A stretch of 64,000 bases of DNA, taken from Paludibacter sp. (GTDB taxonomy: Bacteria; Bacteroidota; Bacteroidia; Bacteroidales; Paludibacteraceae). The position numbers and the translations under genes were made by a program. The notes beneath the pieces were generated by a model. The model ran no database searches. It saw nothing but the letters and a program-made list of their open reading frames with translations, and was not told the DNA's origin. The stretch lies in NCBI GenBank assembly GCA_031292575.1, contig JARLGX010000002.1:62001-126000 (forward strand). Reading direction: 5' to 3'. Positions 1 to 64,000 of this stretch are shown here, one piece after another; position 1 is the stretch's first letter; each line of letters begins with the position of its first letter.

Positions 1-1
1 A

Positions 2-868
2 CAAACCTTTAAACAAGGAAATTCACTCATAAAACTGATTTATATAAACGTGAGTGTATTTCTATTATTAAGCTTATTGGATATAGCTCTAAAGCTTTTT
101 ACATTATCGGGAAGTTATATTTGGACATACCTCGAAGTTCCATCTGATTTGTCACAATTATTCTATCATTTTTGGACTCCATTAACTTACATGTTCTTAC
201 ATCAGAGTTTTATGCATATATTTTTCAATATGCTTGCACTTTTCTGGTTTGGAAAAATATTTTTAATGCACTTTTCCGAAAAACAACTGGTTGGATTATA
301 CGTTATTGGTGGATTATTAGCGGCTTTTCTATATATTCTTGTTTACAATTTATTCCCATATTACTCGCCAGTTGTCCATCAAAGTATGTTATTAGGTGCT
401 TCCGGGTCGATAATGGCAATTATTGTTGCAACAGCACTTCAATCACCCAACATGGAATTGCAGTTACTAATAATTGGAAACGTAAAACTGAAATATATAG
501 CAATGGTGGCGGTGTTAACAAGTTTATTTGGGATTACATCGAACAATGGTGGAGGTGAAATTGCGCATTTAGGAGGTGCTTTGGCGGGTTATTTATTTAT
601 TGTATCTTTGCGTCAGAGCAGAGATTTGACAAAAGGAGTCAGTAGTATTTTGGATATGATTTACAATTTGTTCCGGCCTCGTAAACTGAGAATAAAAAAG
701 AACACATATCAAAAAGATACACGCATGTCTGATGCTGAATTCAACATGAGCAAAGCTCGTAAAATGGCAGATATTGACAAGATTCTGGATAAAATTAAGA
801 CATCAGGATATGAAAGTTTATCATCTGAGGAAAAAAAGCGATTATTTAATCAAGGGAATAAAAACTGA
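2..868 (+). CDS. Rhomboid-family intramembrane serine protease (5' end outside window)
   Basis: This is a polytopic membrane protease of the rhomboid family, which cleaves substrates within or near the bilayer. The frame is open back to the window edge: codons upstream of the GTG at 50 encode residues typical of rhomboid N-termini (…KLIYINV), so the true start lies before the window and the GTG is probably internal. Counting from that GTG, the catalytic serine is in GASG (S118) and the partner histidine in EIAHLGGALAG (H173). The HQSFMHIFFNM segment at 51-61 is the usual TM2 signature. After about residue 190 the chain is soluble and basic, ending in a helical tail (SSEEKKRLF) common in Bacteroidota rhomboids. 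The substrate is unknown. Confidence 0.88.
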   Translation, partial: QTFKQGNSLIKLIYINVSVFLLLSLLDIALKLFTLSGSYIWTYLEVPSDLSQLFYHFWTPLTYMFLHQSFMHIFFNMLALFWFGKIFLMHFSEKQLVGLYVIGGLLAAFLYILVYNLFPYYSPVVHQSMLLGASGSIMAIIVATALQSPNMELQLLIIGNVKLKYIAMVAVLTSLFGITSNNGGGEIAHLGGALAGYLFIVSLRQSRDLTKGVSSILDMIYNLFRPRKLRIKKNTYQKDTRMSDAEFNMSKARKMADIDKILDKIKTSGYESLSSEEKKRLFNQGNKN

Positions 869-916
869 TTTATATTACAAAATTCATAACTTTAAATTTA
901 TGAATTATATACCATT

Positions 917-2023
917 ATGTTTGGAAAAGCAATAGTCAAATGGTTCATGATGGCCTCAAATTTAATTGTGGCAATATTTATGATCATGACTTTAATCGGT
1001 TCAGTTTTAAGTCCCGAAAAAATCATTTTCCCAGCATATTTTGCACTTATCTACCCATTTACCATTTTTTTAAATATTTTCTTTTTAATCTTTTGGTTAT
1101 TGGCACGCAAGTGGTTTTTCTTACTGTCTTTAAGCATGTTACTTTTTTCTGCTTCACAAATTGGCAACACTATTCCTGTTAATTTTGGAAAAACAGATTC
1201 AATAACGTCAAGTAAGACAATCAAAATACTTACCTATAACACCTTGATGAGTGGTCGATTAAAAAAATATACGACTAGAAGACCCAATATGGTGATGAAA
1301 TATGTTTTAGAATCGGATGCAGATATTGTTTGTTTACAAGAATTTACCCTAAGTGAAAATAAAGAATACCTAACTTTGGCTGATATTATGCGAATATTTT
1401 CAAAATATCCATACAAACACATCCAATACAGATTAAACGAAAGATTTAATCATCACGGCATTGCCACTTTTTCAAAATATCCCATTATAAACAAACAAGA
1501 AATTGACTATCCATCAAATTTCAATTTATCTATTTATTCTGACATCGTTATTAAAGGTGACACTATTCGCCTCATAAACAATCATTTGGAATCAAACAAG
1601 TTAACCGATAATGATAAAATAATGCCGTATAGTTTAAAAGATAAGTTTAGTGCCGAAAATCTCACAGGTATTACGCTTCATTTTTCACAAAAACTTGGTG
1701 CAGCCTATAAACTCAGGGCATTTCAAGCCGATGTTGTTGCCAGAGTCATAGCTAATTCGCCATATAAAGTAATTGTTTGTGGAGATTTCAACGATGTTCC
1801 AACGTCGTATGCATATACCAAGGTTAAAGGAAAGTTGAAAGATGCCTTTGCTGAAACAAGCACCGGCTTAGGCTGGACTTATAACGAAAGATATTACCAT
1901 TTTAGAATTGATTATATCCTTTACGATTCAAGTTCATTTACACCAATTTTGTATAAATCGGACAAAGTAAATTATTCTGATCATTTCCCTGTTTTATGCA
2001 AACTAAAATTTAACGATAAATAA
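917..2023 (+). CDS. Endonuclease/exonuclease/phosphatase (EEP) family membrane-anchored protein
   Basis: The protein has 368 residues: three hydrophobic segments (about 10-32, 37-63 and 66-80) followed by an EEP-fold domain. Fold signatures are visible in order: LTYNTLMSG near 105, CLQEF with metal-binding E142, CGDFNDVP (D290, N292), RIDYILY (D332) and YSDHFPVL (D355, H356). These are the metal and phosphate ligands of the DNase I/sphingomyelinase/inositol phosphatase superfamily, so a hydrolase acting on a phosphodiester or phosphomonoester outside the membrane is likely. The substrate cannot be told from sequence. It sits 48 bp after the rhomboid gene and 30 bp before gcvH, so all three may be co-transcribed. 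The order rhomboid then EEP protein is common in Bacteroidales. Confidence 0.85.
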   Translation: MFGKAIVKWFMMASNLIVAIFMIMTLIGSVLSPEKIIFPAYFALIYPFTIFLNIFFLIFWLLARKWFFLLSLSMLLFSASQIGNTIPVNFGKTDSITSSKTIKILTYNTLMSGRLKKYTTRRPNMVMKYVLESDADIVCLQEFTLSENKEYLTLADIMRIFSKYPYKHIQYRLNERFNHHGIATFSKYPIINKQEIDYPSNFNLSIYSDIVIKGDTIRLINNHLESNKLTDNDKIMPYSLKDKFSAENLTGITLHFSQKLGAAYKLRAFQADVVARVIANSPYKVIVCGDFNDVPTSYAYTKVKGKLKDAFAETSTGLGWTYNERYYHFRIDYILYDSSSFTPILYKSDKVNYSDHFPVLCKLKFNDK

Positions 2024-2053
2024 ATATACAACTAACTTAAAAAACAAATTATT

Positions 2054-2434
2054 ATGAACGTACCAGCAAACTTAAAGTACACAAAAGAACATGAATGGAT
2101 TCGCTTGGATGGCGAAGTTGCTTTTGTTGGAATTACAGACTATGCTCAAAGTGAATTGGGAGAAATTGTATTTGTAGAAGTCGAAACTGTAGGTGAAACA
2201 CTTGCTGAAGGAGAAGTTTTCGGAACAGTTGAAGCAGTAAAAACCGTTTCAGACTTATATATACCTGTTGATGGTCAAATATTGGAATTTAACGAAGAAT
2301 TGGAAGAAAAACCTGAATTAGTCAATGACGATCCATATGGTAAAGGATGGATGGTAAAAATTGTATTGTCTAATGCCGCTCAAATGAACGCTTTACTTTC
2401 TGCAACAGAATATGAAGCTTTGATTGGCGCCTAA
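2054..2434 (+). CDS. gcvH: Glycine cleavage system H protein
   Basis: This 126-residue protein carries the lipoyl group that shuttles the aminomethyl intermediate among the P, T and L proteins of the glycine cleavage system. The lipoyl-lysine motif [12 protein letters not shown] is intact with K63 as the attachment site, and the N-terminal KYTKEHEWI is characteristic. The length is normal for the family. The other glycine cleavage genes are not in this window. purE follows after 66 bp, a common Bacteroidota pairing that links one-carbon supply to purine synthesis (inference from context). Confidence 0.97.
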
Positions 2435-2500
2435 AAGAATGGCATTATTGTAAATAGTACATAAAAGTGATATATCTAAATATCAACAAATTAGAAATTT

Positions 2501-3007
2501 ATGAAACCAAAAGTAAGTATTATCATGGGCAGCACTTCCGATTTGCCTGTTATGGAAAAAGCTGCTGCGTTATTAAACGAATTTGAAATTCCCTTCGAAA
2601 TAAATGCTCTTTCGGCACACCGTACACCGCGTGAAGTTGAAAAATTTGCAAGTCAAGCTCATGACAATGGCATCGAGGTTATAATTGCTGCCGCCGGAAT
2701 GGCTGCACACCTGCCCGGAGTAATTGCATCAATGACAACTATTCCGGTAATAGGAGTACCAATTAATGCTTCATTGGATGGGATGGATGCTTTGCTTGCT
2801 ATTGTTCAAATGCCTCCGGGAATACCCGTTGCTACCGTTGGAATTAATGCGTCACTCAATGCTGCAATTCTTGCGGTACAAATGCTGGCAGTTGGAGATG
2901 AAAAATTGCAGACCAAATTGAGTCAATACAAAGAAAGTTTGAAGAAAAAAATTGTAGAAGCTAACGAGCAACTTGCCCAAGTAAAGTACAAGTTTAAAAC
3001 GAATTGA
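2501..3007 (+). CDS. purE: N5-carboxyaminoimidazole ribonucleotide mutase (class I PurE)
   Basis: PurE moves the carboxyl group of N5-CAIR to give CAIR in de novo purine synthesis. The N-terminal IIMGSTSDLPVM (S11, D14) and ALSAHRTP (H40, R41) motifs of the active site are present, as is the AAGMAAHLPGVIAS segment near 74-87. The 168-residue length fits the single-domain bacterial class I enzyme. Its stop codon is followed about 14 bp later by the start of the downstream lipoprotein, so the two are probably co-transcribed. purK is not visible in the window. Confidence 0.96.
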   Translation: MKPKVSIIMGSTSDLPVMEKAAALLNEFEIPFEINALSAHRTPREVEKFASQAHDNGIEVIIAAAGMAAHLPGVIASMTTIPVIGVPINASLDGMDALLAIVQMPPGIPVATVGINASLNAAILAVQMLAVGDEKLQTKLSQYKESLKKKIVEANEQLAQVKYKFKTN

Positions 3008-3021
3008 CAAATCAAATATTC

Positions 3022-4161
3022 ATGAAAAAAACACTTATTTTATTGATAATCTTATCTGGATTGTATTCTTGCAAACAACACGACAAATTTCACGTTAGGG
3101 GAGAAGTTAAAGATGCAAAAGGGGAAATGCTTTATTTTGAACACAGCGAATTAATGAAAACCACAGTTATCGATTCAGTCAAATTAAGTGCTGAAGGCAA
3201 GTTCAGTTTTAAATCAGCTCGTCCGGCCTACCCTGACTTTTATCGTTTGCGCTTAGACAATAAAATCATCACTTTTGCTGTAGATTCATGCGAGGATATT
3301 TCTATTGAAGCTAAGTCTGACAAATTTGCAACAGATTACACATTAACCGGTTCTGAAACTTCATTGTTGATACAGAAATTGAGAAAATCAGTTATGAATA
3401 TTCAGATAAAAGCAAATGAGTTGACATCTAAATTGAGCGAAACTGAACAAAAAGAAAAAATTGCAGAAATAGAAAAAGATATTGAAGTTCATAAAGACAT
3501 GGCACGCAAACTGATACTTCAGAATCCACGCTCGGCTGCCGCGTATTTTGCGCTTTACCAAAAAGTAAACAACACTTATTTATTTTCTCCTTATGTAAAA
3601 GAAGATAAGCCTTATTGCGCTGCAGTTGCAACAGCATATAATGCTTTTATGCCTGACTACGACCGAACAAAAAACATCTATAATTTAGTTATGGATGCCA
3701 TAAAAACTGAACGGGAGCAAAAAAACAAAGAAGCTTGGAACGAAGTTCTGGCTAATGCATCTACAGGTTATATTGATATTGTCTTGCCGGATAAAAAAAA
3801 TGTAGAACGTAAGCTGTCTGCATTGCAAGGTAAAGTTGTTTTAATTGATTTTTCTGCTTATGAGTCAAAAGAAAGCGTTGACTATACTTTTTCTTTACGA
3901 GATTTGTATAATAAATATCACAATAGAGGATTCGAAATTTACCAGATTTCACTCGATCAAAATAAACTTCTCTGGCAGCAAGCTGTTGCAAACATTCCAT
4001 GGATTTGTGTGCGCGATGAGAATGGTCCAAATGCAAAATGTGCCGAAACTTATAATGTATCTTCCATACCCACTTCATTTTTAATGAACCGAAAAGGAAC
4101 TATTATAGGACGCAGTTTCGGATTTGACGAATTAAAGAAAGAAATTGAAAAGAATTTGTAG
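3022..4161 (+). CDS. DUF4369/thioredoxin-fold lipoprotein lacking the CxxC active site
   Basis: I start this at ATG 3022 because it opens directly into a lipoprotein signal peptide with the lipobox SGLYSC (C17); the in-frame TTG at 3004 overlaps the purE stop and only adds a hydrophilic extension. The mature protein has a DUF4369-like beta domain (about 22-120: VRGEVKDAKGEMLYFEH), a helical linker (130-240), and a C-terminal thioredoxin/AhpC-like domain (about 255-379) with the cis-Pro region SSIPTSFLMNRKG. Where redox-active relatives have W-C-x-x-C, this one has SAYESKES, so no redox pair exists. A disulfide-exchange role is therefore unlikely; it may be a structural or binding variant anchored in the membrane. 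Confidence 0.82.
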   Translation: MKKTLILLIILSGLYSCKQHDKFHVRGEVKDAKGEMLYFEHSELMKTTVIDSVKLSAEGKFSFKSARPAYPDFYRLRLDNKIITFAVDSCEDISIEAKSDKFATDYTLTGSETSLLIQKLRKSVMNIQIKANELTSKLSETEQKEKIAEIEKDIEVHKDMARKLILQNPRSAAAYFALYQKVNNTYLFSPYVKEDKPYCAAVATAYNAFMPDYDRTKNIYNLVMDAIKTEREQKNKEAWNEVLANASTGYIDIVLPDKKNVERKLSALQGKVVLIDFSAYESKESVDYTFSLRDLYNKYHNRGFEIYQISLDQNKLLWQQAVANIPWICVRDENGPNAKCAETYNVSSIPTSFLMNRKGTIIGRSFGFDELKKEIEKNL

Positions 4162-4188
4162 TTCGTTTTTAATTTTGTAATTTACAAC

Positions 4189-5118
4189 ATGAATTTCATC
4201 AAGCAAACGGCACTTTCAGTTGGCTTTGATGCTTGTGGCATTGCCAAAGCAGAAGCTTTAATAGAGGATGCCGTGTTTATGAAAAAATGGTTGGTCGAAG
4301 GAAATCACGCTGATATGCATTACCTTGACCGAAATTTCGAAAAGCGAATTAATCCACAGGTCTTAGTTCCAGGTTGTAAATCGGTTGTAGCGGTTTTGTT
4401 AAATTATTTCCCAAAACAAAAGCAAAAGCCAGAGTCACCCAAAGTTGCCAAATATGCCTATTCAATAACGGATTATCATACCGTGCTGAAATTGAAATTA
4501 AAAGAACTGGAGCAGAAAATAGGCATAAAATATGGAGACGATTGCATTTCAACTTCTCACCAACATTTATTTGTCGATTCTGCCCCGGTACTTGAGCGTC
4601 GTTGGGCTGAACGCGCCGGATTGGGTTGGATAGGCAAACACACGCAATTAATTCATCCAGGTTTAGGATCATACACTTTTATCGGTATTTTGATGTTGAA
4701 TATTGATTTAGAATATGATTTACCTATACTTCCTCATTGTGGCACTTGCACAAAATGCATGGATGCATGCCCAACAAAAGCCATTGAAAATGGAACATTA
4801 AACGCAAGAAGATGTATTTCGTATTTAACTATTGAAAGTAAAAATGCAATACCGGTTGAATTTCAATCGAAACTTTCTGATTATATTTTAGGTTGCGACA
4901 TTTGTGCAGATGTTTGTCCATGGAATACAAAATGGGCAAAACAAAATTCTCATGCAGAATTGTCTCCGGTAACAAATATCCTTGAATGGGATAAAAGTGA
5001 ATGGCAAAATCTTACTGAAGAAAACTATAATTCAAATTTTAGTTATTCAGCTATTAAACGTGCAGGATTCTCAAAACTGAAACAAAACATCGATGTTATA
5101 ACTAAAAATAATTTGTAG
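4189..5118 (+). CDS. queG: Epoxyqueuosine reductase
   Basis: QueG performs the last step of queuosine formation in tRNA, reducing epoxyqueuosine with a cobalamin cofactor and two [4Fe-4S] clusters. At 309 residues it is the normal bacterial length. The catalytic aspartate region FVDSAPVLERR (D130), the cluster ligands CGTCTKCMDACP (C184, C187, C190, C194), C209 and CDICADVCPWN (C236, C239, C243) are all present. It ends the plus-strand block and is followed by a strong bidirectional terminator. queC lies 36 kb away at 40.6 kb. Confidence 0.96.
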   Translation: MNFIKQTALSVGFDACGIAKAEALIEDAVFMKKWLVEGNHADMHYLDRNFEKRINPQVLVPGCKSVVAVLLNYFPKQKQKPESPKVAKYAYSITDYHTVLKLKLKELEQKIGIKYGDDCISTSHQHLFVDSAPVLERRWAERAGLGWIGKHTQLIHPGLGSYTFIGILMLNIDLEYDLPILPHCGTCTKCMDACPTKAIENGTLNARRCISYLTIESKNAIPVEFQSKLSDYILGCDICADVCPWNTKWAKQNSHAELSPVTNILEWDKSEWQNLTEENYNSNFSYSAIKRAGFSKLKQNIDVITKNNL

Positions 5119-5130
5119 GGGTATTGCATT

Positions 5131-5183
5131 TTAAATATAACTAACAAGGCTGTCGATTTGACAGCCTTGTTAGTTATATTTAA
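5131..5183. terminator. Bidirectional intrinsic terminator between queG and the convergent exported-protein gene
   Basis: A perfect inverted repeat of about 23 bp (left arm 5132-5154, right arm 5160-5182, AACAAGGCTGTC core) encloses a 5-nt loop. A/T-rich flanks on both sides allow U-tracts in either direction. It lies between converging genes, as expected for a shared terminator. Confidence 0.85.
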
Positions 5184-5186
5184 TAG

Positions 5187-6878
5187 TTACAGTACAACTT
5201 TTGCAAAACGGTCACCCACCCTCACTAAGACAACTCCTTTAACTCTAACCGGAATAGTATTTACACCTTCAACTGATAATGTCTGAATCAATTTTTGCCC
5301 AAAGGTATTGTAGATTTGGATAATTTCGTCAGCAGAGGCTTTAATTAAAACATTCCCATTTATAGCTGTAATGTTTTGATCAATTGAAGAACAACTAACA
5401 GAAGTTAATATTGATGGAACAATATCGTCTAAACTACGTGGAACTAAATCTGCTTCTAAAACACTATGATTACTAACTACACCCGTAATATCCTGATTTA
5501 AAGTTGGGATTGCGTATCCAATAAAATTTAATTCAGGATATTCTGTGCGCAAATTTCCTGAATTACCGTCATTGATAATATAAGATGTTAAAGCTTCGAA
5601 GTTACCAGTTCCTAAAATGGAAACATTCTTCACTGTAACCAATTGGCCTTGATAATCTGCAATGTTCGATAAATTTACAACAATAGGCGTTACGGTATTC
5701 CCTTTTGAAGTTGCAGCTCCTGGATCTGTCATAGAAACAAATTGCAACATACCTGAACTTGAAGCTAAAATTCCTGTAATTCCGGTTATTCCATCATTGA
5801 TGCTATAAGTTGTTGTGATTTTGGAATTTGGATCAATAAGAAGAATTCCACCAGTTGCATCTTGTATATAATTAGCCTTTACAGTTGCAGATTTGAAAGT
5901 CAAAAAAGCCTCACCGGTTAATGTGTAAAATCCGGTTGTCGGTAATGTTCGCAAAGTTGCAATATCTGCAACAGGTGATGGGAAAGTATAAGTTGCTGTT
6001 GCAATTACACTTTCCAGTAAACCAGTGTGATAAGCAATGGCTTTAATTGTTTTAGTTGAATTAATAACGATTGGGTTTCCATCATATAACGTTCCGTTTC
6101 CATTATTATCGGGATTGGAACCATCAAGTGTGTAATATATTGATGCTCCATCTGTTGTAGTAGTTAAATTTACATGTTGTTCACCATTTACATTTCCCTG
6201 AGGAATTGAAAAAGTAGGTGTTGCGACATGCTGCATCTGAGAAGCCACAAGCTGAATATTATCTATTTTATTATTACCGCTGCCTGATGTTGCACCTGTT
6301 CCACTAAATCTTAAATAGGCAGATGTTGCATTATCAAGTCCAGTTATAGTATTTAGTTTTATAGCTGCAAATAAAGTAGGAATGGGTGTAATTGTCTGAA
6401 CAGGAACCCAAGTACTGCCGTTAGTACTGTATTCCCATACCTGAGAAGTAAAACCCGTTGTTGTTCCTTGAGAAGCATAACTAACAACAAGATTTGATAA
6501 ACCTGCCATTGAAAGTTTTATAACCATAAACTTGCCATTTGTGGGACTGCCAGCGGTACCTCCTGTTAAACTTAAGCAAGCAGGCGTTGTAATAGTAGTT
6601 GAGAATCCAACTCCGGCATTAACTGCAGTTCCGCCAGTACCTACTATTTCGTTACTATTCCATGTACTTGATCCATTAGTGCCATCAAGATGCATAGTTC
6701 CAGCACCAAAATTCGAAACAAAAACTGAAGGACACGAAGTAGCTGTTATAGCTGTTCCTCCATTTCCAGTAGTTTGGAAATCCCAACCAGCTATTAAAGT
6801 TTGTCCCATTAAATTTTCACTTGCTACACCAAAAGTAACTACAACGAGCATTGTTTTTAAAAAAGTAATTTTTTTCAT
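5187..6878 (-). CDS. Exported multidomain protein with C-terminal sorting tail (T9SS type)
   Basis: This 563-residue protein starts with a Sec signal peptide (MKKITFLKTML…MGQT, about 1-26). Domains in order: a beta-sandwich opening with AGWDFQ (27-215), a chitobiase/hexosaminidase C-terminal-like beta domain (about 218-300, with IYYTLDGSNPD), and an OB-fold DUF5689-like domain (about 303-490, from VADIATLRTL to DDIVP). The last 70 residues (IQIYNTFGQKLIQTL…VLVRVGDRFAKVVL) match the style of C-terminal domains that direct proteins through the type IX secretion system. The tail and signal peptide resemble those of the neighbouring gene at 7.2-8.7 kb, suggesting a shared route and perhaps duplication. 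Its ligand or activity is unknown. Confidence 0.75.
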   Translation of the reverse strand: MKKITFLKTMLVVVTFGVASENLMGQTLIAGWDFQTTGNGGTAITATSCPSVFVSNFGAGTMHLDGTNGSSTWNSNEIVGTGGTAVNAGVGFSTTITTPACLSLTGGTAGSPTNGKFMVIKLSMAGLSNLVVSYASQGTTTGFTSQVWEYSTNGSTWVPVQTITPIPTLFAAIKLNTITGLDNATSAYLRFSGTGATSGSGNNKIDNIQLVASQMQHVATPTFSIPQGNVNGEQHVNLTTTTDGASIYYTLDGSNPDNNGNGTLYDGNPIVINSTKTIKAIAYHTGLLESVIATATYTFPSPVADIATLRTLPTTGFYTLTGEAFLTFKSATVKANYIQDATGGILLIDPNSKITTTYSINDGITGITGILASSSGMLQFVSMTDPGAATSKGNTVTPIVVNLSNIADYQGQLVTVKNVSILGTGNFEALTSYIINDGNSGNLRTEYPELNFIGYAIPTLNQDITGVVSNHSVLEADLVPRSLDDIVPSILTSVSCSSIDQNITAINGNVLIKASADEIIQIYNTFGQKLIQTLSVEGVNTIPVRVKGVVLVRVGDRFAKVVL

Positions 6879-7226
6879 GTTGTTTTATTAAGTCGTTATT
6901 AAATAAATTGCTTGCATTTTACTTCGTTATATCAATACTACAATCAACAATCCACCAAAATTATTAAATCACACAATGTAAACTAACATAACAAACTACA
7001 AATTAAAAAACAAAGATAAATAATAATTTACACAAAATGAAATAATAATATACTTAAATTGTGTTTTTTAATGCAATTATGTTCAGAACCCTTTTCTGCA
7101 AAGACTTTCAATTATTATTGATAATGAATTTAATTGTCAATAATTACCTTTTCGAAAATCAAAAAGTTTAAACAAAAAAAAGACTGCCTAATAAGACAGT
7201 CTTTAGATATTTCAAATTAAAATTAA
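6879..7226. other. AT-rich intergenic stretch
   Basis: These 348 bp separate two minus-strand exported-protein genes. They should hold the promoter of the downstream gene; a TAATTTTG (-7-like) box is readable on the minus strand at 6963-6956, without a well-placed upstream element. The right part carries the terminator of the 7.2 kb gene. I see no coding sequence or repeat. Confidence 0.5.
7174..7204 (-). terminator. Intrinsic terminator after the 7.2-8.7 kb gene
   Basis: Arms AAAGACTG (7179-7186) and CAGTCTTT (7197-7204) form a hairpin with a 10-nt loop. On the minus strand it is followed by a run of T residues (7181-7174), so it fits termination of the minus-strand gene ending at 7227. Confidence 0.75.
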
Positions 7227-8675
7227 CTATAGAATTACCTTGACAATTTGATTATCAACTTTTACTAATAAGACTCCTGTTGCAGAAACCGGAATAATAT
7301 TCAGGCCTTCTATTGTCACTCTCTGCACTAGCTCTTGCCCAAGGACATTAAAAATCTCTACAGATTTACCTGCATCGGCATTTAATATCACAGTTCCATT
7401 ACTGGCATATATTTTCAACATATTTTTATCTAAATCTATTCCAGCCCCAACACCCTTTGATGCAGTACCGTTTAATATACGTGTCACAGCCATTGCACCT
7501 GTGCTCGTGGAAGTTAAAATTGCAACGTGAGTGCCCACAGCTGTTGGGTTATAAGTTATAGTAATAAGCGTATTAGGCACTATTCCTCCGAATTGAGATA
7601 CAGAATATTGAGAAAGGGAGAATTGATCTGCATTATTTCCGGTAATCGATAACCCTAAATCAGTATTTAAATTTACTCCACTTACATTTATTACTTGCGA
7701 AATCGGCGTACCAACCTCAGTAATTAAATCAGGGTTAGTTAAATCTGTCAAAGCTATGGAAGGATCATAAGTGGTACCATTTACCGAAATTGCACTTGAA
7801 TAATTATATGCTTTGTCATAGGTATAAATTCTATAATAATATTTTCGACTTGCAGTCAATGTCATATCTGAAAAATTAGGGTTGACGCCCTGATATACAA
7901 CTGTCATACCTGCAGATATAGTATTTCCAACTCCATAAATTCCATTTGGATTTGGAGCAGTAGTGGGGTCAATAGTGTCTCTGACAACCAGATATCCTCC
8001 TCCATCGACACCGGTAGTTGGAGGCGTCCAACTAATATCTAATGAATGTGACGTAGGATTTGATACAACTGCTGCAGTCGGAGCATCAGGAGGGGTTGTA
8101 TCAACATCACCATTGTACATACAAACGTCATCAACATAAAGATTTCCTCCAGTTCCAATTTTTTTACTATTAATTATGCCTGCAATATCAGTAAATGTCC
8201 AGGCTGATCTTGTATATGTAGATAAAACCCATTGATTCACAGCACTTGTTGGCAACCAAGAAGTATAAATCGAACCTTCTCCGGTCATTGTACCATTACC
8301 TATATTTATTAACCAACTCTGAGTATTACTACCATCGGTTTCTAATGTCCACATCTGCAATGTAATACTACTTGTGGTAGACGGATTAGTAATCAGAGGA
8401 GTCCAAATTCTCTTTCCTCCAGTCGCAGAATTATTAATATTCAATGAATGTGCGCCTGTCCTCACAATTGACGTTTCATCTGATAATGTAATACTTGCAG
8501 AAGATTTCGTCCATTTACCCAGTTGCGCAGAAGCTTCAACTGAATTATCAATAGTTGCTGTTCCTTCAAAGCCACCATCCACACCCAAAAAACTAGTTTG
8601 GCCATAAACACCTGAACCAAAGCCAACTAATGATATTGTTAGCATTAAAAATTTTATGAGGGTAATTTTTTTCAT
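7227..8675 (-). CDS. Exported FN3-domain protein with C-terminal sorting tail (T9SS type)
   Basis: I place the start at 8675, where a Sec signal peptide begins (MKKITLIKFLML…VYGQT); an in-frame ATG 60 bp upstream would precede it with a non-signal extension. The mature protein has a carbohydrate-binding-like beta-sandwich (GVDGGFEGTATIDN onward, about 27-190), an FN3 domain (about 195-305, PDAPTAAVVSNPTSHSLDISW), and an Ig-like domain ending NGTASKG. The tail (VEIFNVLGQELVQRV…VLLVKVDNQIVKVIL) closely parallels that of the gene at 5.2-6.9 kb and is typical of type IX secretion cargo. A minus-strand TAAGTTTG box at 8740-8733 may be its -7 element. The function is unknown. Confidence 0.72.
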   Translation of the reverse strand: MKKITLIKFLMLTISLVGFGSGVYGQTSFLGVDGGFEGTATIDNSVEASAQLGKWTKSSASITLSDETSIVRTGAHSLNINNSATGGKRIWTPLITNPSTTSSITLQMWTLETDGSNTQSWLINIGNGTMTGEGSIYTSWLPTSAVNQWVLSTYTRSAWTFTDIAGIINSKKIGTGGNLYVDDVCMYNGDVDTTPPDAPTAAVVSNPTSHSLDISWTPPTTGVDGGGYLVVRDTIDPTTAPNPNGIYGVGNTISAGMTVVYQGVNPNFSDMTLTASRKYYYRIYTYDKAYNYSSAISVNGTTYDPSIALTDLTNPDLITEVGTPISQVINVSGVNLNTDLGLSITGNNADQFSLSQYSVSQFGGIVPNTLITITYNPTAVGTHVAILTSTSTGAMAVTRILNGTASKGVGAGIDLDKNMLKIYASNGTVILNADAGKSVEIFNVLGQELVQRVTIEGLNIIPVSATGVLLVKVDNQIVKVIL

Positions 8676-9201
8676 ACGACTCTGAATAATAGTGAAAATC
8701 CAAGTTCTTATTATATACCTATTTATATTTTGCAAACTTACAAGTATTATTTTAAAAAAACGAATTTATACTAAGAAATTAATGCTTAGCTCATTTAATC
8801 ATATGCATTGTCAGCATTTTAATATAACAATTAAATCATTGCCTACTCAGCATTGTCAATTATATATTTCCATGAATCAAAAAAAAGTCTTATAATTTAG
8901 AATAAATAAACAAATTTGTTGTGCTTTACTAAAAGATTCATTGTAAACGATTATATACTTCATTTAATTTATAAGCACTTTACCTATATATACTAAACAA
9001 AATTTTCATTTTGAATCGGCAGAAATTCAATCAACATCAAATAATATATAATTTATATCGTATGTCTATTGAAATATGATATAAATTATTATTTTTGCAC
9101 ACTTTTTCGAAATAAAAGAATCAATCTAACTAACTTAGTTTATTTAATCAATTACCATCTAACTCACTTACATATAAAAAATTTAATCATTAGAAACGAA
9201 A
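8676..9201. other. Divergent AT-rich promoter region
   Basis: This 526-bp gap separates the minus-strand exported-protein gene from the plus-strand arginine decarboxylase gene. It contains a minus-strand -7-like box at 8740-8733 and a plus-strand promoter at 9069-9097. I see no RNA gene, repeat or convincing small ORF in it. Confidence 0.5.
9069..9097 (+). promoter_or_regulatory. Promoter of the arginine decarboxylase gene
   Basis: TTG at 9069-9071 and TATTTTTG at 9090-9097 are 18 bp apart, close to the Bacteroidota -33/-7 arrangement (TTTG, about 19 bp, TAnnTTTG). It gives a leader of about 100 nt before the ATG at 9202. Confidence 0.55.
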
Positions 9202-10593
9202 ATGAAAAACAAATATATTGATCTTATTGAACAGAGTTTTGAATTTCCTAATCAGGAATTCAATATTGTTGAAAACGAATTGGAGTGGTGTGGAGTTCCC
9301 CTTATGGATATAATCAAACAATATGGTACACCTTTGAGAATTGCATATCTGCCGAAAATTGCCGAAAATATTCAAAAAGCTCGACGAATGTTCAATGTAG
9401 CAATGGCAAAGGTAGATTATGATGGCGATTATAATTATTGCTATTGTACCAAGAGTTCTCACTTTTCATTTGTAATGGAAGAAGTACTAAAGCATGGCGT
9501 GCATTTGGAAACATCATCAGCATTTGATATCAATATAATGGAATCTTTGTATGAGCAGGGATTACTTAAGTTGGATACTTATGTAATATGTAATGGATTT
9601 AAACGTCCCCAATACGTCGAGAATATTCAGAATCTAATGCGTCAGGGATTTACAAATGTCATTCCTATACTCGACAATAAATTTGAATTAGACTTGTTTC
9701 AAAAAGACTTTGACATAAAGTTTAAAGTAGGTATCCGAATAGCTGCCGAAGAAGAACCCAAGTTTGACTTTTACACGTCAAGGTTAGGTATTCGATATAA
9801 TGACATCATACCCTATTACACTAAACACATTGCAACAAATCCACAAGTGGAATTGAAGATGTTACATTTCTTTATAAACACTGGTGTGAAAGATACTGCA
9901 TATTATTGGAACGAGTTAAATAAAGCAGTAAACTTGTATTGCGAGCTTAAAAAGAAATGTCCTCAGTTGGATAGTTTGAATATCGGTGGTGGTTTTCCTA
10001 TTCAGACTCATCTGGATATGGTTTATGACTACGAATATATTGCTGAGGAGATTGTGGCACAAATAAAAACTATTTGCACACAAAACAATGTACCCGAACC
10101 ACATATTTTCACTGAATTCGGGTCCTATACAGTAGGCGAAAGTGGTGCTATGCTTTATTCTATTGTAAACCAGAAAAAACAAAATGATCGTGAGTTATGG
10201 AATATGATTGACAGCTCGTTTATGACTACTTTGCCTGACACCTGGGCCATCAATCAACGGTATGTATTTTTAGCTATTAATAACTGGGACTCTGAATATG
10301 AACGTGTTAATTTAGGAGGTCTGACTTGCGATAGTGAAGACTTTTACAACGCTGAAGTTCATTCCAACGCCATGTTTTTACCAAAAATGCATGAGGATCG
10401 TGATCAATATATCGGATTTTTCCATACAGGGGCTTATCAGGAATCATTAAGTGGATTTGGAGGTATTCAACATTGTTTAATTCCGGCTCCAAAGCTTGTC
10501 ATTATTGACCAAGATGAAGATGGCGAATATTTTACAAAACTGTTTGCAAAAGAACAAAGCTACAAATCAATGTTAAAGATCCTTGGATATTAA
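9202..10593 (+). CDS. speA: Arginine decarboxylase, PLP-dependent (short Bacteroidota type)
   Basis: This 463-residue protein has the alanine-racemase-like PLP barrel of fold-type III decarboxylases. The PLP lysine is in CYCTKSSHF (K84). Downstream are HFFINTG and the glycine-rich phosphate-binding LNIGGGFPI, and a C-terminal substrate-site segment GGLTCDSEDFYN, where cysteine and aspartate are conserved in the family. The overall sequence matches what I know as the about 460-residue arginine decarboxylase of Bacteroidota, which makes agmatine as the first step to putrescine. AguA, AguB, the carboxyspermidine dehydrogenase and NspC are encoded at 38-44 kb, which supports the role. A different basic-amino-acid substrate cannot be ruled out by sequence alone. 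Confidence 0.75.
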   Translation: MKNKYIDLIEQSFEFPNQEFNIVENELEWCGVPLMDIIKQYGTPLRIAYLPKIAENIQKARRMFNVAMAKVDYDGDYNYCYCTKSSHFSFVMEEVLKHGVHLETSSAFDINIMESLYEQGLLKLDTYVICNGFKRPQYVENIQNLMRQGFTNVIPILDNKFELDLFQKDFDIKFKVGIRIAAEEEPKFDFYTSRLGIRYNDIIPYYTKHIATNPQVELKMLHFFINTGVKDTAYYWNELNKAVNLYCELKKKCPQLDSLNIGGGFPIQTHLDMVYDYEYIAEEIVAQIKTICTQNNVPEPHIFTEFGSYTVGESGAMLYSIVNQKKQNDRELWNMIDSSFMTTLPDTWAINQRYVFLAINNWDSEYERVNLGGLTCDSEDFYNAEVHSNAMFLPKMHEDRDQYIGFFHTGAYQESLSGFGGIQHCLIPAPKLVIIDQDEDGEYFTKLFAKEQSYKSMLKILGY

Positions 10594-10660
10594 GATTCAA
10601 GACAAAACGTTTAAAACAGAATGCTTTTGCTTTACTAAATTGTTCTGTTTATATAAATTC

Positions 10661-10705
10661 AAAAAAAAGCGATATGAAAAGTTAGTTTTTCATATCGCTG
10701 TTTTA
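10661..10705. terminator. Bidirectional intrinsic terminator
   Basis: A perfect 13-bp stem (AGCGATATGAAAA at 10668-10680 with its complement at 10687-10699) closes a 6-nt loop. An A-run on the left and T-rich DNA on the right serve both the decarboxylase gene and the convergent M64 peptidase gene. Confidence 0.85.
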
Positions 10706-10714
10706 TAAATAGTT

Positions 10715-11995
10715 TTACTTCTCAGTCAAAAATAAAATCATTTTTTCAATGGCTTGCTGGCAAACCGGACAAAACGCAGGGGCTTTATTTGTTCTCATCC
10801 TACAATCAAAATAAGGACGATACATCCCTTTTTTCAGATAACCACCACCTTCAAAAACGCCAATTTTGGTTGAATCGGCTATTGATGTAGGAATTTGAGT
10901 GCCAGCAGGCAATTGAGCATTCCATTTTCGGTCAAACTGAACCAGCGATGTGATATTCGGTTCCCAGGGTTCCTTCTTTATATCGTAGGTATTGTCCAAC
11001 ACATCTTTATCGTAGAAATACTCATCGGCCAATCCGGCAAACGAATGTCCGAATTCATGTACAGTTACTTGAGTTGAAAGTTTATTATCAGCTGCCGTGA
11101 GGGCATAATTATTGAAAATGCCTCCACCTCCATACGTTTTTGTATTTGCCAAAACATAAATAGCATCATAAGGAACCAGCGCGGCTAAATCGTGTAGTTT
11201 AAAAATGTTTGTTGTGGTCAAATACCTTGGTTCGTAAAAAGTAAAGAAGTGCGATCCCACGGCCGTGTTTTTCCAATCGTCATCTTGAGGCATTGAAATT
11301 CCTGATTGCTCCGAGATGGCTGCAATAGCATAAATATTGATACGTTTTTTATATTTAGTAAATGGTTCATAAGAAAGCAGATTCTCAGCCAACCGTTTTG
11401 CATCCTTGTAAAACTTCTGCTTTTCGTTGACGGAATAACCTTCTGCAATTACCGCAATATCAATGGCTTTATCAGGGGATGCAGTTTTAGTAATTATCTT
11501 TACCGGAACTGCTTTAGGTTTTATATATTGAATCAATTTATCAGTTGGCGAAAGTTTATAGCTAAACAATTGCTGCCAATGATCCAAATCAAGTCGTTTT
11601 TCAATAATCAGAGTTACGCCTTTCTTCGGAAATGGAAACTGAATGGTTTGCTCAAAACTTTTATTGGTAATTTTAGCTTCTGCAGTAGTCTGCCATTCGT
11701 GATAAAGTGCACAAAAACCATCAATATAAAGTTGATTTCCGCTAATACTATCGAGCACCCTGAAACGAAAATCGCCCAAATTCAAATCAGATGAAAGATG
11801 TGCGCGCCGCCCACCCCAAAATGACTCTCGCTTTACTTTATCTAGAAACACAGCAGTTTGTGTTGCATTTCCGCAAAAATGAAAGTCCACGCGACAAGCA
11901 TTGTCAGTAAAATAAGTTGAATACTGTTGCGCAAAAGAGGAAGAGGAAGAACAATAAATCAAAAAGAGAAAGAGAATGAATGTTTGTTTTGACAT
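10715..11995 (-). CDS. M64-family (IgA peptidase-like) metallopeptidase
   Basis: This 426-residue exported protein has a signal peptide with a serine-rich h-region end (LIYCSSSSSFAQ, about 1-23). An N-terminal beta-sandwich (about 30-160) precedes the catalytic domain. The zinc site HEFGHSFAGLADEY is intact (H313, E314, H317, D324) and the core motif VIAEGYSVNEKQKF near 183 is typical of M64 peptidases. Family members are named after a Clostridium ramosum IgA protease, but most environmental homologues have unknown substrates. No sorting tail is evident; the chain ends in a Cys-containing helix (CPVCQQAIEKMILF), and CRMRTNKAPAFCPVCQQ is a cysteine cluster. Confidence 0.86.
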   Translation of the reverse strand: MSKQTFILFLFLIYCSSSSSFAQQYSTYFTDNACRVDFHFCGNATQTAVFLDKVKRESFWGGRRAHLSSDLNLGDFRFRVLDSISGNQLYIDGFCALYHEWQTTAEAKITNKSFEQTIQFPFPKKGVTLIIEKRLDLDHWQQLFSYKLSPTDKLIQYIKPKAVPVKIITKTASPDKAIDIAVIAEGYSVNEKQKFYKDAKRLAENLLSYEPFTKYKKRINIYAIAAISEQSGISMPQDDDWKNTAVGSHFFTFYEPRYLTTTNIFKLHDLAALVPYDAIYVLANTKTYGGGGIFNNYALTAADNKLSTQVTVHEFGHSFAGLADEYFYDKDVLDNTYDIKKEPWEPNITSLVQFDRKWNAQLPAGTQIPTSIADSTKIGVFEGGGYLKKGMYRPYFDCRMRTNKAPAFCPVCQQAIEKMILFLTEK

Positions 11996-12080
11996 AAGTT
12001 TGATTCTTATAAAGAGTATTGCAAATTAAAGAAAAATTTTACACAAACTCTTCATATCTTTCCCTTTTTTGATTCCATCC

Positions 12081-14504
12081 TTATTTTGCACTTCGGCTTT
12101 GTTCTTCGCTCGAAGCAGTTGAGCGGTCGGCACGTGTTTTAAAATTATCTTTACCAAACCGGTAATTGAACGAGATTTGCAACCTACGCGAATCATATTT
12201 GTTCAGAACAGTGATGTCAACGTTGTCGTATTTTGCATAAGCACCTGAACATCCCGTATTGAAAATATCGCTAATGGCAATCTTTATTGTTCCATTGTCT
12301 TTCAATATTTTTCGTTGTATTCCAAAATCTATGGTGTATCTGGGATCCAAAATAATGTTACTGATAAGCTGTTCGGAAGAATAATAACCGCTCAATTCCA
12401 TTTCGAGTTTGTAAGGCAATGAAAAATTATTGCTTAAATTTCCATTAAAACTCCAACGACTTAGTTGAGAACCTGCATTTGCATTCAGTTGAATTTCCTT
12501 ATACATTCCGGTAACGGTTCCATTTAACCGCCACCACTTGGCAGGTTGAAGCTGAAAAGTTTCCGAGGCATTGAAATCGATGGAATTGTTCATGTTCTCA
12601 TTTGTTTGATAAACCGACTTAGTTGCATCGTCTTGCCTGATAATCTGAGTAAACAGTCCGCTGGTGTAATTGTAGCCCAAACTTGTAATGAACATTCCTT
12701 TAAAACTATGGCTCAACCCCAACGAATGAGTAAACTGCGGTTTTAAATTTGGATTTCCTACATTATATGTGTAAGGGTCAATCATCCATTTGAACGGATT
12801 AAGCATGTCGTAATCAGGCCTGCCTATCCGGTAACTGTACTTAAAATTGATATTGTTATCGGCATTCAGTGTCTGTTGTACAAAGAATGAAGGGAAAATT
12901 TTCAAATAACTGGTATCGTTCACCTGATTAGTAACCACCGAAGTTCCTTTTGAAATCGTATTTTCCAGTCGCAACCCAAGCTGCAAAGTGGTTTTATCAA
13001 ATTGTGCCCGACCATTAATGTACGCAGCCTGAATATCTTCATTGTAGATAAAATGATCACTTTGTGTTAAGTATCCAGTCATATTTATCTTGCTGTCGGT
13101 ATTTACAAAACTTGTTTTTATTCCGGCTTCAAAGTTGAATTTCTTACCTATCGGAAGAGCATAATCAATTTTCCCTGTATAAATATTAATGTCATTCCCC
13201 TGCAATGTATTCACCGAAATGTCATGATTCAAATCATTTCCTGCATTATTATAAAAAATTCCACTTTGTGTGTTCGGATTGCGATAATAAAACCATGCGT
13301 AATCAACATCGGCAGTTAACGATTGTCCTGTGCTGTCAATATCCCATTTATAATTAGCGTTATAGGTTTGATTTCTCCATCGGTTATTCGACCCTGATGT
13401 TGTAACAAGCGTCGAATCTACTTGCAAGTATTTATCGGTAAAGGAAGTTTTACTATGATCGCTGTTGTCGTTGTGTCCTTCACTTCCCCTCACCATCACG
13501 CTCACCACTTGGTTCTTTTTGATAAAATAATCGGCACCTACTTTATAATTGTATGCCTGTCCATTGTAATCACCTTTTGTGTTTATAAGTTGGTAAGCCC
13601 CTGCTAACGATGTGGTTGTAAACATACGTGTTGCATCCATGCTATTCTGTCCTGCCCAATTGTACAAAGAATAATTCCCGTATACATTCAGTTTCCCATA
13701 ATTCATATTCAAATCCAACCCGCCATTCCATCCGAATTTACTGGCTATTTCAGGACCCGCAAATGCACTTCCATTAAATCCGGGGGCTTTGTTATGCTTA
13801 GTTTTTATATTGATAATACCCGAATTTCCTTCAGCATCATAGCGGGCCGATGGATTTTCAATTATTTCAATCTTGTCCACATTTTTTCCCTGCATACCTT
13901 TGAGCATAGCTGCCAACTGAGTGGACGAAACATAGGTAGGTTTTTCATCGATCAATATCTTTACGTTTTGCTTTCCCTTCAAGCTGATATTATCGCTGTT
14001 ATCGATTGTAACACCGGGAAGCTTTTTCAGGATTTCGTACACGTTTTCCGAAGCGGTGGTGATGGAAGCATCAGGATTCACAATCATTTTATCTACCGAT
14101 TGTTCAATAAACTGCTTCTTTGCAGACACAACTACATTGTCCAGTAAATGAGTTGATTCTGTCAAAACAATATTTTTTTCGACAACAGTATTTTTTTGAT
14201 TGATTGAGATTTTTTCAGATTCATTTCTGTTGTAACCAATCATGGAAACAGCCAAAACGTAGTCACCTGGCAATACCTTATCAATTACAAATTCACCCTT
14301 TTCGTTACTTTGCTCACCTTTTACAAATTGATTTGTTTTTGAACTGATAAGTGAAGCTGTAGCAAATTCAATGGGTTGATTCTTAGAGTCTAAAACACGT
14401 CCTTTTATAGTCCCGGATGTACCGGCATAAAGAAGATTAGAAAACAATGCAAGAAAAACAAGTAAATGTATTCTAATGTTAACTGAGTTATCTGTTAGTT
14501 TCAT
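12081..14504 (-). CDS. Outer-membrane beta-barrel protein with carboxypeptidase-regulatory and plug domains
   Basis: The 807-residue protein has a signal peptide (about 1-27), a CarboxypepD_reg-like beta-sandwich (GTIKGRVLDSKNQPIEFATAS, about 31-115), a TonB-plug-like domain (about 130-240: ILKKLPGVTIDNSDNISLKGKQN) and a long barrel of alternating aromatic and polar strands to about 785. This is the architecture of the outer-membrane beta-barrel family related to TonB-dependent receptors. No SusD partner lies beside it, so a glycan-uptake role is not implied. A truncated paralogue of its first 130 residues lies upstream at 14.8-15.3 kb with a similar leader region. Confidence 0.85.
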   Translation of the reverse strand: MKLTDNSVNIRIHLLVFLALFSNLLYAGTSGTIKGRVLDSKNQPIEFATASLISSKTNQFVKGEQSNEKGEFVIDKVLPGDYVLAVSMIGYNRNESEKISINQKNTVVEKNIVLTESTHLLDNVVVSAKKQFIEQSVDKMIVNPDASITTASENVYEILKKLPGVTIDNSDNISLKGKQNVKILIDEKPTYVSSTQLAAMLKGMQGKNVDKIEIIENPSARYDAEGNSGIINIKTKHNKAPGFNGSAFAGPEIASKFGWNGGLDLNMNYGKLNVYGNYSLYNWAGQNSMDATRMFTTTSLAGAYQLINTKGDYNGQAYNYKVGADYFIKKNQVVSVMVRGSEGHNDNSDHSKTSFTDKYLQVDSTLVTTSGSNNRWRNQTYNANYKWDIDSTGQSLTADVDYAWFYYRNPNTQSGIFYNNAGNDLNHDISVNTLQGNDINIYTGKIDYALPIGKKFNFEAGIKTSFVNTDSKINMTGYLTQSDHFIYNEDIQAAYINGRAQFDKTTLQLGLRLENTISKGTSVVTNQVNDTSYLKIFPSFFVQQTLNADNNINFKYSYRIGRPDYDMLNPFKWMIDPYTYNVGNPNLKPQFTHSLGLSHSFKGMFITSLGYNYTSGLFTQIIRQDDATKSVYQTNENMNNSIDFNASETFQLQPAKWWRLNGTVTGMYKEIQLNANAGSQLSRWSFNGNLSNNFSLPYKLEMELSGYYSSEQLISNIILDPRYTIDFGIQRKILKDNGTIKIAISDIFNTGCSGAYAKYDNVDITVLNKYDSRRLQISFNYRFGKDNFKTRADRSTASSEEQSRSAK

Positions 14505-14843
14505 AAAATTATTAATTTATATTGTTATGAGTTTCACTGTAATTCGAACTGTCTGATTATGAAATCTTACTAGTATTGACTCATTTTCAGAAAATTTATT
14601 ACATCAAATTTCAATGTTTTATTATTAGACGAAATGAACTAAGCATTTGGATTTAAACGAATGAAATTATTAAAACAATTTCATAAACATTTAAATACGT
14701 GTATTTTGACAACCTACTTATTTTTACACGTTGAATTCACAAGGCTTTTGATCCTAATATATTTCGATTTTGAAAGTTATTTTCTAAAACAGAAAAGGAT
14801 GACATATAGCCACCCTTCTCAACATTAAACGTAATGCTTTTTA
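14505..14843. other. Leader/promoter region of the barrel gene, paralogous to 15.30-15.42 kb
   Basis: The stretch contains a block (about 14589-14672) that matches the leader of the neighbouring truncated gene: TTACATCAAATT near 14599, ATTAGACGAAAT at 14624-14635 and CATTTGGATTT at 14644-14654. A hairpin with a G-U pair followed by T-rich DNA on the minus strand (about 14820-14793) may end the short upstream gene. Confidence 0.55.
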
Positions 14844-15263
14844 TCATTGAGCACTCAAAAGGTTTTGATCGTAATTTTTTTTCGCAACCACGACTACCGA
14901 TTTTTCGGGTACTTCATTTAGCATAACATTTTCTACAACAACACAATTTTGTTTTGGGTTAACAACAATCTTTTCAGTTTCAAATTTGGCATATCCTATC
15001 AAGCTTACAGTAAGTTTGTATTCTCCCTGATCTACATTTTCGATAACAAACTCACCTTTTGAATTACTTACATTGCCGGTTACAAATTTATCCGTATTTG
15101 AACTTTTTAAAATAACTGTGGCGCACTCCACCGGTTGATTATTATTATCCACTACCCGACCCATAACTGAACCTGAATTTTCTGCGTAAAGCATAAATGA
15201 AAAGATTGCCACACATGTCAAAACAAGCATTCTTTTAAACTGATTTTTACTAATTGTTTTCAT
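14844..15263 (-). CDS. Stand-alone carboxypeptidase-regulatory-like domain protein (truncated paralogue)
   Basis: The 139-residue product has a signal peptide (about 1-28) and a single CarboxypepD_reg-like domain (SGSVMGRVVDNNNQPVECAT to VENVMLNEV). It aligns well with the first 130 residues of the 807-residue barrel protein downstream: GRVxDxxNQPxExAT, SNxKGEFVIxxVxxGxYxLxVSxIGY and VVVxAKK are shared. It stops where the plug domain would begin, so it lacks plug and barrel. It may be a remnant of a partial duplication or a periplasmic domain that competes with or assists its paralogue (inference). It ends with a polar SAQ tail and a clean stop. Confidence 0.7.
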   Translation of the reverse strand: MKTISKNQFKRMLVLTCVAIFSFMLYAENSGSVMGRVVDNNNQPVECATVILKSSNTDKFVTGNVSNSKGEFVIENVDQGEYKLTVSLIGYAKFETEKIVVNPKQNCVVVENVMLNEVPEKSVVVVAKKNYDQNLLSAQ

Positions 15264-15583
15264 AATTTTATTTGTTAGTTTTTTTATTAAAAGAGTAATT
15301 AATTTTATTATTCCAATATTAACGACTTGAATTTCATTGATTTTCTTACATCAATTATTATTGTTTTTATAATTAGACGAAATCACATCTTCATTTGGAT
15401 TTGTATAAATGGAAATATTTTGAATTTTTATTCCATTTAATTCTTGCACATAAATTTTCATTCGAATACAATATTTGCATTGAGACTTATCTTATCAAAC
15501 ACTGTATAAATTCAGGAAAAATTAATCAGGTAGTGTTGCAAAAAAGAAGTAACTTTGCTCGACATTTCAAAACCAGTTGAACT
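15264..15583. other. Divergent intergenic region with leader block copied from 14.6 kb
   Basis: The region lies between divergent genes. Its left part repeats the leader of the barrel gene (TTACATCAATT at 15347-15357, ATTAGACGAAAT at 15372-15383, CATTTGGATTT at 15392-15402). The right part should hold the promoter of the plus-strand lipoprotein gene but I see no convincing box. Confidence 0.5.
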
Positions 15584-16468
15584 ATGATTTTTCAAGAAAA
15601 AAATTCAATTTCATTCCGCAAATTCAGTCTCTTTATTTTCATTTCAATCCTGATTGTTTCGTGCAAAAACTCTGAACCAAAAGTATCGTCAGCGTATATT
15701 TCCAAGATTTTCGGATATGTATATGGACCAGGCCAACACGCTTTGTTGGCTAAACCATCGGACATTTCAAACTTTATAGGCGAACCAACCAATGATAAAG
15801 GTTGGTTATATTTAGGAGGATTTGGAGGTTATGTAATTGCAGGCTTTGATCATAATGTAATAAATGGCAATGGATTCGATTTCGAAGTTATCGCATTAAA
15901 AGGTGCTTCGCCCGAACCCGGCATTGTATATGTAATGCCCGACACAAACGGTGACGGTTTGCCAAACGACACCTGGTATGAACTAAAGGGGAATCAGTTT
16001 GCAAATTCCAAAAGACATTATTGGGTACGTTATTATAAGGCCGTTTCTGACTCGGCAAACATAACATGGAAAGATAGTGAGAGTAATAAGGGACAATTAA
16101 TTTCGGGCTATGGATCCAATTATTCATCTGCATGGTGGTGGCCTGCTACAACGACTGACAGCATTACATTTTACGGGACTCGATTGCCGGATGCCTACGA
16201 TAATTTATCAACACCCGCTACACAATACTGGGCTGTGCCAGCTGATAGATTTACTTGGGGATATGCAAAAAATTTAGATGGAACCGATTATGATTCCACA
16301 CTCGGAGCTAATAAGTTTGACATTTCTAACGCTGTCGATTCGCTTGGCAATGCAGTGAACTTACCAAATATTCGCTTTATCAAAATTCAAACAGCCGTTT
16401 TTCAACAAGCAGGCTGGCTAAATGAAGTTTCTACCGAAGTGAGAGGAGCAAGAGATTTGAGAGAATAA
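15584..16468 (+). CDS. Surface lipoprotein of unknown function
   Basis: This 294-residue protein begins with a basic N-terminus and hydrophobic segment ending in the lipobox LIVSC, so it should be lipid-anchored. The mature part has no enzyme motif I recognise. It contains a beta-rich module with YGPGQHA, GGFGGYVIAGFDH, PDTNGDGLPNDTWYELKG (an aspartate-rich loop like a calcium site) and AWWWPATTTDS. It resembles proteins annotated only as cell surface protein in Bacteroidales genomes, which often stand near transport genes; no such partner is visible here. Function unassigned. Confidence 0.7.
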   Translation: MIFQEKNSISFRKFSLFIFISILIVSCKNSEPKVSSAYISKIFGYVYGPGQHALLAKPSDISNFIGEPTNDKGWLYLGGFGGYVIAGFDHNVINGNGFDFEVIALKGASPEPGIVYVMPDTNGDGLPNDTWYELKGNQFANSKRHYWVRYYKAVSDSANITWKDSESNKGQLISGYGSNYSSAWWWPATTTDSITFYGTRLPDAYDNLSTPATQYWAVPADRFTWGYAKNLDGTDYDSTLGANKFDISNAVDSLGNAVNLPNIRFIKIQTAVFQQAGWLNEVSTEVRGARDLRE

Positions 16469-16488
16469 TATTCTCAATAACTGTCAAT

Positions 16489-17052
16489 TTATTCTATTTC
16501 AATATTATACTTATCTAACAACCCTGAAATTCCAGTTCTGGAAAACCGAGCTTTTTTAATTCTATTCACTTCAGGGTCTATGGAATAATGGTAAGAAGTT
16601 CGTAAATCGGCTTTTTCGAGAATGGTTTTATAGAAAATAGCCCGTTGCAAATCGCAGTTATCAAAAACGGCCGAAGTCATATCTGATTCGGAAAAATCTG
16701 TTTCCTGCAAGTTACAGTTTACAAAACAGGTCTTCTTTAATTTCATCTTAAAGAAAACAGCTAATTTCAGCACACAATTTTCGAAATTTACCGAAAACAA
16801 AAAAGGGTTGCACTCTTCAAATTGAACTCCAACCAATTTACACCCTATAAAATAAATATCATTCAGAGCAGTGTTTTTTAAACTGGCTAAGCTAAAATCA
16901 CAACAATCAAAAATACATTCACGAAAAGTTACATTCAATAAATCAGCACTATAAAAATTGCAATTTACAAATTTACAGTTTTCATATTCATCTTTCGGCA
17001 GATGAATCAGAGTAAAATCTATACGTTCAAAAAGTTTGTTTTCGGTCATCAA
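16489..17052 (-). CDS. Pentapeptide-repeat protein
   Basis: The 187-residue cytosolic protein consists almost wholly of A(D/N)LXX-type five-residue repeats (CKFVNCNFYSADLLNVTF, CDFSLASLKNT, CNLQETDFSESDM, CDLQRAIFYKTILEKADL), which fold as a right-handed quadrilateral beta-helix. The length and the closing helix resemble Qnr-like and other DNA-mimic members, but no sequence feature shows gyrase binding. Many such proteins have no known role. It is downstream of the NAD(P)-binding protein gene and separated from it by a terminator. Confidence 0.88.
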   Translation of the reverse strand: MMTENKLFERIDFTLIHLPKDEYENCKFVNCNFYSADLLNVTFRECIFDCCDFSLASLKNTALNDIYFIGCKLVGVQFEECNPFLFSVNFENCVLKLAVFFKMKLKKTCFVNCNLQETDFSESDMTSAVFDNCDLQRAIFYKTILEKADLRTSYHYSIDPEVNRIKKARFSRTGISGLLDKYNIEIE

Positions 17053-17107
17053 ATTTTATTTTTCTTCACAAAAATAGTCATTCTACTCAATAAAACATTG
17101 GCTCAAA

Positions 17108-17141
17108 ATAAAAACAGAGAATTACTTTTGCAATTCTCTGT
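17108..17141 (-). terminator. Intrinsic terminator after the NAD(P)-binding protein gene
   Basis: Arms ACAGAGAATT (17114-17123) and AATTCTCTGT (17132-17141) form a 10-bp stem with an 8-nt loop. The minus-strand continuation is TTTTATTTTG. Confidence 0.78.
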
Positions 17142-17163
17142 CAGATTTATGTTGTTAATGGAG

Positions 17164-17796
17164 TTATTCATAAAGCCACACAGCTTTTTTCACATAATTT
17201 TCATCCTTGAGTTGTTTTATCATAAACATTGCCACATTTTCTCTTGAAATACTCGCCATTCCTTTTATTTTAGATATTTCACTTCCATGTTTTAAATTAT
17301 TCGTGACGGGTCCATCATTCAATGCTCCTGGACGAACGGAAGTCCATTTCAGTTTACTATTTGCGAAGAATTGTTCATTCGCATTATGATCTGCAAGTGG
17401 TGCACGCAGCATAATATCTGCAACCAAAAACCTCATTGGCAGAGGCATCATGAGTCTGCTTTCGCCAGCACCCAAGCTCGACAAATAAATAAAGCGTGGA
17501 ACAACTTCCTGTTCCATTATTGAAACAATATTAGCAATTCCTTCAACAATTTCGGGTGAACGATGGGTCAATGACCCACCACCCAAGGCAGAAATACATG
17601 CATCAGCTCCGGAAATAGCATCTGTTAGATTGAGTTTTTCATTCAGATGACCTACGATAACTTTCAGGTTTGGATTTTCAATTAGTATTGATCCCGCTTT
17701 GCGAACATAAGCAACTACTTTATAATCTTTTGCCAATGCTTTTTCCACCAAAAGAGAACCTGTTTTACCGTTTGCACCAAAAATAACCACTTTCAT
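17164..17796 (-). CDS. NAD(P)-binding SDR/NmrA-type protein
   Basis: At 210 residues this is an atypical short-chain dehydrogenase-like protein. The N-terminal MKVVIFGANGKTGSLLVEKAL carries the Rossmann GxxGxxG dinucleotide site, followed by VVAYVRKAG and GADACISALGGG. The YLSSLGAGESRL segment replaces the classical YxxxK, as in NAD(P)H-binding proteins related to NmrA and to flavin/biliverdin reductases. The substrate is not predictable. A predicted terminator closes it and it appears monocistronic. Confidence 0.82.
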   Translation of the reverse strand: MKVVIFGANGKTGSLLVEKALAKDYKVVAYVRKAGSILIENPNLKVIVGHLNEKLNLTDAISGADACISALGGGSLTHRSPEIVEGIANIVSIMEQEVVPRFIYLSSLGAGESRLMMPLPMRFLVADIMLRAPLADHNANEQFFANSKLKWTSVRPGALNDGPVTNNLKHGSEISKIKGMASISRENVAMFMIKQLKDENYVKKAVWLYE

Positions 17797-17880
17797 ACCT
17801 TCTAATTTTAAATTGAACTATACTTTAAAATAGTAAACATTATAATTTACGAAAAGTTTGAAATTCAGTATTTATGAGTA

Positions 17881-17917
17881 AAAAAGGGGGAGAACTGAAA
17901 AACAATTCTCCCCCTTT
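17881..17917 (-). terminator. Intrinsic terminator after the C69 dipeptidase gene
   Basis: A strong 12-bp stem (AAAGGGGGAGAA at 17883-17894, complement at 17906-17917) has an 11-nt loop. The minus strand continues into a CTTTTTTACT stretch. Confidence 0.85.
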
Positions 17918-17934
17918 AATACATTCACAGATTA

Positions 17935-19581
17935 CTACTTCCTGTTTTTCAATTCTTCAGCTGTTTTTACACGTAGTCCGGGGTTCTCTTTTACCATTTG
18001 GCGTAAAAATTCTTCCGGATAGCCAGCACGAATTATTGTTGTTGGAATCTTATATTCATTTTGAATAAATTCACCATCTTTTTCTGCCTTAATATTTCCA
18101 TCCATGTATTTTACCAACAAATATTCTCCCAATTTTTTCCATGCCGCAGTTGAGTTTTCAGCTTGCGCAACGCTAAATTCAGTTAGAAAAATACGAGCGT
18201 CATCTTCCGACATTCCCACCGCCACTTTGTCAATAGCTGGGACTAATGAATTAAAGTCACTTTCCCATTTAGTCTGAACCTTTTTAATATCCTGAAACAT
18301 ATATGAATATTTACTGTATGCATAATTTGCCACCCAATTGTAAGTCCAGAATGCTGAAGTTGGTGAATATTCCAACAAACTTCCATTATCTTCACGATAG
18401 CATTCAGGCACTTTGGTTATTCCGCAATACATTGGCACATAAAGCGATGTTGCAGCATCATCAACTCCAAACCAGAGAAGCCCTCCTATATAATCAGGTA
18501 ACCAGCTACGCATTTGAGCTACAAAAGTAAAACCGGTTTGCTGCGTTGCAGTTGGACGTTCGTGAAGATACTCTATGCTATCAACTTTAAACGTCAATGG
18601 GCTACAACGAAGTGGACTGCCAAATGGTCCGGCTGCCAAACCTTTTGTCATATCAAATTCTGTTCCTTGATATTGGTCACGCATGCATTCTTTAAGTTTC
18701 TGTGCTGTAAGTTTGAAAGTAGGTTTAATCCAAAGTGGCATACGCTCCATTGTTTCTCCTTTCACATAACTAATGTATTTGTCCATTGCAGGATCTAACT
18801 TGCGGAAGAACGCCCAAACCCGTGCCTCGCAAGCCCGCAATGCCACGTAATCGAGTGGTGCATAGGTATCAGAAAAGCTGAAATCTTTATTTTTACCATT
18901 GAAATATCCCTTTTCACGTGCAAAAGCAATTACATCTTCAGAGTACAAACAATTATTTTTATCATCATAAGGAAATGTTGTTATGCGCGCCTGATTGGCG
19001 TGAGCCGAAACACAATCGTCGGGGATACGTTCTGCAACCCACACTGCACCTTTGTTGTTTGCACCTTTCCCTACCATTTCCATTATCCACACTTCATTTG
19101 GGTCTGCGATAGAGAATGACTCTCCTTCGCTGCAATATCCATATTGAGCTACCAAGTCAGTCATCACTTTAATAGCTTCACGAGCAGTTTTGGAACGTTG
19201 CAGAGCAATATAAATCAAACTTCCATAGTCCATAATGGCTGTTGTATCAACAAGTTCTTCACGTCCACCAAAAGTGGTTTCGCCAATACATACCTGATGT
19301 TCGTTCATATTCCCAATAACCGAGTATGTTTTCTCAACTTGTTTAATTTTTCCGAGATATTTTCCTGTGTCCCAGTCGTGAATATCAAGCATTGAACCGG
19401 CCGGATAAGTTGCTGCGGGATAATGATACAATACACCATAAAGGAAGTAAGAATCAGCATTGTAGGAAATTAGAGTTGAGCCATCAAGTGTTGCAGCTTT
19501 TCCAACTAAAAAGTTTGTGCAAGCAAAAACTGAATTCAGAGTCAGCACAAAGGCAATTAAAATAAGATTTTTCTTAATCAT
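17935..19581 (-). CDS. C69-family dipeptidase
   Basis: This 548-residue peptidase belongs to family C69 (dipeptidase A-like, N-terminal nucleophile). After a 20-residue signal peptide (MIKKNLILIAFVLTLNSVFA) the mature chain begins with the nucleophile Cys21 in ACTNFLVGKAATLDGST, as the family requires. Conserved internal segments include YGYCSEGESFSIADPNEVWIM and VSAHANQARI. It probably hydrolyses dipeptides in the periplasm or outside the cell. It follows the flippase-like gene by 19 bp, so it may belong to the same transcript as the glycosyltransferase and flippase genes, though a functional link is not obvious. Confidence 0.88.
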   Translation of the reverse strand: MIKKNLILIAFVLTLNSVFACTNFLVGKAATLDGSTLISYNADSYFLYGVLYHYPAATYPAGSMLDIHDWDTGKYLGKIKQVEKTYSVIGNMNEHQVCIGETTFGGREELVDTTAIMDYGSLIYIALQRSKTAREAIKVMTDLVAQYGYCSEGESFSIADPNEVWIMEMVGKGANNKGAVWVAERIPDDCVSAHANQARITTFPYDDKNNCLYSEDVIAFAREKGYFNGKNKDFSFSDTYAPLDYVALRACEARVWAFFRKLDPAMDKYISYVKGETMERMPLWIKPTFKLTAQKLKECMRDQYQGTEFDMTKGLAAGPFGSPLRCSPLTFKVDSIEYLHERPTATQQTGFTFVAQMRSWLPDYIGGLLWFGVDDAATSLYVPMYCGITKVPECYREDNGSLLEYSPTSAFWTYNWVANYAYSKYSYMFQDIKKVQTKWESDFNSLVPAIDKVAVGMSEDDARIFLTEFSVAQAENSTAAWKKLGEYLLVKYMDGNIKAEKDGEFIQNEYKIPTTIIRAGYPEEFLRQMVKENPGLRVKTAEELKNRK

Positions 19582-19600
19582 TTCTATTTATAGAAATTCG

Positions 19601-20686
19601 TTATTTATTTTGTGAAACATCTGTAGTTTCATTATTATTTCTTGTGAAAGATTTTTTAATCCAATTTGGAATAATCAATAAACCTAACAACAGGTACAAA
19701 TAGTAGCTAATCATTCTCCAAACAAGCGTTACAAAAATAATGGCACTCGGACTGGAAAACACGTCACCGTAATATTCCCTGAAAGCATATTCTGTCACTC
19801 CACTTCCACCTGGAGTAGGACTTACTACCATAAAAACCCATAAAATCATTTGACGGGCAAAAACAACCAAATGATTTATATTTACAGGATTAAATGCCAT
19901 GAAAACAGCATTTACAACCAAAAAACGCGCCGACCATGTTAACAGCGTCATTCCAAAAGCCTTTATCCAAAACCAGTAAGAATGACTGCCAATATCACGC
20001 GAAGCCTGAACTAAATTATTTGTTAATAAATCAACATTTGAATACCAACGACGTAAAACCGGAAGTTTAAAAAGTGTCAAAAGCATATGTCTAATCCAAT
20101 TTGGACGTTTAAAGATACCTATAAACATGATACTTGCCCAAACTAAACGAGTAATATAAAGGCTTGTAAATACAACAGCAAATGTGGAAACTATGACTGA
20201 TGATGAATTAAAAAGTTCTGGTAAAGGAATGAAAAGAAACACTATCGGACAGACAATTAAAAAGAACAATTCGTCCAAAAATAGATTTACAAACATGATA
20301 GTAGTACTCCGTCCGGCATTAATTCCTTCTTTAATCAGAAATATAACCACTAGACTGGAACCGCCTACTGCTGCGGGCGTAACAGCAGAGGTAAACTCGC
20401 TCAACACATTTATATGAAAAGCTTGTTTCCATGATAAATCTTTGTCGGTAAGCAGTCTGAACCTCCACATCATCCCAAAATCCCTCATTAGCATTAATAA
20501 AAATGCCAACAAAATAAACAACACGCTAACTATTGTAAAATTGAATGTTGAAAAAACATCGGGATTAAATTCGTCAAGAAACAGCCAACCAATAACAAAT
20601 AAGCCAAGTAATACAGGAATTACGACTTGATATATTTTGAACGGTTTTGCATCCTTTTTGATTGTAGGGTTGATTATTTCTTCCAT
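19601..20686 (-). CDS. Flippase-like integral membrane protein (UPF0104/YbhN-AglD type)
   Basis: The 361-residue protein has about eight transmembrane segments and the family signature around FTSAVTPAAVGGSSLVVIFLIKEG (about 97-120) and VVSPTPGGSGVTEYAF (about 283-300). Relatives include the membrane domain of lysylphosphatidylglycerol synthase and proteins thought to move lipid-linked precursors. Its start overlaps the end of the glycosyltransferase gene by 13 bp, which implies translational coupling. Together they suggest synthesis and membrane handling of a glycolipid (inference). Confidence 0.85.
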   Translation of the reverse strand: MEEIINPTIKKDAKPFKIYQVVIPVLLGLFVIGWLFLDEFNPDVFSTFNFTIVSVLFILLAFLLMLMRDFGMMWRFRLLTDKDLSWKQAFHINVLSEFTSAVTPAAVGGSSLVVIFLIKEGINAGRSTTIMFVNLFLDELFFLIVCPIVFLFIPLPELFNSSSVIVSTFAVVFTSLYITRLVWASIMFIGIFKRPNWIRHMLLTLFKLPVLRRWYSNVDLLTNNLVQASRDIGSHSYWFWIKAFGMTLLTWSARFLVVNAVFMAFNPVNINHLVVFARQMILWVFMVVSPTPGGSGVTEYAFREYYGDVFSSPSAIIFVTLVWRMISYYLYLLLGLLIIPNWIKKSFTRNNNETTDVSQNK

Positions 20687-21855
20687 TTTCGTTGCATTAG
20701 GTGTCTATATCTGTCGAGCACTTCATCTGTTACACTTTCCCATGAACGCGCAATGCTTTGTGAAGCGTTTAATCCGGCATTTTTTATCTTTTCAGGAGAG
20801 TTTATCAGTTCCCTTAATTTTGCTGCAAAAGATTCAACCGAATCTTCTATTAGAAAACCATTGAAATTATCAACTATATTTTCGGCCGAAGACGAGCCTT
20901 TTATTAAAATTGAAGGTGTTTGCATAGCACCCGCTTCGCGAATGACTAAAGGAGCATTGTCATAAATTGATGGAAAAAGGAACAAATCAGCTGCTGCATA
21001 ATATTGCCTTATTTTGTCACGTTCTGTAATTACTCCCATAAACTGAACCTTAGAACTCAAGTCCAATTTATCTGCCAGGTCTTTCAAATCGGCTCTGGCA
21101 TAACCGGTTCCAACAAAAAACATCTTAAATGGCAAATCTTTAATTTCGGCCAGCGACTCTACAATTAAGCGTGTGTTTTTTTCCCAAATGTGTTGCCCAA
21201 CAAAAAGAAACATCAATTCATTGTCAGCAACATTTAACTCTTTGCGAGCTGCCTTTTTAATTGGTTCAATCGGTTCTTTGGTGGCGAAGTCATTGCCATT
21301 ATCGACAATTTCAACTTTCCCTTTGAAACCATATTCGCGAATGGTTTCTTCCACCGAGGCTTGAGGAATCCAAACTTCATCGGCTTTTTCGAAAAAGCGG
21401 ATAATTTCATTTGTCATCTGTTTTGCAATAAATTTATTGTAAACAGAATGCTCAAAGTCGTCTCTGTATTTAGAGTGAAATGTTGCTACAAAAGGAATTT
21501 TCTGTTTTTTAGCAATACTTAATGCCAACCTGCCGGAACTAAACGGACAATGGGCATGCACTAAACCGAACGAAATATGATTAATATCTGTTTTAAAATT
21601 ACGATCGATTTCAGGAAGTCCAATCCTGTAAGGTTTTCGTCCTAAAATCGGTACCGAAGTATAGCGATAAATTGGATACGGTTCGTTATCAGAATAATTT
21701 GGCGACTTGGGAGTTATAACGCAAACAGGTTGATTTTTTTGATGTAGCCAATAAGCATAATTTTTTGTTGCTAATGAAACTCCGTCCATAATAGGTGGAA
21801 AACTATCGTTGAAAATCCCAATAGTTTTTAAAGTATCGCCAACAGAATTAGTCAT
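20674..21855 (-). CDS. Family 4 glycosyltransferase
   Basis: This 393-residue GT-B enzyme has the N-terminal acceptor-domain opening TIGIFNDSFPPIMDGVSLAT with a glycine loop, the HAHCPFSSGRLAL motif and the C-terminal nucleotide-sugar site with FPSIYDNAPLVIREAGAM (the E-x7-E region) and LFVGQHIWEKNT. It is close in style to diacylglycerol- or phosphatidylinositol-type glycosyltransferases. The partner flippase-like gene overlaps its 3' end by 13 bp. The minus-strand -7-like box TAAATTTG at 21932-21925 may drive the operon. The sugar and acceptor are unknown. Confidence 0.87.
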   Translation of the reverse strand: MTNSVGDTLKTIGIFNDSFPPIMDGVSLATKNYAYWLHQKNQPVCVITPKSPNYSDNEPYPIYRYTSVPILGRKPYRIGLPEIDRNFKTDINHISFGLVHAHCPFSSGRLALSIAKKQKIPFVATFHSKYRDDFEHSVYNKFIAKQMTNEIIRFFEKADEVWIPQASVEETIREYGFKGKVEIVDNGNDFATKEPIEPIKKAARKELNVADNELMFLFVGQHIWEKNTRLIVESLAEIKDLPFKMFFVGTGYARADLKDLADKLDLSSKVQFMGVITERDKIRQYYAAADLFLFPSIYDNAPLVIREAGAMQTPSILIKGSSSAENIVDNFNGFLIEDSVESFAAKLRELINSPEKIKNAGLNASQSIARSWESVTDEVLDRYRHLMQRKWKK

Positions 21856-22266
21856 GTAATTTAGTTTTGTTGTTTAAAAAAATGATAACGAATAAGGACA
21901 ATTCTTTACTGTTTCAAAAGAGCGCAAATTTAGGATTTTCTTTTCATATTTCCATAATTTGTATTCACAAATACGATTTATAACTGTTTATTAATGATTT
22001 TATTAACATAATTAATGGTTTTAGTACGTCAAAATGATAATTGGCATCTAATGAGATTATAACGCTTTTGTAAATATTTTCAGGTAATTATTTATTCAGA
22101 TTTGCTTTAAAAGCTTATGCTTACAGTCGATATAATATAAAAATATTAAAAACTCAGCTTTAATTTTATACCATTTTTTTAATAAGAACATTCACATCAA
22201 AAGAAATTATTTAATTTCTTATCTTTGCATGCTTTTAAATTAGAATTTCAAATATAAAAATCAGCA
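21856..22266. other. Divergent promoter region between glycosyltransferase and menaquinone operons
   Basis: The 411-bp AT-rich gap carries a minus-strand TAAATTTG box at 21932-21925 and a plus-strand TATCTTTG box at 22220-22227, the latter 40 bp upstream of the first men-operon start codon. I see no coding sequence or repeat in it. Confidence 0.5.
22220..22227 (+). promoter_or_regulatory. -7 box of the menaquinone operon
   Basis: TATCTTTG fits the Bacteroidota TAnnTTTG element and lies 40 bp before the ATG of the hotdog thioesterase gene. No good TTTG is seen at the expected -33 position. Confidence 0.45.
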
Positions 22267-22692
22267 ATGTCACACTTACTTAACCTGGAAGAACTCAATA
22301 ATCTGTGCAAAAACACTATGATGGAACATTTAGGTATTGAATATACTGAGGTTTCCAATGGAAGAATTGTGGCCAAGATGCCGGTTGACAAACGAACTAT
22401 TCAACCCATGAAACGTTTACACGGAGGTGCGACTATGGCACTGGCAGAATCGGTTGGGAGTGCCGGTTCGTTGACATTAGTTGACTTGACTAAGTTTTCG
22501 GTACTCGGTGTAGAAATAAGTGGAAGCCACATTGGCGCAACCCGTGAAGACTACGTTTTTGGCATTGGAACCCTTCTGCATAAGGGAAAAACTTCGCATG
22601 TATGGGAAATCAGGGTTGAAGATTCAACAGGAAAGTTAATTTCTATTTGTCGCCTTACCAACCGCATTATCCCGATTAAGTCTGAAAAATAA
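22267..22692 (+). CDS. Hotdog-fold thioesterase, probable DHNA-CoA hydrolase
   Basis: This 141-residue PaaI-type hotdog protein has the typical active-site stretch RLHGGATMALAESVGS (about 55-70). As the first gene of a menaquinone operon it is most likely the enzyme that releases 1,4-dihydroxy-2-naphthoate from its CoA ester (the MenI step), after MenB. That assignment is from family plus context; hotdog thioesterases have broad specificity. menF begins 4 bp after its stop codon. Confidence 0.82.
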   Translation: MSHLLNLEELNNLCKNTMMEHLGIEYTEVSNGRIVAKMPVDKRTIQPMKRLHGGATMALAESVGSAGSLTLVDLTKFSVLGVEISGSHIGATREDYVFGIGTLLHKGKTSHVWEIRVEDSTGKLISICRLTNRIIPIKSEK

Positions 22693-22696
22693 CAAC

Positions 22697-23857
22697 ATGG
22701 CATTTAATAAGTCCTCATATCTATCACTCAATAATTTACAGACCGTATGTCTAAAGCAAAACATACCGTTTGCATCTTATCGTTTACCTCTCGATGTTGA
22801 AATAATAACGCTTGTTCAGCACCACTCTTTACCCGAAAAATTAGATTCTCTGCTCAATGTTGATAATGAAGTTGGATTTGTGGTATCGCCTTTTAATGAA
22901 ACCTCTGAACATGGAACTTATTTTCTGAAACCGGATTGTGTTTGCTTTTCAAATGAAATTGAAGATACTTACATTCAGAAGTTATCGGAAAACAACCGTT
23001 TCCTTTCGCTGGAAAAACTTTCCGAAAAAGAGATTCAAACCACAGCTTCCGAAGAATACATCAACAATGTCAATGCAGCCAAAATGGCAATGACCGAAGG
23101 GAAATTTCATAAAGTCGTATTGTCCAAAGTACGGTTGGAGAATTTGCCGGAGGATTTTAAGCCTGAAGCTTTTTTTCTCAAACTCTGTTCAACCTATCCG
23201 CATGCTTTTGTTTATCTGATTCAACTTCCGGGAGTGGGTTGTTGGATGGGAGCTACGCCGGAACCATTACTGGTAATTGAAAATGAGCAAGTAAAAACAG
23301 TTTCGTTAGCCGGAACACAAATTGCAACAAACCAACCTATTGAATCATACCAATGGAGTTCAAAAGAAATTGAAGAACAAGGAATTGTGACTAATTTTGT
23401 AGAACAAACATTAAAATCGTTAGATATAAAACATTGCAGCAAAGTTGGTCCAACAAATTATCAGGCTGCCAATCTGATTCATTTAAAAACCGCTTTTGAA
23501 TTTCCACAAGCTGAATTGAAAAACAGGTTAGGTGACTTTTTAAAAGCTTTGCACCCGACTCCTTCGGTAGGCGGTTTACCAAAAGCAGAAGCACGTGAAT
23601 TTATTTTGGCAAACGAAAAGCACGACCGCAGTTATTATACCGGTTTTTTAGGACCAGTCAATATTGAAAACAAAACCAATATCTTTGTAAACCTGCGTTG
23701 CCTGCAATTGTTTGACAAACAATTTGTTTTATACAGCGGTGCCGGAATAACCACTTCGTCGGTTGCTGAAAATGAATGGACAGAAACGGATAATAAAATG
23801 CTGACCATGATGAATGTGATGATGACCCCTAAATCCCCCAAGGGGGACTTAATATAA
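22697..23857 (+). CDS. menF: Isochorismate synthase with repeat-derived C-terminus
   Basis: The 386-residue enzyme converts chorismate to isochorismate, the entry step of menaquinone synthesis. Chorismate-binding core motifs are visible: KVVLSKVRLE, GCWMGATPEPLL, SLAGTQIAT, HPTPSVGGLPK and YYTGFLGPV. Alignment to the family would end near NKMLTMMNVM. Beyond this, codons from about 23825 to the TAA at 23855 lie inside a TGACCCC-type repeat and add TPKSPKGDLI. The added tail is short and should not touch the active site. Confidence 0.93.
   Translation: MAFNKSSYLSLNNLQTVCLKQNIPFASYRLPLDVEIITLVQHHSLPEKLDSLLNVDNEVGFVVSPFNETSEHGTYFLKPDCVCFSNEIEDTYIQKLSENNRFLSLEKLSEKEIQTTASEEYINNVNAAKMAMTEGKFHKVVLSKVRLENLPEDFKPEAFFLKLCSTYPHAFVYLIQLPGVGCWMGATPEPLLVIENEQVKTVSLAGTQIATNQPIESYQWSSKEIEEQGIVTNFVEQTLKSLDIKHCSKVGPTNYQAANLIHLKTAFEFPQAELKNRLGDFLKALHPTPSVGGLPKAEAREFILANEKHDRSYYTGFLGPVNIENKTNIFVNLRCLQLFDKQFVLYSGAGITTSSVAENEWTETDNKMLTMMNVMMTPKSPKGDLI
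23823..23854. repeat. TGACCCC-family palindromic repeat (variant) inside the 3' end of menF
   Basis: TGACCCCTAAATCCCCC followed by AAGGGGGACTTAATA matches the ends of the elements at 25.6 and 39.3 kb, with a C5/G5 hairpin (TCCCCC at 23834-23839 with GGGGGA) in place of CCCCTAAAGGGG. It overlaps the last codons of menF in frame. Confidence 0.7.
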
Positions 23858-23889
23858 ACTTTTCCAAAGTTTAAAACTTTGGAAAAGTT
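23857..23889. repeat. Palindromic repeat between menF and menD
   Basis: A near-perfect palindrome with arms AACTTTTCCAAAGTTT (23857-23872) and its complement (23874-23889), one base apart. No T-run follows, so it is not an obvious terminator within the operon. It abuts the TGACCCC-type repeat. Confidence 0.7.
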
Positions 23890-23907
23890 AGATATAAAAT
23901 TATAGAA

Positions 23908-25581
23908 ATGAATCATTTTAGACAGGGAATTAAAAACATACCCGAAATCTGTGCCCGTCAGGGTGTGAAGAAAGTAATTATTGCACCTGGATCGCGGAAT
24001 GCACCGTTGATATTTGCTTTTGCAGCTCAAACCGAACTGGAATGCCTGAGTATGACCGATGAACGTTCGGCAGCTTACTTTGCGTTGGGACTTGCGCTTC
24101 AAAGTGCTGAACCTGTCGCATTGGTTTGCACGTCTGGAACGGCTGTTTTGAACTTTGCACCGGCTATTTCTGAAGCGTATTATCAGAATTTGCCGTTGTT
24201 GGTTTTTACTGCCGATCGTCCTGCCGAAATGATTGACCAGGCTGACGGACAAACACTTCGTCAGTCGGATATTTACGCCAATTACATAAAAGCAAGTTTC
24301 GATTTACCGGTTGATTCAACGCTGGATGCTGATTTGCAGTTTTCCGATCGTCAGGTTTCGCAAGCAATTGACACAGCCGTTTCGTATCCTCAAGGTCCGG
24401 TGCAGATTAATGTGCCGATGCGTGAACCTATTTACAGTGCTTTGCCTGAAAATCACAGCAACCCGAAGATTATCAAAACAATTGCCGCTGACGTTTTTCC
24501 AACAAAACAAAGTCTGGAGAACCTTCAACAATTGTGGACTACTTTTGAAAAGAAAATGGTGGTTTTTGGCGTGTATGCTAAAAACGAAGCACTCAATGCA
24601 TTGGCAAACCGGTTGGCAAATGAACCGGATGTGGTGGTTATTGCTGAAAATCTGACTAATATTAGTGGCGAACGGATTATTACCCGTCCCGAATCGTTCT
24701 TTTCGTCGCTTTCGGCAGAAGAAAAAACTAATTACAAACCGGATTTGCTGATTACCATCGGGCATTCATCCATTTGCAAACAATTGAAATTATTTTTGCC
24801 CGACCATAAACCAGCCGCACAATGGCAACTGGAAACTTCATTGCCGTATATCGATACTTTCAGAAGTTTGACAACGATTGTTCCCGGCTCAGCCGTTGAA
24901 ATATTGAATAAAATGCCTTTTGGTAATACCAAAAGCGGTTATTCTGAAGTATTTCAAGTGCAAAATCACCTGATTACCAAACGTCATGATGCTTTTATTG
25001 CCAATGCACCGCTTTCGGATATGAGTGCTGTGACCAATTTGCTGAAACTTGTTCCGAAAAATACGACGCTTCATTTGGCAAACAGCACTTCCGTGCGTTG
25101 GACACAGCTTTTTCCAACCCGTGAAGATTTGACCTATTTCTGTAATCGTGGAACTTCGGGCATTGATGGAAGTTTATCCACAGCTGCCGGATTTGCCTAT
25201 GCATCCAAGCAACCAACTATTTTTCTTACCGGCGATTTGTCGTTTATTTATGATTCAAACGGTTTGTGGAACAATTATATTGGAGATAATTTGAAAATCA
25301 TTGTACTGAATAACAACGGCGGCAATATCTTCCGTTTTATCGGCGACAAGCAATTGATGGAAAAAAGCCTGGATTTCTTTACCACACCGCACAAAGTCAA
25401 CATAAAATCATTGGTGGAAGCATATGGTTTGAATTATCTGGCTTGTGATACAACAGAAGAACTGGAAAACAAAATAGAAAATTTACTTGTTTCTGAAAAA
25501 GCAACTGTGCTGGAAATATTTACAGATTCAGATTTGAACACAGAGAATTACAAAGGGTATTTTAGAAATATAAAAGGATGA
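23908..25581 (+). CDS. menD: SEPHCHC synthase
   Basis: MenD is a thiamine-diphosphate enzyme that joins isochorismate and 2-oxoglutarate to make 2-succinyl-5-enolpyruvyl-6-hydroxy-3-cyclohexene-1-carboxylate. The 557-residue protein has the N-terminal VIIAPGSRNAPL, ERSAAYFALGLAL (catalytic Glu), CTSGTAVLNFAPAI, and the C-terminal ThDP/Mg motif LTGDLSFIYDSNGLWN…NNNGGNIF. The TGA stop codon (25579-25581) is the first three bases of the TGACCCC repeat that follows. Confidence 0.95.
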   Translation: MNHFRQGIKNIPEICARQGVKKVIIAPGSRNAPLIFAFAAQTELECLSMTDERSAAYFALGLALQSAEPVALVCTSGTAVLNFAPAISEAYYQNLPLLVFTADRPAEMIDQADGQTLRQSDIYANYIKASFDLPVDSTLDADLQFSDRQVSQAIDTAVSYPQGPVQINVPMREPIYSALPENHSNPKIIKTIAADVFPTKQSLENLQQLWTTFEKKMVVFGVYAKNEALNALANRLANEPDVVVIAENLTNISGERIITRPESFFSSLSAEEKTNYKPDLLITIGHSSICKQLKLFLPDHKPAAQWQLETSLPYIDTFRSLTTIVPGSAVEILNKMPFGNTKSGYSEVFQVQNHLITKRHDAFIANAPLSDMSAVTNLLKLVPKNTTLHLANSTSVRWTQLFPTREDLTYFCNRGTSGIDGSLSTAAGFAYASKQPTIFLTGDLSFIYDSNGLWNNYIGDNLKIIVLNNNGGNIFRFIGDKQLMEKSLDFFTTPHKVNIKSLVEAYGLNYLACDTTEELENKIENLLVSEKATVLEIFTDSDLNTENYKGYFRNIKG

Positions 25582-25794
25582 CCCCTAACCCCTAAAGGGG
25601 AAAATGAAATTATCTATTGCCGCCTGCTTTAGCTGGCGGTTCTATAAATGAAATCAATTTAGGCTTTAGCCAAACAGAAAATAATAATTCGGCTAAAGCC
25701 TAATCATATACTAAATATTTATCCGTCCCGTAAACGGGACGGCAATTGAAAAGATACTAACTTCTCTTATTCCCCTTTAGGGGTTAGGGGTCAT
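25578..25794. repeat. 217-bp element with 25-bp terminal inverted repeats and three internal hairpins
   Basis: The left end (25578-25602, ATGACCCCTAACCCC…) and right end (25770-25794) are perfect reverse complements, each containing the CCCCTAAAGGGG palindrome. Inside are three hairpins: 25620-25639 (CCGCC…GGCGG), 25661-25671 with 25691-25701 (AGGCTTTAGCC and complement), and 25723-25742 (CCGTCCCGT/ACGGGACGG). There is no ORF. The structure suggests a non-autonomous MITE-like element or a composite of REP-like units, placed exactly between menD and menB. Confidence 0.85.
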
Positions 25795-25806
25795 ATTTAT
25801 ATAATT

Positions 25807-26622
25807 ATGAGAAACTGGACAACCATTAAAGAATTTGAAGAAATCAAATTTGAGTATTTCGAAGGAATAGCAAAGATAACCATTAACCGTCCGCGGTACC
25901 GCAATGCTTTTACACCTGATACGATTAAAGAAATCATTGAATGCATGGTGTTTTGCCGCGACAGTCAGGAAATTGCAACCGTTATTCTGACCGGCGAAGG
26001 CGATAAGGCATTTTGCAGCGGAGGTGACATCAATGTGAAACAAATTGGCGGATATATTGGTAAAGATGGCATTCCTCGTTTGAATGTTCTTGACTTGCAG
26101 AAACTGATTCGCAGTCTTCCTAAACCGGTTGTGGCCATGGTAAACGGTTTTGCCATTGGTGGTGGGCATGTGTTGCATGTGGTTTGTGATTTATCCATTG
26201 CTTCGGAGAATGCAATCTTCGGACAAACCGGACCTAAAGTTGGAAGTTTCGATGCTGGTTTTGGTTCTTCTTACCTGGCTCGTGTTGTGGGACAAAAGAA
26301 AGCCCGTGAAATCTGGTTCCTTTGTAAACAATACTCAGCAGCCGAAGCATTGGAAATGGGTTTGGTAAATGCAGTGGTGCCTTTTGATAAACTGGAAGAC
26401 GAAACAGTGGCCTGGTGCCAGCAAATGATGCAACATAGTCCGTTGGCATTGCGAATGATTAAAGCCGGGTTGAATGCAGAACTTGATGGACAAGCAGGAA
26501 TTCAGGAACTGGCCGGAAATGCCACCATGTTGTACTACATGACCGAAGAAGCACACGAAGGAAAAGATGCCTTTTTGCAAAAACGCAAACCTGATTTCTC
26601 TAAATTCCCAAAAATGCCATAG
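25807..26622 (+). CDS. menB: 1,4-dihydroxy-2-naphthoyl-CoA synthase
   Basis: This 271-residue crotonase-fold enzyme closes the naphthoquinone ring from O-succinylbenzoyl-CoA. Oxyanion-hole and active-site segments are clear: [55 protein letters not shown], and [21 protein letters not shown], with the C-terminal [18 protein letters not shown] typical of MenB. It comes 12 bp after the repeat element that separates it from menD. Confidence 0.96.
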
Positions 26623-26628
26623 GATAAT

Positions 26629-26700
26629 GTGCTAATATGCCAATATGCTAATGAATTAATACTTTTGAGTCTTGAATCTTGGTTCTTGGCTCTTTGTTCT
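26629..26700. repeat. Low-complexity repeat runs between menB and menA
   Basis: Two simple imperfect runs lie here: GCTAATATG/CCAATATGCTAATG-type units at 26630-26656, and TCTTGAATCTTGGTTCTTGG-type units at 26669-26698. They do not resemble the neighbouring palindromic repeats and leave the operon uninterrupted by a terminator. Confidence 0.55.
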
Positions 26701-26711
26701 AAAATAAAAAG

Positions 26712-27611
26712 ATGAATATAAAACCCTGGATTGACGCATTCCGTTTACGCACTTTGCCATTGGCATTGTCAAACACCATTATTGGTTCATGTCTGGCCGC
26801 AGCCGACGATAAATTTCGTTGGGCCATATTTGGTTTGGCAGCATTAACCACCGTTTTGTTGCAGATCATGTCGAATATGGCTAACGATTACGGTGATTTT
26901 GTGAATGGAAAAGATACTGCCGAACGAATCGGACCCAAACGCATGGTGCAGTCGGGTGAAATAACGCCGAAAATCATGTTGCGGGGAATTATTGTCATAG
27001 GCATTCTATGTGTGCTTTCCGGTTTTGCACTTATTCTGATCGGAACAGCCGGAATGGACATAACCAATTTATTAATCTTTGGCGTATTGGGATTAGCCGC
27101 CATTGCTGCTGCCATTAAATACACGGTTGGTAAGAATCCGTATGGTTATCGGGGATTGGGTGATATTTTTGTGTTTATTTTCTTTGGTTTGGTAGGCGTT
27201 ATCGGAACGTATTTTCTGCATACACAATCATTTCGATGGGATTTATTGCTTCCCGCATCCGCTATTGGTTTTTTAAGTGTGGGTGTCTTGAACATGAACA
27301 ATATGCGTGACTACGAGCAAGATAAAAAGGCAGGAAAAAGAACCATTGTAGTGGCCATGGGAGAAAAAAACGCAGCGTATTATCATTTGTTTTTAGTAGC
27401 AGGAGCGGTTATACTGGCTGTTATTCACACGCTGTTGAATTATCATTCCGGTTGGCAATGGTTGTTTGTACTTTCAGTCCCGTTGTTGTTTCTGAATCTC
27501 AAAAAAGTCTTTACCTATAAAAGTGCCCTGGAACTTTATCCTGAACTGCCGCGTTTATCAATGGCAAGTCTGGTATTTGCATTGACTTTCGGAATCGGAC
27601 TTATTTTATAA
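26712..27611 (+). CDS. menA: 1,4-dihydroxy-2-naphthoate polyprenyltransferase
   Basis: This 299-residue UbiA-family membrane protein prenylates and decarboxylates DHNA to demethylmenaquinone. The first aspartate motif is NMANDYGDFVNGKD and the second NMRDYEQDKKAGKRT, both Mg-diphosphate sites. About eight transmembrane helices are readable. Its TAA stop codon overlaps the first bases of an ACCACTAAG-type repeat. Confidence 0.95.
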   Translation: MNIKPWIDAFRLRTLPLALSNTIIGSCLAAADDKFRWAIFGLAALTTVLLQIMSNMANDYGDFVNGKDTAERIGPKRMVQSGEITPKIMLRGIIVIGILCVLSGFALILIGTAGMDITNLLIFGVLGLAAIAAAIKYTVGKNPYGYRGLGDIFVFIFFGLVGVIGTYFLHTQSFRWDLLLPASAIGFLSVGVLNMNNMRDYEQDKKAGKRTIVVAMGEKNAAYYHLFLVAGAVILAVIHTLLNYHSGWQWLFVLSVPLLFLNLKKVFTYKSALELYPELPRLSMASLVFALTFGIGLIL

Positions 27612-27677
27612 CCACTAAGAAACTATAGTCACTAAGAAAAGCTTAGTGAAACTTTGTGTTCTTTGTGGCTTAGTGGT
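27610..27677. repeat. ACCACTAAG/CTTAGTGGT dispersed repeat between menA and menC
   Basis: ACCACTAAG at the left (from 27611) and CTTAGTGGT at the right (to 27677) are inverted, with internal CACTAAGAAAAGCTTAGTG as a further palindrome. A related copy lies at 40378-40445 between aguA and queC. It has no T-run. Confidence 0.72.
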
Positions 27678-27686
27678 AAAAAGAAA

Positions 27687-28730
27687 ATGATAAAAGCTAA
27701 ACATACCACCCTCAATCTCCAATTTAAATTCCCCGCCGGAACTTCCCGTGGGGTTTTGTTGCATAAACCATCTTCGCTTCTAATGTTGGAAAAAGATGGT
27801 TTTACGGGCATTGGCGAATGTTCTACCATTCCCGATTTAAGCATTGATCCTGTTGAAACATATTCCGATAAATTAGAAGAAGTTTGCCGGTTGTTGAACG
27901 ATGGTCATGACCCGGATTTCATCGATTTGTCGTTGTTTCCTTCCATTGCTTTCGGACTGGAAACGGCTTTGCTGGATTTAAAAGCTAAGGGTTCAAAGTG
28001 TTTGTTTCCTTCTGCATTTACTCAAGGCGAAACCGGAATTCCTATCAACGGATTGGTGTGGATGGGCGATAAAGACTTTATGCAAAAGCAAATCCGCGAA
28101 AAGATTGCGGCAGGTTATCATTGCATTAAACTAAAAGTGGGAGCTATTGACTTTGAAACTGAACTGGAAATCATTTCAGGTATTCGTCAGCAGTTTTCAG
28201 TTGAAGATATGGAAATACGGTTGGATGCAAATGGCGGTTTTACTCCGGCTGACGCGTTGGAAAAGTTAGAGAAACTCGCTGCTTTTCATATTCATTCCAT
28301 TGAACAGCCCATTAAGCAAAAGCAATTTGAAGCTATGGCTAAATTGTGCCAACAATCACCTATTCCCATTGTGTTGGATGAAGAATTGATTGGTGTAAAA
28401 TCTACGGACAAAGAATTTATTCTGGAAAAAATAAAACCTGCTTACATCATTCTTAAACCAAGTCTGATTGGCGGTTTCCGTGAATCGGGAGAATGGATAC
28501 GGTTGGCTGAGAAACATGACATAAAATGGTGGGTTACTTCTGCATTGGAAGCAAACATTGGTCTGAATGCCATTGCACAATGGACTTATACGCTGAATTC
28601 ACAGCTTCCGCAAGGATTGGGAACGGGACAATTGTACCACAATAATATTCCTTCGCCTTTGGCAATTGAAAATGCAAAGTTATTTTATAAACCGGAGGTT
28701 GATTGGGATTTAAACTCACTATTGTTATGA
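27687..28730 (+). CDS. menC: o-Succinylbenzoate synthase
   Basis: The enolase-superfamily enzyme dehydrates SHCHC to o-succinylbenzoate. I use ATG 27687 (347 residues) because the upstream in-frame ATG at 27654 lies inside the repeat. Key residues are the KxK lysines (IKLKVGA), the metal ligands LDANGG, IEQPI and LDEELIG, and the late lysine in ILKPSLIGG. The stop TGA overlaps the ATG of menE (ATGA), which implies translational coupling. Confidence 0.92.
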   Translation: MIKAKHTTLNLQFKFPAGTSRGVLLHKPSSLLMLEKDGFTGIGECSTIPDLSIDPVETYSDKLEEVCRLLNDGHDPDFIDLSLFPSIAFGLETALLDLKAKGSKCLFPSAFTQGETGIPINGLVWMGDKDFMQKQIREKIAAGYHCIKLKVGAIDFETELEIISGIRQQFSVEDMEIRLDANGGFTPADALEKLEKLAAFHIHSIEQPIKQKQFEAMAKLCQQSPIPIVLDEELIGVKSTDKEFILEKIKPAYIILKPSLIGGFRESGEWIRLAEKHDIKWWVTSALEANIGLNAIAQWTYTLNSQLPQGLGTGQLYHNNIPSPLAIENAKLFYKPEVDWDLNSLLL

Positions 28731-29788
28731 GAAACGAAACCATCCGTCTCAACGGAACAACATACAGCCGAAGCAATCTCGAACAGCTTTATTTCATTGC
28801 CGAACCGCAGGACTCCTGGCGCAATGCCATTTATCATTTCCTGCAAAACTGGTTTGATAATTCCGACTTTATTCCGGCACAAACTTCAGGTTCTACCGGT
28901 AAACCAAAAAATATCCAACTTTCCAAGCAAAGCATGATGAATTCTGCCCGAATGACCAATCAATTCTTTGGTTTGAATGCCGAAAGTGTTGGCTTGCTTT
29001 GTATGCCGGCTTCATACATTGCCGGAAAAATGATGTTGGTGCGGGCATTGGTGAGTGGTTTTAATCTGATAACGGTGAAACCTTCTGCAAATCCGTTTAA
29101 AGGACTGAATGTTCCCATAGATTTTACAGCTATCACGCCTTACCAGCTTTCCCATTCAGCAGAAAGCCTGCTGACAAAACAAGTAGGTAAGATTATTGTA
29201 GGTGGTAGTCCGGTAACAAGTAAATATGAACATCTATCTGTAGACATTCCCGCAGAACTTTACGAAACTTATGGCATGACCGAAACCTGTTCGCACATTG
29301 CTTTGCGGCGGTTCAATGGAAAAGACAAGTCCGATTGTTTTACAATTCTGGAAGGTGTCAGTATCCGGCAAGATGAGCGTGACTGCCTGGCAATAAAAGC
29401 ACCCCATTTGTTGAAAGAAGAAATTCAAACCAACGATATGGTAGAATTAGTTGGAGAAAATTCATTCCGTTGGTTAGGACGTGCCGATTCGGCCATTAAT
29501 TCCGGTGGCATTAAAATACATCCCGAACAAGTTGAAAAAAAACTGGAAGGAATTATTCCCTCCAGCTATTTTATTTCGTCTATTCCCGACGACGTGTTGG
29601 AAAATAAAGTGGTATTAGTCATTGAATCGGAAAATTATACCCTTCAGCAAGAACTTGAGTTGAAAGCGGCGTTTGAAAAGCGGCTTAGTAAATACGAACT
29701 GCCCCGGCAAATTTTCTATCTTCCCCGGTTTATTTATTCTTCCGGCAATAAAGTGCTCCGAAAAGAAACGCTAGAGAACTGTAAATGA
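28727..29788 (+). CDS. menE: o-Succinylbenzoate-CoA ligase
   Basis: This 353-residue member of the adenylate-forming superfamily activates OSB to its CoA ester. ATG 28727 overlaps the menC stop. The phosphate loop AQTSGSTGKPKN (about 51-62), YETYGMTETCSH and WLGRADSAINSGGIKIHPEQVE are standard motifs. The protein is shorter than typical acyl-CoA ligases (about 450-500) because its N-terminal part is compact, as usual for Bacteroidota MenE. It closes the men operon; the next gene is convergent. Confidence 0.92.
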   Translation: MRNETIRLNGTTYSRSNLEQLYFIAEPQDSWRNAIYHFLQNWFDNSDFIPAQTSGSTGKPKNIQLSKQSMMNSARMTNQFFGLNAESVGLLCMPASYIAGKMMLVRALVSGFNLITVKPSANPFKGLNVPIDFTAITPYQLSHSAESLLTKQVGKIIVGGSPVTSKYEHLSVDIPAELYETYGMTETCSHIALRRFNGKDKSDCFTILEGVSIRQDERDCLAIKAPHLLKEEIQTNDMVELVGENSFRWLGRADSAINSGGIKIHPEQVEKKLEGIIPSSYFISSIPDDVLENKVVLVIESENYTLQQELELKAAFEKRLSKYELPRQIFYLPRFIYSSGNKVLRKETLENCK

Positions 29789-29836
29789 CAGGTTCTATAA
29801 TTTACCATTTATCATTCACCACTACTAATTGCTTTA

Positions 29837-30712
29837 TCATTTCCCCGTCGACAATTTAAAATCGATACTAAAGCTTTTCCGTTCCATCGATAAAACTCCA
29901 CGCATCGTACTATCGTATCCATCATCTTCACCTTGCATTTGATCGCGTGTTTCACTTCCGGGTGCTTCACCCATTCCACTTCTACCGCCTTCATTGCCCA
30001 TGCCCATGCCATTTTGTTCACCCATTCCGCCTCCGTGCATTCCTCTACCGCTTCCCATTCGGCTCTTCATCTTATTGTTTTGATTCTTGGTCAGTGCATC
30101 GATGTTTACTTGTAGCTGAATGGGTGTATCACTTACAGTTTCCAGCGAAAAATTATTTCCAAATATGTCTCGGAGTGGAATACGGATTTCATAAGTACCC
30201 TGATCGTGCATTGATTTACTGTGTGCAAAACAAATACTGCTAACATCATTCCCATCCTCTGCAATTTTGCCGTTGCCGTATTGAAAACCATCGGCAATTG
30301 CTGTATCTTTTGGCATAAATCCAGGATCAGTTTCTGTTTTATCTGCTAATTTATCCTGATTATTAGAAGGTGGAGACATAATCTTCATTCTCGATGGAAG
30401 AAACGCGATTCCAACTTTCAACGGTGGTGAGGTTTTTACTCTCAGTTTGACATTAAAACCGGCACGGATAAATTGCATTTGCGTGGCACGATCGGCGGCA
30501 TTGAGAATAATGTAGAGATTTTGAGCGTCGTTTCTAAATTCGTACTTAACATTCGAATCTGCATTAAAAAATCGTGGAAGTGTTCCCCAATCCGAACCAT
30601 CACCATCAATCACAATGGGTTGAGACTGCCATTTTGAAGAACTAACCTGCGCGAATGCATTAGCAAATAAACTCAGAACTCCAAGCAGTGTTAATTGAAT
30701 CAATCTTTTCAT
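29837..30712 (-). CDS. Exported beta-sandwich protein with Met/Gly-rich loop
   Basis: This 291-residue protein has a Sec signal peptide (about 1-21) and an N-terminal segment IVIDGDGSDWGTLPRFF to LYIILNAADRATQMQF that resembles DOMON/CBM9-like beta-sandwiches. Residues about 213-255 form a stretch rich in Met, Gly and charged residues (KMKSRMGSGRGMHGGGMGEQ…), with several M-x-M and H-G motifs that could bind copper or another soft metal (inference). No catalytic motif is seen. It stands alone between the men operon and ogt. Confidence 0.68.
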   Translation of the reverse strand: MKRLIQLTLLGVLSLFANAFAQVSSSKWQSQPIVIDGDGSDWGTLPRFFNADSNVKYEFRNDAQNLYIILNAADRATQMQFIRAGFNVKLRVKTSPPLKVGIAFLPSRMKIMSPPSNNQDKLADKTETDPGFMPKDTAIADGFQYGNGKIAEDGNDVSSICFAHSKSMHDQGTYEIRIPLRDIFGNNFSLETVSDTPIQLQVNIDALTKNQNNKMKSRMGSGRGMHGGGMGEQNGMGMGNEGGRSGMGEAPGSETRDQMQGEDDGYDSTMRGVLSMERKSFSIDFKLSTGK

Positions 30713-30793
30713 GTTTGTTGTTAATAATTACATGGTTTACAATATCGATAATTTATATTTTAAACAAAATAGCGTTGAATAAAATATATTCGT

Positions 30794-30801
30794 TAACTTT
30801 G
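30794..30801 (+). promoter_or_regulatory. -7 box upstream of ogt
   Basis: TAACTTTG fits the Bacteroidota -7 element. It is 110 bp upstream of the ogt start, with a TTG (30775-30777) 16 bp before it. Confidence 0.35.
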
Positions 30802-30910
30802 CCACAAATGTACTTGACTTTACAATAACATCTTACAACGGATAATTATTTTATAAAAAATTATCCAAAACAGGGTCACTTTCATTTTTCTATACAAAAA
30901 GCTTACTATT

Positions 30911-31414
30911 ATGAGACAGTTACCTCCCTCTTCAAATCCTTCGTATGGCTTTACCAATTCTCCTTTCGGAGAATGCTGCATTGCGTTTTCAAATGATGGA
31001 ATTTGCGCGCTCACTTTTCCCGAAAGCAGAGAAAGTGCTTATGCAGACTTGGATCATCGATTCCCCGAAACTGATTTCAAACAAAACGACGATAAAGCAG
31101 CTCGTTTGGCAAAGCAGGTTTTTGATAAAGGAGAAAAACCAACCTTAAATCCTATTGGAACAGATTTTCAATTATCTGTTTGGCACGCTATGCAACGCAT
31201 ACCTGCCGGTCAAACCACCACTTATGCGCTAATTGCTGAAGCAATTGGGCGCCCTAAAGCTGTACGTGCCGTGGGAACTGCTATTGGTGCCAATCCAATT
31301 GCCTTTTTGATTCCATGTCATCGCGTTATACGTACTGATGGTGGTCTTGGAGGCTTCCGTTGGGGATTGGATTGCAAAAAACAGATGCTTGAATGGGAGA
31401 AAAGAAAGTTTTGA
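30911..31414 (+). CDS. ogt: Methylated-DNA--protein-cysteine S-methyltransferase
   Basis: The 167-residue suicide enzyme takes the methyl group from O6-methylguanine onto its own cysteine. The acceptor C136 is in IPCHRVIRTDGGLGGFRWG, with the helix-turn-helix region TTYALIAEAIGRPKAVRAVGTA before it. An N-terminal part of about 80 residues makes it an Ogt-type stand-alone protein. It lies just before a repeat-rich region that is otherwise devoid of genes. Confidence 0.94.
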   Translation: MRQLPPSSNPSYGFTNSPFGECCIAFSNDGICALTFPESRESAYADLDHRFPETDFKQNDDKAARLAKQVFDKGEKPTLNPIGTDFQLSVWHAMQRIPAGQTTTYALIAEAIGRPKAVRAVGTAIGANPIAFLIPCHRVIRTDGGLGGFRWGLDCKKQMLEWEKRKF

Positions 31415-31423
31415 GTAATGTTG

Positions 31424-31490
31424 AAGGTGTAAAGTGTAAAGTTTAAGGTGTAAAGTGAAAAGTGTAAGGTGTAACGTGTAATGTGTAATT
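31424..31490. repeat. Simple repeat of GTGTAA-type units
   Basis: Imperfect tandem units such as GTGTAAAGTG, GTTTAAGGTG, TAAAGTGAAAAGTG and GTGTAACGTGTAATGTG run for about 65 bp. Confidence 0.65.
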
Positions 31491-31564
31491 CAAAATTTGG
31501 AACTATGAATTAATTCGTTGTCTGTTTCACTGCTTTTTATACCCACAGCCAGTCAAAACTCACC

Positions 31565-31963
31565 AATATCCGGTTATTCCTTGTCCTTTCTATTCCGTTC
31601 TTTGTCACTTTTCTTCCATTCTTTACAAACATCCTTCCATTCTTTACAAACAAACACTAATTGTTGGAAAAGAATATACCATTCATGCCAAAGAATACGA
31701 TATTACTTGTCAGTTTTTATGTATTTACTATGGGAAATATAGCATTTCCTATGTATAATAACTTATTTCCTATTGATAAAATAATATTATACAATAGAAA
31801 TAGATTATTATTGATAAATAATACTATAAAAACCATGTAAAATAAAATATTTCCTGATAATAATAAAACATTTCTACGATATAATACGTTATTATAAATG
31901 GGAAATAGATTAATTCCTAAAGGAAATAGATTATTACCTATTGGAAATATATCTTTACAGGTA
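31565..31963. repeat. Degenerate 21-bp tandem array, about 19 units
   Basis: Cutting the sequence into 21-bp units from 31565 puts ATT (or GTT/AAT) at positions 12-14 in nearly every unit over 399 bp. The left third has TTCCATTCTTTACA-like units (for example 31607-31627 and 31628-31648, almost identical over their last 14 bases); the right part has GGAAATA…ATTTCCTAT-like units (31733-31753, 31901-31921, 31922-31942), each nearly palindromic. Because 21 is a multiple of three, open frames on both strands encode degenerate heptads such as FHSLQTS/FHSLQTN (plus) and FPIGNNL/FPLGINL (minus). It is contiguous without spacers, so not CRISPR. Confidence 0.82.
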
Positions 31964-32185
31964 AAGAAAAACATTTTCTTTTAAAGGAAGAAGACATTGT
32001 TTATTTAGATTGTCCTTTTCTTTCCAAACAATAGGATGATAGGTATATAAAACAGCATAATAGTTACATACACCGTCTGTTTGTATGGAACTAATGGAGC
32101 AAAACAGGCAAAGAATAAGCTGGAAATGATATAGAACAGAGAAAAATTATACTCTTAAGTTTAAATAGAAATCAAAAATAGCAAT

Positions 32186-32812
32186 ATGGAAACAGCAATT
32201 GTAAGTAAAACATTCTCCCCAAAGAAATACAAGGATCTGAATTTGCTTGGAAAGTCAAGGGTTGTATTGGAACAAATGACTAACAATGCTTATTTTCCCG
32301 ATATTCAGGCAAAACTGGATGAATTAAAGGTGAAAATTCAAAGTTATGAGACTTCTATCATTGATTCGAATCAGGGAGGCAGGTCTACAACACTTATTAA
32401 AGCCCAAAACAGGCGTGAACTGGAGAACTATCTGAAAGAATTGGCCGATTATGTACAACAAACAAGTAAGGGAGCAGAAAACATCATCTTTAGTGCCGGT
32501 TTTGATACCCATAAAAAACCAAGCAGGGTAGGAAGGCTCGACAGACCAACAAGAGTCATGCTAAAAATGGGATCCAATAAGGGTGCCGTATGGTTAAGTT
32601 GCGATGTGGTGGACCGTGCGCTCTTTTATGTGTTCGAATATTGCCTTGCTCCGCTGACGGCAGATAGTGTGTGGATACAACTTAGCGCTTCAAAGCGCAA
32701 AATTCTGATTGAAGGGCTTATAAGTGGGCAGGAATATTGCTTTCGTGTGGCAGCGGCTCGCACACATCCTTCCCGCAACTGGAGTGATCCGATAAAAAGT
32801 TATGTGATTTAG
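32186..32812 (+). CDS. Cytosolic FN3-domain protein of unknown function
   Basis: The 208-residue protein has no signal peptide. The first half is helical and charged (KYKDLNLLGKSRVVLEQM, KLDELKVKIQSYET, ELENYLKELADYVQQ); residues about 115-208 form a fibronectin type III domain with the typical tryptophan/tyrosine/leucine core (VWLSCDVV, YVFEYCLAPL, ILIEGLISGQEYCFRVAAAR, NWSDPI). It resembles a family of short Bacteroidota proteins often annotated only as FN3-domain protein. It lies immediately downstream of the 21-bp array. An FN3 domain without export is unusual in bacteria. Confidence 0.7.
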   Translation: METAIVSKTFSPKKYKDLNLLGKSRVVLEQMTNNAYFPDIQAKLDELKVKIQSYETSIIDSNQGGRSTTLIKAQNRRELENYLKELADYVQQTSKGAENIIFSAGFDTHKKPSRVGRLDRPTRVMLKMGSNKGAVWLSCDVVDRALFYVFEYCLAPLTADSVWIQLSASKRKILIEGLISGQEYCFRVAAARTHPSRNWSDPIKSYVI

Positions 32813-32936
32813 AAGTGATTGAAAAATTTTAGAAGATAAGCAATCCCGATTGAAATAAGAGTATTTGAATTCCTGGAAGGGTTTAATTTGAATAACCGTG
32901 GGTGAAGCTTAAGGATAAACAACGGATAATAAAACT

Positions 32937-32987
32937 AACCCCGAAGCGGGTTGAACCTCGAAGAATGTTATTCAACCACTTCGTGGC
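32937..32987. repeat. CCCGAAGCGGG/CCACTTCGTGG hairpin repeat
   Basis: The first hairpin is AACCCCGAAGCGGGTT (32937-32952). GGTTGAA (32950-32956) pairs with TTCAACC (32971-32977), and CCACTTCGTGG (32977-32987) forms a second hairpin. The compound structure resembles dispersed intergenic palindromes of Bacteroidota. Confidence 0.6.
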
Positions 32988-33080
32988 AAAAAATACAAGC
33001 AGTAGGTTTATTTTTTTTCAGACTGAGTATTTGAATTAAAGATATTTTGAAAAAACAGTTAATTATAAAAATATAATATG

Positions 33081-33088
33081 TATTTTTG
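33081..33088 (+). promoter_or_regulatory. -7 box upstream of the 164-residue membrane protein gene
   Basis: TATTTTTG fits the TAnnTTTG element, 28 bp before the ATG at 33116. No good -33 element is seen at the expected spacing. Confidence 0.4.
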
Positions 33089-33115
33089 TGGAGATAATTT
33101 TAAAAAGATATTTCT

Positions 33116-33610
33116 ATGGAGCGAAAACAACAAACTTCAAAAACTTATTTTAAACTGCTATCATTAATTAATTCAGCAGTCATTTCAGGTTATGTATTAG
33201 GTGTAATTGTAACAACAATTTTTTTTGTCGATTATAAAGGTCCATATGTTGTATCAAAATTTGATATGTCATTGATGCTTTTCATACCTATAACGACTTT
33301 ATTTGTTTTATATAGAAGTCATTACTTCTTTTATCTGAAAGTACCACTACTAAATAAAGTAGACGACATGAAAATTAAAATGTCCAAGTATAGAGAGTTA
33401 GTTATTGGCCGTATAGTTTACTTGAGCCTGCCTGCAGTTTTGTCAATATTAGCCGTTGCTAAAACAAATGCTTTTACTTATTTCTTTTATACAGGATTTA
33501 TAATTTATACAATGATTGTCAAAAAGCCGACATTGAAATCAGCTATTACAGACATGAAACTAAACAAACAAGAAATTGCTATTTTGGAAGATCCAGAATC
33601 ATTAATTTGA
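33116..33610 (+). CDS. Small integral membrane protein, function unknown
   Basis: The 164-residue protein has about four hydrophobic segments (about 14-36, 50-64, 95-110 and 115-130) and a short cytosolic-looking C-terminal tail (KKPTLKSAITDMKLNKQEIAILEDPESLI). I recognise no family. The SPFH protein gene follows after 68 bp on the same strand and may be co-transcribed. Confidence 0.65.
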   Translation: MERKQQTSKTYFKLLSLINSAVISGYVLGVIVTTIFFVDYKGPYVVSKFDMSLMLFIPITTLFVLYRSHYFFYLKVPLLNKVDDMKIKMSKYRELVIGRIVYLSLPAVLSILAVAKTNAFTYFFYTGFIIYTMIVKKPTLKSAITDMKLNKQEIAILEDPESLI

Positions 33611-33678
33611 TAGACTAAAAACAAATATCATAAGAATTTATCAATCAAATGTTATTAATCAATTAAACATTAAAACAA

Positions 33679-34608
33679 ATGGCATCACTCCCTTTCATTC
33701 TCATTGGATTATTTGTTCTGCTATTCATTGCCTCCGGTTTCGTTACCGTTAATCAAGGCAATGTAGCTGTTATTACAGTGTTTGGTAAGTATCGGCGTAT
33801 CATGGCTCCGGGTCTTAACTTCAAAATTCCATTTATAGAAATGGTGTACAAACGTATTTCTATTCAAAACCGTTCGGCCGAGTTGGAATTTCAGGCTGTG
33901 TCGCAAGACCAGGCTAATGTGTATTTTAAAGCCATGTTGCTTTACGCGGTTTTTAATCAATCGGACGAAACAATTAAAAATGTGGCTTTTAAGTTTGTAG
34001 ACGAACGAAGCTTTATGCAAGCCTTGATTCGTACCATCGAAGGTACTATCCGTAGTTTTGTGGCTACTAAAAAACAAGCTGAAATTCTTGGACTTCGTAC
34101 CGAAATTATTATGGAAGTAAAAAAACATTTGGATGATACATTGGCCGAATGGGGTTATCATATGATTGACATCCAGTTGAATGATATTACGTTTGACGAA
34201 GAAATTATCAAATCCATGTCGCGTGTGGTGGCATCGAACAACTTAAAGGCTGCTGCCGAAAATGAAGGACAAGCATTATTAATTACCCGTACCAAAGCTG
34301 CCGAAGCCGAAGGAAATGCAATTAAAATTTCTGCATTGGCCGAAAAAGAAGCTGCTCAACAACGTGGACAAGGTATTGCTTTGTTTCGCGAAGAAGTGGC
34401 CAAAGGGATGGCACAAGCAGCTAAAGAAATGACAGATGCAGATTTAGACTCTTCATTCTTACTTTTCTCTATGTGGACAGAAGCCATTAAACATTTTGGT
34501 GAAATGGGCAAAGGAAATGTTATTTTCCTCGATGCATCTACCGACGGAATGCAAAAAACAATGAACCAAATGATGGGCATGATGAAAATGAACGGAAAGC
34601 CTGAATAA
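33679..34608 (+). CDS. SPFH/band 7 (stomatin/QmcA-like) membrane protein
   Basis: This 309-residue protein has one N-terminal membrane anchor (LPFILIGLFVLLFIASGF), a band 7 domain (VNQGNVAVITVFGKYRRIMAPGLNFKIPFIE onward, about 25-205) and an alanine/glutamate-rich coiled region (AAENEGQALLITRTKAAEAEGNA…). The C-terminus is Met-rich (MNQMMGMMKMNGKP). Relatives form oligomeric rings in membrane microdomains and modulate proteases such as FtsH. No NfeD-like partner is adjacent. A strong terminator follows. Confidence 0.88.
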   Translation: MASLPFILIGLFVLLFIASGFVTVNQGNVAVITVFGKYRRIMAPGLNFKIPFIEMVYKRISIQNRSAELEFQAVSQDQANVYFKAMLLYAVFNQSDETIKNVAFKFVDERSFMQALIRTIEGTIRSFVATKKQAEILGLRTEIIMEVKKHLDDTLAEWGYHMIDIQLNDITFDEEIIKSMSRVVASNNLKAAAENEGQALLITRTKAAEAEGNAIKISALAEKEAAQQRGQGIALFREEVAKGMAQAAKEMTDADLDSSFLLFSMWTEAIKHFGEMGKGNVIFLDASTDGMQKTMNQMMGMMKMNGKPE

Positions 34609-34630
34609 TTTCAGTTTATTCTATAACCAG

Positions 34631-34667
34631 AACCGCTCCCGATTTTTTTTAGGGAGCGGTTTTTTTT
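34631..34667 (+). terminator. Intrinsic terminator after the SPFH gene
   Basis: AACCGCTCCC (34631-34640) pairs with GGGAGCGGTT (34652-34661) around an 11-nt loop, followed by a T-run to 34667. Confidence 0.9.
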
Positions 34668-34805
34668 ATTTTTTAAAGCACAACCAACCACGAGATAATA
34701 ATCAAAAAGAAAATTAGATATAAAAAAAAAGAATTTTCAATAATTCACCTTTTCAGATAACATTTAATAAATTATAAAATTAGTGTTACAAACCAACATA
34801 AGTTA

Positions 34806-34813
34806 TAACTTTG
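34806..34813 (+). promoter_or_regulatory. -7 box upstream of the DUF6263-like gene
   Basis: TAACTTTG fits the Bacteroidota -7 element, 69 bp before the ATG at 34883. The expected -33 element is not clear. Confidence 0.4.
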
Positions 34814-34882
34814 CAAAGTTTTGTAAAATTCTACAAAAACTAAAATAAATCTCAAAAATGAATTTATAAATCCTATCAAAAA

Positions 34883-35791
34883 ATGAAAAAATTAATTTTA
34901 TCCGCTTTTGTTGCCCTTTCGGGCATTGCGTTAATGGCTCAAACACCTGTTAACATTAAATTGAACCTCGAAAAAGGGAAAGTGTACACAATTAAAAGTA
35001 CAAGCAAACAAGCCATTCAACAATCAGTCAGTGGTCAGCAGTATAATCTGGATGTCACTTCCAATTCGGTTATCAGCTATAAAGTTCTGAGCAAAATAAA
35101 CGATATTATGGAAATTGAATTTAAATTCGATACCATTGCTACCAAAATCAGCTCAACAATGTTTAACAAGGAAACAAACTCTGCAAAGCCAGCCGGAAAT
35201 GAGCCTATTGACAAGATTATGAACAAAATGAGTACCTATAAACTGATTGCAAAAATCTCTACTGCCGGAAAATTTATTGAGTTTGTAAATTATTCAAAGT
35301 ATAAAGACAGCATTATGTTTGTGATGGATTCTATACCTGCATCAAAAAAAGATATGGCACAAAAACAAGCTGACGCACTATTAAGCGAATCGGCAGTTAA
35401 AAGCATGGTAGAACCGTTGTTTGCCTACCTTCCCGACAAAGCAGTAAAAACAGGTGATACGTGGGAAACAACCTACGTAAGAGCAGCCAACAATATGTCT
35501 ATGCTGTGTCTTAACTCATTTACTTTAAAAGGAATAGAAAACAATGTAGCCACTATATCTGGCAAATCAGATATTGAATCAATGCCATCGAATGATCCAA
35601 ATGCACAGATGTCGTCTGAATTAAAAGGAACAATTACATTTGATGGAACACTGGATTTAAAAACAGGGCTGGCATTGAAAAATTCATCGAAAGGACATAT
35701 TGAAGGTACCTCAACAATGAAAAACAATGGAAACGAAATGAAAATTCCACTTGTCATTGATTCCCAATCGGAAACTGAAATGCTAAAATAA
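34883..35791 (+). CDS. Exported DUF6263-like protein
   Basis: This 302-residue protein has a signal peptide (MKKLILSAFVALSGIALMAQ) and an all-beta mature region starting VNIKLNLEKGKVYTIKSTSKQ, with FKFDTIATKISS, ISTAGKFIEFVNY and GTITFDGTLDLKTG. It belongs to a family of Bacteroidota periplasmic proteins of unknown function that I know as DUF6263. It is followed after 34 bp by a barrel protein gene, so the two may form an operon. Confidence 0.75.
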   Translation: MKKLILSAFVALSGIALMAQTPVNIKLNLEKGKVYTIKSTSKQAIQQSVSGQQYNLDVTSNSVISYKVLSKINDIMEIEFKFDTIATKISSTMFNKETNSAKPAGNEPIDKIMNKMSTYKLIAKISTAGKFIEFVNYSKYKDSIMFVMDSIPASKKDMAQKQADALLSESAVKSMVEPLFAYLPDKAVKTGDTWETTYVRAANNMSMLCLNSFTLKGIENNVATISGKSDIESMPSNDPNAQMSSELKGTITFDGTLDLKTGLALKNSSKGHIEGTSTMKNNGNEMKIPLVIDSQSETEMLK

Positions 35792-35825
35792 GAATCAGAC
35801 CTTTTGTTAATAATTTATTGAAGTG

Positions 35826-38219
35826 ATGAATAAAATTCTGATTGTTTTACTATGTTTAGTTACCATAAATGTAAGTGCCCGTCAAGTAATAACGGGTAAC
35901 CTTGCCGATAAGGAAACAACAAAACCTGTGGAAGGAGCAACTGTGGAGTTACTGCAATTGCCCGATAGCAGCAATATAGAAACGTCGCACACTAACTCGG
36001 ATGGTCTTTTTATTTTTTATAGAGCCGATACAGTTAAAACCTATTGTTTAAGGGTAAGTCATCTTGCTTACAAAACCACGCTACTGGCCGTTTCCAAAAA
36101 GAAAAGCATGATTAACAATATGGGAATCATCGACTTAGAACCAAGAACGTTTAGTTTTAAAGAAGTTGTGATAAACGGTTCGAAAGTAAAAGTTACCGAA
36201 CTGGGCGACAGAACCATTTATGGAATACCTGATGGAATAAAAAAGACATCGACGGATGGACTTGATGTACTTCGTAAAGTTCCTTCCGTACAAGTCGATT
36301 ACCTGAATGAAAACATTACTGTCAATGGAAAATCCAACATTAAGATTGAAGTTGACGGTGTGACCCGGGATAAGGAATATCTGAAAAGACTGCATCCTTC
36401 ACAAATCGATAAGATGGAAGTCATTACCAGTCCTTCGGGAAAATACGATGCCGATGTTGATGCTGTAATTAATATTGTAACAAATCCAGCCATGCGTTAC
36501 GGCTTAAAAGGAATGTTTAATGTTATGGCTTTGCCTATTAGTTCTGAAAATAACATAGAACGTGCGAGTGCAAGTCTTGATTATGGGTTGGAAAAAATAT
36601 CGTATTATGTGGCAGCCAATGGCATGCTTCAGAACTTCGGTATCATTTCAGACATGAACCGTATTGCAGGAACAAACGAATTACAACGAATTAGTAATCA
36701 AGGCATAAATGGAAACAATAAAAATGTCAATGTTGGTTTAATTTACGATCCGAATGAATTAAACGATATAAACCTGAATGTTTCTTACAACGGCAATGCT
36801 TCAACTACGAATAGCGATGCATGGAATTACAATTCGACTGGTTTGCTCAACAATATTACCCGAACTTTGAGTAACACGAAAAGTAACAATGACGGACTTA
36901 CATCATCGCTGTTTTATAAGCATAAATTTGATAAAAAAACCACGCATGGCTTTGAAGTGGAATTGAATTATTACAACAGTTTGAATAATTCATCTTCAAC
37001 AAATTACCAAAATATGAATTACAATCCGCTCGACACAACATTGATTCACAGTCTTTCCAGTCCCAGTCAATGGATAAATGAAAAAAGCGTTACCAACACA
37101 CAAACGTTGAAAGGGCAGACTAACTATACTTTGCCCTTTGGGAGCGAGTATTCATTTAATATAGGCGTAAGTGGTAATTTAAATAAATACAGCATTGACA
37201 ATACAAATTCTCTCAACACAGCACCAAATTTAAATTACAGTGATTTGTTATTGGGAGGATTTGCCGAGTTGTCGAAAAATTTTAAAATGGGTAGTATTAA
37301 GGTTGGATCGAGGTTTGAAACATCACATGTAGTTATCAATTCTACCGGTAACAACAATTACTTTTCGCCGCTTCCATATGCAAATGGTTCACTTAAGTTC
37401 AATGATAATAACAGTATTAAACTATCCTACTCCAGAAGAGTGATAAGACCTTCTGCTTCGCAACTTAATCCGTTTGTAAGTCAGGTTGATAGTCAAACAG
37501 TCAGTCAGGGTAACTCTAATTTGAAGCCGGCTTACCGGGATAATTTTCAGTTTACTTACAACGTAAAAGTTACCATAAGTAAAATAACTGTTAATCTGGC
37601 TCCCCAGCTGTTTTACGAGTATAAAACAGGTCTGATTCAAACAATAATAAGTCAGATTGGAACCTCTAATAAATTTGAAAGTATGCCTGAAAATATATCC
37701 AATGGATATGAAGCTGGTACCGGCCTGTCGGTGAATTCACAAATTGGTAAGATTTTGTTTAACTCCAATTTCAGATATTCGTACAATCATATTGACAGCT
37801 ACCAGAATCAGATAACTGCTACAAACCTGCGAAGCTGGAACTTGAATTCGTTTCTAATGGCCCCGATTCCGTGGGATTTGAAGCTTATTGCCATGCTCAA
37901 TTTAAACGGACCAGTATTGGATGGACAAACAGAAACCAGAATGTCACCATTTTATTTTCTGGGTTTGGTCAAACAATTTAAAAACAATAGTTCGCTCAAC
38001 ATTATTGCATTTAATCCATTTGCAAGTAGATTTTTCGACAGTACTTCAACGCTCAATAATAATGCGGTTTATCAAAGCACAGATACATACATGAAGACAC
38101 AAGCTGCTTTTGTTGTAATGTACAGCTATAACTTTAAAGTTGGAAAAAGTGTAGATAAACAAAAGCATAATGTAGAACAACAAGTTGAAGATAACAATGG
38201 GTTCAAACTACCTTTTTAA
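35826..38219 (+). CDS. Outer-membrane beta-barrel protein with carboxypeptidase-regulatory and plug domains
   Basis: About 797 residues from ATG 35826, directly preceding a signal peptide (MNKILIVLLCLVTINVSA); the GTG at 35823 adds one residue. The regulatory-like domain (QVITGNLADKETTKPVEGATVELL) is followed by a plug-like segment (VLRKVPSVQVDYLNENITVNGKSNIKIEVDGV) and a barrel of about 550 residues. The architecture is that of the 12.1-14.5 kb protein, though sequence similarity is moderate. No SusD is present. The C-terminal tail after the last strand (KSVDKQKHNVEQQVEDNNG) is polar. It is probably an outer-membrane receptor of unknown ligand. Confidence 0.85.
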   Translation: MNKILIVLLCLVTINVSARQVITGNLADKETTKPVEGATVELLQLPDSSNIETSHTNSDGLFIFYRADTVKTYCLRVSHLAYKTTLLAVSKKKSMINNMGIIDLEPRTFSFKEVVINGSKVKVTELGDRTIYGIPDGIKKTSTDGLDVLRKVPSVQVDYLNENITVNGKSNIKIEVDGVTRDKEYLKRLHPSQIDKMEVITSPSGKYDADVDAVINIVTNPAMRYGLKGMFNVMALPISSENNIERASASLDYGLEKISYYVAANGMLQNFGIISDMNRIAGTNELQRISNQGINGNNKNVNVGLIYDPNELNDINLNVSYNGNASTTNSDAWNYNSTGLLNNITRTLSNTKSNNDGLTSSLFYKHKFDKKTTHGFEVELNYYNSLNNSSSTNYQNMNYNPLDTTLIHSLSSPSQWINEKSVTNTQTLKGQTNYTLPFGSEYSFNIGVSGNLNKYSIDNTNSLNTAPNLNYSDLLLGGFAELSKNFKMGSIKVGSRFETSHVVINSTGNNNYFSPLPYANGSLKFNDNNSIKLSYSRRVIRPSASQLNPFVSQVDSQTVSQGNSNLKPAYRDNFQFTYNVKVTISKITVNLAPQLFYEYKTGLIQTIISQIGTSNKFESMPENISNGYEAGTGLSVNSQIGKILFNSNFRYSYNHIDSYQNQITATNLRSWNLNSFLMAPIPWDLKLIAMLNLNGPVLDGQTETRMSPFYFLGLVKQFKNNSSLNIIAFNPFASRFFDSTSTLNNNAVYQSTDTYMKTQAAFVVMYSYNFKVGKSVDKQKHNVEQQVEDNNGFKLPF

Positions 38220-38241
38220 AGACCGTTGATTATTTATACAC

Positions 38242-38286
38242 AAACCGGAGTTTTGATGCTTATGTCCATCAAAACTCCGGTTTTAT
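38242..38286 (+). terminator. Intrinsic terminator after the second barrel gene
   Basis: A perfect 17-bp stem (AAACCGGAGTTTTGATG at 38242-38258, complement at 38267-38283) with an 8-nt loop is followed by TTATTTTT. The stem is shared with the convergent aguB side, but the T-run favours the plus strand. Confidence 0.88.
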
Positions 38287-38369
38287 TTTTTATTCCCTTT
38301 ATTTTTATTTGGCAACAAGAGGGAGCAAATATTAATTAATATCACCAAAGGCAAATAACACCGAAGGTT

Positions 38370-39248
38370 TTATTCTTCTCTCCATCTTTTTGTCAAATCG
38401 CCAAATGCATCCACGCGCCTGTCGCGGAAGAAAGGCCACATGCGACGAACTGTTTCGGTACGTGATAAATCAATATCAACAATCAGGTTCTCTTCTTTAT
38501 CGTTGGAAGCTTGTGCCAGCATTTCACCCTGTGGTCCTGCCACAAAACTATTTCCCCAAAATTTAATTCCGTTTGTTACCTGCGAAGGATCAGCTTCATA
38601 ACCGCAACGATTACAAGAAACTACATGAAGTCCATTGGCAACTGCATGTGCCCGTTGCGAAATAATCCACGCATCTGTTTGGCGTTGTTTTTCATCGGCA
38701 GCATCAGTGCTTTCCCAACCAATTGCAGTTGGATAAATCAATATATCAGCTCCGGCCATTGCCATAAGCCGTGCTGCTTCGGGATACCATTGATCCCAAC
38801 AAACCATCACACCAAGTTTTCCAACGGATGTCTGGATTGGTTCAAAACCTAAATCGCCCGGAGTAAAATAGAATTTTTCGTAATAAGCAGGATCATCCGG
38901 AATATGCATTTTGCGGTACTTCCCTGCAATGGTTCCATCTTTTTCAATGACCACGGCAGTGTTGTGATATAACCCGTAAGTGCGTTTTTCGAATAAAGAA
39001 AGCACAAGTACCACACCCAGTTCTTTTGCCAGTTTACCAAACGATTCAGTAGAAGGACCGGGAATAGTTTCCGCTTGTTCAAAAACCGAAGGATCTTCTG
39101 TTTGACAGAAATACAAACCATTATGTAATTCCTGCAAAACTATTAGTTGGGCATCCTGTGCAGCACATGCACGTATATTATTTTCAAGCTTCGCAATGTT
39201 AGCACTACGATTGGAAGTGTTAGTTTGTTGAATTAAAGCTATTTTCAT
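38370..39248 (-). CDS. aguB: N-carbamoylputrescine amidase
   Basis: This 292-residue nitrilase-superfamily enzyme hydrolyses N-carbamoylputrescine to putrescine. The catalytic triad is intact: E40 (VLQELHNGLYF), K113 (YRKMHIPDDP) and C150 (VMVCWDQWYPEAARL). The DDPAYYEKFYFTPGD and EADPSQVTNGIKFWGNSFV segments are typical of AguB. It follows aguA on the minus strand, separated by a 110-bp TGACCCC-type element; its ATG is one base after that element and the element provides the GGGGAGG stretch upstream. Confidence 0.95.
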   Translation of the reverse strand: MKIALIQQTNTSNRSANIAKLENNIRACAAQDAQLIVLQELHNGLYFCQTEDPSVFEQAETIPGPSTESFGKLAKELGVVLVLSLFEKRTYGLYHNTAVVIEKDGTIAGKYRKMHIPDDPAYYEKFYFTPGDLGFEPIQTSVGKLGVMVCWDQWYPEAARLMAMAGADILIYPTAIGWESTDAADEKQRQTDAWIISQRAHAVANGLHVVSCNRCGYEADPSQVTNGIKFWGNSFVAGPQGEMLAQASNDKEENLIVDIDLSRTETVRRMWPFFRDRRVDAFGDLTKRWREE

Positions 39249-39249
39249 T

Positions 39250-39359
39250 TGACCCCTTTTAACCTCCCCTAAAGGGGAGGAATTAAGTTAGTATTGTTTT
39301 GTAAATTTAAAATTGTAAATATCCGAAGGCTCTTGTTCCCCTTTAGGGGTTAGGGGTCA
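39250..39359. repeat. 110-bp TGACCCC-ended palindromic element between aguA and aguB
   Basis: The left end reads TGACCCC…CCCCTAAAGGGGAGG (39250-39280); the right end (39336-39359) is the reverse complement of the same type (TTCCCCTTTAGGGGTTAGGG…TCA). The TGA of the right end, read on the minus strand, is the stop codon of aguA. It belongs to the same family as the element at 25578-25794 but has a different, shorter interior. Confidence 0.82.
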
Positions 39360-40373
39360 CTTTGGATATTGCATCGTCACACAGTGCAACGATCCATGTT
39401 GTTTGATTAGTGCCAAGCAATTAATTCCAACTATTTCGCGATCGGGAAATGCTTTTTGTAATTGTTGCATAGCAATTTCATCTTTTGGTGAATTGTATGT
39501 GGGCATTAATACAGCTCCATTAATAATTAAGAAGTTGGCATAAGTGGCTGGAAGCCTTTCTCCAGCTTCATAAACGGCATCTGCCATTGGAAGTGGAATA
39601 AGCCTGAAATATCCCCCATTAGAAGTTCTGAATTGACGAAGCTCTTTTTTCATCTTCTTCAATTCATCAAAATGTTCATCATTTTCATCATCACATTTTA
39701 CATAAGCAATTGTACTTTTATCGCAAAGTCGAGCCAGCGTATCCACATGGCTATCGGTATCATCACCGACAAGATAGCCATGATTTAACCATAATACCTG
39801 TTTCAATCCAAAGTATTCTTTCAACTTTACTTCTATATCATCTTCTGAAAGATTGTTTCGGTTGGCTGAAAGTAAACATTCAGCAGTTGTTAAAATTGTT
39901 CCTTCGCCATCTGATTCGATACTGCCACCTTCCAAAATAAAATTAAAACAGTTTCTATGAGCCGAATCACCAAAAATTCCTGCAGTATAAAGTTTTCTTG
40001 TAATCAGATTATCGTAATTAGCTGCATACTTCATTCCCCAACCGTTGAAAGTAAAATCGTAAATAACAGGGTTTCCATCTTCAATCACTGTAATTCCGCC
40101 ATGATCGCGTGCCCAGGTATCGTTGGTCGGCATTTCGGCAAAAGTAATTCTGGATAAATCAGCATCACCCAACAGTTGTTCAACTTCATCGCTGTCAGTG
40201 CAAACAATGAGTAAGTCCTCACGTTTTATAATCTCACGAGCAATATTGACAAAGCATTCATTTACTTCATCGAGCATATATGCCCAATCGGTTCCGGCAT
40301 GCGGCCATGTAAGTTGAACAAATTGTTGTTCTGCCCATTCGGCAGGCAATTGTTTCGTTGTATTAGAATTCAT
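39357..40373 (-). CDS. aguA: Agmatine deiminase
   Basis: AguA converts agmatine to N-carbamoylputrescine. I start it at ATG 40373 (338 residues); twelve codons upstream to 40409 would read into an ACCACTAAG-type repeat. The guanidine-modifying-fold motifs are present: AEWAEQQFVQLTWPHAGTDW, NDTWARDHGG, FILEGGSIESDGEGTILTT, HGYLVGDDTDSHVDTLARL, and the catalytic cysteine C331 in QHGSLHCVTMQYP. The stop TGA is the first three bases of the repeat element shared with aguB. The order aguA then aguB on one transcript suits consecutive steps. Confidence 0.95.
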   Translation of the reverse strand: MNSNTTKQLPAEWAEQQFVQLTWPHAGTDWAYMLDEVNECFVNIAREIIKREDLLIVCTDSDEVEQLLGDADLSRITFAEMPTNDTWARDHGGITVIEDGNPVIYDFTFNGWGMKYAANYDNLITRKLYTAGIFGDSAHRNCFNFILEGGSIESDGEGTILTTAECLLSANRNNLSEDDIEVKLKEYFGLKQVLWLNHGYLVGDDTDSHVDTLARLCDKSTIAYVKCDDENDEHFDELKKMKKELRQFRTSNGGYFRLIPLPMADAVYEAGERLPATYANFLIINGAVLMPTYNSPKDEIAMQQLQKAFPDREIVGINCLALIKQHGSLHCVTMQYPK

Positions 40374-40377
40374 TTTT

Positions 40378-40450
40378 ACCACTAAGTCACTAAGTTCACA
40401 ATGAACCACTAAGTGAAACTAAGTGTTCTTAGTTTCACTTAGTGGTTTTT
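40378..40450. repeat. ACCACTAAG/CTTAGTGGT dispersed repeat between aguA and queC
   Basis: It begins ACCACTAAGTCACTAAGTTC and ends CACTTAGTGGTTTTTT, with internal CCACTAAGTGAAACTAAG and complement. The same family lies at 27610-27677. For aguA on the minus strand it sits right at the 5' end of the gene. Confidence 0.75.
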
Positions 40451-40536
40451 TCAACTGCAAAAATACAAAAAAACCTTCATTTGTAGCCTTACAAACAAAA
40501 AGTCACGGCATTAGCAGAAGTTTGACTCGTTTTGAC

Positions 40537-40544
40537 TATTTTTG
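40537..40544 (+). promoter_or_regulatory. -7 box of queC
   Basis: TATTTTTG fits the Bacteroidota -7 element. It overlaps an in-frame TTG at 40532, which supports the ATG at 40565 as the true queC start. Confidence 0.5.
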
Positions 40545-40564
40545 TGCTCCAAAAAAATAATGAA

Positions 40565-41209
40565 ATGAAAGACATTGTAATATTATATTCAGGTGGAATG
40601 GATAGTTCGGTGGCTCTTTATCAGTATGCTAATCGAATTCGTCGTGCCTTGACCTTTAATTACGGGTCGAAACATAATTTACGCGAAATAGAGTATGCGA
40701 ACAGAAATTGTGAGGCCCTAGGTATTGAACATCATGTAATTGAACTGGATATGAACAAAATGGGATTTGTTTCCGACTTATTACAGTCGGGAGGTGATAT
40801 TCCAAACGGCCATTACGAAGACCAAAACATGATTAAAACGGTGGTTCCTTTTCGAAATGGAATTATGTTGAGCATTGCAGCCGGGATTGCAGAAAGTATC
40901 GGATGTGACAAACTGATGATTTCGAACCACGCTGGCGATCACGCCATTTATCCCGATTGTCGCGAAGAATTTATCCAAACAATGAGTAAAGCCATAAGTC
41001 TTGGAACGTATAATCATTGTGAGATTTTGGCACCTTACACCAATCTTTCGAAACGCGAAATAGCTCTGATAGGAAAAGAAATAGGTGTGCCGTTCGAAGA
41101 TACTTATTCTTGTTACAACGGACATGAAATCCATTGCGGAACCTGCGGAACCTGCACCGAACGAAAAGAAGGACTAGCAGGTTTTGATCCGACGGTTTAT
41201 GAAAAATAG
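40565..41209 (+). CDS. queC: 7-cyano-7-deazaguanine synthase
   Basis: This 214-residue PP-loop ATPase converts 7-carboxy-7-deazaguanine to preQ0. The PP-loop SGGMDSSVALYQY (9-21) starts the chain, and the C-terminal zinc cluster CGTCGTCTERKEGL carries the metal-binding cysteines. ATG 40565 is chosen because a promoter box occupies the upstream in-frame region. It stands alone between the polyamine genes; queG is at 4.2 kb. Confidence 0.95.
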   Translation: MKDIVILYSGGMDSSVALYQYANRIRRALTFNYGSKHNLREIEYANRNCEALGIEHHVIELDMNKMGFVSDLLQSGGDIPNGHYEDQNMIKTVVPFRNGIMLSIAAGIAESIGCDKLMISNHAGDHAIYPDCREEFIQTMSKAISLGTYNHCEILAPYTNLSKREIALIGKEIGVPFEDTYSCYNGHEIHCGTCGTCTERKEGLAGFDPTVYEK

Positions 41210-41324
41210 CGGTAAGAAGTATGAATGTAATATCTTTAACCGATTGAAAAATTGGAAATGGCGGTGTAAGCAAATAGCTTGAAAACAAATCAGCTATTCA
41301 TTTCTTTATTTCCTCAGAAACATC

Positions 41325-41332
41325 TATTTTTG
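41325..41332 (+). promoter_or_regulatory. -7 box of the carboxyspermidine dehydrogenase gene
   Basis: TATTTTTG fits the TAnnTTTG element, 48 bp before the ATG at 41380. Confidence 0.45.
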
Positions 41333-41379
41333 TATCAACGTATAATTATTCAAAATTTAAACTTTATCATTCAACGAAA

Positions 41380-42582
41380 ATGGGAAAAGTACTGATTATC
41401 GGCGCCGGAGGCGTGGGAACTGTTGTGGTAAACAAAGTGGCTCAAAATCCGGATGTATTTACTGAAATCATGTTGGCCAGTCGCACCAAATCAAAATGCG
41501 ATATCATTGCTGCAGACGTAAAAAAACGTTTTGGCATAGAAGTAAAAACAGCTCAAGTGGATGCTGATAACGTACCCGAACTTGTAAAATTGCTCAACGC
41601 ATATAAACCAGAATTACTTATCAATGTGGCACTTCCTTATCAGGATCTGACTATTATGGATGCTTGTCTGGAAGCGGGAGTTAATTACCTTGATACGGCT
41701 AATTACGAACCTAAAGACGAAGCACATTTCGAATATAGCTGGCAATGGGCGTACAAAGAACGGTTTGAAAAAGCTGGTCTGACAGCTATTCTTGGTTGCG
41801 GTTTCGACCCGGGCGTAACTAGTATTTATACAGCCTATGCAGCTAAACATCATTTTGACGAAATTCAATACCTGGATATTGTGGATTGCAATGCAGGTGA
41901 TCACCATAAAGCTTTTGCAACCAATTTTAATCCTGAAATTAATATCCGTGAAGTAACTCAACGTGGAAAATACTGGGAAAACGGGCAATGGATTGAAACC
42001 GAACCACACGAAATTCACATGCCGTTGAATTATCCGGAAGTTGGACCAAAAGAATCGTATGTTATTTATCACGAAGAGCTTGAATCGTTGGTGAAAAACT
42101 ATCCGACTATCAAACGTGCCCGTTTCTGGATGACTTTCGGACAAGAATATCTGACACACTTGCGTGTTATTCAGAATATCGGTATGGCTCGTATTGATGA
42201 AGTGGAATATAACGGACAGAAAATTGTTCCAATCCAATTCCTGAAAGCTGTTCTTCCTAATCCGGGGGATCTGGGTGAAAACTATACCGGACAAACTTCG
42301 ATTGGTTGTCGCATTAAAGGATTGAAAGACGGAAAAGAAACCACCTATTATGTGTACAACAATTGCAGTCACGAAGCAGCTTACAAAGAAACCGGCGCAC
42401 AGGGTGTAAGTTACACTACCGGTGTTCCTGCCATGATTGGTGCTATGATGTTCTTCAAAGGTGAATGGAGTAAAGCCGGTGTTTACAACGTGGAAGAATT
42501 CAATCCCAATCCATTTATGGAGCAATTAAATAAACAAGGTTTACCTTGGCACGAATTGCATAATATCGATTTGGAGTTGTAA
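41380..42582 (+). CDS. Carboxynorspermidine/carboxyspermidine dehydrogenase (saccharopine dehydrogenase family)
   Basis: This 400-residue enzyme condenses aspartate semialdehyde with a diamine (putrescine here) and reduces the imine with NADPH. The N-terminal Rossmann site is VLIIGAGGVGTVV; CGFDPGVTSIYTAYAAKHHF is typical of the saccharopine dehydrogenase-like fold. The assignment over a saccharopine role comes from the following nspC gene (separated by a short palindromic repeat) and from the adjacent aguA/aguB. Known enzymes of this type give carboxyspermidine as the precursor of spermidine. Confidence 0.9.
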   Translation: MGKVLIIGAGGVGTVVVNKVAQNPDVFTEIMLASRTKSKCDIIAADVKKRFGIEVKTAQVDADNVPELVKLLNAYKPELLINVALPYQDLTIMDACLEAGVNYLDTANYEPKDEAHFEYSWQWAYKERFEKAGLTAILGCGFDPGVTSIYTAYAAKHHFDEIQYLDIVDCNAGDHHKAFATNFNPEINIREVTQRGKYWENGQWIETEPHEIHMPLNYPEVGPKESYVIYHEELESLVKNYPTIKRARFWMTFGQEYLTHLRVIQNIGMARIDEVEYNGQKIVPIQFLKAVLPNPGDLGENYTGQTSIGCRIKGLKDGKETTYYVYNNCSHEAAYKETGAQGVSYTTGVPAMIGAMMFFKGEWSKAGVYNVEEFNPNPFMEQLNKQGLPWHELHNIDLEL

Positions 42583-42627
42583 TTCCAACCTGTTTATTAT
42601 TATTCGGATGACGCACATTTTATATTT

Positions 42628-42655
42628 GTAGAGACGCATTGCAATGCGTCTCTAC
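42628..42655. repeat. Perfect 28-bp palindrome between dehydrogenase and nspC
   Basis: Two 14-base arms (GTAGAGACGCATTG and complement) meet without a loop. Identical or very similar palindromes are known to me as dispersed repeats in several bacterial phyla. No T-run follows, so termination is unlikely, and nspC begins about 40 bp later. Confidence 0.8.
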
Positions 42656-42670
42656 GTGTTTCAAAATCAT

Positions 42671-42678
42671 TATCTTTG
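42671..42678 (+). promoter_or_regulatory. -7 box of nspC
   Basis: TATCTTTG fits the TAnnTTTG element. It covers an in-frame TTG at 42676, supporting ATG 42697 as the nspC start and suggesting nspC can be transcribed on its own. Confidence 0.5.
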
Positions 42679-42696
42679 CAAACAAAATCAGAAAAA

Positions 42697-43827
42697 ATGG
42701 ATTATTCTAACATACCTTCCCCATGTTACGTTCTCGATGAGGTTGCTTTTCGTAAAAATCTGGAATTAATTAAATCAGTAAAGGAACGTGCCGGCGTAGA
42801 AATTATACTCGCTTTCAAAGCTTTTGCTATGTGGAGTGTTTTCCCGATTGTACGCGAATATATTCCGTATTCCACTGCCAGTTCATTAGCAGAGGCACGA
42901 TTGGCTTTTGAGGAAATGGGAAGCAAAGCGCATACTTACGGACCTGCTTACACCGATCGTGAATTCCCCGAAATCATGCGATGCAGCAGTCATATCACGT
43001 TCAACTCATTACAGCAGTTTGAGCGGTTTTATCCACAAACGCAATTCGAAAATATATCGTGCGGTCTGCGCATTAATCCAGAATTCTCTGATGTGGAAAC
43101 TGATTTGTACAATCCTTGTGCACCAGGTTCGCGGCTTGGTGTTGTGGCAGAATTATTGGGCGATAAACTTCCCGACGGCGTAGAAGGATTGCACTTTCAT
43201 ACTCTTTGCGAATCAACCTCTTTCGACCTGGAAAGAACATTGGCGGTGGTAGAAGAAAAGTTCGGAAAATTCTTTTCGCAAATCAAATGGCTAAACATGG
43301 GTGGCGGACATCTTATGACCAAAGAAGGATATGATACCGAACATTTGATTTCGTTGTTGAAAAACTTTAAGGCGAAATACCCGCATCTACAACTCATTCT
43401 GGAACCCGGAAGCGCTTTTGCCTGGCGAACCGGTGTGTTGGTGTCAAGTGTGATAGACATTGTGGAGAACAAAGGTATCAAAACCGCCATGCTCGATGTG
43501 TCTTTTGCTTGCCACATGCCCGACTGCCTCGAAATGCCTTATAAACCGGCAATTGTTGGTGCCACTAATTTTATTGCTGGTAAACCTACTTATCGGATGG
43601 GCGGAAATAGTTGCTTATCAGGCGATTTTTATGGTGATTGGTCGTTTGATCAGGAATTGAAGATTGGCGACAGGATTGTTTTTGAAGATATGATTCATTA
43701 CACCATGGTGAAAACAACTATGTTCAACGGCGTTACGCATCCAGGCATTGGCATTTGGACAAAAGAAAATGAATTCAAAATGATTCGCGAATTTGGTTAC
43801 GAAGATTATAAAAACAGAATGTCCTGA
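42697..43827 (+). CDS. nspC: Carboxynorspermidine/carboxyspermidine decarboxylase
   Basis: This 376-residue fold-type III PLP enzyme decarboxylates carboxyspermidine to spermidine. The PLP lysine is K41 in LAFKAFAMWS. Other motifs are ISCGLRINPE, HFHTLCEST, LNMGGGHLMTKEGYD, LEPGSAFAWRTG, FACHMPDCLEMPY and GNSCLSGDFYG. The start is set at ATG 42697 because the -7 box overlaps the earlier in-frame codon. It completes the spermidine route encoded in the window. Confidence 0.95.
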   Translation: MDYSNIPSPCYVLDEVAFRKNLELIKSVKERAGVEIILAFKAFAMWSVFPIVREYIPYSTASSLAEARLAFEEMGSKAHTYGPAYTDREFPEIMRCSSHITFNSLQQFERFYPQTQFENISCGLRINPEFSDVETDLYNPCAPGSRLGVVAELLGDKLPDGVEGLHFHTLCESTSFDLERTLAVVEEKFGKFFSQIKWLNMGGGHLMTKEGYDTEHLISLLKNFKAKYPHLQLILEPGSAFAWRTGVLVSSVIDIVENKGIKTAMLDVSFACHMPDCLEMPYKPAIVGATNFIAGKPTYRMGGNSCLSGDFYGDWSFDQELKIGDRIVFEDMIHYTMVKTTMFNGVTHPGIGIWTKENEFKMIREFGYEDYKNRMS

Positions 43828-43909
43828 GTAATTAATAAATTAGATAAAATGAAATCTGACCATAAAGTCTGCAACACTAATTGAAATTCTCGTAACTCGT
43901 ATCTATAAT

Positions 43910-44278
43910 ATGAAACTTCTTGGAAATATCATTTGGCTACTTTTCGGTGGAATCATTATTTCCATCGAATACCTTATTTCGAGCATTCTTTTGATGGTAA
44001 CCATTATTGGAATTCCGTTCGGACTTCAAACGTTGAAATTAGCAATATTGGCTTTATGGCCTTTTGGTGCTGAAATAAGAATGAAACCTGGCAATCCGGG
44101 TTGTATTTCAACTTTAATGAATGTAATCTGGATTTTTATTGGTGGCATTTGGATAGCTCTGACTCATCTGGTTTTTGGTGTTCTGTTTGCTATTACTATT
44201 ATCGGAATTCCTTTTGCTTTGCAGCATTTCAAACTTGCTGCGTTGGCTTTGACTCCGTTTGGCCGGGAAATTGTATAA
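43910..44278 (+). CDS. YccF-domain inner membrane protein
   Basis: The 122-residue protein has two copies of a membrane hairpin with the signature IIGIPFGLQ/IIGIPFALQ and LxLxPFGxEI (NIIWLLFGG…WPFGAEI and NVIWIFIGG…TPFGREI). This is the YccF (DUF307) family, whose role is unknown. A LytTR-type regulator gene starts 17 bp after its stop. Confidence 0.85.
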   Translation: MKLLGNIIWLLFGGIIISIEYLISSILLMVTIIGIPFGLQTLKLAILALWPFGAEIRMKPGNPGCISTLMNVIWIFIGGIWIALTHLVFGVLFAITIIGIPFALQHFKLAALALTPFGREIV

Positions 44279-44295
44279 CTGATCAATAGAAAGTT

Positions 44296-45150
44296 ATGAT
44301 AAAAGAATACTTACACCAACCTTACCCGTTTGCTCAAAGCCGTTGGAAAGTGATCATTTCTATCAGTTTGTTCATTGCCTTTTTTATGCTGGTTTTTCAA
44401 CCGTTTGGTTTGTCATCCTACAATGACAAATTACGGATTTACTTTGAGGCTGGATATGGCGTAGTTACATTAGTAGTTTTAATATTTAATTTAATAGCAC
44501 TTCCTCTTTTAATTAAAGATTGGTTTTTAGTTCGCGAATGGAATGTTCTAAATCAAATTGTTTGGCAAATATGGATTCTGTTTTCAATTGGGTTAGTCAA
44601 TTTCCTTTATTCAACTGCCTTTCTTAGTTTTACAAATGGGTTTTATGCATTTCTTGTTTTTCAGCTCTACACACTTGTGGTAGGTGTGATACCAATTTTG
44701 ATCATTACAATTCTTCATCAAAATGCAATGCTTTCGCAGAACCTGAAGTTAGCCAATGAGATGAATAATGATTTGAATTCTACGAAAGAATTGCTTCAGT
44801 TGGATGAAAAAGTTTGTATTATGGCAGAGAATAACAAAGACAAACTGGAGGTAAATTTGTCCGATTTTATTTATATTGCCTCAACCGGAAATTACATCCA
44901 GATTTTCTTTCTGAAGGACAATGAATTAAAGAATGTATTGTTGCGGAATACCTTGAAACAAGCTGAAGAGCAGCTGAAGAATTGTCATTCAATCGTTAAA
45001 TGCCACAGGGCATTTTTGGTCAATAAAAATAAGATTGTTCGAGTAAAAGGTAATTCGCAAGGATTACGGTTGGTTTTGAATGATACGGATGAAGAAATCC
45101 CTGTTTCAAAAAGTTATTCAAAAGATTTGAAACAAGCTGTGAATAACTGA
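44296..45150 (+). CDS. Membrane-anchored LytTR-family DNA-binding regulator
   Basis: The 284-residue protein has four to five transmembrane segments in its first 150 residues (VIISISLFIAFFMLVFQPF, VVTLVVLIFNLIALPLL, WILFSIGLVNFLYSTAFL, VVGVIPILIITILHQ), a short helical linker, and a C-terminal LytTR domain (about 183-284: LEVNLSDFIYIASTGNYIQIFF, NCHSIVKCHRAFLVNKNKI). This one-component arrangement, without receiver domain, is frequent in Bacteroidota. Its target is unknown; the repeat protein gene downstream is a candidate. Confidence 0.88.
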   Translation: MIKEYLHQPYPFAQSRWKVIISISLFIAFFMLVFQPFGLSSYNDKLRIYFEAGYGVVTLVVLIFNLIALPLLIKDWFLVREWNVLNQIVWQIWILFSIGLVNFLYSTAFLSFTNGFYAFLVFQLYTLVVGVIPILIITILHQNAMLSQNLKLANEMNNDLNSTKELLQLDEKVCIMAENNKDKLEVNLSDFIYIASTGNYIQIFFLKDNELKNVLLRNTLKQAEEQLKNCHSIVKCHRAFLVNKNKIVRVKGNSQGLRLVLNDTDEEIPVSKSYSKDLKQAVNN

Positions 45151-45235
45151 TTATATATTCTTTTATCCCAAAAATGCCATTTTCGTCACTCACCTTTGTA
45201 TTTCATCACAAAAAACAGCCTTCTATCCCTAAAGT

Positions 45236-45266
45236 TTTGAAGCCAAAATGTTTTATAATATGTTTG
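45236..45266 (+). promoter_or_regulatory. Promoter of the membrane repeat-protein gene
   Basis: TTTG (45236-45239) and TATGTTTG (45259-45266) are separated by 19 bp, a full match to the Bacteroidota -33/-7 pattern, 56 bp before the ATG at 45322. Confidence 0.68.
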
Positions 45267-45321
45267 TATCGTAATTCAAGCGATTACAAATCAATTATAT
45301 AAACACTAAAAACTTTTTAAA

Positions 45322-45618
45322 ATGAAAAAACATTGGATTCTTTTACTTGCCACTACCTTGTTGATAGTTGGAGTAGTTTTAAATGCCATTTATGGTGGAC
45401 TTTTCAGTTCAGGTACACACAGTTTTAATTATTTTGCTGCCGGCGATTATGCCATGGGTGTTTTTGCTGCGGGTGAATTCTCAATTGGAATTTTCTCAGC
45501 AGGAATTTTCTCTGTCGGGATTTTTTCGATTGGAATTTTTAATGTAGGGCTTTATGCATTAGGATTTTTTCTGTTTGCGTGGAAGAAAAAATATCCAAAG
45601 TTAGGAGTAAATAACTAA
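45322..45618 (+). CDS. Small membrane protein with SxGIF five-residue repeats
   Basis: The 98-residue protein starts with a hydrophobic helix (HWILLLATTLLIVGVVLNAIYGG) and continues with about nine five-residue units of the form (A/S)xG(I/V)F between residues 39 and 84 (AAGDY, AMGVF, AAGEF, SIGIF, SAGIF, SVGIF, SIGIF, NVGLY, ALGFF). It ends in a basic tail (KKKYPKL). Similar hydrophobic pentapeptide-like proteins are known from other genomes without a function. The preceding gene encodes a LytTR regulator on the same strand. Confidence 0.72.
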   Translation: MKKHWILLLATTLLIVGVVLNAIYGGLFSSGTHSFNYFAAGDYAMGVFAAGEFSIGIFSAGIFSVGIFSIGIFNVGLYALGFFLFAWKKKYPKLGVNN

Positions 45619-45634
45619 GCGGATATATCTGTAA

Positions 45635-45686
45635 AACTAAGCGGATTTGATTTCAAATGAAGTCAAACCCGTTTAGTTGTTTTTTT
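45635..45686 (+). terminator. Intrinsic terminator after the membrane repeat-protein gene
   Basis: Arms 45635-45654 and 45659-45678 pair along about 20 positions with two G-U pairs and one mismatch around an AAAT loop, and a T-run (45680-45686) follows. AACTAAGCGG of the left arm is also present at 45613-45622, next to the stop codon. Confidence 0.8.
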
Positions 45687-45691
45687 GATTT

Positions 45692-46609
45692 TTAAATATC
45701 AATGCGCTTTTTCCCAACTCCATCGTCAACAATTACCTGTTCGGGAGGTAGTAATAAAACCGATGGATTATTGAGAATTTTTTCAAGCATTCGCATGGTT
45801 GAAGCATAATAAAAGCCGTCGCAAATACGCTCGTCAAGCACAAATTTCAACGTGATAGTTCGAACTGATTTTATTGTTCCATCGTTGTTTACAACATTCT
45901 TTTTTGTTTTTTTCCCCATGGATGCAAACATGCTGCAAGTTCCAAATTCGTACAAATGGTGGTAAATGGATTCAATGCCAATTGACCCAAGATTAGTCAG
46001 AAAAAGACTTGTGTGGAATGGGCTTGCTTCAAAGAAGAGCTTAGGCATGATGCCAATCTTGTCTAATAACTTTATAAAAAAAATGACCGAACGCAGTAGA
46101 ATATCAGGCAAATAACCCATAATTTTTGAAATAGAATCGGACGAGTTTTCCTGTCCTACTTGCTGATTGTTTTCCAGTTCCAGTTTGGTCTTTCTCACTA
46201 TGTCCTGCAAGGTGTCTGTAGGCAAAAAGTACGGTTTGACTACAGTTTCTTCACCTTCATCGGTCATCGAACGTTTAATGGCGATAGAGAAACTTACATG
46301 ATTGCGGGCAAATATTTTATTCCAAACAATAAAGCGGTTTATATATGGGCGTTGCGAGATGAGTCGAACCAGTGAAGCCATTACCACATGCATTAGAGAA
46401 AGATTTGGAATGTCCTCTTTGTGTTTCCGTATAAAATCTTCCACTGTGTCAATGGGAATCTTTACTTCAAAAAACACTTCTGAATCAACACGCTTTGGAA
46501 GAATAAATGGAACAACAGAAAAAAGCGGGTCAACTTTTCGTACCCGCCAACCATCATACCTATCGCCCAAACTCCAACGGTAATACTTCAATTTATTTAA
46601 TTTGTCCAT
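45692..46609 (-). CDS. 2-oxoacid dehydrogenase acyltransferase-fold protein without catalytic His
   Basis: The 305-residue protein has the CAT/E2 acyltransferase fold: FFEVKIPIDTVEDFI, YINRFIVWNKIFARNHVSFSIAI, TSLFLTNLGSIGIESIYHHL and TITLKFVLDERICDGFYYAS. In active enzymes the last segment contains H-R-x-x-D-G; here it is E-R-I-C-D-G (E260, D264), so the general base histidine is replaced. There is no lipoyl or peripheral-subunit-binding domain. It might be a stand-alone acyl carrier-binding or inactive relative. It is monocistronic and convergent with the repeat-protein gene. Confidence 0.78.
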   Translation of the reverse strand: MDKLNKLKYYRWSLGDRYDGWRVRKVDPLFSVVPFILPKRVDSEVFFEVKIPIDTVEDFIRKHKEDIPNLSLMHVVMASLVRLISQRPYINRFIVWNKIFARNHVSFSIAIKRSMTDEGEETVVKPYFLPTDTLQDIVRKTKLELENNQQVGQENSSDSISKIMGYLPDILLRSVIFFIKLLDKIGIMPKLFFEASPFHTSLFLTNLGSIGIESIYHHLYEFGTCSMFASMGKKTKKNVVNNDGTIKSVRTITLKFVLDERICDGFYYASTMRMLEKILNNPSVLLLPPEQVIVDDGVGKKRIDI

Positions 46610-46710
46610 TAATTCAGATATTTCAGTTTAAAAGTTTCAAAGATACGCATTTTTTATTAATGATTGCAACTTTGTGATTACTCCAATTCATTGGTTTCTA
46701 ATTAAACGAT

Positions 46711-48624
46711 TTACAATTTCCCTGTATAATTTAAACTTAGTTTCATGTTCTGATTTTCAACTACCTGTCCGTTATCTATCATAAATCGTATAACTTCCAA
46801 AACCTTAGCTTCCTTGAATGGAATTTTCTTTATTAAAGTGTTTATGGTCAATTCGTCCGTTGTTAGCCCTTGTCGTATTGCTAATTGAATGATTTCAAAA
46901 TCATCAGTTGAAACCTGAGTTTCTTTTTTCTTCAGGCAAATATCACATTTTCCGCAAGGTAGCGTGTTTTTTTCTCCAAAATAAGAGAGCAGCATCTGAC
47001 TCCGACAAATATTCTCTTCTTGTGCGTAATCCAGCACATTTTTTATCCTTAAAATATAGCGTTCACGACGATCATCGTAAGCTTCTTTGCCGAGTACAAT
47101 CCGTTCGGTGGCTTCACGTTCCCGAATAAATGTGAGGAAAGGCGTTTTCTTTCGTGGAATATATTGGATAATATGTTCTTTAGCCAAACCTACCAATTGT
47201 TCGTATACCTGATCATGTGTCCATTCCAGTCGTTTTGCCAGTGTGTCTTCGTTAATGGCAGCCAGGTCGGTAAACAAGCCGGTGTATGACCGGAGTAAGA
47301 TGTGAATCAATCGGTCTTGTTCTACAGTTTGTTTGGTTTTGTACAAATCATCTTTACCAATTATAAAAAGCACCCGTGACGAGCTGTCCTGTTCGTCGGT
47401 AAGTTCAATGTATCCAGCTTGTTGTAGTATTTTTAAACAATTGTATGAAATCAGAATGGGAAGTTTAAATTTGGTACAAAAATCGGCAATGTCAAAAGCA
47501 AAAACCTTATCCAATCCCGATCCAACGCCCACTTCTAAATAATTTCCCAATGCTTCGTATACTTTTACCACCATTTCCTTTCCGGGAAAACTATCCGAAA
47601 CGCGCTTCCGCATTTTTACGGCATCACCATTGTTGTAAAGTAAGACAGCATAGGCTTTTTGCTCATCCCTGCCGGCTCTACCGGCTTCCTGAAAGTATGC
47701 TTCCAACGAATCGGGTAAATCCATGTGCACAACCGTTCGTACTTCGGCTTTGTCTATTCCCATCCCGAAGGCATTGGTAGACACAATTACACGTGTTTCG
47801 CCCGATTTCCATCGGGCTTGCCTGGCATCTTTGGTTTCATTTTTTAGTCCGGCATGGAAATTTTCGGCCGGAATTCCATTTTGATTCAAAAAATCAGCAA
47901 TTTCTTTTGTCTTCTTTCGATTACGGACATAAACCACCGAAGTTCCCAAAACATTATTTAAAATTTTAAGTAGGTTTTCATCCTTATTTTCAGCCGTTCG
48001 TACCACGTAAGCAAGATTGGAGCGATGAAAACTTTTCTGAAAGAGATTTTTTTCTTTAAAATGAAGTTGAGTTTGAATATCTTCCACTACTTCGGGTGTG
48101 GCAGTGGCGGTAAGTGCCAATACAGGAACATTCGGCAAAAGCTCTCTGACCTCGGCAATGCGCAGGTAAGACGGACGAAAATCGTAGCCCCATTGCGAGA
48201 TGCAATGCGACTCGTCCACAGCAATCATACAAACTGTTGCTTGCTTGATTTTTTCCATGAAAATGGGCGTTGCCAAGCGTTCGGGCGAAACATAAAGGAA
48301 TTTATATGCTTCGAAAACGGCATTATCGAGTGTCAGTAGTATCTCATTGTGCGACATTCCCGAATAAATAGCTGCGGCAGCAATTCCAAGGGTTTTCAGG
48401 TTATCCACCTGGTCTTTCATTAGAGCAATAAGCGGTGTAACCACTACACAGAGTCCTTCCATGGCCAGCGTTGGCACTTGAAAAGTCAATGACTTGCCAC
48501 CACCCGTTGGCATCAATCCAAGCGTATCTTTTCCGGCAGCAATGCTACGGATAATATCGCCCTGAAGTTCGCGAAAGTTATCGTAGCCCCAGTATTGCTT
48601 TAGAATGTCGAGGTATTGTTGCAT
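46711..48624 (-). CDS. recQ: ATP-dependent DNA helicase RecQ
   Basis: RecQ unwinds DNA 3' to 5' during recombination and repair. The 637-residue protein has the Walker A motif LMPTGGGKS (K44), DESHCISQWGYDFRPSY (137-153), the C-terminal helicase motifs VIVSTNAFGMGIDKAEV and QEAGRAGRDEQ, and a zinc-binding site CRSQMLLSYFGEKNTLPCGKCDICL. The winged-helix region follows but no HRDC domain is seen, so it is a shorter form than E. coli RecQ; two RecQ forms are usual in Bacteroidota. Confidence 0.94.
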   Translation of the reverse strand: MQQYLDILKQYWGYDNFRELQGDIIRSIAAGKDTLGLMPTGGGKSLTFQVPTLAMEGLCVVVTPLIALMKDQVDNLKTLGIAAAAIYSGMSHNEILLTLDNAVFEAYKFLYVSPERLATPIFMEKIKQATVCMIAVDESHCISQWGYDFRPSYLRIAEVRELLPNVPVLALTATATPEVVEDIQTQLHFKEKNLFQKSFHRSNLAYVVRTAENKDENLLKILNNVLGTSVVYVRNRKKTKEIADFLNQNGIPAENFHAGLKNETKDARQARWKSGETRVIVSTNAFGMGIDKAEVRTVVHMDLPDSLEAYFQEAGRAGRDEQKAYAVLLYNNGDAVKMRKRVSDSFPGKEMVVKVYEALGNYLEVGVGSGLDKVFAFDIADFCTKFKLPILISYNCLKILQQAGYIELTDEQDSSSRVLFIIGKDDLYKTKQTVEQDRLIHILLRSYTGLFTDLAAINEDTLAKRLEWTHDQVYEQLVGLAKEHIIQYIPRKKTPFLTFIREREATERIVLGKEAYDDRRERYILRIKNVLDYAQEENICRSQMLLSYFGEKNTLPCGKCDICLKKKETQVSTDDFEIIQLAIRQGLTTDELTINTLIKKIPFKEAKVLEVIRFMIDNGQVVENQNMKLSLNYTGKL

Positions 48625-48843
48625 TTTATTTTCCGCTGATTAAGTGGATTGGAGATGAAAATAATCAAGTTTAGCGAAAACAAAAATACGAATAAGATTT
48701 TAATAAACCTCGAATGAGCATCAAGCTCATTCAAGAGTTTAGCGTTTCTTTTTATAAACAATAGTGGGAATGCGATTTTGACCCGCATCCCCACTAAACC
48801 TATAAATGCAAGGAAACAATTTTGTTTCCTCTTTATCTGTTAT

Positions 48844-49026
48844 TTAATTCTCTTTTACTTCTTTCAATACTTGCTGAACATCTTCGGTACAGCTTCCGCA
48901 GGCTTTATCCAAATGAAACTCTTTGTTTATCTGATCCGTTGTTTTCAAGCCTTTTTCTTTGATTGCGTGTTCAATTGTAGACCGATGTACATCATTGCAA
49001 CCGCAAATAATAGGATCTCCTGTCAT
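48844..49026 (-). CDS. BFD-like [2Fe-2S] protein
   Basis: The 60-residue protein has the bacterioferritin-associated ferredoxin-like arrangement: C8 and C10 (IICGCNDV) and C43, C46 (ACGSCTEDV), which bind a [2Fe-2S] cluster. It resembles the (2Fe-2S)-binding domain found alone or in NirB/nitrite reductase-like proteins. It stands alone; its partner is unknown. Confidence 0.82.
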   Translation of the reverse strand: MTGDPIICGCNDVHRSTIEHAIKEKGLKTTDQINKEFHLDKACGSCTEDVQQVLKEVKEN

Positions 49027-49212
49027 GATTATAATTATTTAGTTTAACAATGTCCAAACTCTGTTTTTTTGTTTGGATACAGCATAACAATCTATATTTA
49101 AAATGGTTTTGGTTATTGAAGTATTTTAAATGATATGGAGGATAAATTATACAAAAGCCGAAATGAGAATAATTTCATTCCGGCTTTATTTTGGTTATTT
49201 AAAGTGTTTATT

Positions 49213-50451
49213 TTACTTTCTGCTTTCCATCAAAACTACACCATTCACTGCATCCCTGCCGTATTTTGAAACTAATTCTTTCGTGATTTCTTTGGTTGTT
49301 GGCTGCAGTACTTTATATGAAGTAAGGTTGAGATAATTAAGCCAATCCAAATTAAAAGAAGAAGGCAATCTTACTCCATCTTGTAATATGATTGTTTTTG
49401 CATTTGGTTCCCATTGTTTTTCAGCTTTGGGAATGTCTAATTTGAAATTAACCGGTACGGTAACATAAAAACTTGTTTTTTGTCCGCATTTTGCACCCGG
49501 AATCCAATTAGGCATTGATTTAATTATCCTCATTGCTTCTCTATCCAGAAAATAGTCAACTGATCTAATCACTTGTGGTTCACTTATTTTTCCAGTCGAA
49601 TCTACTAAAAACCGGACGATTACTTTGCCCTGTGTTTTTGTTTCTTTAGCAGAAAAAGGATATTGAATGCTATCAGCAATATAAGTCATCATTTTAGCTA
49701 CACCTCCCTGAAATTCGGGCCTGTAAGTTGTTTCTTTACAACCTTCACCATCATCTTTCACCTTATTTATTGTTGTATCTGCATAAGCATATTCAATTTC
49801 TCCTTTTTTGCTTGTAATCAAAATTACTCCATCGGCTGCTTGTTTTCCGTACTTCGACATCAACTTTGACTTTTCTTCTTTGGGAAATGGTTTAAAAACT
49901 GTAATCGAAGCCAGCTTTTCTGGATTTAATATATTCACATTGAAATTTTCGGGCATTTTTACATTATCGATAATAACAAGTGTCTTTTCGTTCGGTATCC
50001 ATGCATCTTCCGGAGAAACTCCTTTAAAAGTGATTGGTAAAATTCGGTATATCGAAACTTTTTCGCCATTTTGTTCACCGGGAGTCCAATCGGGCAACAG
50101 ACCTATAACCCGCAAAGCTTCGCTATCAAGGCTTGCTGAAACACCCTTTAGTATTTTAGCACCTTCCACTTTCCCTGTTTTACTAACAACAAACTGAACG
50201 ATTACTTTTCCAGATTCATTTTTTTTCTGGGCTTCGACCGGATAACTGATTGTTTTGTTCAAGAAACTTACCAATTCTTTTTCTCCTCCGGGAAATTGAG
50301 GCATTTTTTCGGCAAATGTATATACAGAATCCTTCGCGACCTGCAAGTTTTGATTCGTTTGTGAATTGCTCGAAACGGTAAAAGCCAAAAACAATGCTAA
50401 GAATAAAGATGGTTTGAGAAACCAGTTAGTGGTTATTTTTGAAAAATGCAT
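49213..50451 (-). CDS. Periplasmic protein with two TonB C-terminal domain/plug-like modules
   Basis: I start it at 50451 (MHFSKITTNWF…), which opens into a signal peptide; the in-frame extension upstream is basic and unlike one. After the signal (about 1-30) come two tandem modules, each a TonB C-terminal-like domain (EKMPQFPGGEKELVSFLN…YRILPITFKG; PEFQGGVAKMMTYIAD…VPVNFKL) followed by a short plug-like segment ending SKYGKQAADGVILITSKK and SKYGRDAVNGVVLMESRK. The same module occurs once at the C-terminus of the BlaR-like protein. There is no inner-membrane anchor besides the signal. It may bind outer-membrane partners; the function is unknown. Confidence 0.8.
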   Translation of the reverse strand: MHFSKITTNWFLKPSLFLALFLAFTVSSNSQTNQNLQVAKDSVYTFAEKMPQFPGGEKELVSFLNKTISYPVEAQKKNESGKVIVQFVVSKTGKVEGAKILKGVSASLDSEALRVIGLLPDWTPGEQNGEKVSIYRILPITFKGVSPEDAWIPNEKTLVIIDNVKMPENFNVNILNPEKLASITVFKPFPKEEKSKLMSKYGKQAADGVILITSKKGEIEYAYADTTINKVKDDGEGCKETTYRPEFQGGVAKMMTYIADSIQYPFSAKETKTQGKVIVRFLVDSTGKISEPQVIRSVDYFLDREAMRIIKSMPNWIPGAKCGQKTSFYVTVPVNFKLDIPKAEKQWEPNAKTIILQDGVRLPSSFNLDWLNYLNLTSYKVLQPTTKEITKELVSKYGRDAVNGVVLMESRK

Positions 50452-50621
50452 AATGAAAATTTTATGTGTTTTTTGTGCTAAATAATAATCGAATAAAAAT
50501 CCGGCAGGCTTTTTTCTAAAGCGGTAGCAAATGTATAAATAATTTTTCAGTTTAACCACGAAAAATGAAAAGCAGGAAAGAACATTGATTCAATCTTGCT
50601 TATTTGTTTTTAGTGTCACAA

Positions 50622-51896
50622 CTAATATTTCGTTTTCGCTTGTTCAAGGTCTTCTTTTAATTCATTCATTCTGGCTTGGGTTGCATTGTAATACGAAGCT
50701 GTTTGGGGCGAATTTGATGAATCAGCTTTTGCATTTGAACGGGTTGCCATAAAAAGATTGTAATACTTCATAGCTTCTTCGGGCTTTTTCAGCGTATTAT
50801 CATAAATACTGCCAATAGTATATAAACCAAGCCTATAACCGGGAAGGCACTGACAGCACAACTTCAGGTATTTGATTTCTTCTGTTGGTTTATTGAGCCG
50901 ATTGTAAGCTTGAGAAATGTTATAATAATAATTGAACAGAACTGAATCATTCGGAATCAACATAGTGAGTCCTTTGCTTAAAACCTGAATACCTTTTTGC
51001 TGGTGGCCACTAAAAATGGCCGATTTACCAAGATAATAATACATACCAATGTTACTGGAATCTTTATTATATGCGCGGTTTAACTGATCAAAAGCTGAAA
51101 TGTAATCCTGAATGGCAAAATACGATGCTCCGAGGTAATAATTAGTCAAAAACGAGCTATCGCCTTGCTGGAATAATTTATTCAACCGATAAATAGCCCG
51201 TTCGTAATTTTTATTCAGGCAAAGTCCAATTCCGTTATATTGGTTTATAACCTGATTTGACGAATCGGAAAGAATAAAACGATTGGTTGAATTTATCAAA
51301 TCAGTATATTTTTCAGCGTGAAGGTAAATCCCTGACAGTTTACTCAGTGTATTGTAATCTTCAGGATTAGAAATAACCGCTTTTTTGTAATAATAAATTG
51401 CAGAGTCTGTTTTTGATAATTGTGCAAAACAATCACCAAGAACCGGAAATAAGAAAGGCAACGAATCTTTTTCTAAAATTGAATGAGCTAACTGTATGGT
51501 TTGCTTCCAATCTTTCAGTTTATAGTTGATATTTAAATAGTTTAACTGTGCAAACCGATTGGTGGGATTTGACTGCAATGCCATGAAATAGTATAATTTT
51601 GACTTGCTGAAATTCCCTACTTGCTGATAACAATCTGCCAATTCATTGACCGCTGAATTATTAGAGATGTCATGTTTGACAAGTTCCTCTAAAAGCACAA
51701 TTGCGTCATTATACAGGGCGATATTCTTGAAACATTTAGCTTTCAAAAGATCCATTTCCGGTGTTTTCCTTTCTTTAGCAATCAATTTGATAGCCTGCTC
51801 GTAATCATAAGTTTTCAGGGCATTCTGAATGGCATTGTTTTGAGCCTGAATGCCAATTGAACAACAAATCAACAATCCAACGATGACTTTTTTCAT
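50622..51896 (-). CDS. TPR-repeat protein, exported
   Basis: The 424-residue protein has a signal peptide (MKKVIVGLLICCSIGIQA) and about eight to ten tetratricopeptide repeats (AALYNDAIVLLEELVKHDISN-type helices; FSKSKLYYFMALQSNPTN, KTDSAIYYYKKAVISNPED, PEEAMKYYNLFMATRS). It should work as a protein-binding scaffold in the periplasm. It lies between the BlaR-like gene and the TonB-module gene on the same strand, so all four BlaI-to-TonB genes may be co-transcribed. Confidence 0.82.
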   Translation of the reverse strand: MKKVIVGLLICCSIGIQAQNNAIQNALKTYDYEQAIKLIAKERKTPEMDLLKAKCFKNIALYNDAIVLLEELVKHDISNNSAVNELADCYQQVGNFSKSKLYYFMALQSNPTNRFAQLNYLNINYKLKDWKQTIQLAHSILEKDSLPFLFPVLGDCFAQLSKTDSAIYYYKKAVISNPEDYNTLSKLSGIYLHAEKYTDLINSTNRFILSDSSNQVINQYNGIGLCLNKNYERAIYRLNKLFQQGDSSFLTNYYLGASYFAIQDYISAFDQLNRAYNKDSSNIGMYYYLGKSAIFSGHQQKGIQVLSKGLTMLIPNDSVLFNYYYNISQAYNRLNKPTEEIKYLKLCCQCLPGYRLGLYTIGSIYDNTLKKPEEAMKYYNLFMATRSNAKADSSNSPQTASYYNATQARMNELKEDLEQAKTKY

Positions 51897-51957
51897 AAGG
51901 TATCAGCATTACGAAATTCTGTGCCGATTGGTTGCATCGACACAGAATTTGAGGGTT

Positions 51958-53559
51958 CTACTTTTTCATTGTAATCAATATAACGCCGTTTGTTGCCTGC
52001 TCACCATACTGGGCAACTAATTCTGCTTTTCTTTTTTCAGAATCCGCTTTTATAACATTAATGGATTCAATAGTCTCAGGTTTTATAATTTTAACATCAA
52101 AGTCTTTTGACTTTATATTTCCATCAACCACAAAAACCGGTGGATTTTTCGGATCAATTTCTTTTACTTTGGGTGCCTCCAGGTCGGAAGCTTGCTTGCC
52201 ATATCCAACAACTACTAAACCTTTTTTCTTACTTGAAATAGAATTAGTACCATCATCTAATTTAAATGTAATAGGTAAGGTATAATAAACAGACACCTTT
52301 TTCCCATTTTGTTCTCCAGGAACCCAGTCTTTCATAGCATTTACAACTCGCAATGCTTCTTGATCCAAACTAGATGAAATGCTCCTGAGAATTTCTGAAT
52401 TTACAACCTTGCCGTCAGCATTGACAACAAAACGAACAATAGTAACACCTTGTTGATTATTCTTCTGAGCTTCTACAGGATATCTAATACTTTGAGTAAG
52501 ATACTCTATCAACCCTTTTTCTCCACCAGGATATTGGGGCATTTTTTCAACCACAGTATAAACTTTATTGTCACCAACCTGAGGTTCGTTAGACTTAACA
52601 GGTTGAATTGTTGTAGAAGACTGATTATCTTCTGATTTTTTTTGATTTAATTTTGTTTCATTACTATTTATAAAAGCTTTTTTTGCTGTGCTTACTAATG
52701 TTTCTGCATTGCTCGAAAGCACCAGAGCCAATGCCAATGGGACGATAAGCGAGTATTTCAATAATCCCGCTTTGTTGGTTTTTTGTTGATTCATCATAAT
52801 AATTCTTTTTTTAAGGGGTAAAACATTAAATTTATTGACAAGTGTTACGTTAGGAACCTGATAGGATAATTGCAGTAAATGGTACTGATAGTTTTTACTG
52901 TCGAAGCCGGATTCCAACACATTGTTATCTGCCAGGAATTCCAAGTTCTGACGAATTTCGCGTTTGAGCATCCAAGCTGCCGGATTGAACCAACAAACAA
53001 TAGTCAAAATTTCACTCAGTAGTACATCCAAACTGTGCAACTGACGGGCATGAGTCAGTTCATGCGTCAGTATTTGTTTTGTTTCCAGTTCGGTGTGCAA
53101 AGTGGGATTAATAAAAATTGCATGGAAAAAGGAGAAAGGCGTAATTTTCGTTTCAATCTTCACAACCTTTGTTCCCTGAAGCAGTAGAGTTTCTCCACGC
53201 ATTTTCCAGCGAAGAATGGAGCCCAACTGAACAACCATTCTGACAAGCAAAACAAGTGAAACTAACGCATAAAGCGCCAACAGAATATTTTCGACTGTAA
53301 AGTTTGAAGTTGGTTTTGAGTTAACAGTAATGCCTTGCAATTGAACGTAATTAGCCATAATCGCCTGCATGGGTTCTTGTTTTTCGAGCCAACCCGAAAG
53401 TGAAATAAGCGGATAAACTGCCGACAGGAATACACTAAAAACCAGATAATATCTCCGTGTTTTCCAAAAAGTATCTCCGGCAAAGAACAATCGGTAAAAG
53501 ATGTAAAACAAGGCTATCGCGATGTTTACTTTCAAAAAATACATGAGTGCGTCGTTCAT
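51958..53559 (-). CDS. M56 (BlaR1-like) membrane metalloprotease fused to a TonB C-terminal domain
   Basis: This 533-residue protein has about four transmembrane segments (about 4-25, 37-55, 91-112 and 266-282), a cytosolic zinc protease with THELTHARQLHSLD (H166, E167, H170) and EFLADNNV, then a periplasmic part: TonB C-terminal-like (about 333-434) and a plug-like piece ending QYGEQATNGVILIT (518-530). The penicillin-sensing domain of BlaR1 is absent. It starts within the 4-bp overlap with the BlaI-like gene, so signal transmission would be by cleavage of that repressor in response to an unidentified stimulus at the TonB-type domain (inference). Confidence 0.88.
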   Translation of the reverse strand: MNDALMYFLKVNIAIALFYIFYRLFFAGDTFWKTRRYYLVFSVFLSAVYPLISLSGWLEKQEPMQAIMANYVQLQGITVNSKPTSNFTVENILLALYALVSLVLLVRMVVQLGSILRWKMRGETLLLQGTKVVKIETKITPFSFFHAIFINPTLHTELETKQILTHELTHARQLHSLDVLLSEILTIVCWFNPAAWMLKREIRQNLEFLADNNVLESGFDSKNYQYHLLQLSYQVPNVTLVNKFNVLPLKKRIIMMNQQKTNKAGLLKYSLIVPLALALVLSSNAETLVSTAKKAFINSNETKLNQKKSEDNQSSTTIQPVKSNEPQVGDNKVYTVVEKMPQYPGGEKGLIEYLTQSIRYPVEAQKNNQQGVTIVRFVVNADGKVVNSEILRSISSSLDQEALRVVNAMKDWVPGEQNGKKVSVYYTLPITFKLDDGTNSISSKKKGLVVVGYGKQASDLEAPKVKEIDPKNPPVFVVDGNIKSKDFDVKIIKPETIESINVIKADSEKRKAELVAQYGEQATNGVILITMKK

Positions 53560-53912
53560 TTCTTTTCGATGAGTTTGATTATTTCCTGTAATTCTTCGGC
53601 CGTGATTTGCTGTTTTTCGACAAAGAAACTGACCATTTCTTTATACGAGTTCTCGAAATAGTTTTGCACCACGCCCGACATAAATTTCGATTTGTATTCG
53701 CTTTCTTCCATTACCGGACTATACTCGTAAGTATTTCCGTAGCGTGTTGCTTTTACGTAGCCTTTTCTTTCCAAATTTTTTACAATAGATGCCACCGTGG
53801 TGTAAGGTGGTTGCGGTTCATCCATGCGTTGTATAAAATCCTTTATAAAGCCTTTGCCCTGCTGAAATATAATCAGCATCATTTCTTCTTCCTGATTAGT
53901 TAGTTTTTCCAT
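53556..53912 (-). CDS. BlaI/MecI/CopY-family transcriptional repressor
   Basis: The 118-residue winged-helix protein has the typical KLTNQEEEMMLIIFQQGKG, PPYTTVASIVKNLERKGYV (recognition helix) and KSKFMSGVVQNYFENSYKEMVSFF dimerisation region. It overlaps the BlaR-like gene by 4 bp, implying coupling. A possible operator for it lies at 54029-54062. No beta-lactamase gene is nearby, so the name refers to the family only. Confidence 0.92.
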   Translation of the reverse strand: MEKLTNQEEEMMLIIFQQGKGFIKDFIQRMDEPQPPYTTVASIVKNLERKGYVKATRYGNTYEYSPVMEESEYKSKFMSGVVQNYFENSYKEMVSFFVEKQQITAEELQEIIKLIEKK

Positions 53913-54028
53913 AATTATTTATTTTCCGGGTCTCGTGAGTTCCAACTCGCGGTTTTATTTAATTTATCGCGAATCAGAATTTACAAACCCCGTTTTTATT
54001 CTTATAACGTATTCATTTATTGCTTAAT

Positions 54029-54062
54029 TACGAATACTTCGCAAAACTACGAAACTTTCGTA
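54029..54062. promoter_or_regulatory. Inverted repeat, candidate BlaI-type operator
   Basis: Arms TACGAATACTTCG (54029-54041) and CGAAACTTTCGTA (54050-54062) match at 10 of 13 positions around an 8-bp spacer. It lies between the BlaI-like gene and the divergent S8 protease gene, 117 bp from the repressor start. Confidence 0.45.
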
Positions 54063-54138
54063 TTACTTATTCTATTCATTCAATCTTTTATATATTTTTA
54101 AATATTCATGAAAAAAGCAACACTTCCGTAAAAAATCG

Positions 54139-54146
54139 TATTTTTG
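54139..54146 (+). promoter_or_regulatory. -7 box of the S8 protease gene
   Basis: TATTTTTG lies 20 bp before the ATG at 54167, within a longer open frame that begins at 54020. It favours ATG 54167 as the true start. Confidence 0.55.
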
Positions 54147-54166
54147 CAGCAATAAATACCAAGCTT

Positions 54167-55816
54167 ATGGGAAACTCTACTAATAGAACAAGATTTATCG
54201 GCTTTTTTATTGTTTTTCTGCTGCTAAGTTCTGTTGTAGTACAGGCTCAGACAAGCTATTATTTTTATGTTCAGTTCAAAGACAAAAATAATACGCCATA
54301 TTCCCTTTCAAATCCAGCAGATTTTCTCTCAGCGCGTTCCATTGCCCGTCGGACTGCCTTTGGAATAAGCTGCGATTCGACCGATTTGCCTGTTAATCTA
54401 TCTTATTTGCAGCAAATTAAAAATCTTGGCATACAGGTGCATAATGTAAGCAAATGGATGAATGGTGCCACGGTTTTACTATCCGATTCAAGTTTAATGA
54501 GCCAGATACGGAGTTTATCGTGTGTGAAATTTGTAGAATATACCGGTTTGCTCAATGGACCAGTACTTGCTCCATCAAGTAAAGTTACATCTCAAAAAGC
54601 AACTCTTAATTATGGTGTAGCTACAACTCAAATTAATCAGCTTAATGGTACAGGTCTGCATAATGAAGGCTATCGGGGAAAAGGAATTCAAATTGCCGTA
54701 ATTGATGCTGGTTTTACAAATGTGAACATTAATCCCTGTTTTGATAGTTTGCGACTGCAGGGGCGGTTACTCGGAACCAAAGATATAATTAACCCAAATT
54801 CGAATATTTTTGCGGAAGATACACACGGAGCCATGGTTTTGTCGACCATGACAGGAAATTTGCCCGGACAGTTTTTGGGAACTGCCCCTGACGCTTCATT
54901 TTGGCTTATAAGAACGGAGTATTCTCCAACGGAATATAAAGTAGAAACAGATTTTTGGGCTTCAGGTATTGAATATGCCGACAGTGTGGGTGTGGATGTT
55001 GTAAATTCATCGTTGGGCTATACGCAGTTTGATGATCCTTTGATGAACTTCACGTATTCCGACATGAATGGCAAGGTGTCGCGTGCCAGTCGGGCAGCAA
55101 ATCTGGCAAGTAAAAAAGGAATCATAGTTTGTTCCAGTGCCGGAAATGAAGGCAATGCAAGTTGGCATTATATAAGTTCACCTGCCGACGCCGATGGAAT
55201 TGTAACAGTTGGAGCAATAACTTCAACGGGTATTTCAAGTGTTTTTTCGTCTTTCGGTCCAAGTTATGATGGGCGAATAAAACCTGAAATTTGTGCAATG
55301 GGAACAAGTGCTTCAGTGGTTAGCACCGGAGGTTTAACAACTACTGACAGCGGAACTTCTTTTTCATCGCCCATCACGGCCGGTTTGATGGCGTGTTTAT
55401 TACAACGATACAAAACATTAAATTCAACTTTAAACCTGACAACACTTTTAAATTCGGTTTTTGAAAGTGGAAGTTTATATAATAATCCTACTGCACAAAT
55501 GGGCTATGGAATTCCTGACTTTACACAAGCCGAACAAAACCTGATTACTCTAAATTCTTTACAACAGATTAATAACAGCAATTTAGTAGTAGCCTATAAT
55601 TCAGCAAATAAGAACTTAAACATTCGCTTTATAGGGGTTTTAAGTCCGGTACAAGCATCTGTGAGAATTTATTCCATTACAGGGAATATGCTCTTGAATC
55701 AATCGCTTGTCAACTCTTCTACCTATTTTAATGTTGATAATTTCCCAACGGGGATTTACGCGGTTTGCGTGACTGAAAATGGAAAAATGGAAACAAGGAA
55801 AATAATAATCCAATGA
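54167..55816 (+). CDS. S8 (subtilisin-like) peptidase with C-terminal sorting tail
   Basis: I start it at ATG 54167 (549 residues) because a signal peptide follows (MGNSTNRTRFIGFFIVFLLL…VQAQT) and a -7 box precedes it. The catalytic triad is intact: D180 (IAVIDAGF), H220 (EDTHGAMVLS), N327 (SSAGNEGN) and S398 (SGTSFSSPITAG). The last about 75 residues (SVRIYSITGNMLLNQSL…GIYAVCVTENGKMETRKIIIQ) match type A sorting tails of type IX secretion cargo. It is probably exported to the cell surface. Confidence 0.9.
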   Translation: MGNSTNRTRFIGFFIVFLLLSSVVVQAQTSYYFYVQFKDKNNTPYSLSNPADFLSARSIARRTAFGISCDSTDLPVNLSYLQQIKNLGIQVHNVSKWMNGATVLLSDSSLMSQIRSLSCVKFVEYTGLLNGPVLAPSSKVTSQKATLNYGVATTQINQLNGTGLHNEGYRGKGIQIAVIDAGFTNVNINPCFDSLRLQGRLLGTKDIINPNSNIFAEDTHGAMVLSTMTGNLPGQFLGTAPDASFWLIRTEYSPTEYKVETDFWASGIEYADSVGVDVVNSSLGYTQFDDPLMNFTYSDMNGKVSRASRAANLASKKGIIVCSSAGNEGNASWHYISSPADADGIVTVGAITSTGISSVFSSFGPSYDGRIKPEICAMGTSASVVSTGGLTTTDSGTSFSSPITAGLMACLLQRYKTLNSTLNLTTLLNSVFESGSLYNNPTAQMGYGIPDFTQAEQNLITLNSLQQINNSNLVVAYNSANKNLNIRFIGVLSPVQASVRIYSITGNMLLNQSLVNSSTYFNVDNFPTGIYAVCVTENGKMETRKIIIQ

Positions 55817-55856
55817 GTTTGTAAAACAAGAAAGTTTTTTAAAGTAAAAAATAGCT

Positions 55857-55903
55857 CAAAACTTTCTAACTTTACAAACTTTCTAACTTTATGAAATAAT
55901 TTA
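55857..55903. repeat. Short direct repeats between the S8 protease gene and xseA
   Basis: ACTTTCTAACTTTACAAACTTTC and ACTTTCTAACTTTATG form two adjoining imperfect copies (about 17 bp each), in a gap of 87 bp. Confidence 0.45.
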
Positions 55904-57142
55904 ATGACTTCAATAACTCTTTCCGAACTTACCGATCAAATTCAACAAACAATTCGGTTGAGTTTCAATTCAACTGTATGGATTCGTGCCGAAATAAGTG
56001 AGTTGCGCGAAAATTCGGGTGGGCATTGTTATTTGGAGTTAATTGAAAAGGATAGCGATTCGGATACATTATTGGCTAAAACAAAGGCTACAATCTGGGC
56101 TTCGACTTACCGTATGTTGAAACCATATTTCGAAAGCAGTACAGGACAAACACTCCGGTCGGGATTGAACGTGTTAGTTGCTGTTTCAGTTGAATTTCAC
56201 GGGGTTTACGGGTTTAGCTTGATTATTCGGGATATAGATCCCACATTCACAATTGGTGAAATGGCTGCGCGCCGAATGCAAATTATTCGTCAGTTAGAAG
56301 AAGATGGAATAGCTGACATGAACAAACAATTGAGATTTCCACAACTGCCGCAACGATTAGCTATTATTTCGTCTCCAACCGCCGCCGGCTATGGCGATTT
56401 TTGCGATCAACTGAATAATGATTCTTCTCATTTTGCATTCAGCAAAAAACTTTTTCCGGCTGTAATGCAAGGTGAACAAGCCGAGTCATCTATTATATCT
56501 GCATTGGAAAAGATTTTTGAAAATATTGAACTGTTTGATGTGGTGGTGATTATTCGTGGGGGTGGTGCCACAACAGATTTGGCTTGCTTTGATTCGTACG
56601 AACTTGCTTTAAACTGTGCCCAATTTCCATTACCCATTATTGCCGGAATAGGGCATCAGCGCGATATTTCAATTTTGGATATGGTGGCTCATACCAGTGT
56701 GAAAACACCCACGGCAGCAGCAGAATTCTTGATTTATCAGTTGCAACAAACCGAAAAGTATACGGTTGATATACTCTCAGATATTCTGAATCAGGTTAAA
56801 AACAGAATCGAAATTGAAAATCGGCTTGTGGATCAAATGCAAATGCGGATTAAACAAACCTTGCGGGGCTGGGTAATGCAAAAAACGCATTTACTCGACA
56901 AGCAAAAAAACCGTTTCCAATCAAGTTTGCGTATGCAACTTGTAAGGCAAAACAACAAGTTACTTTTGCTCGAAAAAAATATCGAGACCCATTCGCCGGC
57001 ATTTTTATTAAAACATGGCTACACTATCACAACGTTGAATGGAAAACGGATTACTTCAGCAAAACAAGTAAAACAAGGCGATAAAATTCGTACATTTGTG
57101 GTTGATGGAGATTTTGGAAGCGAAATTACCTCTAACTCATAA
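55904..57142 (+). CDS. xseA: Exodeoxyribonuclease VII large subunit
   Basis: This 412-residue nuclease subunit has an N-terminal OB-fold (LSELTDQIQQTIRLSFNSTVWIRAEISELRENSGGHCYLEL) and the catalytic core with RLAIISSPTAAGYGDF, VVVIIRGGGATTDLACFDSYELA and AGIGHQRDISILDMVAHTSVKTPTAAAEFLI. A coiled-coil region follows and the C-terminal KHGYTITTLNGKRITSAKQVKQGD domain is usual. The small subunit gene xseB is not next to it. Confidence 0.95.
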   Translation: MTSITLSELTDQIQQTIRLSFNSTVWIRAEISELRENSGGHCYLELIEKDSDSDTLLAKTKATIWASTYRMLKPYFESSTGQTLRSGLNVLVAVSVEFHGVYGFSLIIRDIDPTFTIGEMAARRMQIIRQLEEDGIADMNKQLRFPQLPQRLAIISSPTAAGYGDFCDQLNNDSSHFAFSKKLFPAVMQGEQAESSIISALEKIFENIELFDVVVIIRGGGATTDLACFDSYELALNCAQFPLPIIAGIGHQRDISILDMVAHTSVKTPTAAAEFLIYQLQQTEKYTVDILSDILNQVKNRIEIENRLVDQMQMRIKQTLRGWVMQKTHLLDKQKNRFQSSLRMQLVRQNNKLLLLEKNIETHSPAFLLKHGYTITTLNGKRITSAKQVKQGDKIRTFVVDGDFGSEITSNS

Positions 57143-57221
57143 AAGGGAATAAAATTACAACCTCTTAGTATAAACCACATGATTCAATCTTTTATATAAA
57201 TAAAAAACAAAGCTAACTTAG

Positions 57222-57245
57222 TTCCCCTTTAGGGTTTAGGGGTTC
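57222..57245. repeat. Solitary half of the TGACCCC repeat family
   Basis: TTCCCCTTTAGGGTTTAGGGG with TTC in place of TCA is a diverged single end of the family, 15 bp upstream of folB. CTAACTTAG before it (57213-57221) matches the flank of the other copies. Confidence 0.65.
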
Positions 57246-57259
57246 TTGAAAAACATATT

Positions 57260-57616
57260 ATGAGCAAAATTATTCTCGAAAATATGGAGTTCCATGCGTT
57301 TCACGGTTGTTTGGACTTTGAACAAAAGCTTGGCAATACATTTGTCGTAAGTGTAACTATGGAATTAGATACAATGCATGCAGGTCAAACCGATGATTTG
57401 GAACATACGCTTAATTATCAGTCGGTTTATGATGTAGTGAAAAGAGAAATGAAAACTCCGTCTAAACTCATAGAACATGTTGGACAGCGAATTTTTGACA
57501 GTATTTTTAAAGAGTTCCAACAGATTAAAGAATTGGAAATAAAGCTTTCGAAGCTTAATCCACCACTTGGGGGAAAGGTGGAAAGAGTAACAATTGAACT
57601 AAAAAAAAGTCGTTAA
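57260..57616 (+). CDS. folB: Dihydroneopterin aldolase
   Basis: FolB cleaves dihydroneopterin to hydroxymethyl-dihydropterin and glycolaldehyde in folate synthesis. The 118-residue protein has the N-terminal EFHAFHGCLDFEQKLGNTFVV and KLNPPLGGKVERVTIE segments of the tunnel-fold active site, with YQSVYDVVKREM in between. Other folate genes are not adjacent. Confidence 0.93.
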   Translation: MSKIILENMEFHAFHGCLDFEQKLGNTFVVSVTMELDTMHAGQTDDLEHTLNYQSVYDVVKREMKTPSKLIEHVGQRIFDSIFKEFQQIKELEIKLSKLNPPLGGKVERVTIELKKSR

Positions 57617-57635
57617 TCTTTTTAAAAGAAATATT

Positions 57636-57842
57636 ATGAATAATTATTTGAAACGTTTTTTGCAATTTGTAGTGATATTTATTCTTGCCGAAGCTGTAAA
57701 TATTATCTTAAGGTACTATCGAACAGATGAATGGGATTTTTCAGTACACAATTGGACTGGTTGGATTCTTTTGGCAATAGTATTCTTTGGTGTGGAAATT
57801 TATCAAACCCTCAAAAACAACAAGAATAAAAAAACAGATTAA
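57636..57842 (+). CDS. Small membrane protein of unknown function
   Basis: The 68-residue protein has two hydrophobic segments (about 9-25 and 42-57) flanked by basic residues (LKRFL, LKNNKNKK). It follows folB by 19 bp. I recognise no family; small size makes this a likely but unproven gene. Confidence 0.5.
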   Translation: MNNYLKRFLQFVVIFILAEAVNIILRYYRTDEWDFSVHNWTGWILLAIVFFGVEIYQTLKNNKNKKTD

Positions 57843-57918
57843 ACGCAAATTTTGCAATATATTTCAATAAAAATGCAATTGAATGCTTTCAATCTTCACT
57901 GTTTTCAATCAAAATGAT

Positions 57919-57926
57919 TATTTTTG
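57919..57926 (+). promoter_or_regulatory. -7 box upstream of the POT transporter gene
   Basis: TATTTTTG fits the TAnnTTTG element. Transcription would start about 57933, upstream of a terminator-like hairpin and 85 bp before the ATG. Confidence 0.55.
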
Positions 57927-57961
57927 CACACACTTTAGAATTATTAAAAATATATATTTTG

Positions 57962-57992
57962 ATGAACGCTGAACAATCAGCGTTCATTTTTT
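57962..57992 (+). terminator. Terminator-like hairpin in the leader of the POT transporter gene
   Basis: ATGAACGCTGA (57962-57972) pairs perfectly with TCAGCGTTCAT (57977-57987) around an ACAA loop, directly followed by a six-T tract (57987-57992). It lies between a -7 box and the start codon of the transporter gene, which is where an attenuator would be. Confidence 0.72.
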
Positions 57993-58018
57993 AATTATAA
58001 ATCAATAAATAGAATAGT

Positions 58019-59566
58019 ATGCCATCAACTGAACTAAAACAAGGACATCCGAAAGGACTTTACTTTGTATTTGCAACCGGGATGTCTGAGCGTTTCAGCT
58101 ATTACGGAATGCGAGCACTTTTCACGCTTTACCTCATCAAAGCTCTGGTGATGGACAAAGAATTAGCATCTACCATTTACGGCAATTACACAGGGTTGGT
58201 TTATCTGACTCCGTTAATTGGTGGTTATGTTGCCGATCGTTATTGGGGTATGCGTCGTTCAATTTTTTGGGGTGCTGTGATGATGGTTTTAGGTCAGCTA
58301 TTTATGTTTACTAGTGCTTTAAATTATCATAATGCAGATTTTGCAAGGTATATGATGTACGGAGGTCTGGCTCTGTTAATTTTTGGGAACGGATTCTTCA
58401 AGCCTAATATTACAACCATTGTTGGTCAGCTATACGAACCCGGCGATAAACGTCTTGACTCTGCATTTACCATTTTTTATATGGGAATAAATGTTGGTGC
58501 ATTTATCGCTCCTTTACTTTGTGGTTTTGTTGGAGATACAGGCAATCCGGCAGATTTTAAATGGGGATTTTTAGCTGCAGCAGTAGGAATGATGTTTAGT
58601 TTGATACTATTTATTGGCTGGAAAAATAAATTTTTGGTTGGACCAAAAGGCGAACAATTGGGAATTATTGCAGCAGGAAAGGTGGAAGCTCATAAATCTG
58701 AAAAAGAAGCTGCACCTGAAAAAAGTACGAATCAGAACATGATGACTTTTCTGCTTTGGGGAATTGGAGCATTAGTTTTATACTGTGTATTCCGTTTTGC
58801 GCTGAATTTTGATTTAATAGGTGCCGCCATTTTTGCATTGTGTATTATCATTCCAGCTTATGTTATTACCGATAGTTCGCTTACTAAAATAGAAAGGCAA
58901 CGCATTTGGGTGATTTATATAATTGCCTTTTTTGTTATATTTTTCTGGTCAGCATTCGAACAGGCAGGTGCATCCCTGACATTCTTTGCTGATGAACAGA
59001 CTAACCGCCATATTTTTGGGTGGGTTATGCCTGCCAGTTATTTCCAATCGTTTAATCCGGTTTTTGTTGTACTATTTGCACCGGTGCTCTCCATGTTGTG
59101 GACTAAGCTAGGACAAAAGAATTTGGAGCCGGCCTCGCCTATCAAACAGTCAATGGGCTTATTCTTGCTCGCTTTGGGATATTTAGTGATTGCTTTGGGA
59201 GTAAAAGATGTGGCTCCAGGCGTGAAAGTAAGCATTCTTTGGTTGACAAGTTTATATTTCATTCACAGTATGGGCGAATTAATGCTTTCGCCTATCGGGT
59301 TATCCATGGTAAATAAGCTGGCACCCATGCGCTTTGCATCCTTGTTGATGGGTGTTTGGTATATGTCTAATGCGGCTGCCAATAAGTTTGCTGGGATGCT
59401 TAGCGGGCTTTATCCTGAAGTTGGTAAAACAAAAGCCATTCTGGGATACCATATCACAACGCTATATGATTTCTTTATGCTTTTCGTGATTATGTCCGGG
59501 GTTGCAGCCATCATTCTTTTTGGACTTTCCAAATGGTTACAAAAATTGATGCATGGTGTGAAATAA
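58019..59566 (+). CDS. POT/PTR-family proton-coupled peptide transporter (MFS)
   Basis: This 515-residue transporter has 12 or more transmembrane helices and the family's signatures FATGMSERFSYYGMRALFTLYL and GNGFFKPNITTIVGQLY with GINVGAFIAPLLCGFVGD. The first glutamate of the usual E-x-x-E-R proton-coupling motif is replaced (G-M-S-E-R). Substrates of relatives are di- and tripeptides. The gene has its own promoter with a terminator-like hairpin in the leader and ends at a palindromic terminator. Confidence 0.9.
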   Translation: MPSTELKQGHPKGLYFVFATGMSERFSYYGMRALFTLYLIKALVMDKELASTIYGNYTGLVYLTPLIGGYVADRYWGMRRSIFWGAVMMVLGQLFMFTSALNYHNADFARYMMYGGLALLIFGNGFFKPNITTIVGQLYEPGDKRLDSAFTIFYMGINVGAFIAPLLCGFVGDTGNPADFKWGFLAAAVGMMFSLILFIGWKNKFLVGPKGEQLGIIAAGKVEAHKSEKEAAPEKSTNQNMMTFLLWGIGALVLYCVFRFALNFDLIGAAIFALCIIIPAYVITDSSLTKIERQRIWVIYIIAFFVIFFWSAFEQAGASLTFFADEQTNRHIFGWVMPASYFQSFNPVFVVLFAPVLSMLWTKLGQKNLEPASPIKQSMGLFLLALGYLVIALGVKDVAPGVKVSILWLTSLYFIHSMGELMLSPIGLSMVNKLAPMRFASLLMGVWYMSNAAANKFAGMLSGLYPEVGKTKAILGYHITTLYDFFMLFVIMSGVAAIILFGLSKWLQKLMHGVK

Positions 59567-59583
59567 TTTTTTTAGTTTATAAT

Positions 59584-59621
59584 AAAAAATCCTTTGCACA
59601 AATTTGTGCAAAGGATTTTTT
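59584..59621. terminator. Bidirectional intrinsic terminator between POT and phosphoesterase genes
   Basis: A perfect 38-bp palindrome (arms AAAAAATCCTTTGCACAAA and complement, centre between 59602 and 59603) carries A- and T-runs at its ends, fitting termination of both convergent genes. Confidence 0.85.
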
Positions 59622-60127
59622 TACTTTTCAATTTCTTTTGGATTCAATTCAATCACTTCCAAATTTTGAATTTTATCTCCATCAATTTCAAGACGAATCA
59701 ATGTTTGAACTTTGTGAAAACCATATTTACCAGATGCTCCAGGATTGATATGCAATAAATCGAGTGGTTTATCGTATTTTACTTTCAGTATATGTGAATG
59801 ACCGCAAACAAAGAGTTTGGGTGGCTGTTGAAAAATTGCAGGACGAACCAACGGATCGTATTTTCCGGGATAACCGCCAATGTGAGTAAGCCATACTTTT
59901 ACGTCTTCGCATAAAAATCGGTTATGTTGAGGAAAAAGTGAACGTATTTCGTATCCGTCAATATTCCCCCAAACTCCGCGTAGAGGTTTGAATGCTTGCA
60001 GTCGATTGACAACTTCTAACGAACCCCAATCGCCACAGTGCCAGATTTCATCGCAAGCTGCAAAATGCTCCAAAATTCGGTCATCAAGCATTCCGTGGGT
60101 GTCTGAAAGGATTCCGATACGTGTCAT
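59621..60127 (-). CDS. YfcE/MJ0936-type metallophosphoesterase
   Basis: The 168-residue protein is a calcineurin-like phosphoesterase of the YfcE type. The dimetal ligands are in GILSDTHG (D9, H11), HCGDWGS (D38), WGNIDG (N/D) and CGHSHILKV (H-x-H). It should act on phosphodiesters or monoesters in the cytosol; the natural substrate is unknown. Confidence 0.9.
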   Translation of the reverse strand: MTRIGILSDTHGMLDDRILEHFAACDEIWHCGDWGSLEVVNRLQAFKPLRGVWGNIDGYEIRSLFPQHNRFLCEDVKVWLTHIGGYPGKYDPLVRPAIFQQPPKLFVCGHSHILKVKYDKPLDLLHINPGASGKYGFHKVQTLIRLEIDGDKIQNLEVIELNPKEIEK

Positions 60128-60248
60128 TTAATTCGCTATTTAATGTTCATATTCATTGCAAAAGTAATAAAATTCAACAATTAAAGTGCAGAAAAATTGG
60201 GTCAGAATTCAAGGAAGTGCTTATTTTGCGCAGGTTTATATTTTAACA

Positions 60249-60280
60249 TTTTGTTTGTAAATTGAATTTCGCTACTTTTG
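60249..60280 (+). promoter_or_regulatory. Promoter of the M23-dxr-methylase-rseP block
   Basis: TTTTG (60249-60253) and TACTTTTG (60273-60280) are 19 bp apart, the standard Bacteroidota arrangement, 30 bp before the ATG at 60311. Confidence 0.68.
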
Positions 60281-60310
60281 TAACCTTTTCGGCTCTACAG
60301 AAAAATTTCA

Positions 60311-61177
60311 ATGAGGACTAAAACGAATAAACTCAAACCTTTTATTCAGAAAATACGATTCAAATATCGGGTTTCCATTCTGAATGAAAATACGCTGGAA
60401 GAATCGTGGCACGTTCGGTTGTCCCGTTTCAGCGTTTTCATGTTAGGGTCTACCTTAATTTTATTTACCTTTGTTATTCTTACTATTCTGATTTTCACCA
60501 CGCCAATAAGCCGGTATTTACCTGGTTATGGAGATTCAGGGAATCGTTCAAGTATAATTCAGGAATCTATGCGAACAGATTCGTTGGTTCAGCAAGTTAA
60601 TTTACAAGAAGGTTATGTTGATATTATTAAAGGTATTATTACGGGAAAAATGAGCCCTGATTCGATTGCATCTTTAGACTCTATTGCGCTGAGGAAAAGG
60701 GCAAAAGTTTTAATGCAAAAATCAGAAAGAGAAAAAAAATTTGATGAAAAGTTTGAACAAGATGAAAAGTATAATTTGACTAGTATTGATACAAAACCAA
60801 CAGAGAATACATATGTTTTCTTTCGCCCAACCCGGGGTGTAATCTCATCTTCTTTTGACTTGTCGGAGCATCAATTTGGCATTAATATGATAACATCGCC
60901 TAACGAAAGTGTGGTTAGTGTTTTGGATGGAACGGTTATTTACGCAGCCTTTACATTCGATTTTGGTTGGGTTATCGAGGTTCAGCACGAGAGCAATTAT
61001 TTGTCGATTTATAAAAACAACACAAAATTGATGAAAGATGTAGGTGACAAAGTGAAAGCTGGCGAATGTATTGCTATTACAGGCGATGCTTCAGGTAAAA
61101 AAAATGGGTCACAGTTTTATTTCGAGTTGTGGAAAGAAGGAAGACCTATTAACCCTGAGGATGTTATTATTTTTTAA
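60311..61177 (+). CDS. M23/LytM-fold membrane protein, probably non-catalytic
   Basis: This 288-residue protein has a single membrane anchor (about 35-62, FSVFMLGSTLILFTFVILTILIF), a charged linker and a C-terminal LytM-like domain (about 175-288: RGVISSSFDLSEHQFGINMI). In active endopeptidases the zinc is bound by H-x3-D and H-x-H; here H-Q-F-G-I-N has Asn for Asp and the HxH position reads Q-F-Y (SQFYFELW). It is therefore likely an activator or structural LytM protein. It stands 9 bp before dxr. Confidence 0.84.
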   Translation: MRTKTNKLKPFIQKIRFKYRVSILNENTLEESWHVRLSRFSVFMLGSTLILFTFVILTILIFTTPISRYLPGYGDSGNRSSIIQESMRTDSLVQQVNLQEGYVDIIKGIITGKMSPDSIASLDSIALRKRAKVLMQKSEREKKFDEKFEQDEKYNLTSIDTKPTENTYVFFRPTRGVISSSFDLSEHQFGINMITSPNESVVSVLDGTVIYAAFTFDFGWVIEVQHESNYLSIYKNNTKLMKDVGDKVKAGECIAITGDASGKKNGSQFYFELWKEGRPINPEDVIIF

Positions 61178-61186
61178 AAAGACACA

Positions 61187-62362
61187 ATGGAAAATTTCAT
61201 AAACGAAAATAAAAAAAAACAAATAGCAATTTTAGGTTCAACTGGTTCTATTGGAACACAGGCTTTGGAGGTTATTGCGGAGAATAATTCAATATTTGAA
61301 ATCTACGCACTTACTGCCAATAACAATGTTAACTTACTAATTGAACAAGCCCGGAAATTCAAACCCGAGATGGTGGCAATAGGCAATGAAGATCATTATC
61401 AGATGTTGAAAAGTGCCTTGTCCGATTTGCCAATAAAAGTTTTTGCAGGAATTGAATCGATTGCACAAGTTGCTGAAATGCAACCAATTGATTTGGTCCT
61501 CACAGCCATGGTTGGATATTCGGGATTGAAGCCAACAATTAATGCAATTAAAGCTGGGAAAAAAATTGCCCTTGCCAACAAAGAAACTTTGGTTGTTGCT
61601 GGTGAGTTAATTTGCGATTTAGCTGCAAACTATAATGCACCAATAATTCCTGTTGATTCGGAACATTCTGCCATCTTTCAATGCCTTGCCGGCGAAGGAA
61701 ATAATCCGATAGAAAAGCTTATTTTAACTGCTTCGGGAGGTCCATTCAGGACTAAATCGATACAAGAATTGGAAAATGTAACTAGTGCTCAAGCGCTCAA
61801 GCATCCAAATTGGGATATGGGAGCAAAAATTACTATAGATTCCGCGAGCATGATGAACAAAGGCTTCGAAATAATTGAAGCAAAATGGCTCTTTGGCGTA
61901 ACACCTGATCAAATTCAGGTTGTGGTTCATCCTCAATCGATTATTCATTCCATGGTTCAGTTTGCAGATGGTTCAATCAAAGCTCAACTGGGTCTGCCCG
62001 ATATGAAATTACCAATACAATATGCTCTTACATACCCTGAAAGATTAAAAACAAATTTTCCTAGATTCGATTTTAGCGTCTGCTCACAATTCACATTTGA
62101 AGAGCCCGATTTAGAACGATTCAGAAATTTAGAATTGGCCTATTACGCCATGGATAAAGGTGGAAATATGCCTTGCATACTCAATGCCGCCAATGAAATT
62201 GTAGTGTCGGAATTTCTAAAAGATAAAATAGGATTTTTACAAATGAGCGAAATTATTGAAAATGTGATGGCAAAAGCAGATTACATTGCCAAACCAACAT
62301 ATGATGATTATGTAAAAACGGATGCGTTGGTACGAATACTTACCAAAGAGTTGATTAAGTAG
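61187..62362 (+). CDS. dxr: 1-deoxy-D-xylulose 5-phosphate reductoisomerase
   Basis: Dxr makes 2-C-methyl-D-erythritol 4-phosphate, the second step of the non-mevalonate isoprenoid pathway, which supplies the side chain for menaquinone. The 391-residue protein has the NADPH site ILGSTGSIGTQALEV, ALANKETLVVAGE, the metal/substrate motif VDSEHSAIFQCLAGE, TASGGPFR, and WDMGAKITIDSASMMNKGFE. In Bacteroidales dxr is normally followed by rseP; here a DNA methylase gene intervenes, 13 bp after its stop. Confidence 0.96.
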   Translation: MENFINENKKKQIAILGSTGSIGTQALEVIAENNSIFEIYALTANNNVNLLIEQARKFKPEMVAIGNEDHYQMLKSALSDLPIKVFAGIESIAQVAEMQPIDLVLTAMVGYSGLKPTINAIKAGKKIALANKETLVVAGELICDLAANYNAPIIPVDSEHSAIFQCLAGEGNNPIEKLILTASGGPFRTKSIQELENVTSAQALKHPNWDMGAKITIDSASMMNKGFEIIEAKWLFGVTPDQIQVVVHPQSIIHSMVQFADGSIKAQLGLPDMKLPIQYALTYPERLKTNFPRFDFSVCSQFTFEEPDLERFRNLELAYYAMDKGGNMPCILNAANEIVVSEFLKDKIGFLQMSEIIENVMAKADYIAKPTYDDYVKTDALVRILTKELIK

Positions 62363-62375
62363 ATATAGCAAAAGC

Positions 62376-63449
62376 ATGGAAATTCCTAAAACCGAAGGCA
62401 TAAAATACGCCGGTTCAAAGTTAAAACTTTTACCGTATATTTTTGAAATGGTAAATGGTTTGAACAATGTAGAAACAGTTTTGGATGGATTTAGCGGATC
62501 TACCCGAGTTTCACAAGCTTTTGCAAAATTGGGATATTCAACTACTTCGAATGATATTTCAGCTTGGTCGGAGGTATTTGCAACATGTTATCTTATCTCC
62601 GGTAAATCTGATGTTTACTATCAGGAATTAATTGATTATCTAAATAATTTACAAGGAGTTAATGGTTGGTTTACTGAAAATTACGGCGGTGCAGAAAACG
62701 AAGTAAAAAAACCATTCCAAATAAAAAATACCCGTAAACTGGATGCTATTCGCGATGAAATTGAACGAATGCATCTATCATGGGAAGATAAATGCGTATT
62801 GCTAACCAGTTTAATATATGCATTGGATAAGGTTGATAACACACTTGGACATTATGTGGCTTACCTGTCTGATTGGTCGGCCCGATCTTTTAATAATTTA
62901 AAGCTCAAACTACCTAGCCGTAGCAAGTTGCTGGGTAAAAACGAAGTAATACGGGATGACATTTTTAAAACTGTAGCAAAGAATCGGTACGATTTGGTCT
63001 ATTTTGATCCACCATATGGTTCAAATAACGAAAAGATGCCGCCAAGTAGGGTACGATATGCAGCTTATTATCATTTGTGGACAACCATTATTCAAGACGA
63101 TAAACCAACGCTTTTTGGTAAAGCAAACAGAAGGGAAGATTCGAGAGACTTAGTTTCAAGTTCTGTTTTTGAGGAGTTTAGAAAAAATGATAGTGGTGAA
63201 TTCTTAGCTATGGAAGCATTAAGAACATTAATAAATAAAACAAATGCTCACTATTTACTGTTATCGTATAGCTCTGGAGGAAGAGCAACAAAACAACAAT
63301 TATTAGATATAATCTCAGATTCGTGCAAGCTAATTGATATAAAACTAATAGATTATAAAAAGAATGTAATGAGCAATATGTGTTCAACCAATGAATGGTT
63401 AAAAAAAGAAGAAAAACATCATGAGTACCTTTTTTTAATGGAAAAATAA
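62376..63449 (+). CDS. D12-class N6-adenine DNA methyltransferase, orphan
   Basis: This 357-residue protein has the D12-class order of motifs: X (GIKYAGSKLKLLPYI), I (VLDGFSGSTRVSQAFAKLG, the AdoMet loop) and IV (LVYFDPPYGSNN, the catalytic DPPY). A specificity-type region lies between I and IV. The target sequence is not predictable. No restriction endonuclease or Mrr-type gene is seen in the window, so it is either a solitary regulator methylase or part of a system outside the window. It interrupts the dxr-rseP pair. Confidence 0.88.
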   Translation: MEIPKTEGIKYAGSKLKLLPYIFEMVNGLNNVETVLDGFSGSTRVSQAFAKLGYSTTSNDISAWSEVFATCYLISGKSDVYYQELIDYLNNLQGVNGWFTENYGGAENEVKKPFQIKNTRKLDAIRDEIERMHLSWEDKCVLLTSLIYALDKVDNTLGHYVAYLSDWSARSFNNLKLKLPSRSKLLGKNEVIRDDIFKTVAKNRYDLVYFDPPYGSNNEKMPPSRVRYAAYYHLWTTIIQDDKPTLFGKANRREDSRDLVSSSVFEEFRKNDSGEFLAMEALRTLINKTNAHYLLLSYSSGGRATKQQLLDIISDSCKLIDIKLIDYKKNVMSNMCSTNEWLKKEEKHHEYLFLMEK

Positions 63450-63527
63450 AATTCAGAAGATCGTAAATTTAACAATTAAGCAATATACAACTAAAATATT
63501 CTCACTGAAAATCAACTATATTTATAT

Positions 63528-64000
63528 ATGGAATCTTTTATAATCAGAGCTTTACAGCTCATTCTCAGTCTTTCAATTTTGGTAGTTTTACATGAATTCG
63601 GACATTTTGCATTTGCGAGATTGTTTAAAGTTCGTGTTGAGAAATTCTATATGTTCTTCAATCCAAATTTTTCATTAATCCGTGCTAAAAAGATTAACGG
63701 AAAATGGAGTTTTGCATTTTTTTCGAAAAATATTCCTGCCAATGAACGTCCAAAATTGGATGGAGATGGAGATGTTATGCATGATTCTAAAGGAAAAGCT
63801 ATCATGGAACAAATTCCAGAACTTGAACTTCCGGAAGGTGATTGGCGAAAATATCCCGACAATACCGAATGGGGAATTGGCTGGTTACCGCTTGGTGGTT
63901 ATTGCAAAATATCGGGTATGGTGGACGAATCGATGGATGTTACTCAATTGAGTCGAGAACCACAGCCATGGGAATATCGCTCACGATCCGTATGGCAACG
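63528..64000 (+). CDS. rseP: RseP-type site-2 metalloprotease (3' end outside window)
   Basis: RseP-type proteases cut membrane-embedded anti-sigma factors and signal peptide remnants. The start ATG 63528 leads into the first transmembrane segment containing the zinc site HEFGH (H22, E23, H26), followed by ARLFKVRVEKFYMFFNP. The sequence runs to the window edge at residue 157 (WEYRSRSVWQ…), within the inserted segment before the first PDZ domain. The wide insert with EQIPELELPEGDWRKYPDNT is typical of Bacteroidota homologues. Its distance from dxr (1.2 kb) is due to the methylase gene. Confidence 0.9.
   Translation, partial: MESFIIRALQLILSLSILVVLHEFGHFAFARLFKVRVEKFYMFFNPNFSLIRAKKINGKWSFAFFSKNIPANERPKLDGDGDVMHDSKGKAIMEQIPELELPEGDWRKYPDNTEWGIGWLPLGGYCKISGMVDESMDVTQLSREPQPWEYRSRSVWQ

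Follow-up and report, generated by a model that had tools for sequence, protein, structure and literature searches.

A 590-bp array of 21-bp units precedes an FN3-family gene

Why does a stretch of 21-bp tandem units lie ahead of a gene of no annotated family in a Paludibacter genome, and is it a gene, an RNA, a row of protein-binding sites, or simply a satellite? The locus lies in the window, by which we mean the whole stretch of 64,000 nucleotides analyzed here (contig JARLGX010000002.1, positions 62,001–126,000), where a sequence-only reading had described about 19 units at 31565–31963. Autocorrelation bears out the 21-bp tandem periodicity claimed there: lag-21 self-identity in that interval is 0.55, whereas dinucleotide shuffles average 0.316 (sd 0.022, z 10.5) and none of 1000 reaches the observed value. 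Identity at lags 42 and 63 is also high (0/1000 shuffles), lag 7 stands at 0.344 vs. 0.316, a value reached by 102 of 1000 shuffles, and lag 14 gives no comparable signal (51/1000). The extent had been set too narrowly: the lag-21 maximal-scoring segment is longer, running over about 28 units of three types from 31413 to 32002, and lag-21 identity remains 0.544 over 31415–31990 (0/1000 shuffles). At the threshold used, this is the only array in the 64-kb window whose period is a multiple of 21 bp (hereafter 21n).

Both consensus types that had been distinguished are present, and a heptad block makes a third. This block, of GTGTAAA type (AAGGTGTAAAGTGTAAAGTGT, 3 x 7 bp; TRF periods 7 and 21), starts the periodic stretch at 31424–31488, and period 7 in the window array is limited to it. 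Unit type 1, CTTCCATTCTTTACAAACATC (the CTTCCATTCTTTACA-type block), occupies about 31576–31660 (TRF rows 31576–31624 and 31613–31652). Unit type 2, near-palindromic GGAAATA..TATTTCC, is placed by its sequence and its lag-21 identity at about 31715–31965, and the region 31720–31980 has a lag-21 identity of 0.554 (0/1000 shuffles). Also as previously noted, ATT recurs at unit positions 12–14, in 15 of 19 units in the phase of that reading, while the best column in 2000 shuffles reached at most 7. The near-palindromic character extends to the profile of the whole array, which has a dyad symmetry z of 3.23 (0/500 column permutations). Outside the heptad block the array has no match in its own genome at E below 0.003 except itself, a plasmid DNA search with it returned no match, and an inverted repeat flanking it was looked for and not found.

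The array begins at the end of a gene for O6-methylguanine-DNA methyltransferase (30911–31414, plus strand; Pfam PF01035, 4e-34). A spacer of 183 bp (32003–32185), which holds no TAnnTTTG on the sense strand, separates it from the start codon of a 208-aa gene (32186–32812, plus strand), whose product combines N-terminal helices with a C-terminal fibronectin type III (FN3) fold, as judged from AlphaFold2 and Foldseek. Farther downstream follow a gene for a 164-aa protein, hydrophobic as read from its translation (33116–33610, plus strand), and a conserved SPFH/Band 7 gene (33679–34608, plus strand; PF01145, 8.8e-32). The 208-aa model has a mean pLDDT of 89.2 and a pTM of 0.52; the matches listed by Foldseek against the PDB are FN3-type domains (E about 1e-5), and PDB sequence matches are titin-type FN3 or weak. 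The sequence gave nothing above cut-off in Pfam; Pfam, NCBIfam, PHROGs, and PADLOC together yielded no convincing family, and viral contigs, plasmids, and phages held no relative at E<=1e-3. Matches of the model in a viral fold library were set aside, as they look like generic FN3 domains.

The window site in related genomes

Five relatives (G031, G023, G027, G048, and G030) have neither the array nor the FN3 gene at the window site. With the methyltransferase gene as left anchor, the empty site is tightest in G031, where the 164-aa gene, its right anchor, begins within about 20 bp; in the other four the SPFH gene follows the methyltransferase gene after about 55–290 bp, the 164-aa gene being missing too. 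The site may be an insertion hotspot, at which array and FN3 gene probably arrive or leave jointly, within boundaries that are not base-exact. At the equivalent of window 31414–33116 in another genome (L079, G005:C77, 1996–4478), a PtuA/PtuB (Septu-like) defense pair is found instead.

Arrays are paired with FN3-family genes in distant Bacteroidota

A translated search with an 85-aa open frame lying within the array (31717–31974, minus strand) gave matches in three other genomes of the genus (G021, G024, and G031). The G031 match (E 0.006) is not an array, but those in G021 and G024 are arrays upstream of homologues of the 208-aa gene, and FN3-family homologues were therefore gathered. There are six in the window's own genome, matches in 13 of the 60 genomes searched (own included), and 23 loci in named genomes, which comprise Paludibacter, Mangrovibacterium, Bacteroidales, Chitinophagaceae, Flavobacteriales, and unclassified records, many of them MAGs. 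Scanning covered 49 FN3 loci at lags 8–130 with 21 not favored; L101 and L104–L108, judged duplicates, and two FN3 fragments at G049:C5 (seen again in L300) were left out.

Of the 49 loci, 42 have a best lag that is an exact multiple of 21, and five more miss such a multiple by one base (62, 85, 43, 41, and 22). A strong 21-bp array accompanies the cassette in the culturable, non-pathogenic relative Mangrovibacterium marinum DSM 28823 (L111). The lag of 22 belongs to L045, which scores 7 and has no array; the deviating array periods are thus 62, 85, 43, and 41, none a multiple of 3. A 21n array, defined by a score of at least 18 at 21, 42, 63, or 84 within 900 bp upstream, is present at 41 of 49 FN3 loci, compared with 7 of 563 genes under the same rule in control stretches of FN3-positive genomes; the FN3 loci are related by descent, so that these counts are not independent. 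Eight loci fall under the threshold, two narrowly, and L053/L301 is among them. At this last locus (G049:C14) the FN3 and LuxR-like genes are kept with no clear array, only a weak 43-bp lag.

The array thresholds were set after first looks; phylum-wide samples provide the cleaner test. In a sample of 395 genomes (from which 6 hits to the own genome and, in G330 and G365, 7 partial ones were left out) five of seven further, nearly full-length FN3 loci have an array scoring at least 18. The periods of these five arrays are 85, 84, 21, 42, and 21 bp, the last array being short (69 bp). In 275 kb of context around 20 FN3-family genes, an array lies upstream of each gene (18 with exact 21n periods, two with 62 and 85) and only one further 21n array occurs; these contexts were picked after the arrays had been seen and so test specificity, not frequency. 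The array and its downstream FN3-family gene are a pairing kept across distant Bacteroidota. The spacers between array and gene show no enrichment of the promoter motif TAnnTTTG (0.75 per kb on both strands), and a search for enriched words in them produced no convincing motif.

A second family carries its arrays downstream

Counting against a strict link to FN3-family genes, 20 stretches (400 kb) of the own genome hold five other 21n arrays, none adjoining such a gene, and noncoding arrays with a 21n best lag number 12 in 1.0 Mb of FN3-positive genomes vs. one in 0.6 Mb of FN3-negative sequence from few contigs. One of the own-genome arrays lies 3′ of a gene for a 158-aa helical protein (L142:3509–3985, minus strand), and the sole array of the FN3-negative set likewise lies 3′ of a member of this 158-aa family. 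Across the family, 32 of 44 loci have an array (score at least 15, lag 10–130) in the 700 bp that follow the stop codon, a count that leaves out L251 (duplicate), L274, L279, and L280 (partial), and places without a fetched locus. All but one of the 32 arrays have a period no more than 2 bases away from a multiple of 21; upstream of 158-aa genes only two loci score, at lags 10 and 104. By eye, six of nine spacers inspected hold a terminator-like hairpin between gene and array. The 158-aa model is all-helical (pLDDT 89.9), with no PDB fold match at E<=0.001 and no significant match in Pfam or NCBIfam, and profile comparison found the FN3 family homologous neither to this family nor to the 235-aa family described below. 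The side of the array is thus fixed per family over the phylum, upstream for FN3 and downstream for the 158-aa family. Arrays of this kind are tied to particular gene families, the main point here and one out of reach of the sequence-only reading.

A third family, of 235 aa (L134:5493–6200, plus strand), has 10 members in six genomes, each of which is also FN3-positive; two of the 10 loci show an array in the 700 bp ahead of the gene. Some of its members adjoin LuxR-type genes. A ParA-type ATPase gene (L134:3472–4568, minus strand; AAA_31, 2.7e-37) and a 115-aa gene are found 341 bp from the array of 63-bp period in L134. An array of 440 bp, built of 21-bp units (L122:5356–5796), occupies a 2.1-kb gap with no gene of at least 100 aa; three 42-bp arrays lie within 6 kb of L206 (G040:C186; 3013–3218, 5964–6156, and 8503–8694), each between co-oriented genes; and L175 and L181 (G024:C1) carry arrays with 41- and 44-bp periods adjoining other genes.

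Period and symmetry are conserved while unit sequence turns over

The unit sequence of the arrays is private to each locus and alike mainly among close relatives. Over 41 arrays, unit similarity correlates with FN3 protein identity (Mantel 0.27, 0/1000). Dyad symmetry is general: in the FN3 family it exceeds that of column permutations at p<0.05 in 32 of 41 arrays (p<0.01 in 26), and in the 158-aa family 23 of 30 arrays tested are more self-complementary than column permutations (p<0.05). What is conserved, then, is a 21n period, with a rare deviation of one base, together with the unit's two-fold symmetry, while the letters of the unit turn over. Noncoding DNA is usually recognized by conserved sequence; here it is the period, the symmetry, the side of the array, and the partner gene that persist. 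Since the array sequence is largely free, ordinary homology searches miss such arrays.

Divergent LuxR-like regulators and other explanations of the arrays

On the side of the array away from the FN3 gene, many FN3 loci have a divergently oriented gene of about 234–280 aa. Eight of these regulators were scanned; four pass the Pfam GerE (LuxR-type HTH) cut-off, two match below it, and two do not match (best E 4.8e-9). A model built from the eight matched none of 1113 control ORFs and nothing in the 64-kb window. In 60 genomes each of the 13 strong hits (E<=2.5e-40), eight of them members that built the model, adjoins a divergently oriented FN3-family gene, and in 12 cases the array separates the two. 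Eight weaker hits have neither an FN3-family neighbor nor a 21n array in the fetched flanks, one of them showing a weak 44-bp repeat and one adjoining the 235-aa family. This arrangement suggests a regulator-array-effector module. TPR-containing or AraC-type regulators are found near some other FN3 loci.

LuxR-type dimers bind palindromes of about 20 bp, and the units here, also palindromes of about that length, often lie beside a GerE-HTH gene, so the array could be a multi-site operator of the divergent LuxR-like regulator. The consistent placement of the regulator and its GerE matches speak for such an operator, as does a correlation of 0.34 (unpermuted, 12 loci) between unit similarity and the sensor part of the regulator. 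We nevertheless consider it unlikely. At the same 12 loci unit similarity follows FN3 identity (Mantel 0.41, 2/1000) rather than the LuxR HTH (Mantel 0.14, 159/1000, a comparison of low power), and L043 and L054 have similar units (r 0.88) at an HTH identity of 34%; the LuxR-like protein is therefore probably not what sets the unit sequence. In addition, an adjacent LuxR-like gene is found at 13 FN3 loci but not at the window locus, 45 flank loci of the 158-aa family, which has arrays of its own, gave no match to the regulator, and, unlike lux boxes, the units stand in 7–28 tandem copies. Passive origin, with minisatellites expanding in unconstrained spacers, palindromy arising by template switching, and the family link by co-inheritance, strikes us as rather improbable. 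It would account for the higher-order repeats of 42, 63, 84, and 105 bp, which show recent tandem duplication, and for the 21n arrays elsewhere in the genome; but a side fixed per family throughout the phylum is hard to obtain passively, few control genes have an array, and the 21n period is kept despite the turnover of sequence.

A transcribed array acting as a string of RNA hairpins is improbable as well, though here the evidence is mixed. Fold z-scores are strong on both strands of the 41 FN3-family arrays (mean -4.6 and -5.0), and the 158-aa family favors the sense strand in stability (23 of 33 loci, namely the 32 counted and one at score 14.95; p 0.02) and in predicted G-U pairs (0.116 vs. 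0.069, p 0.012). This sense bias accompanies a G-rich strand, however (GC skew +0.128), and terminator-like hairpins stand ahead of most of the 158-aa arrays inspected, while the FN3 family favors the antisense strand, which is stabler in 27 of 41 arrays (p 0.07) and richer in predicted G-U pairs (0.110 vs. 0.079, p 0.0497). Nor is there compensatory change within FN3-family arrays, the dyad register having a mean rank of 11.0 vs. 10 expected, with G-U at 0.88 and A-C at 0.93 of expectation and hence no G-U excess over A-C; Rfam gives no match near the window array. That the arrays are stretches of intrinsic curvature upstream of the gene, in phase with the helix because 21 bp makes two turns, is very improbable: the bend predicted from wedge angles for the 41 arrays exceeds that of full shuffles (mean 80 vs. 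62 degrees; 10 of 41 above 95% of shuffles), as for phased repeats, but not that of unit-shuffled arrays of the same period (80 vs. 85; 3 of 41 above 95%). Special curvature was accordingly rejected, the bend being no greater than the period alone gives. Least credible of all is a gene for a heptapeptide-repeat protein (21 bp being seven codons), whether living or, as the sequence-only reading had entertained, decayed. The heptads noted there on both strands do exist as short frames, the 85-aa frame on the minus strand and one of 74 aa on the plus strand (31518–31742), neither with a Pfam match, and open frames occur in slightly more of the 41 FN3-family arrays than a permutation null predicts (18 vs. 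13.0 on the plus strand, 23 vs. 15.8 on the minus strand), a slight excess that is the sole result favoring coding and is not fully explained. But divergence among units shows no periodicity by codon position (p<0.05 in 2 of 41 arrays, mean p 0.50), the full 590-bp window array has at least five stops in each of its six frames, and sister arrays have periods of 62 and 85 bp. With no codon period and stops in every frame, the window array is not a gene, and we judge both short frames to be nongenes.

Proposed mechanism

From the coupling, side, period, symmetry, and co-inheritance described above we infer protein binding, its cooperativity, and an effect on expression. Tentatively, and as somewhat short of probable, we propose that the array is noncoding and acts in cis, as a helically phased row of symmetric sites for protein binding, and that it is inherited as a single cassette together with the FN3-family gene downstream. 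Each unit would be a dyad-symmetric site for a protein dimer; with 21 bp making two turns of DNA, 7–28 dimers would line up on one face and could bind cooperatively. The resulting nucleoprotein filament beside the gene would set expression of the FN3 gene and, where a divergent LuxR-like gene is present, of that gene as well. The array would thereby control or mark its partner gene, in a design resembling that of iterons. On balance the data point to symmetric sites in double-stranded DNA two helical turns apart, and a protein-binding satellite, as the sequence-only reading suggested, is compatible with both helical period and dyad symmetry, the binding itself being putative. A variable tandem repeat, also offered by that reading, is a further candidate, the comparison having covered one genome per species.

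The identity of the binder, whether the FN3 protein, the LuxR-like protein, or another factor, is the least certain part of this proposal. Given that units vary with the FN3 protein and not with the LuxR HTH, the FN3 protein may read its own array, or an unlinked factor may do so; this co-variation may also be mere linkage. With pI values of 4.8–9.6, FN3-family proteins are not uniformly basic, and it is not self-evident that they would bind DNA. The chief problem for a purely promoter-side role is the 158-aa family: its arrays lie 3′ of the gene, behind a terminator-like hairpin in most of the spacers inspected, and fit such a filament poorly. A broader version, possible but doubtful, holds that these are private gene-satellite pairs, in which each protein, FN3 or 158-aa, recognizes a palindromic array of its own or is regulated by way of it. 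If so, selection would hold period and symmetry while the letters turn over with the protein, and the pairs would amount to chromosomal iteron analogs spread over the phylum, which two unrelated families place on opposite sides of their genes. Two unannotated protein families gain a testable partner here, with the array-poor locus L053/L301 and the empty sites (G031 and others) at hand.

Comparison with described repeat systems

Plasmid iterons and partition centromeres (Rep-iteron, ParR-parC) consist of tandem, helically phased sites of about 11–22 bp beside the gene of their binder, with a sequence private to each element and a conserved spacing. Arrays of the window type are likewise tandem, helix-phased (in the 42 of 49 loci noted above), gene-adjacent, and locus-private, with binding that is putative; they differ in that the FN3 protein matches no plasmid, phage, or viral contig at E<=1e-3. 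A partition-like system might have a ParA-type gene such as the one close to the array of L134, but this gene does not recur: among the context and flank ORFs of the three families (FN3, 158-aa, and 235-aa), 574 in all, a ParA query found no match. REP/BIME palindromes with RAYT genes are extragenic palindromes linked to a gene family, but the REPs of one genome are alike in sequence and not strictly periodic, and the partner here is an FN3-fold protein, not a transposase.

BrickBuilt of Porphyromonas gingivalis is described as a minisatellite of one 23-nt unit within a MITE with small inverted-repeat ends (PMC4596501); it shares with the present arrays the tandem arrangement, a comparable unit length, and a Bacteroidota host. 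The present arrays differ in being locus-specific, 21 bp in period, palindromic, and gene-bound, no inverted repeat was found flanking the window array, and the own-genome arrays differ from each other in unit rather than repeating one unit at several sites. TAACTGA and other heptamer direct repeats are described as intergenic, tandem, and present also in some Bacteroidetes (PMC4679880); they have period 7 and one sequence, whereas the window array has no lag-7 identity beyond its first block. BrickBuilt and the heptamer repeats are the nearest described items, and both differ in defining features. The open-licence literature searched, at the level of listings, held no description of gene-bound 21-bp palindromic arrays, and relative to that literature the pairing of gene and satellite appears new.

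Heptads of GTGTAAA type, as in window 31424–31488, also occur at other gene borders of the own genome (L002, L003, and L005) and are apparently a separate 7-bp repeat class. Elsewhere in the window, 45432–45570 holds a repeat with a 30-bp lag (TRF 15 bp).
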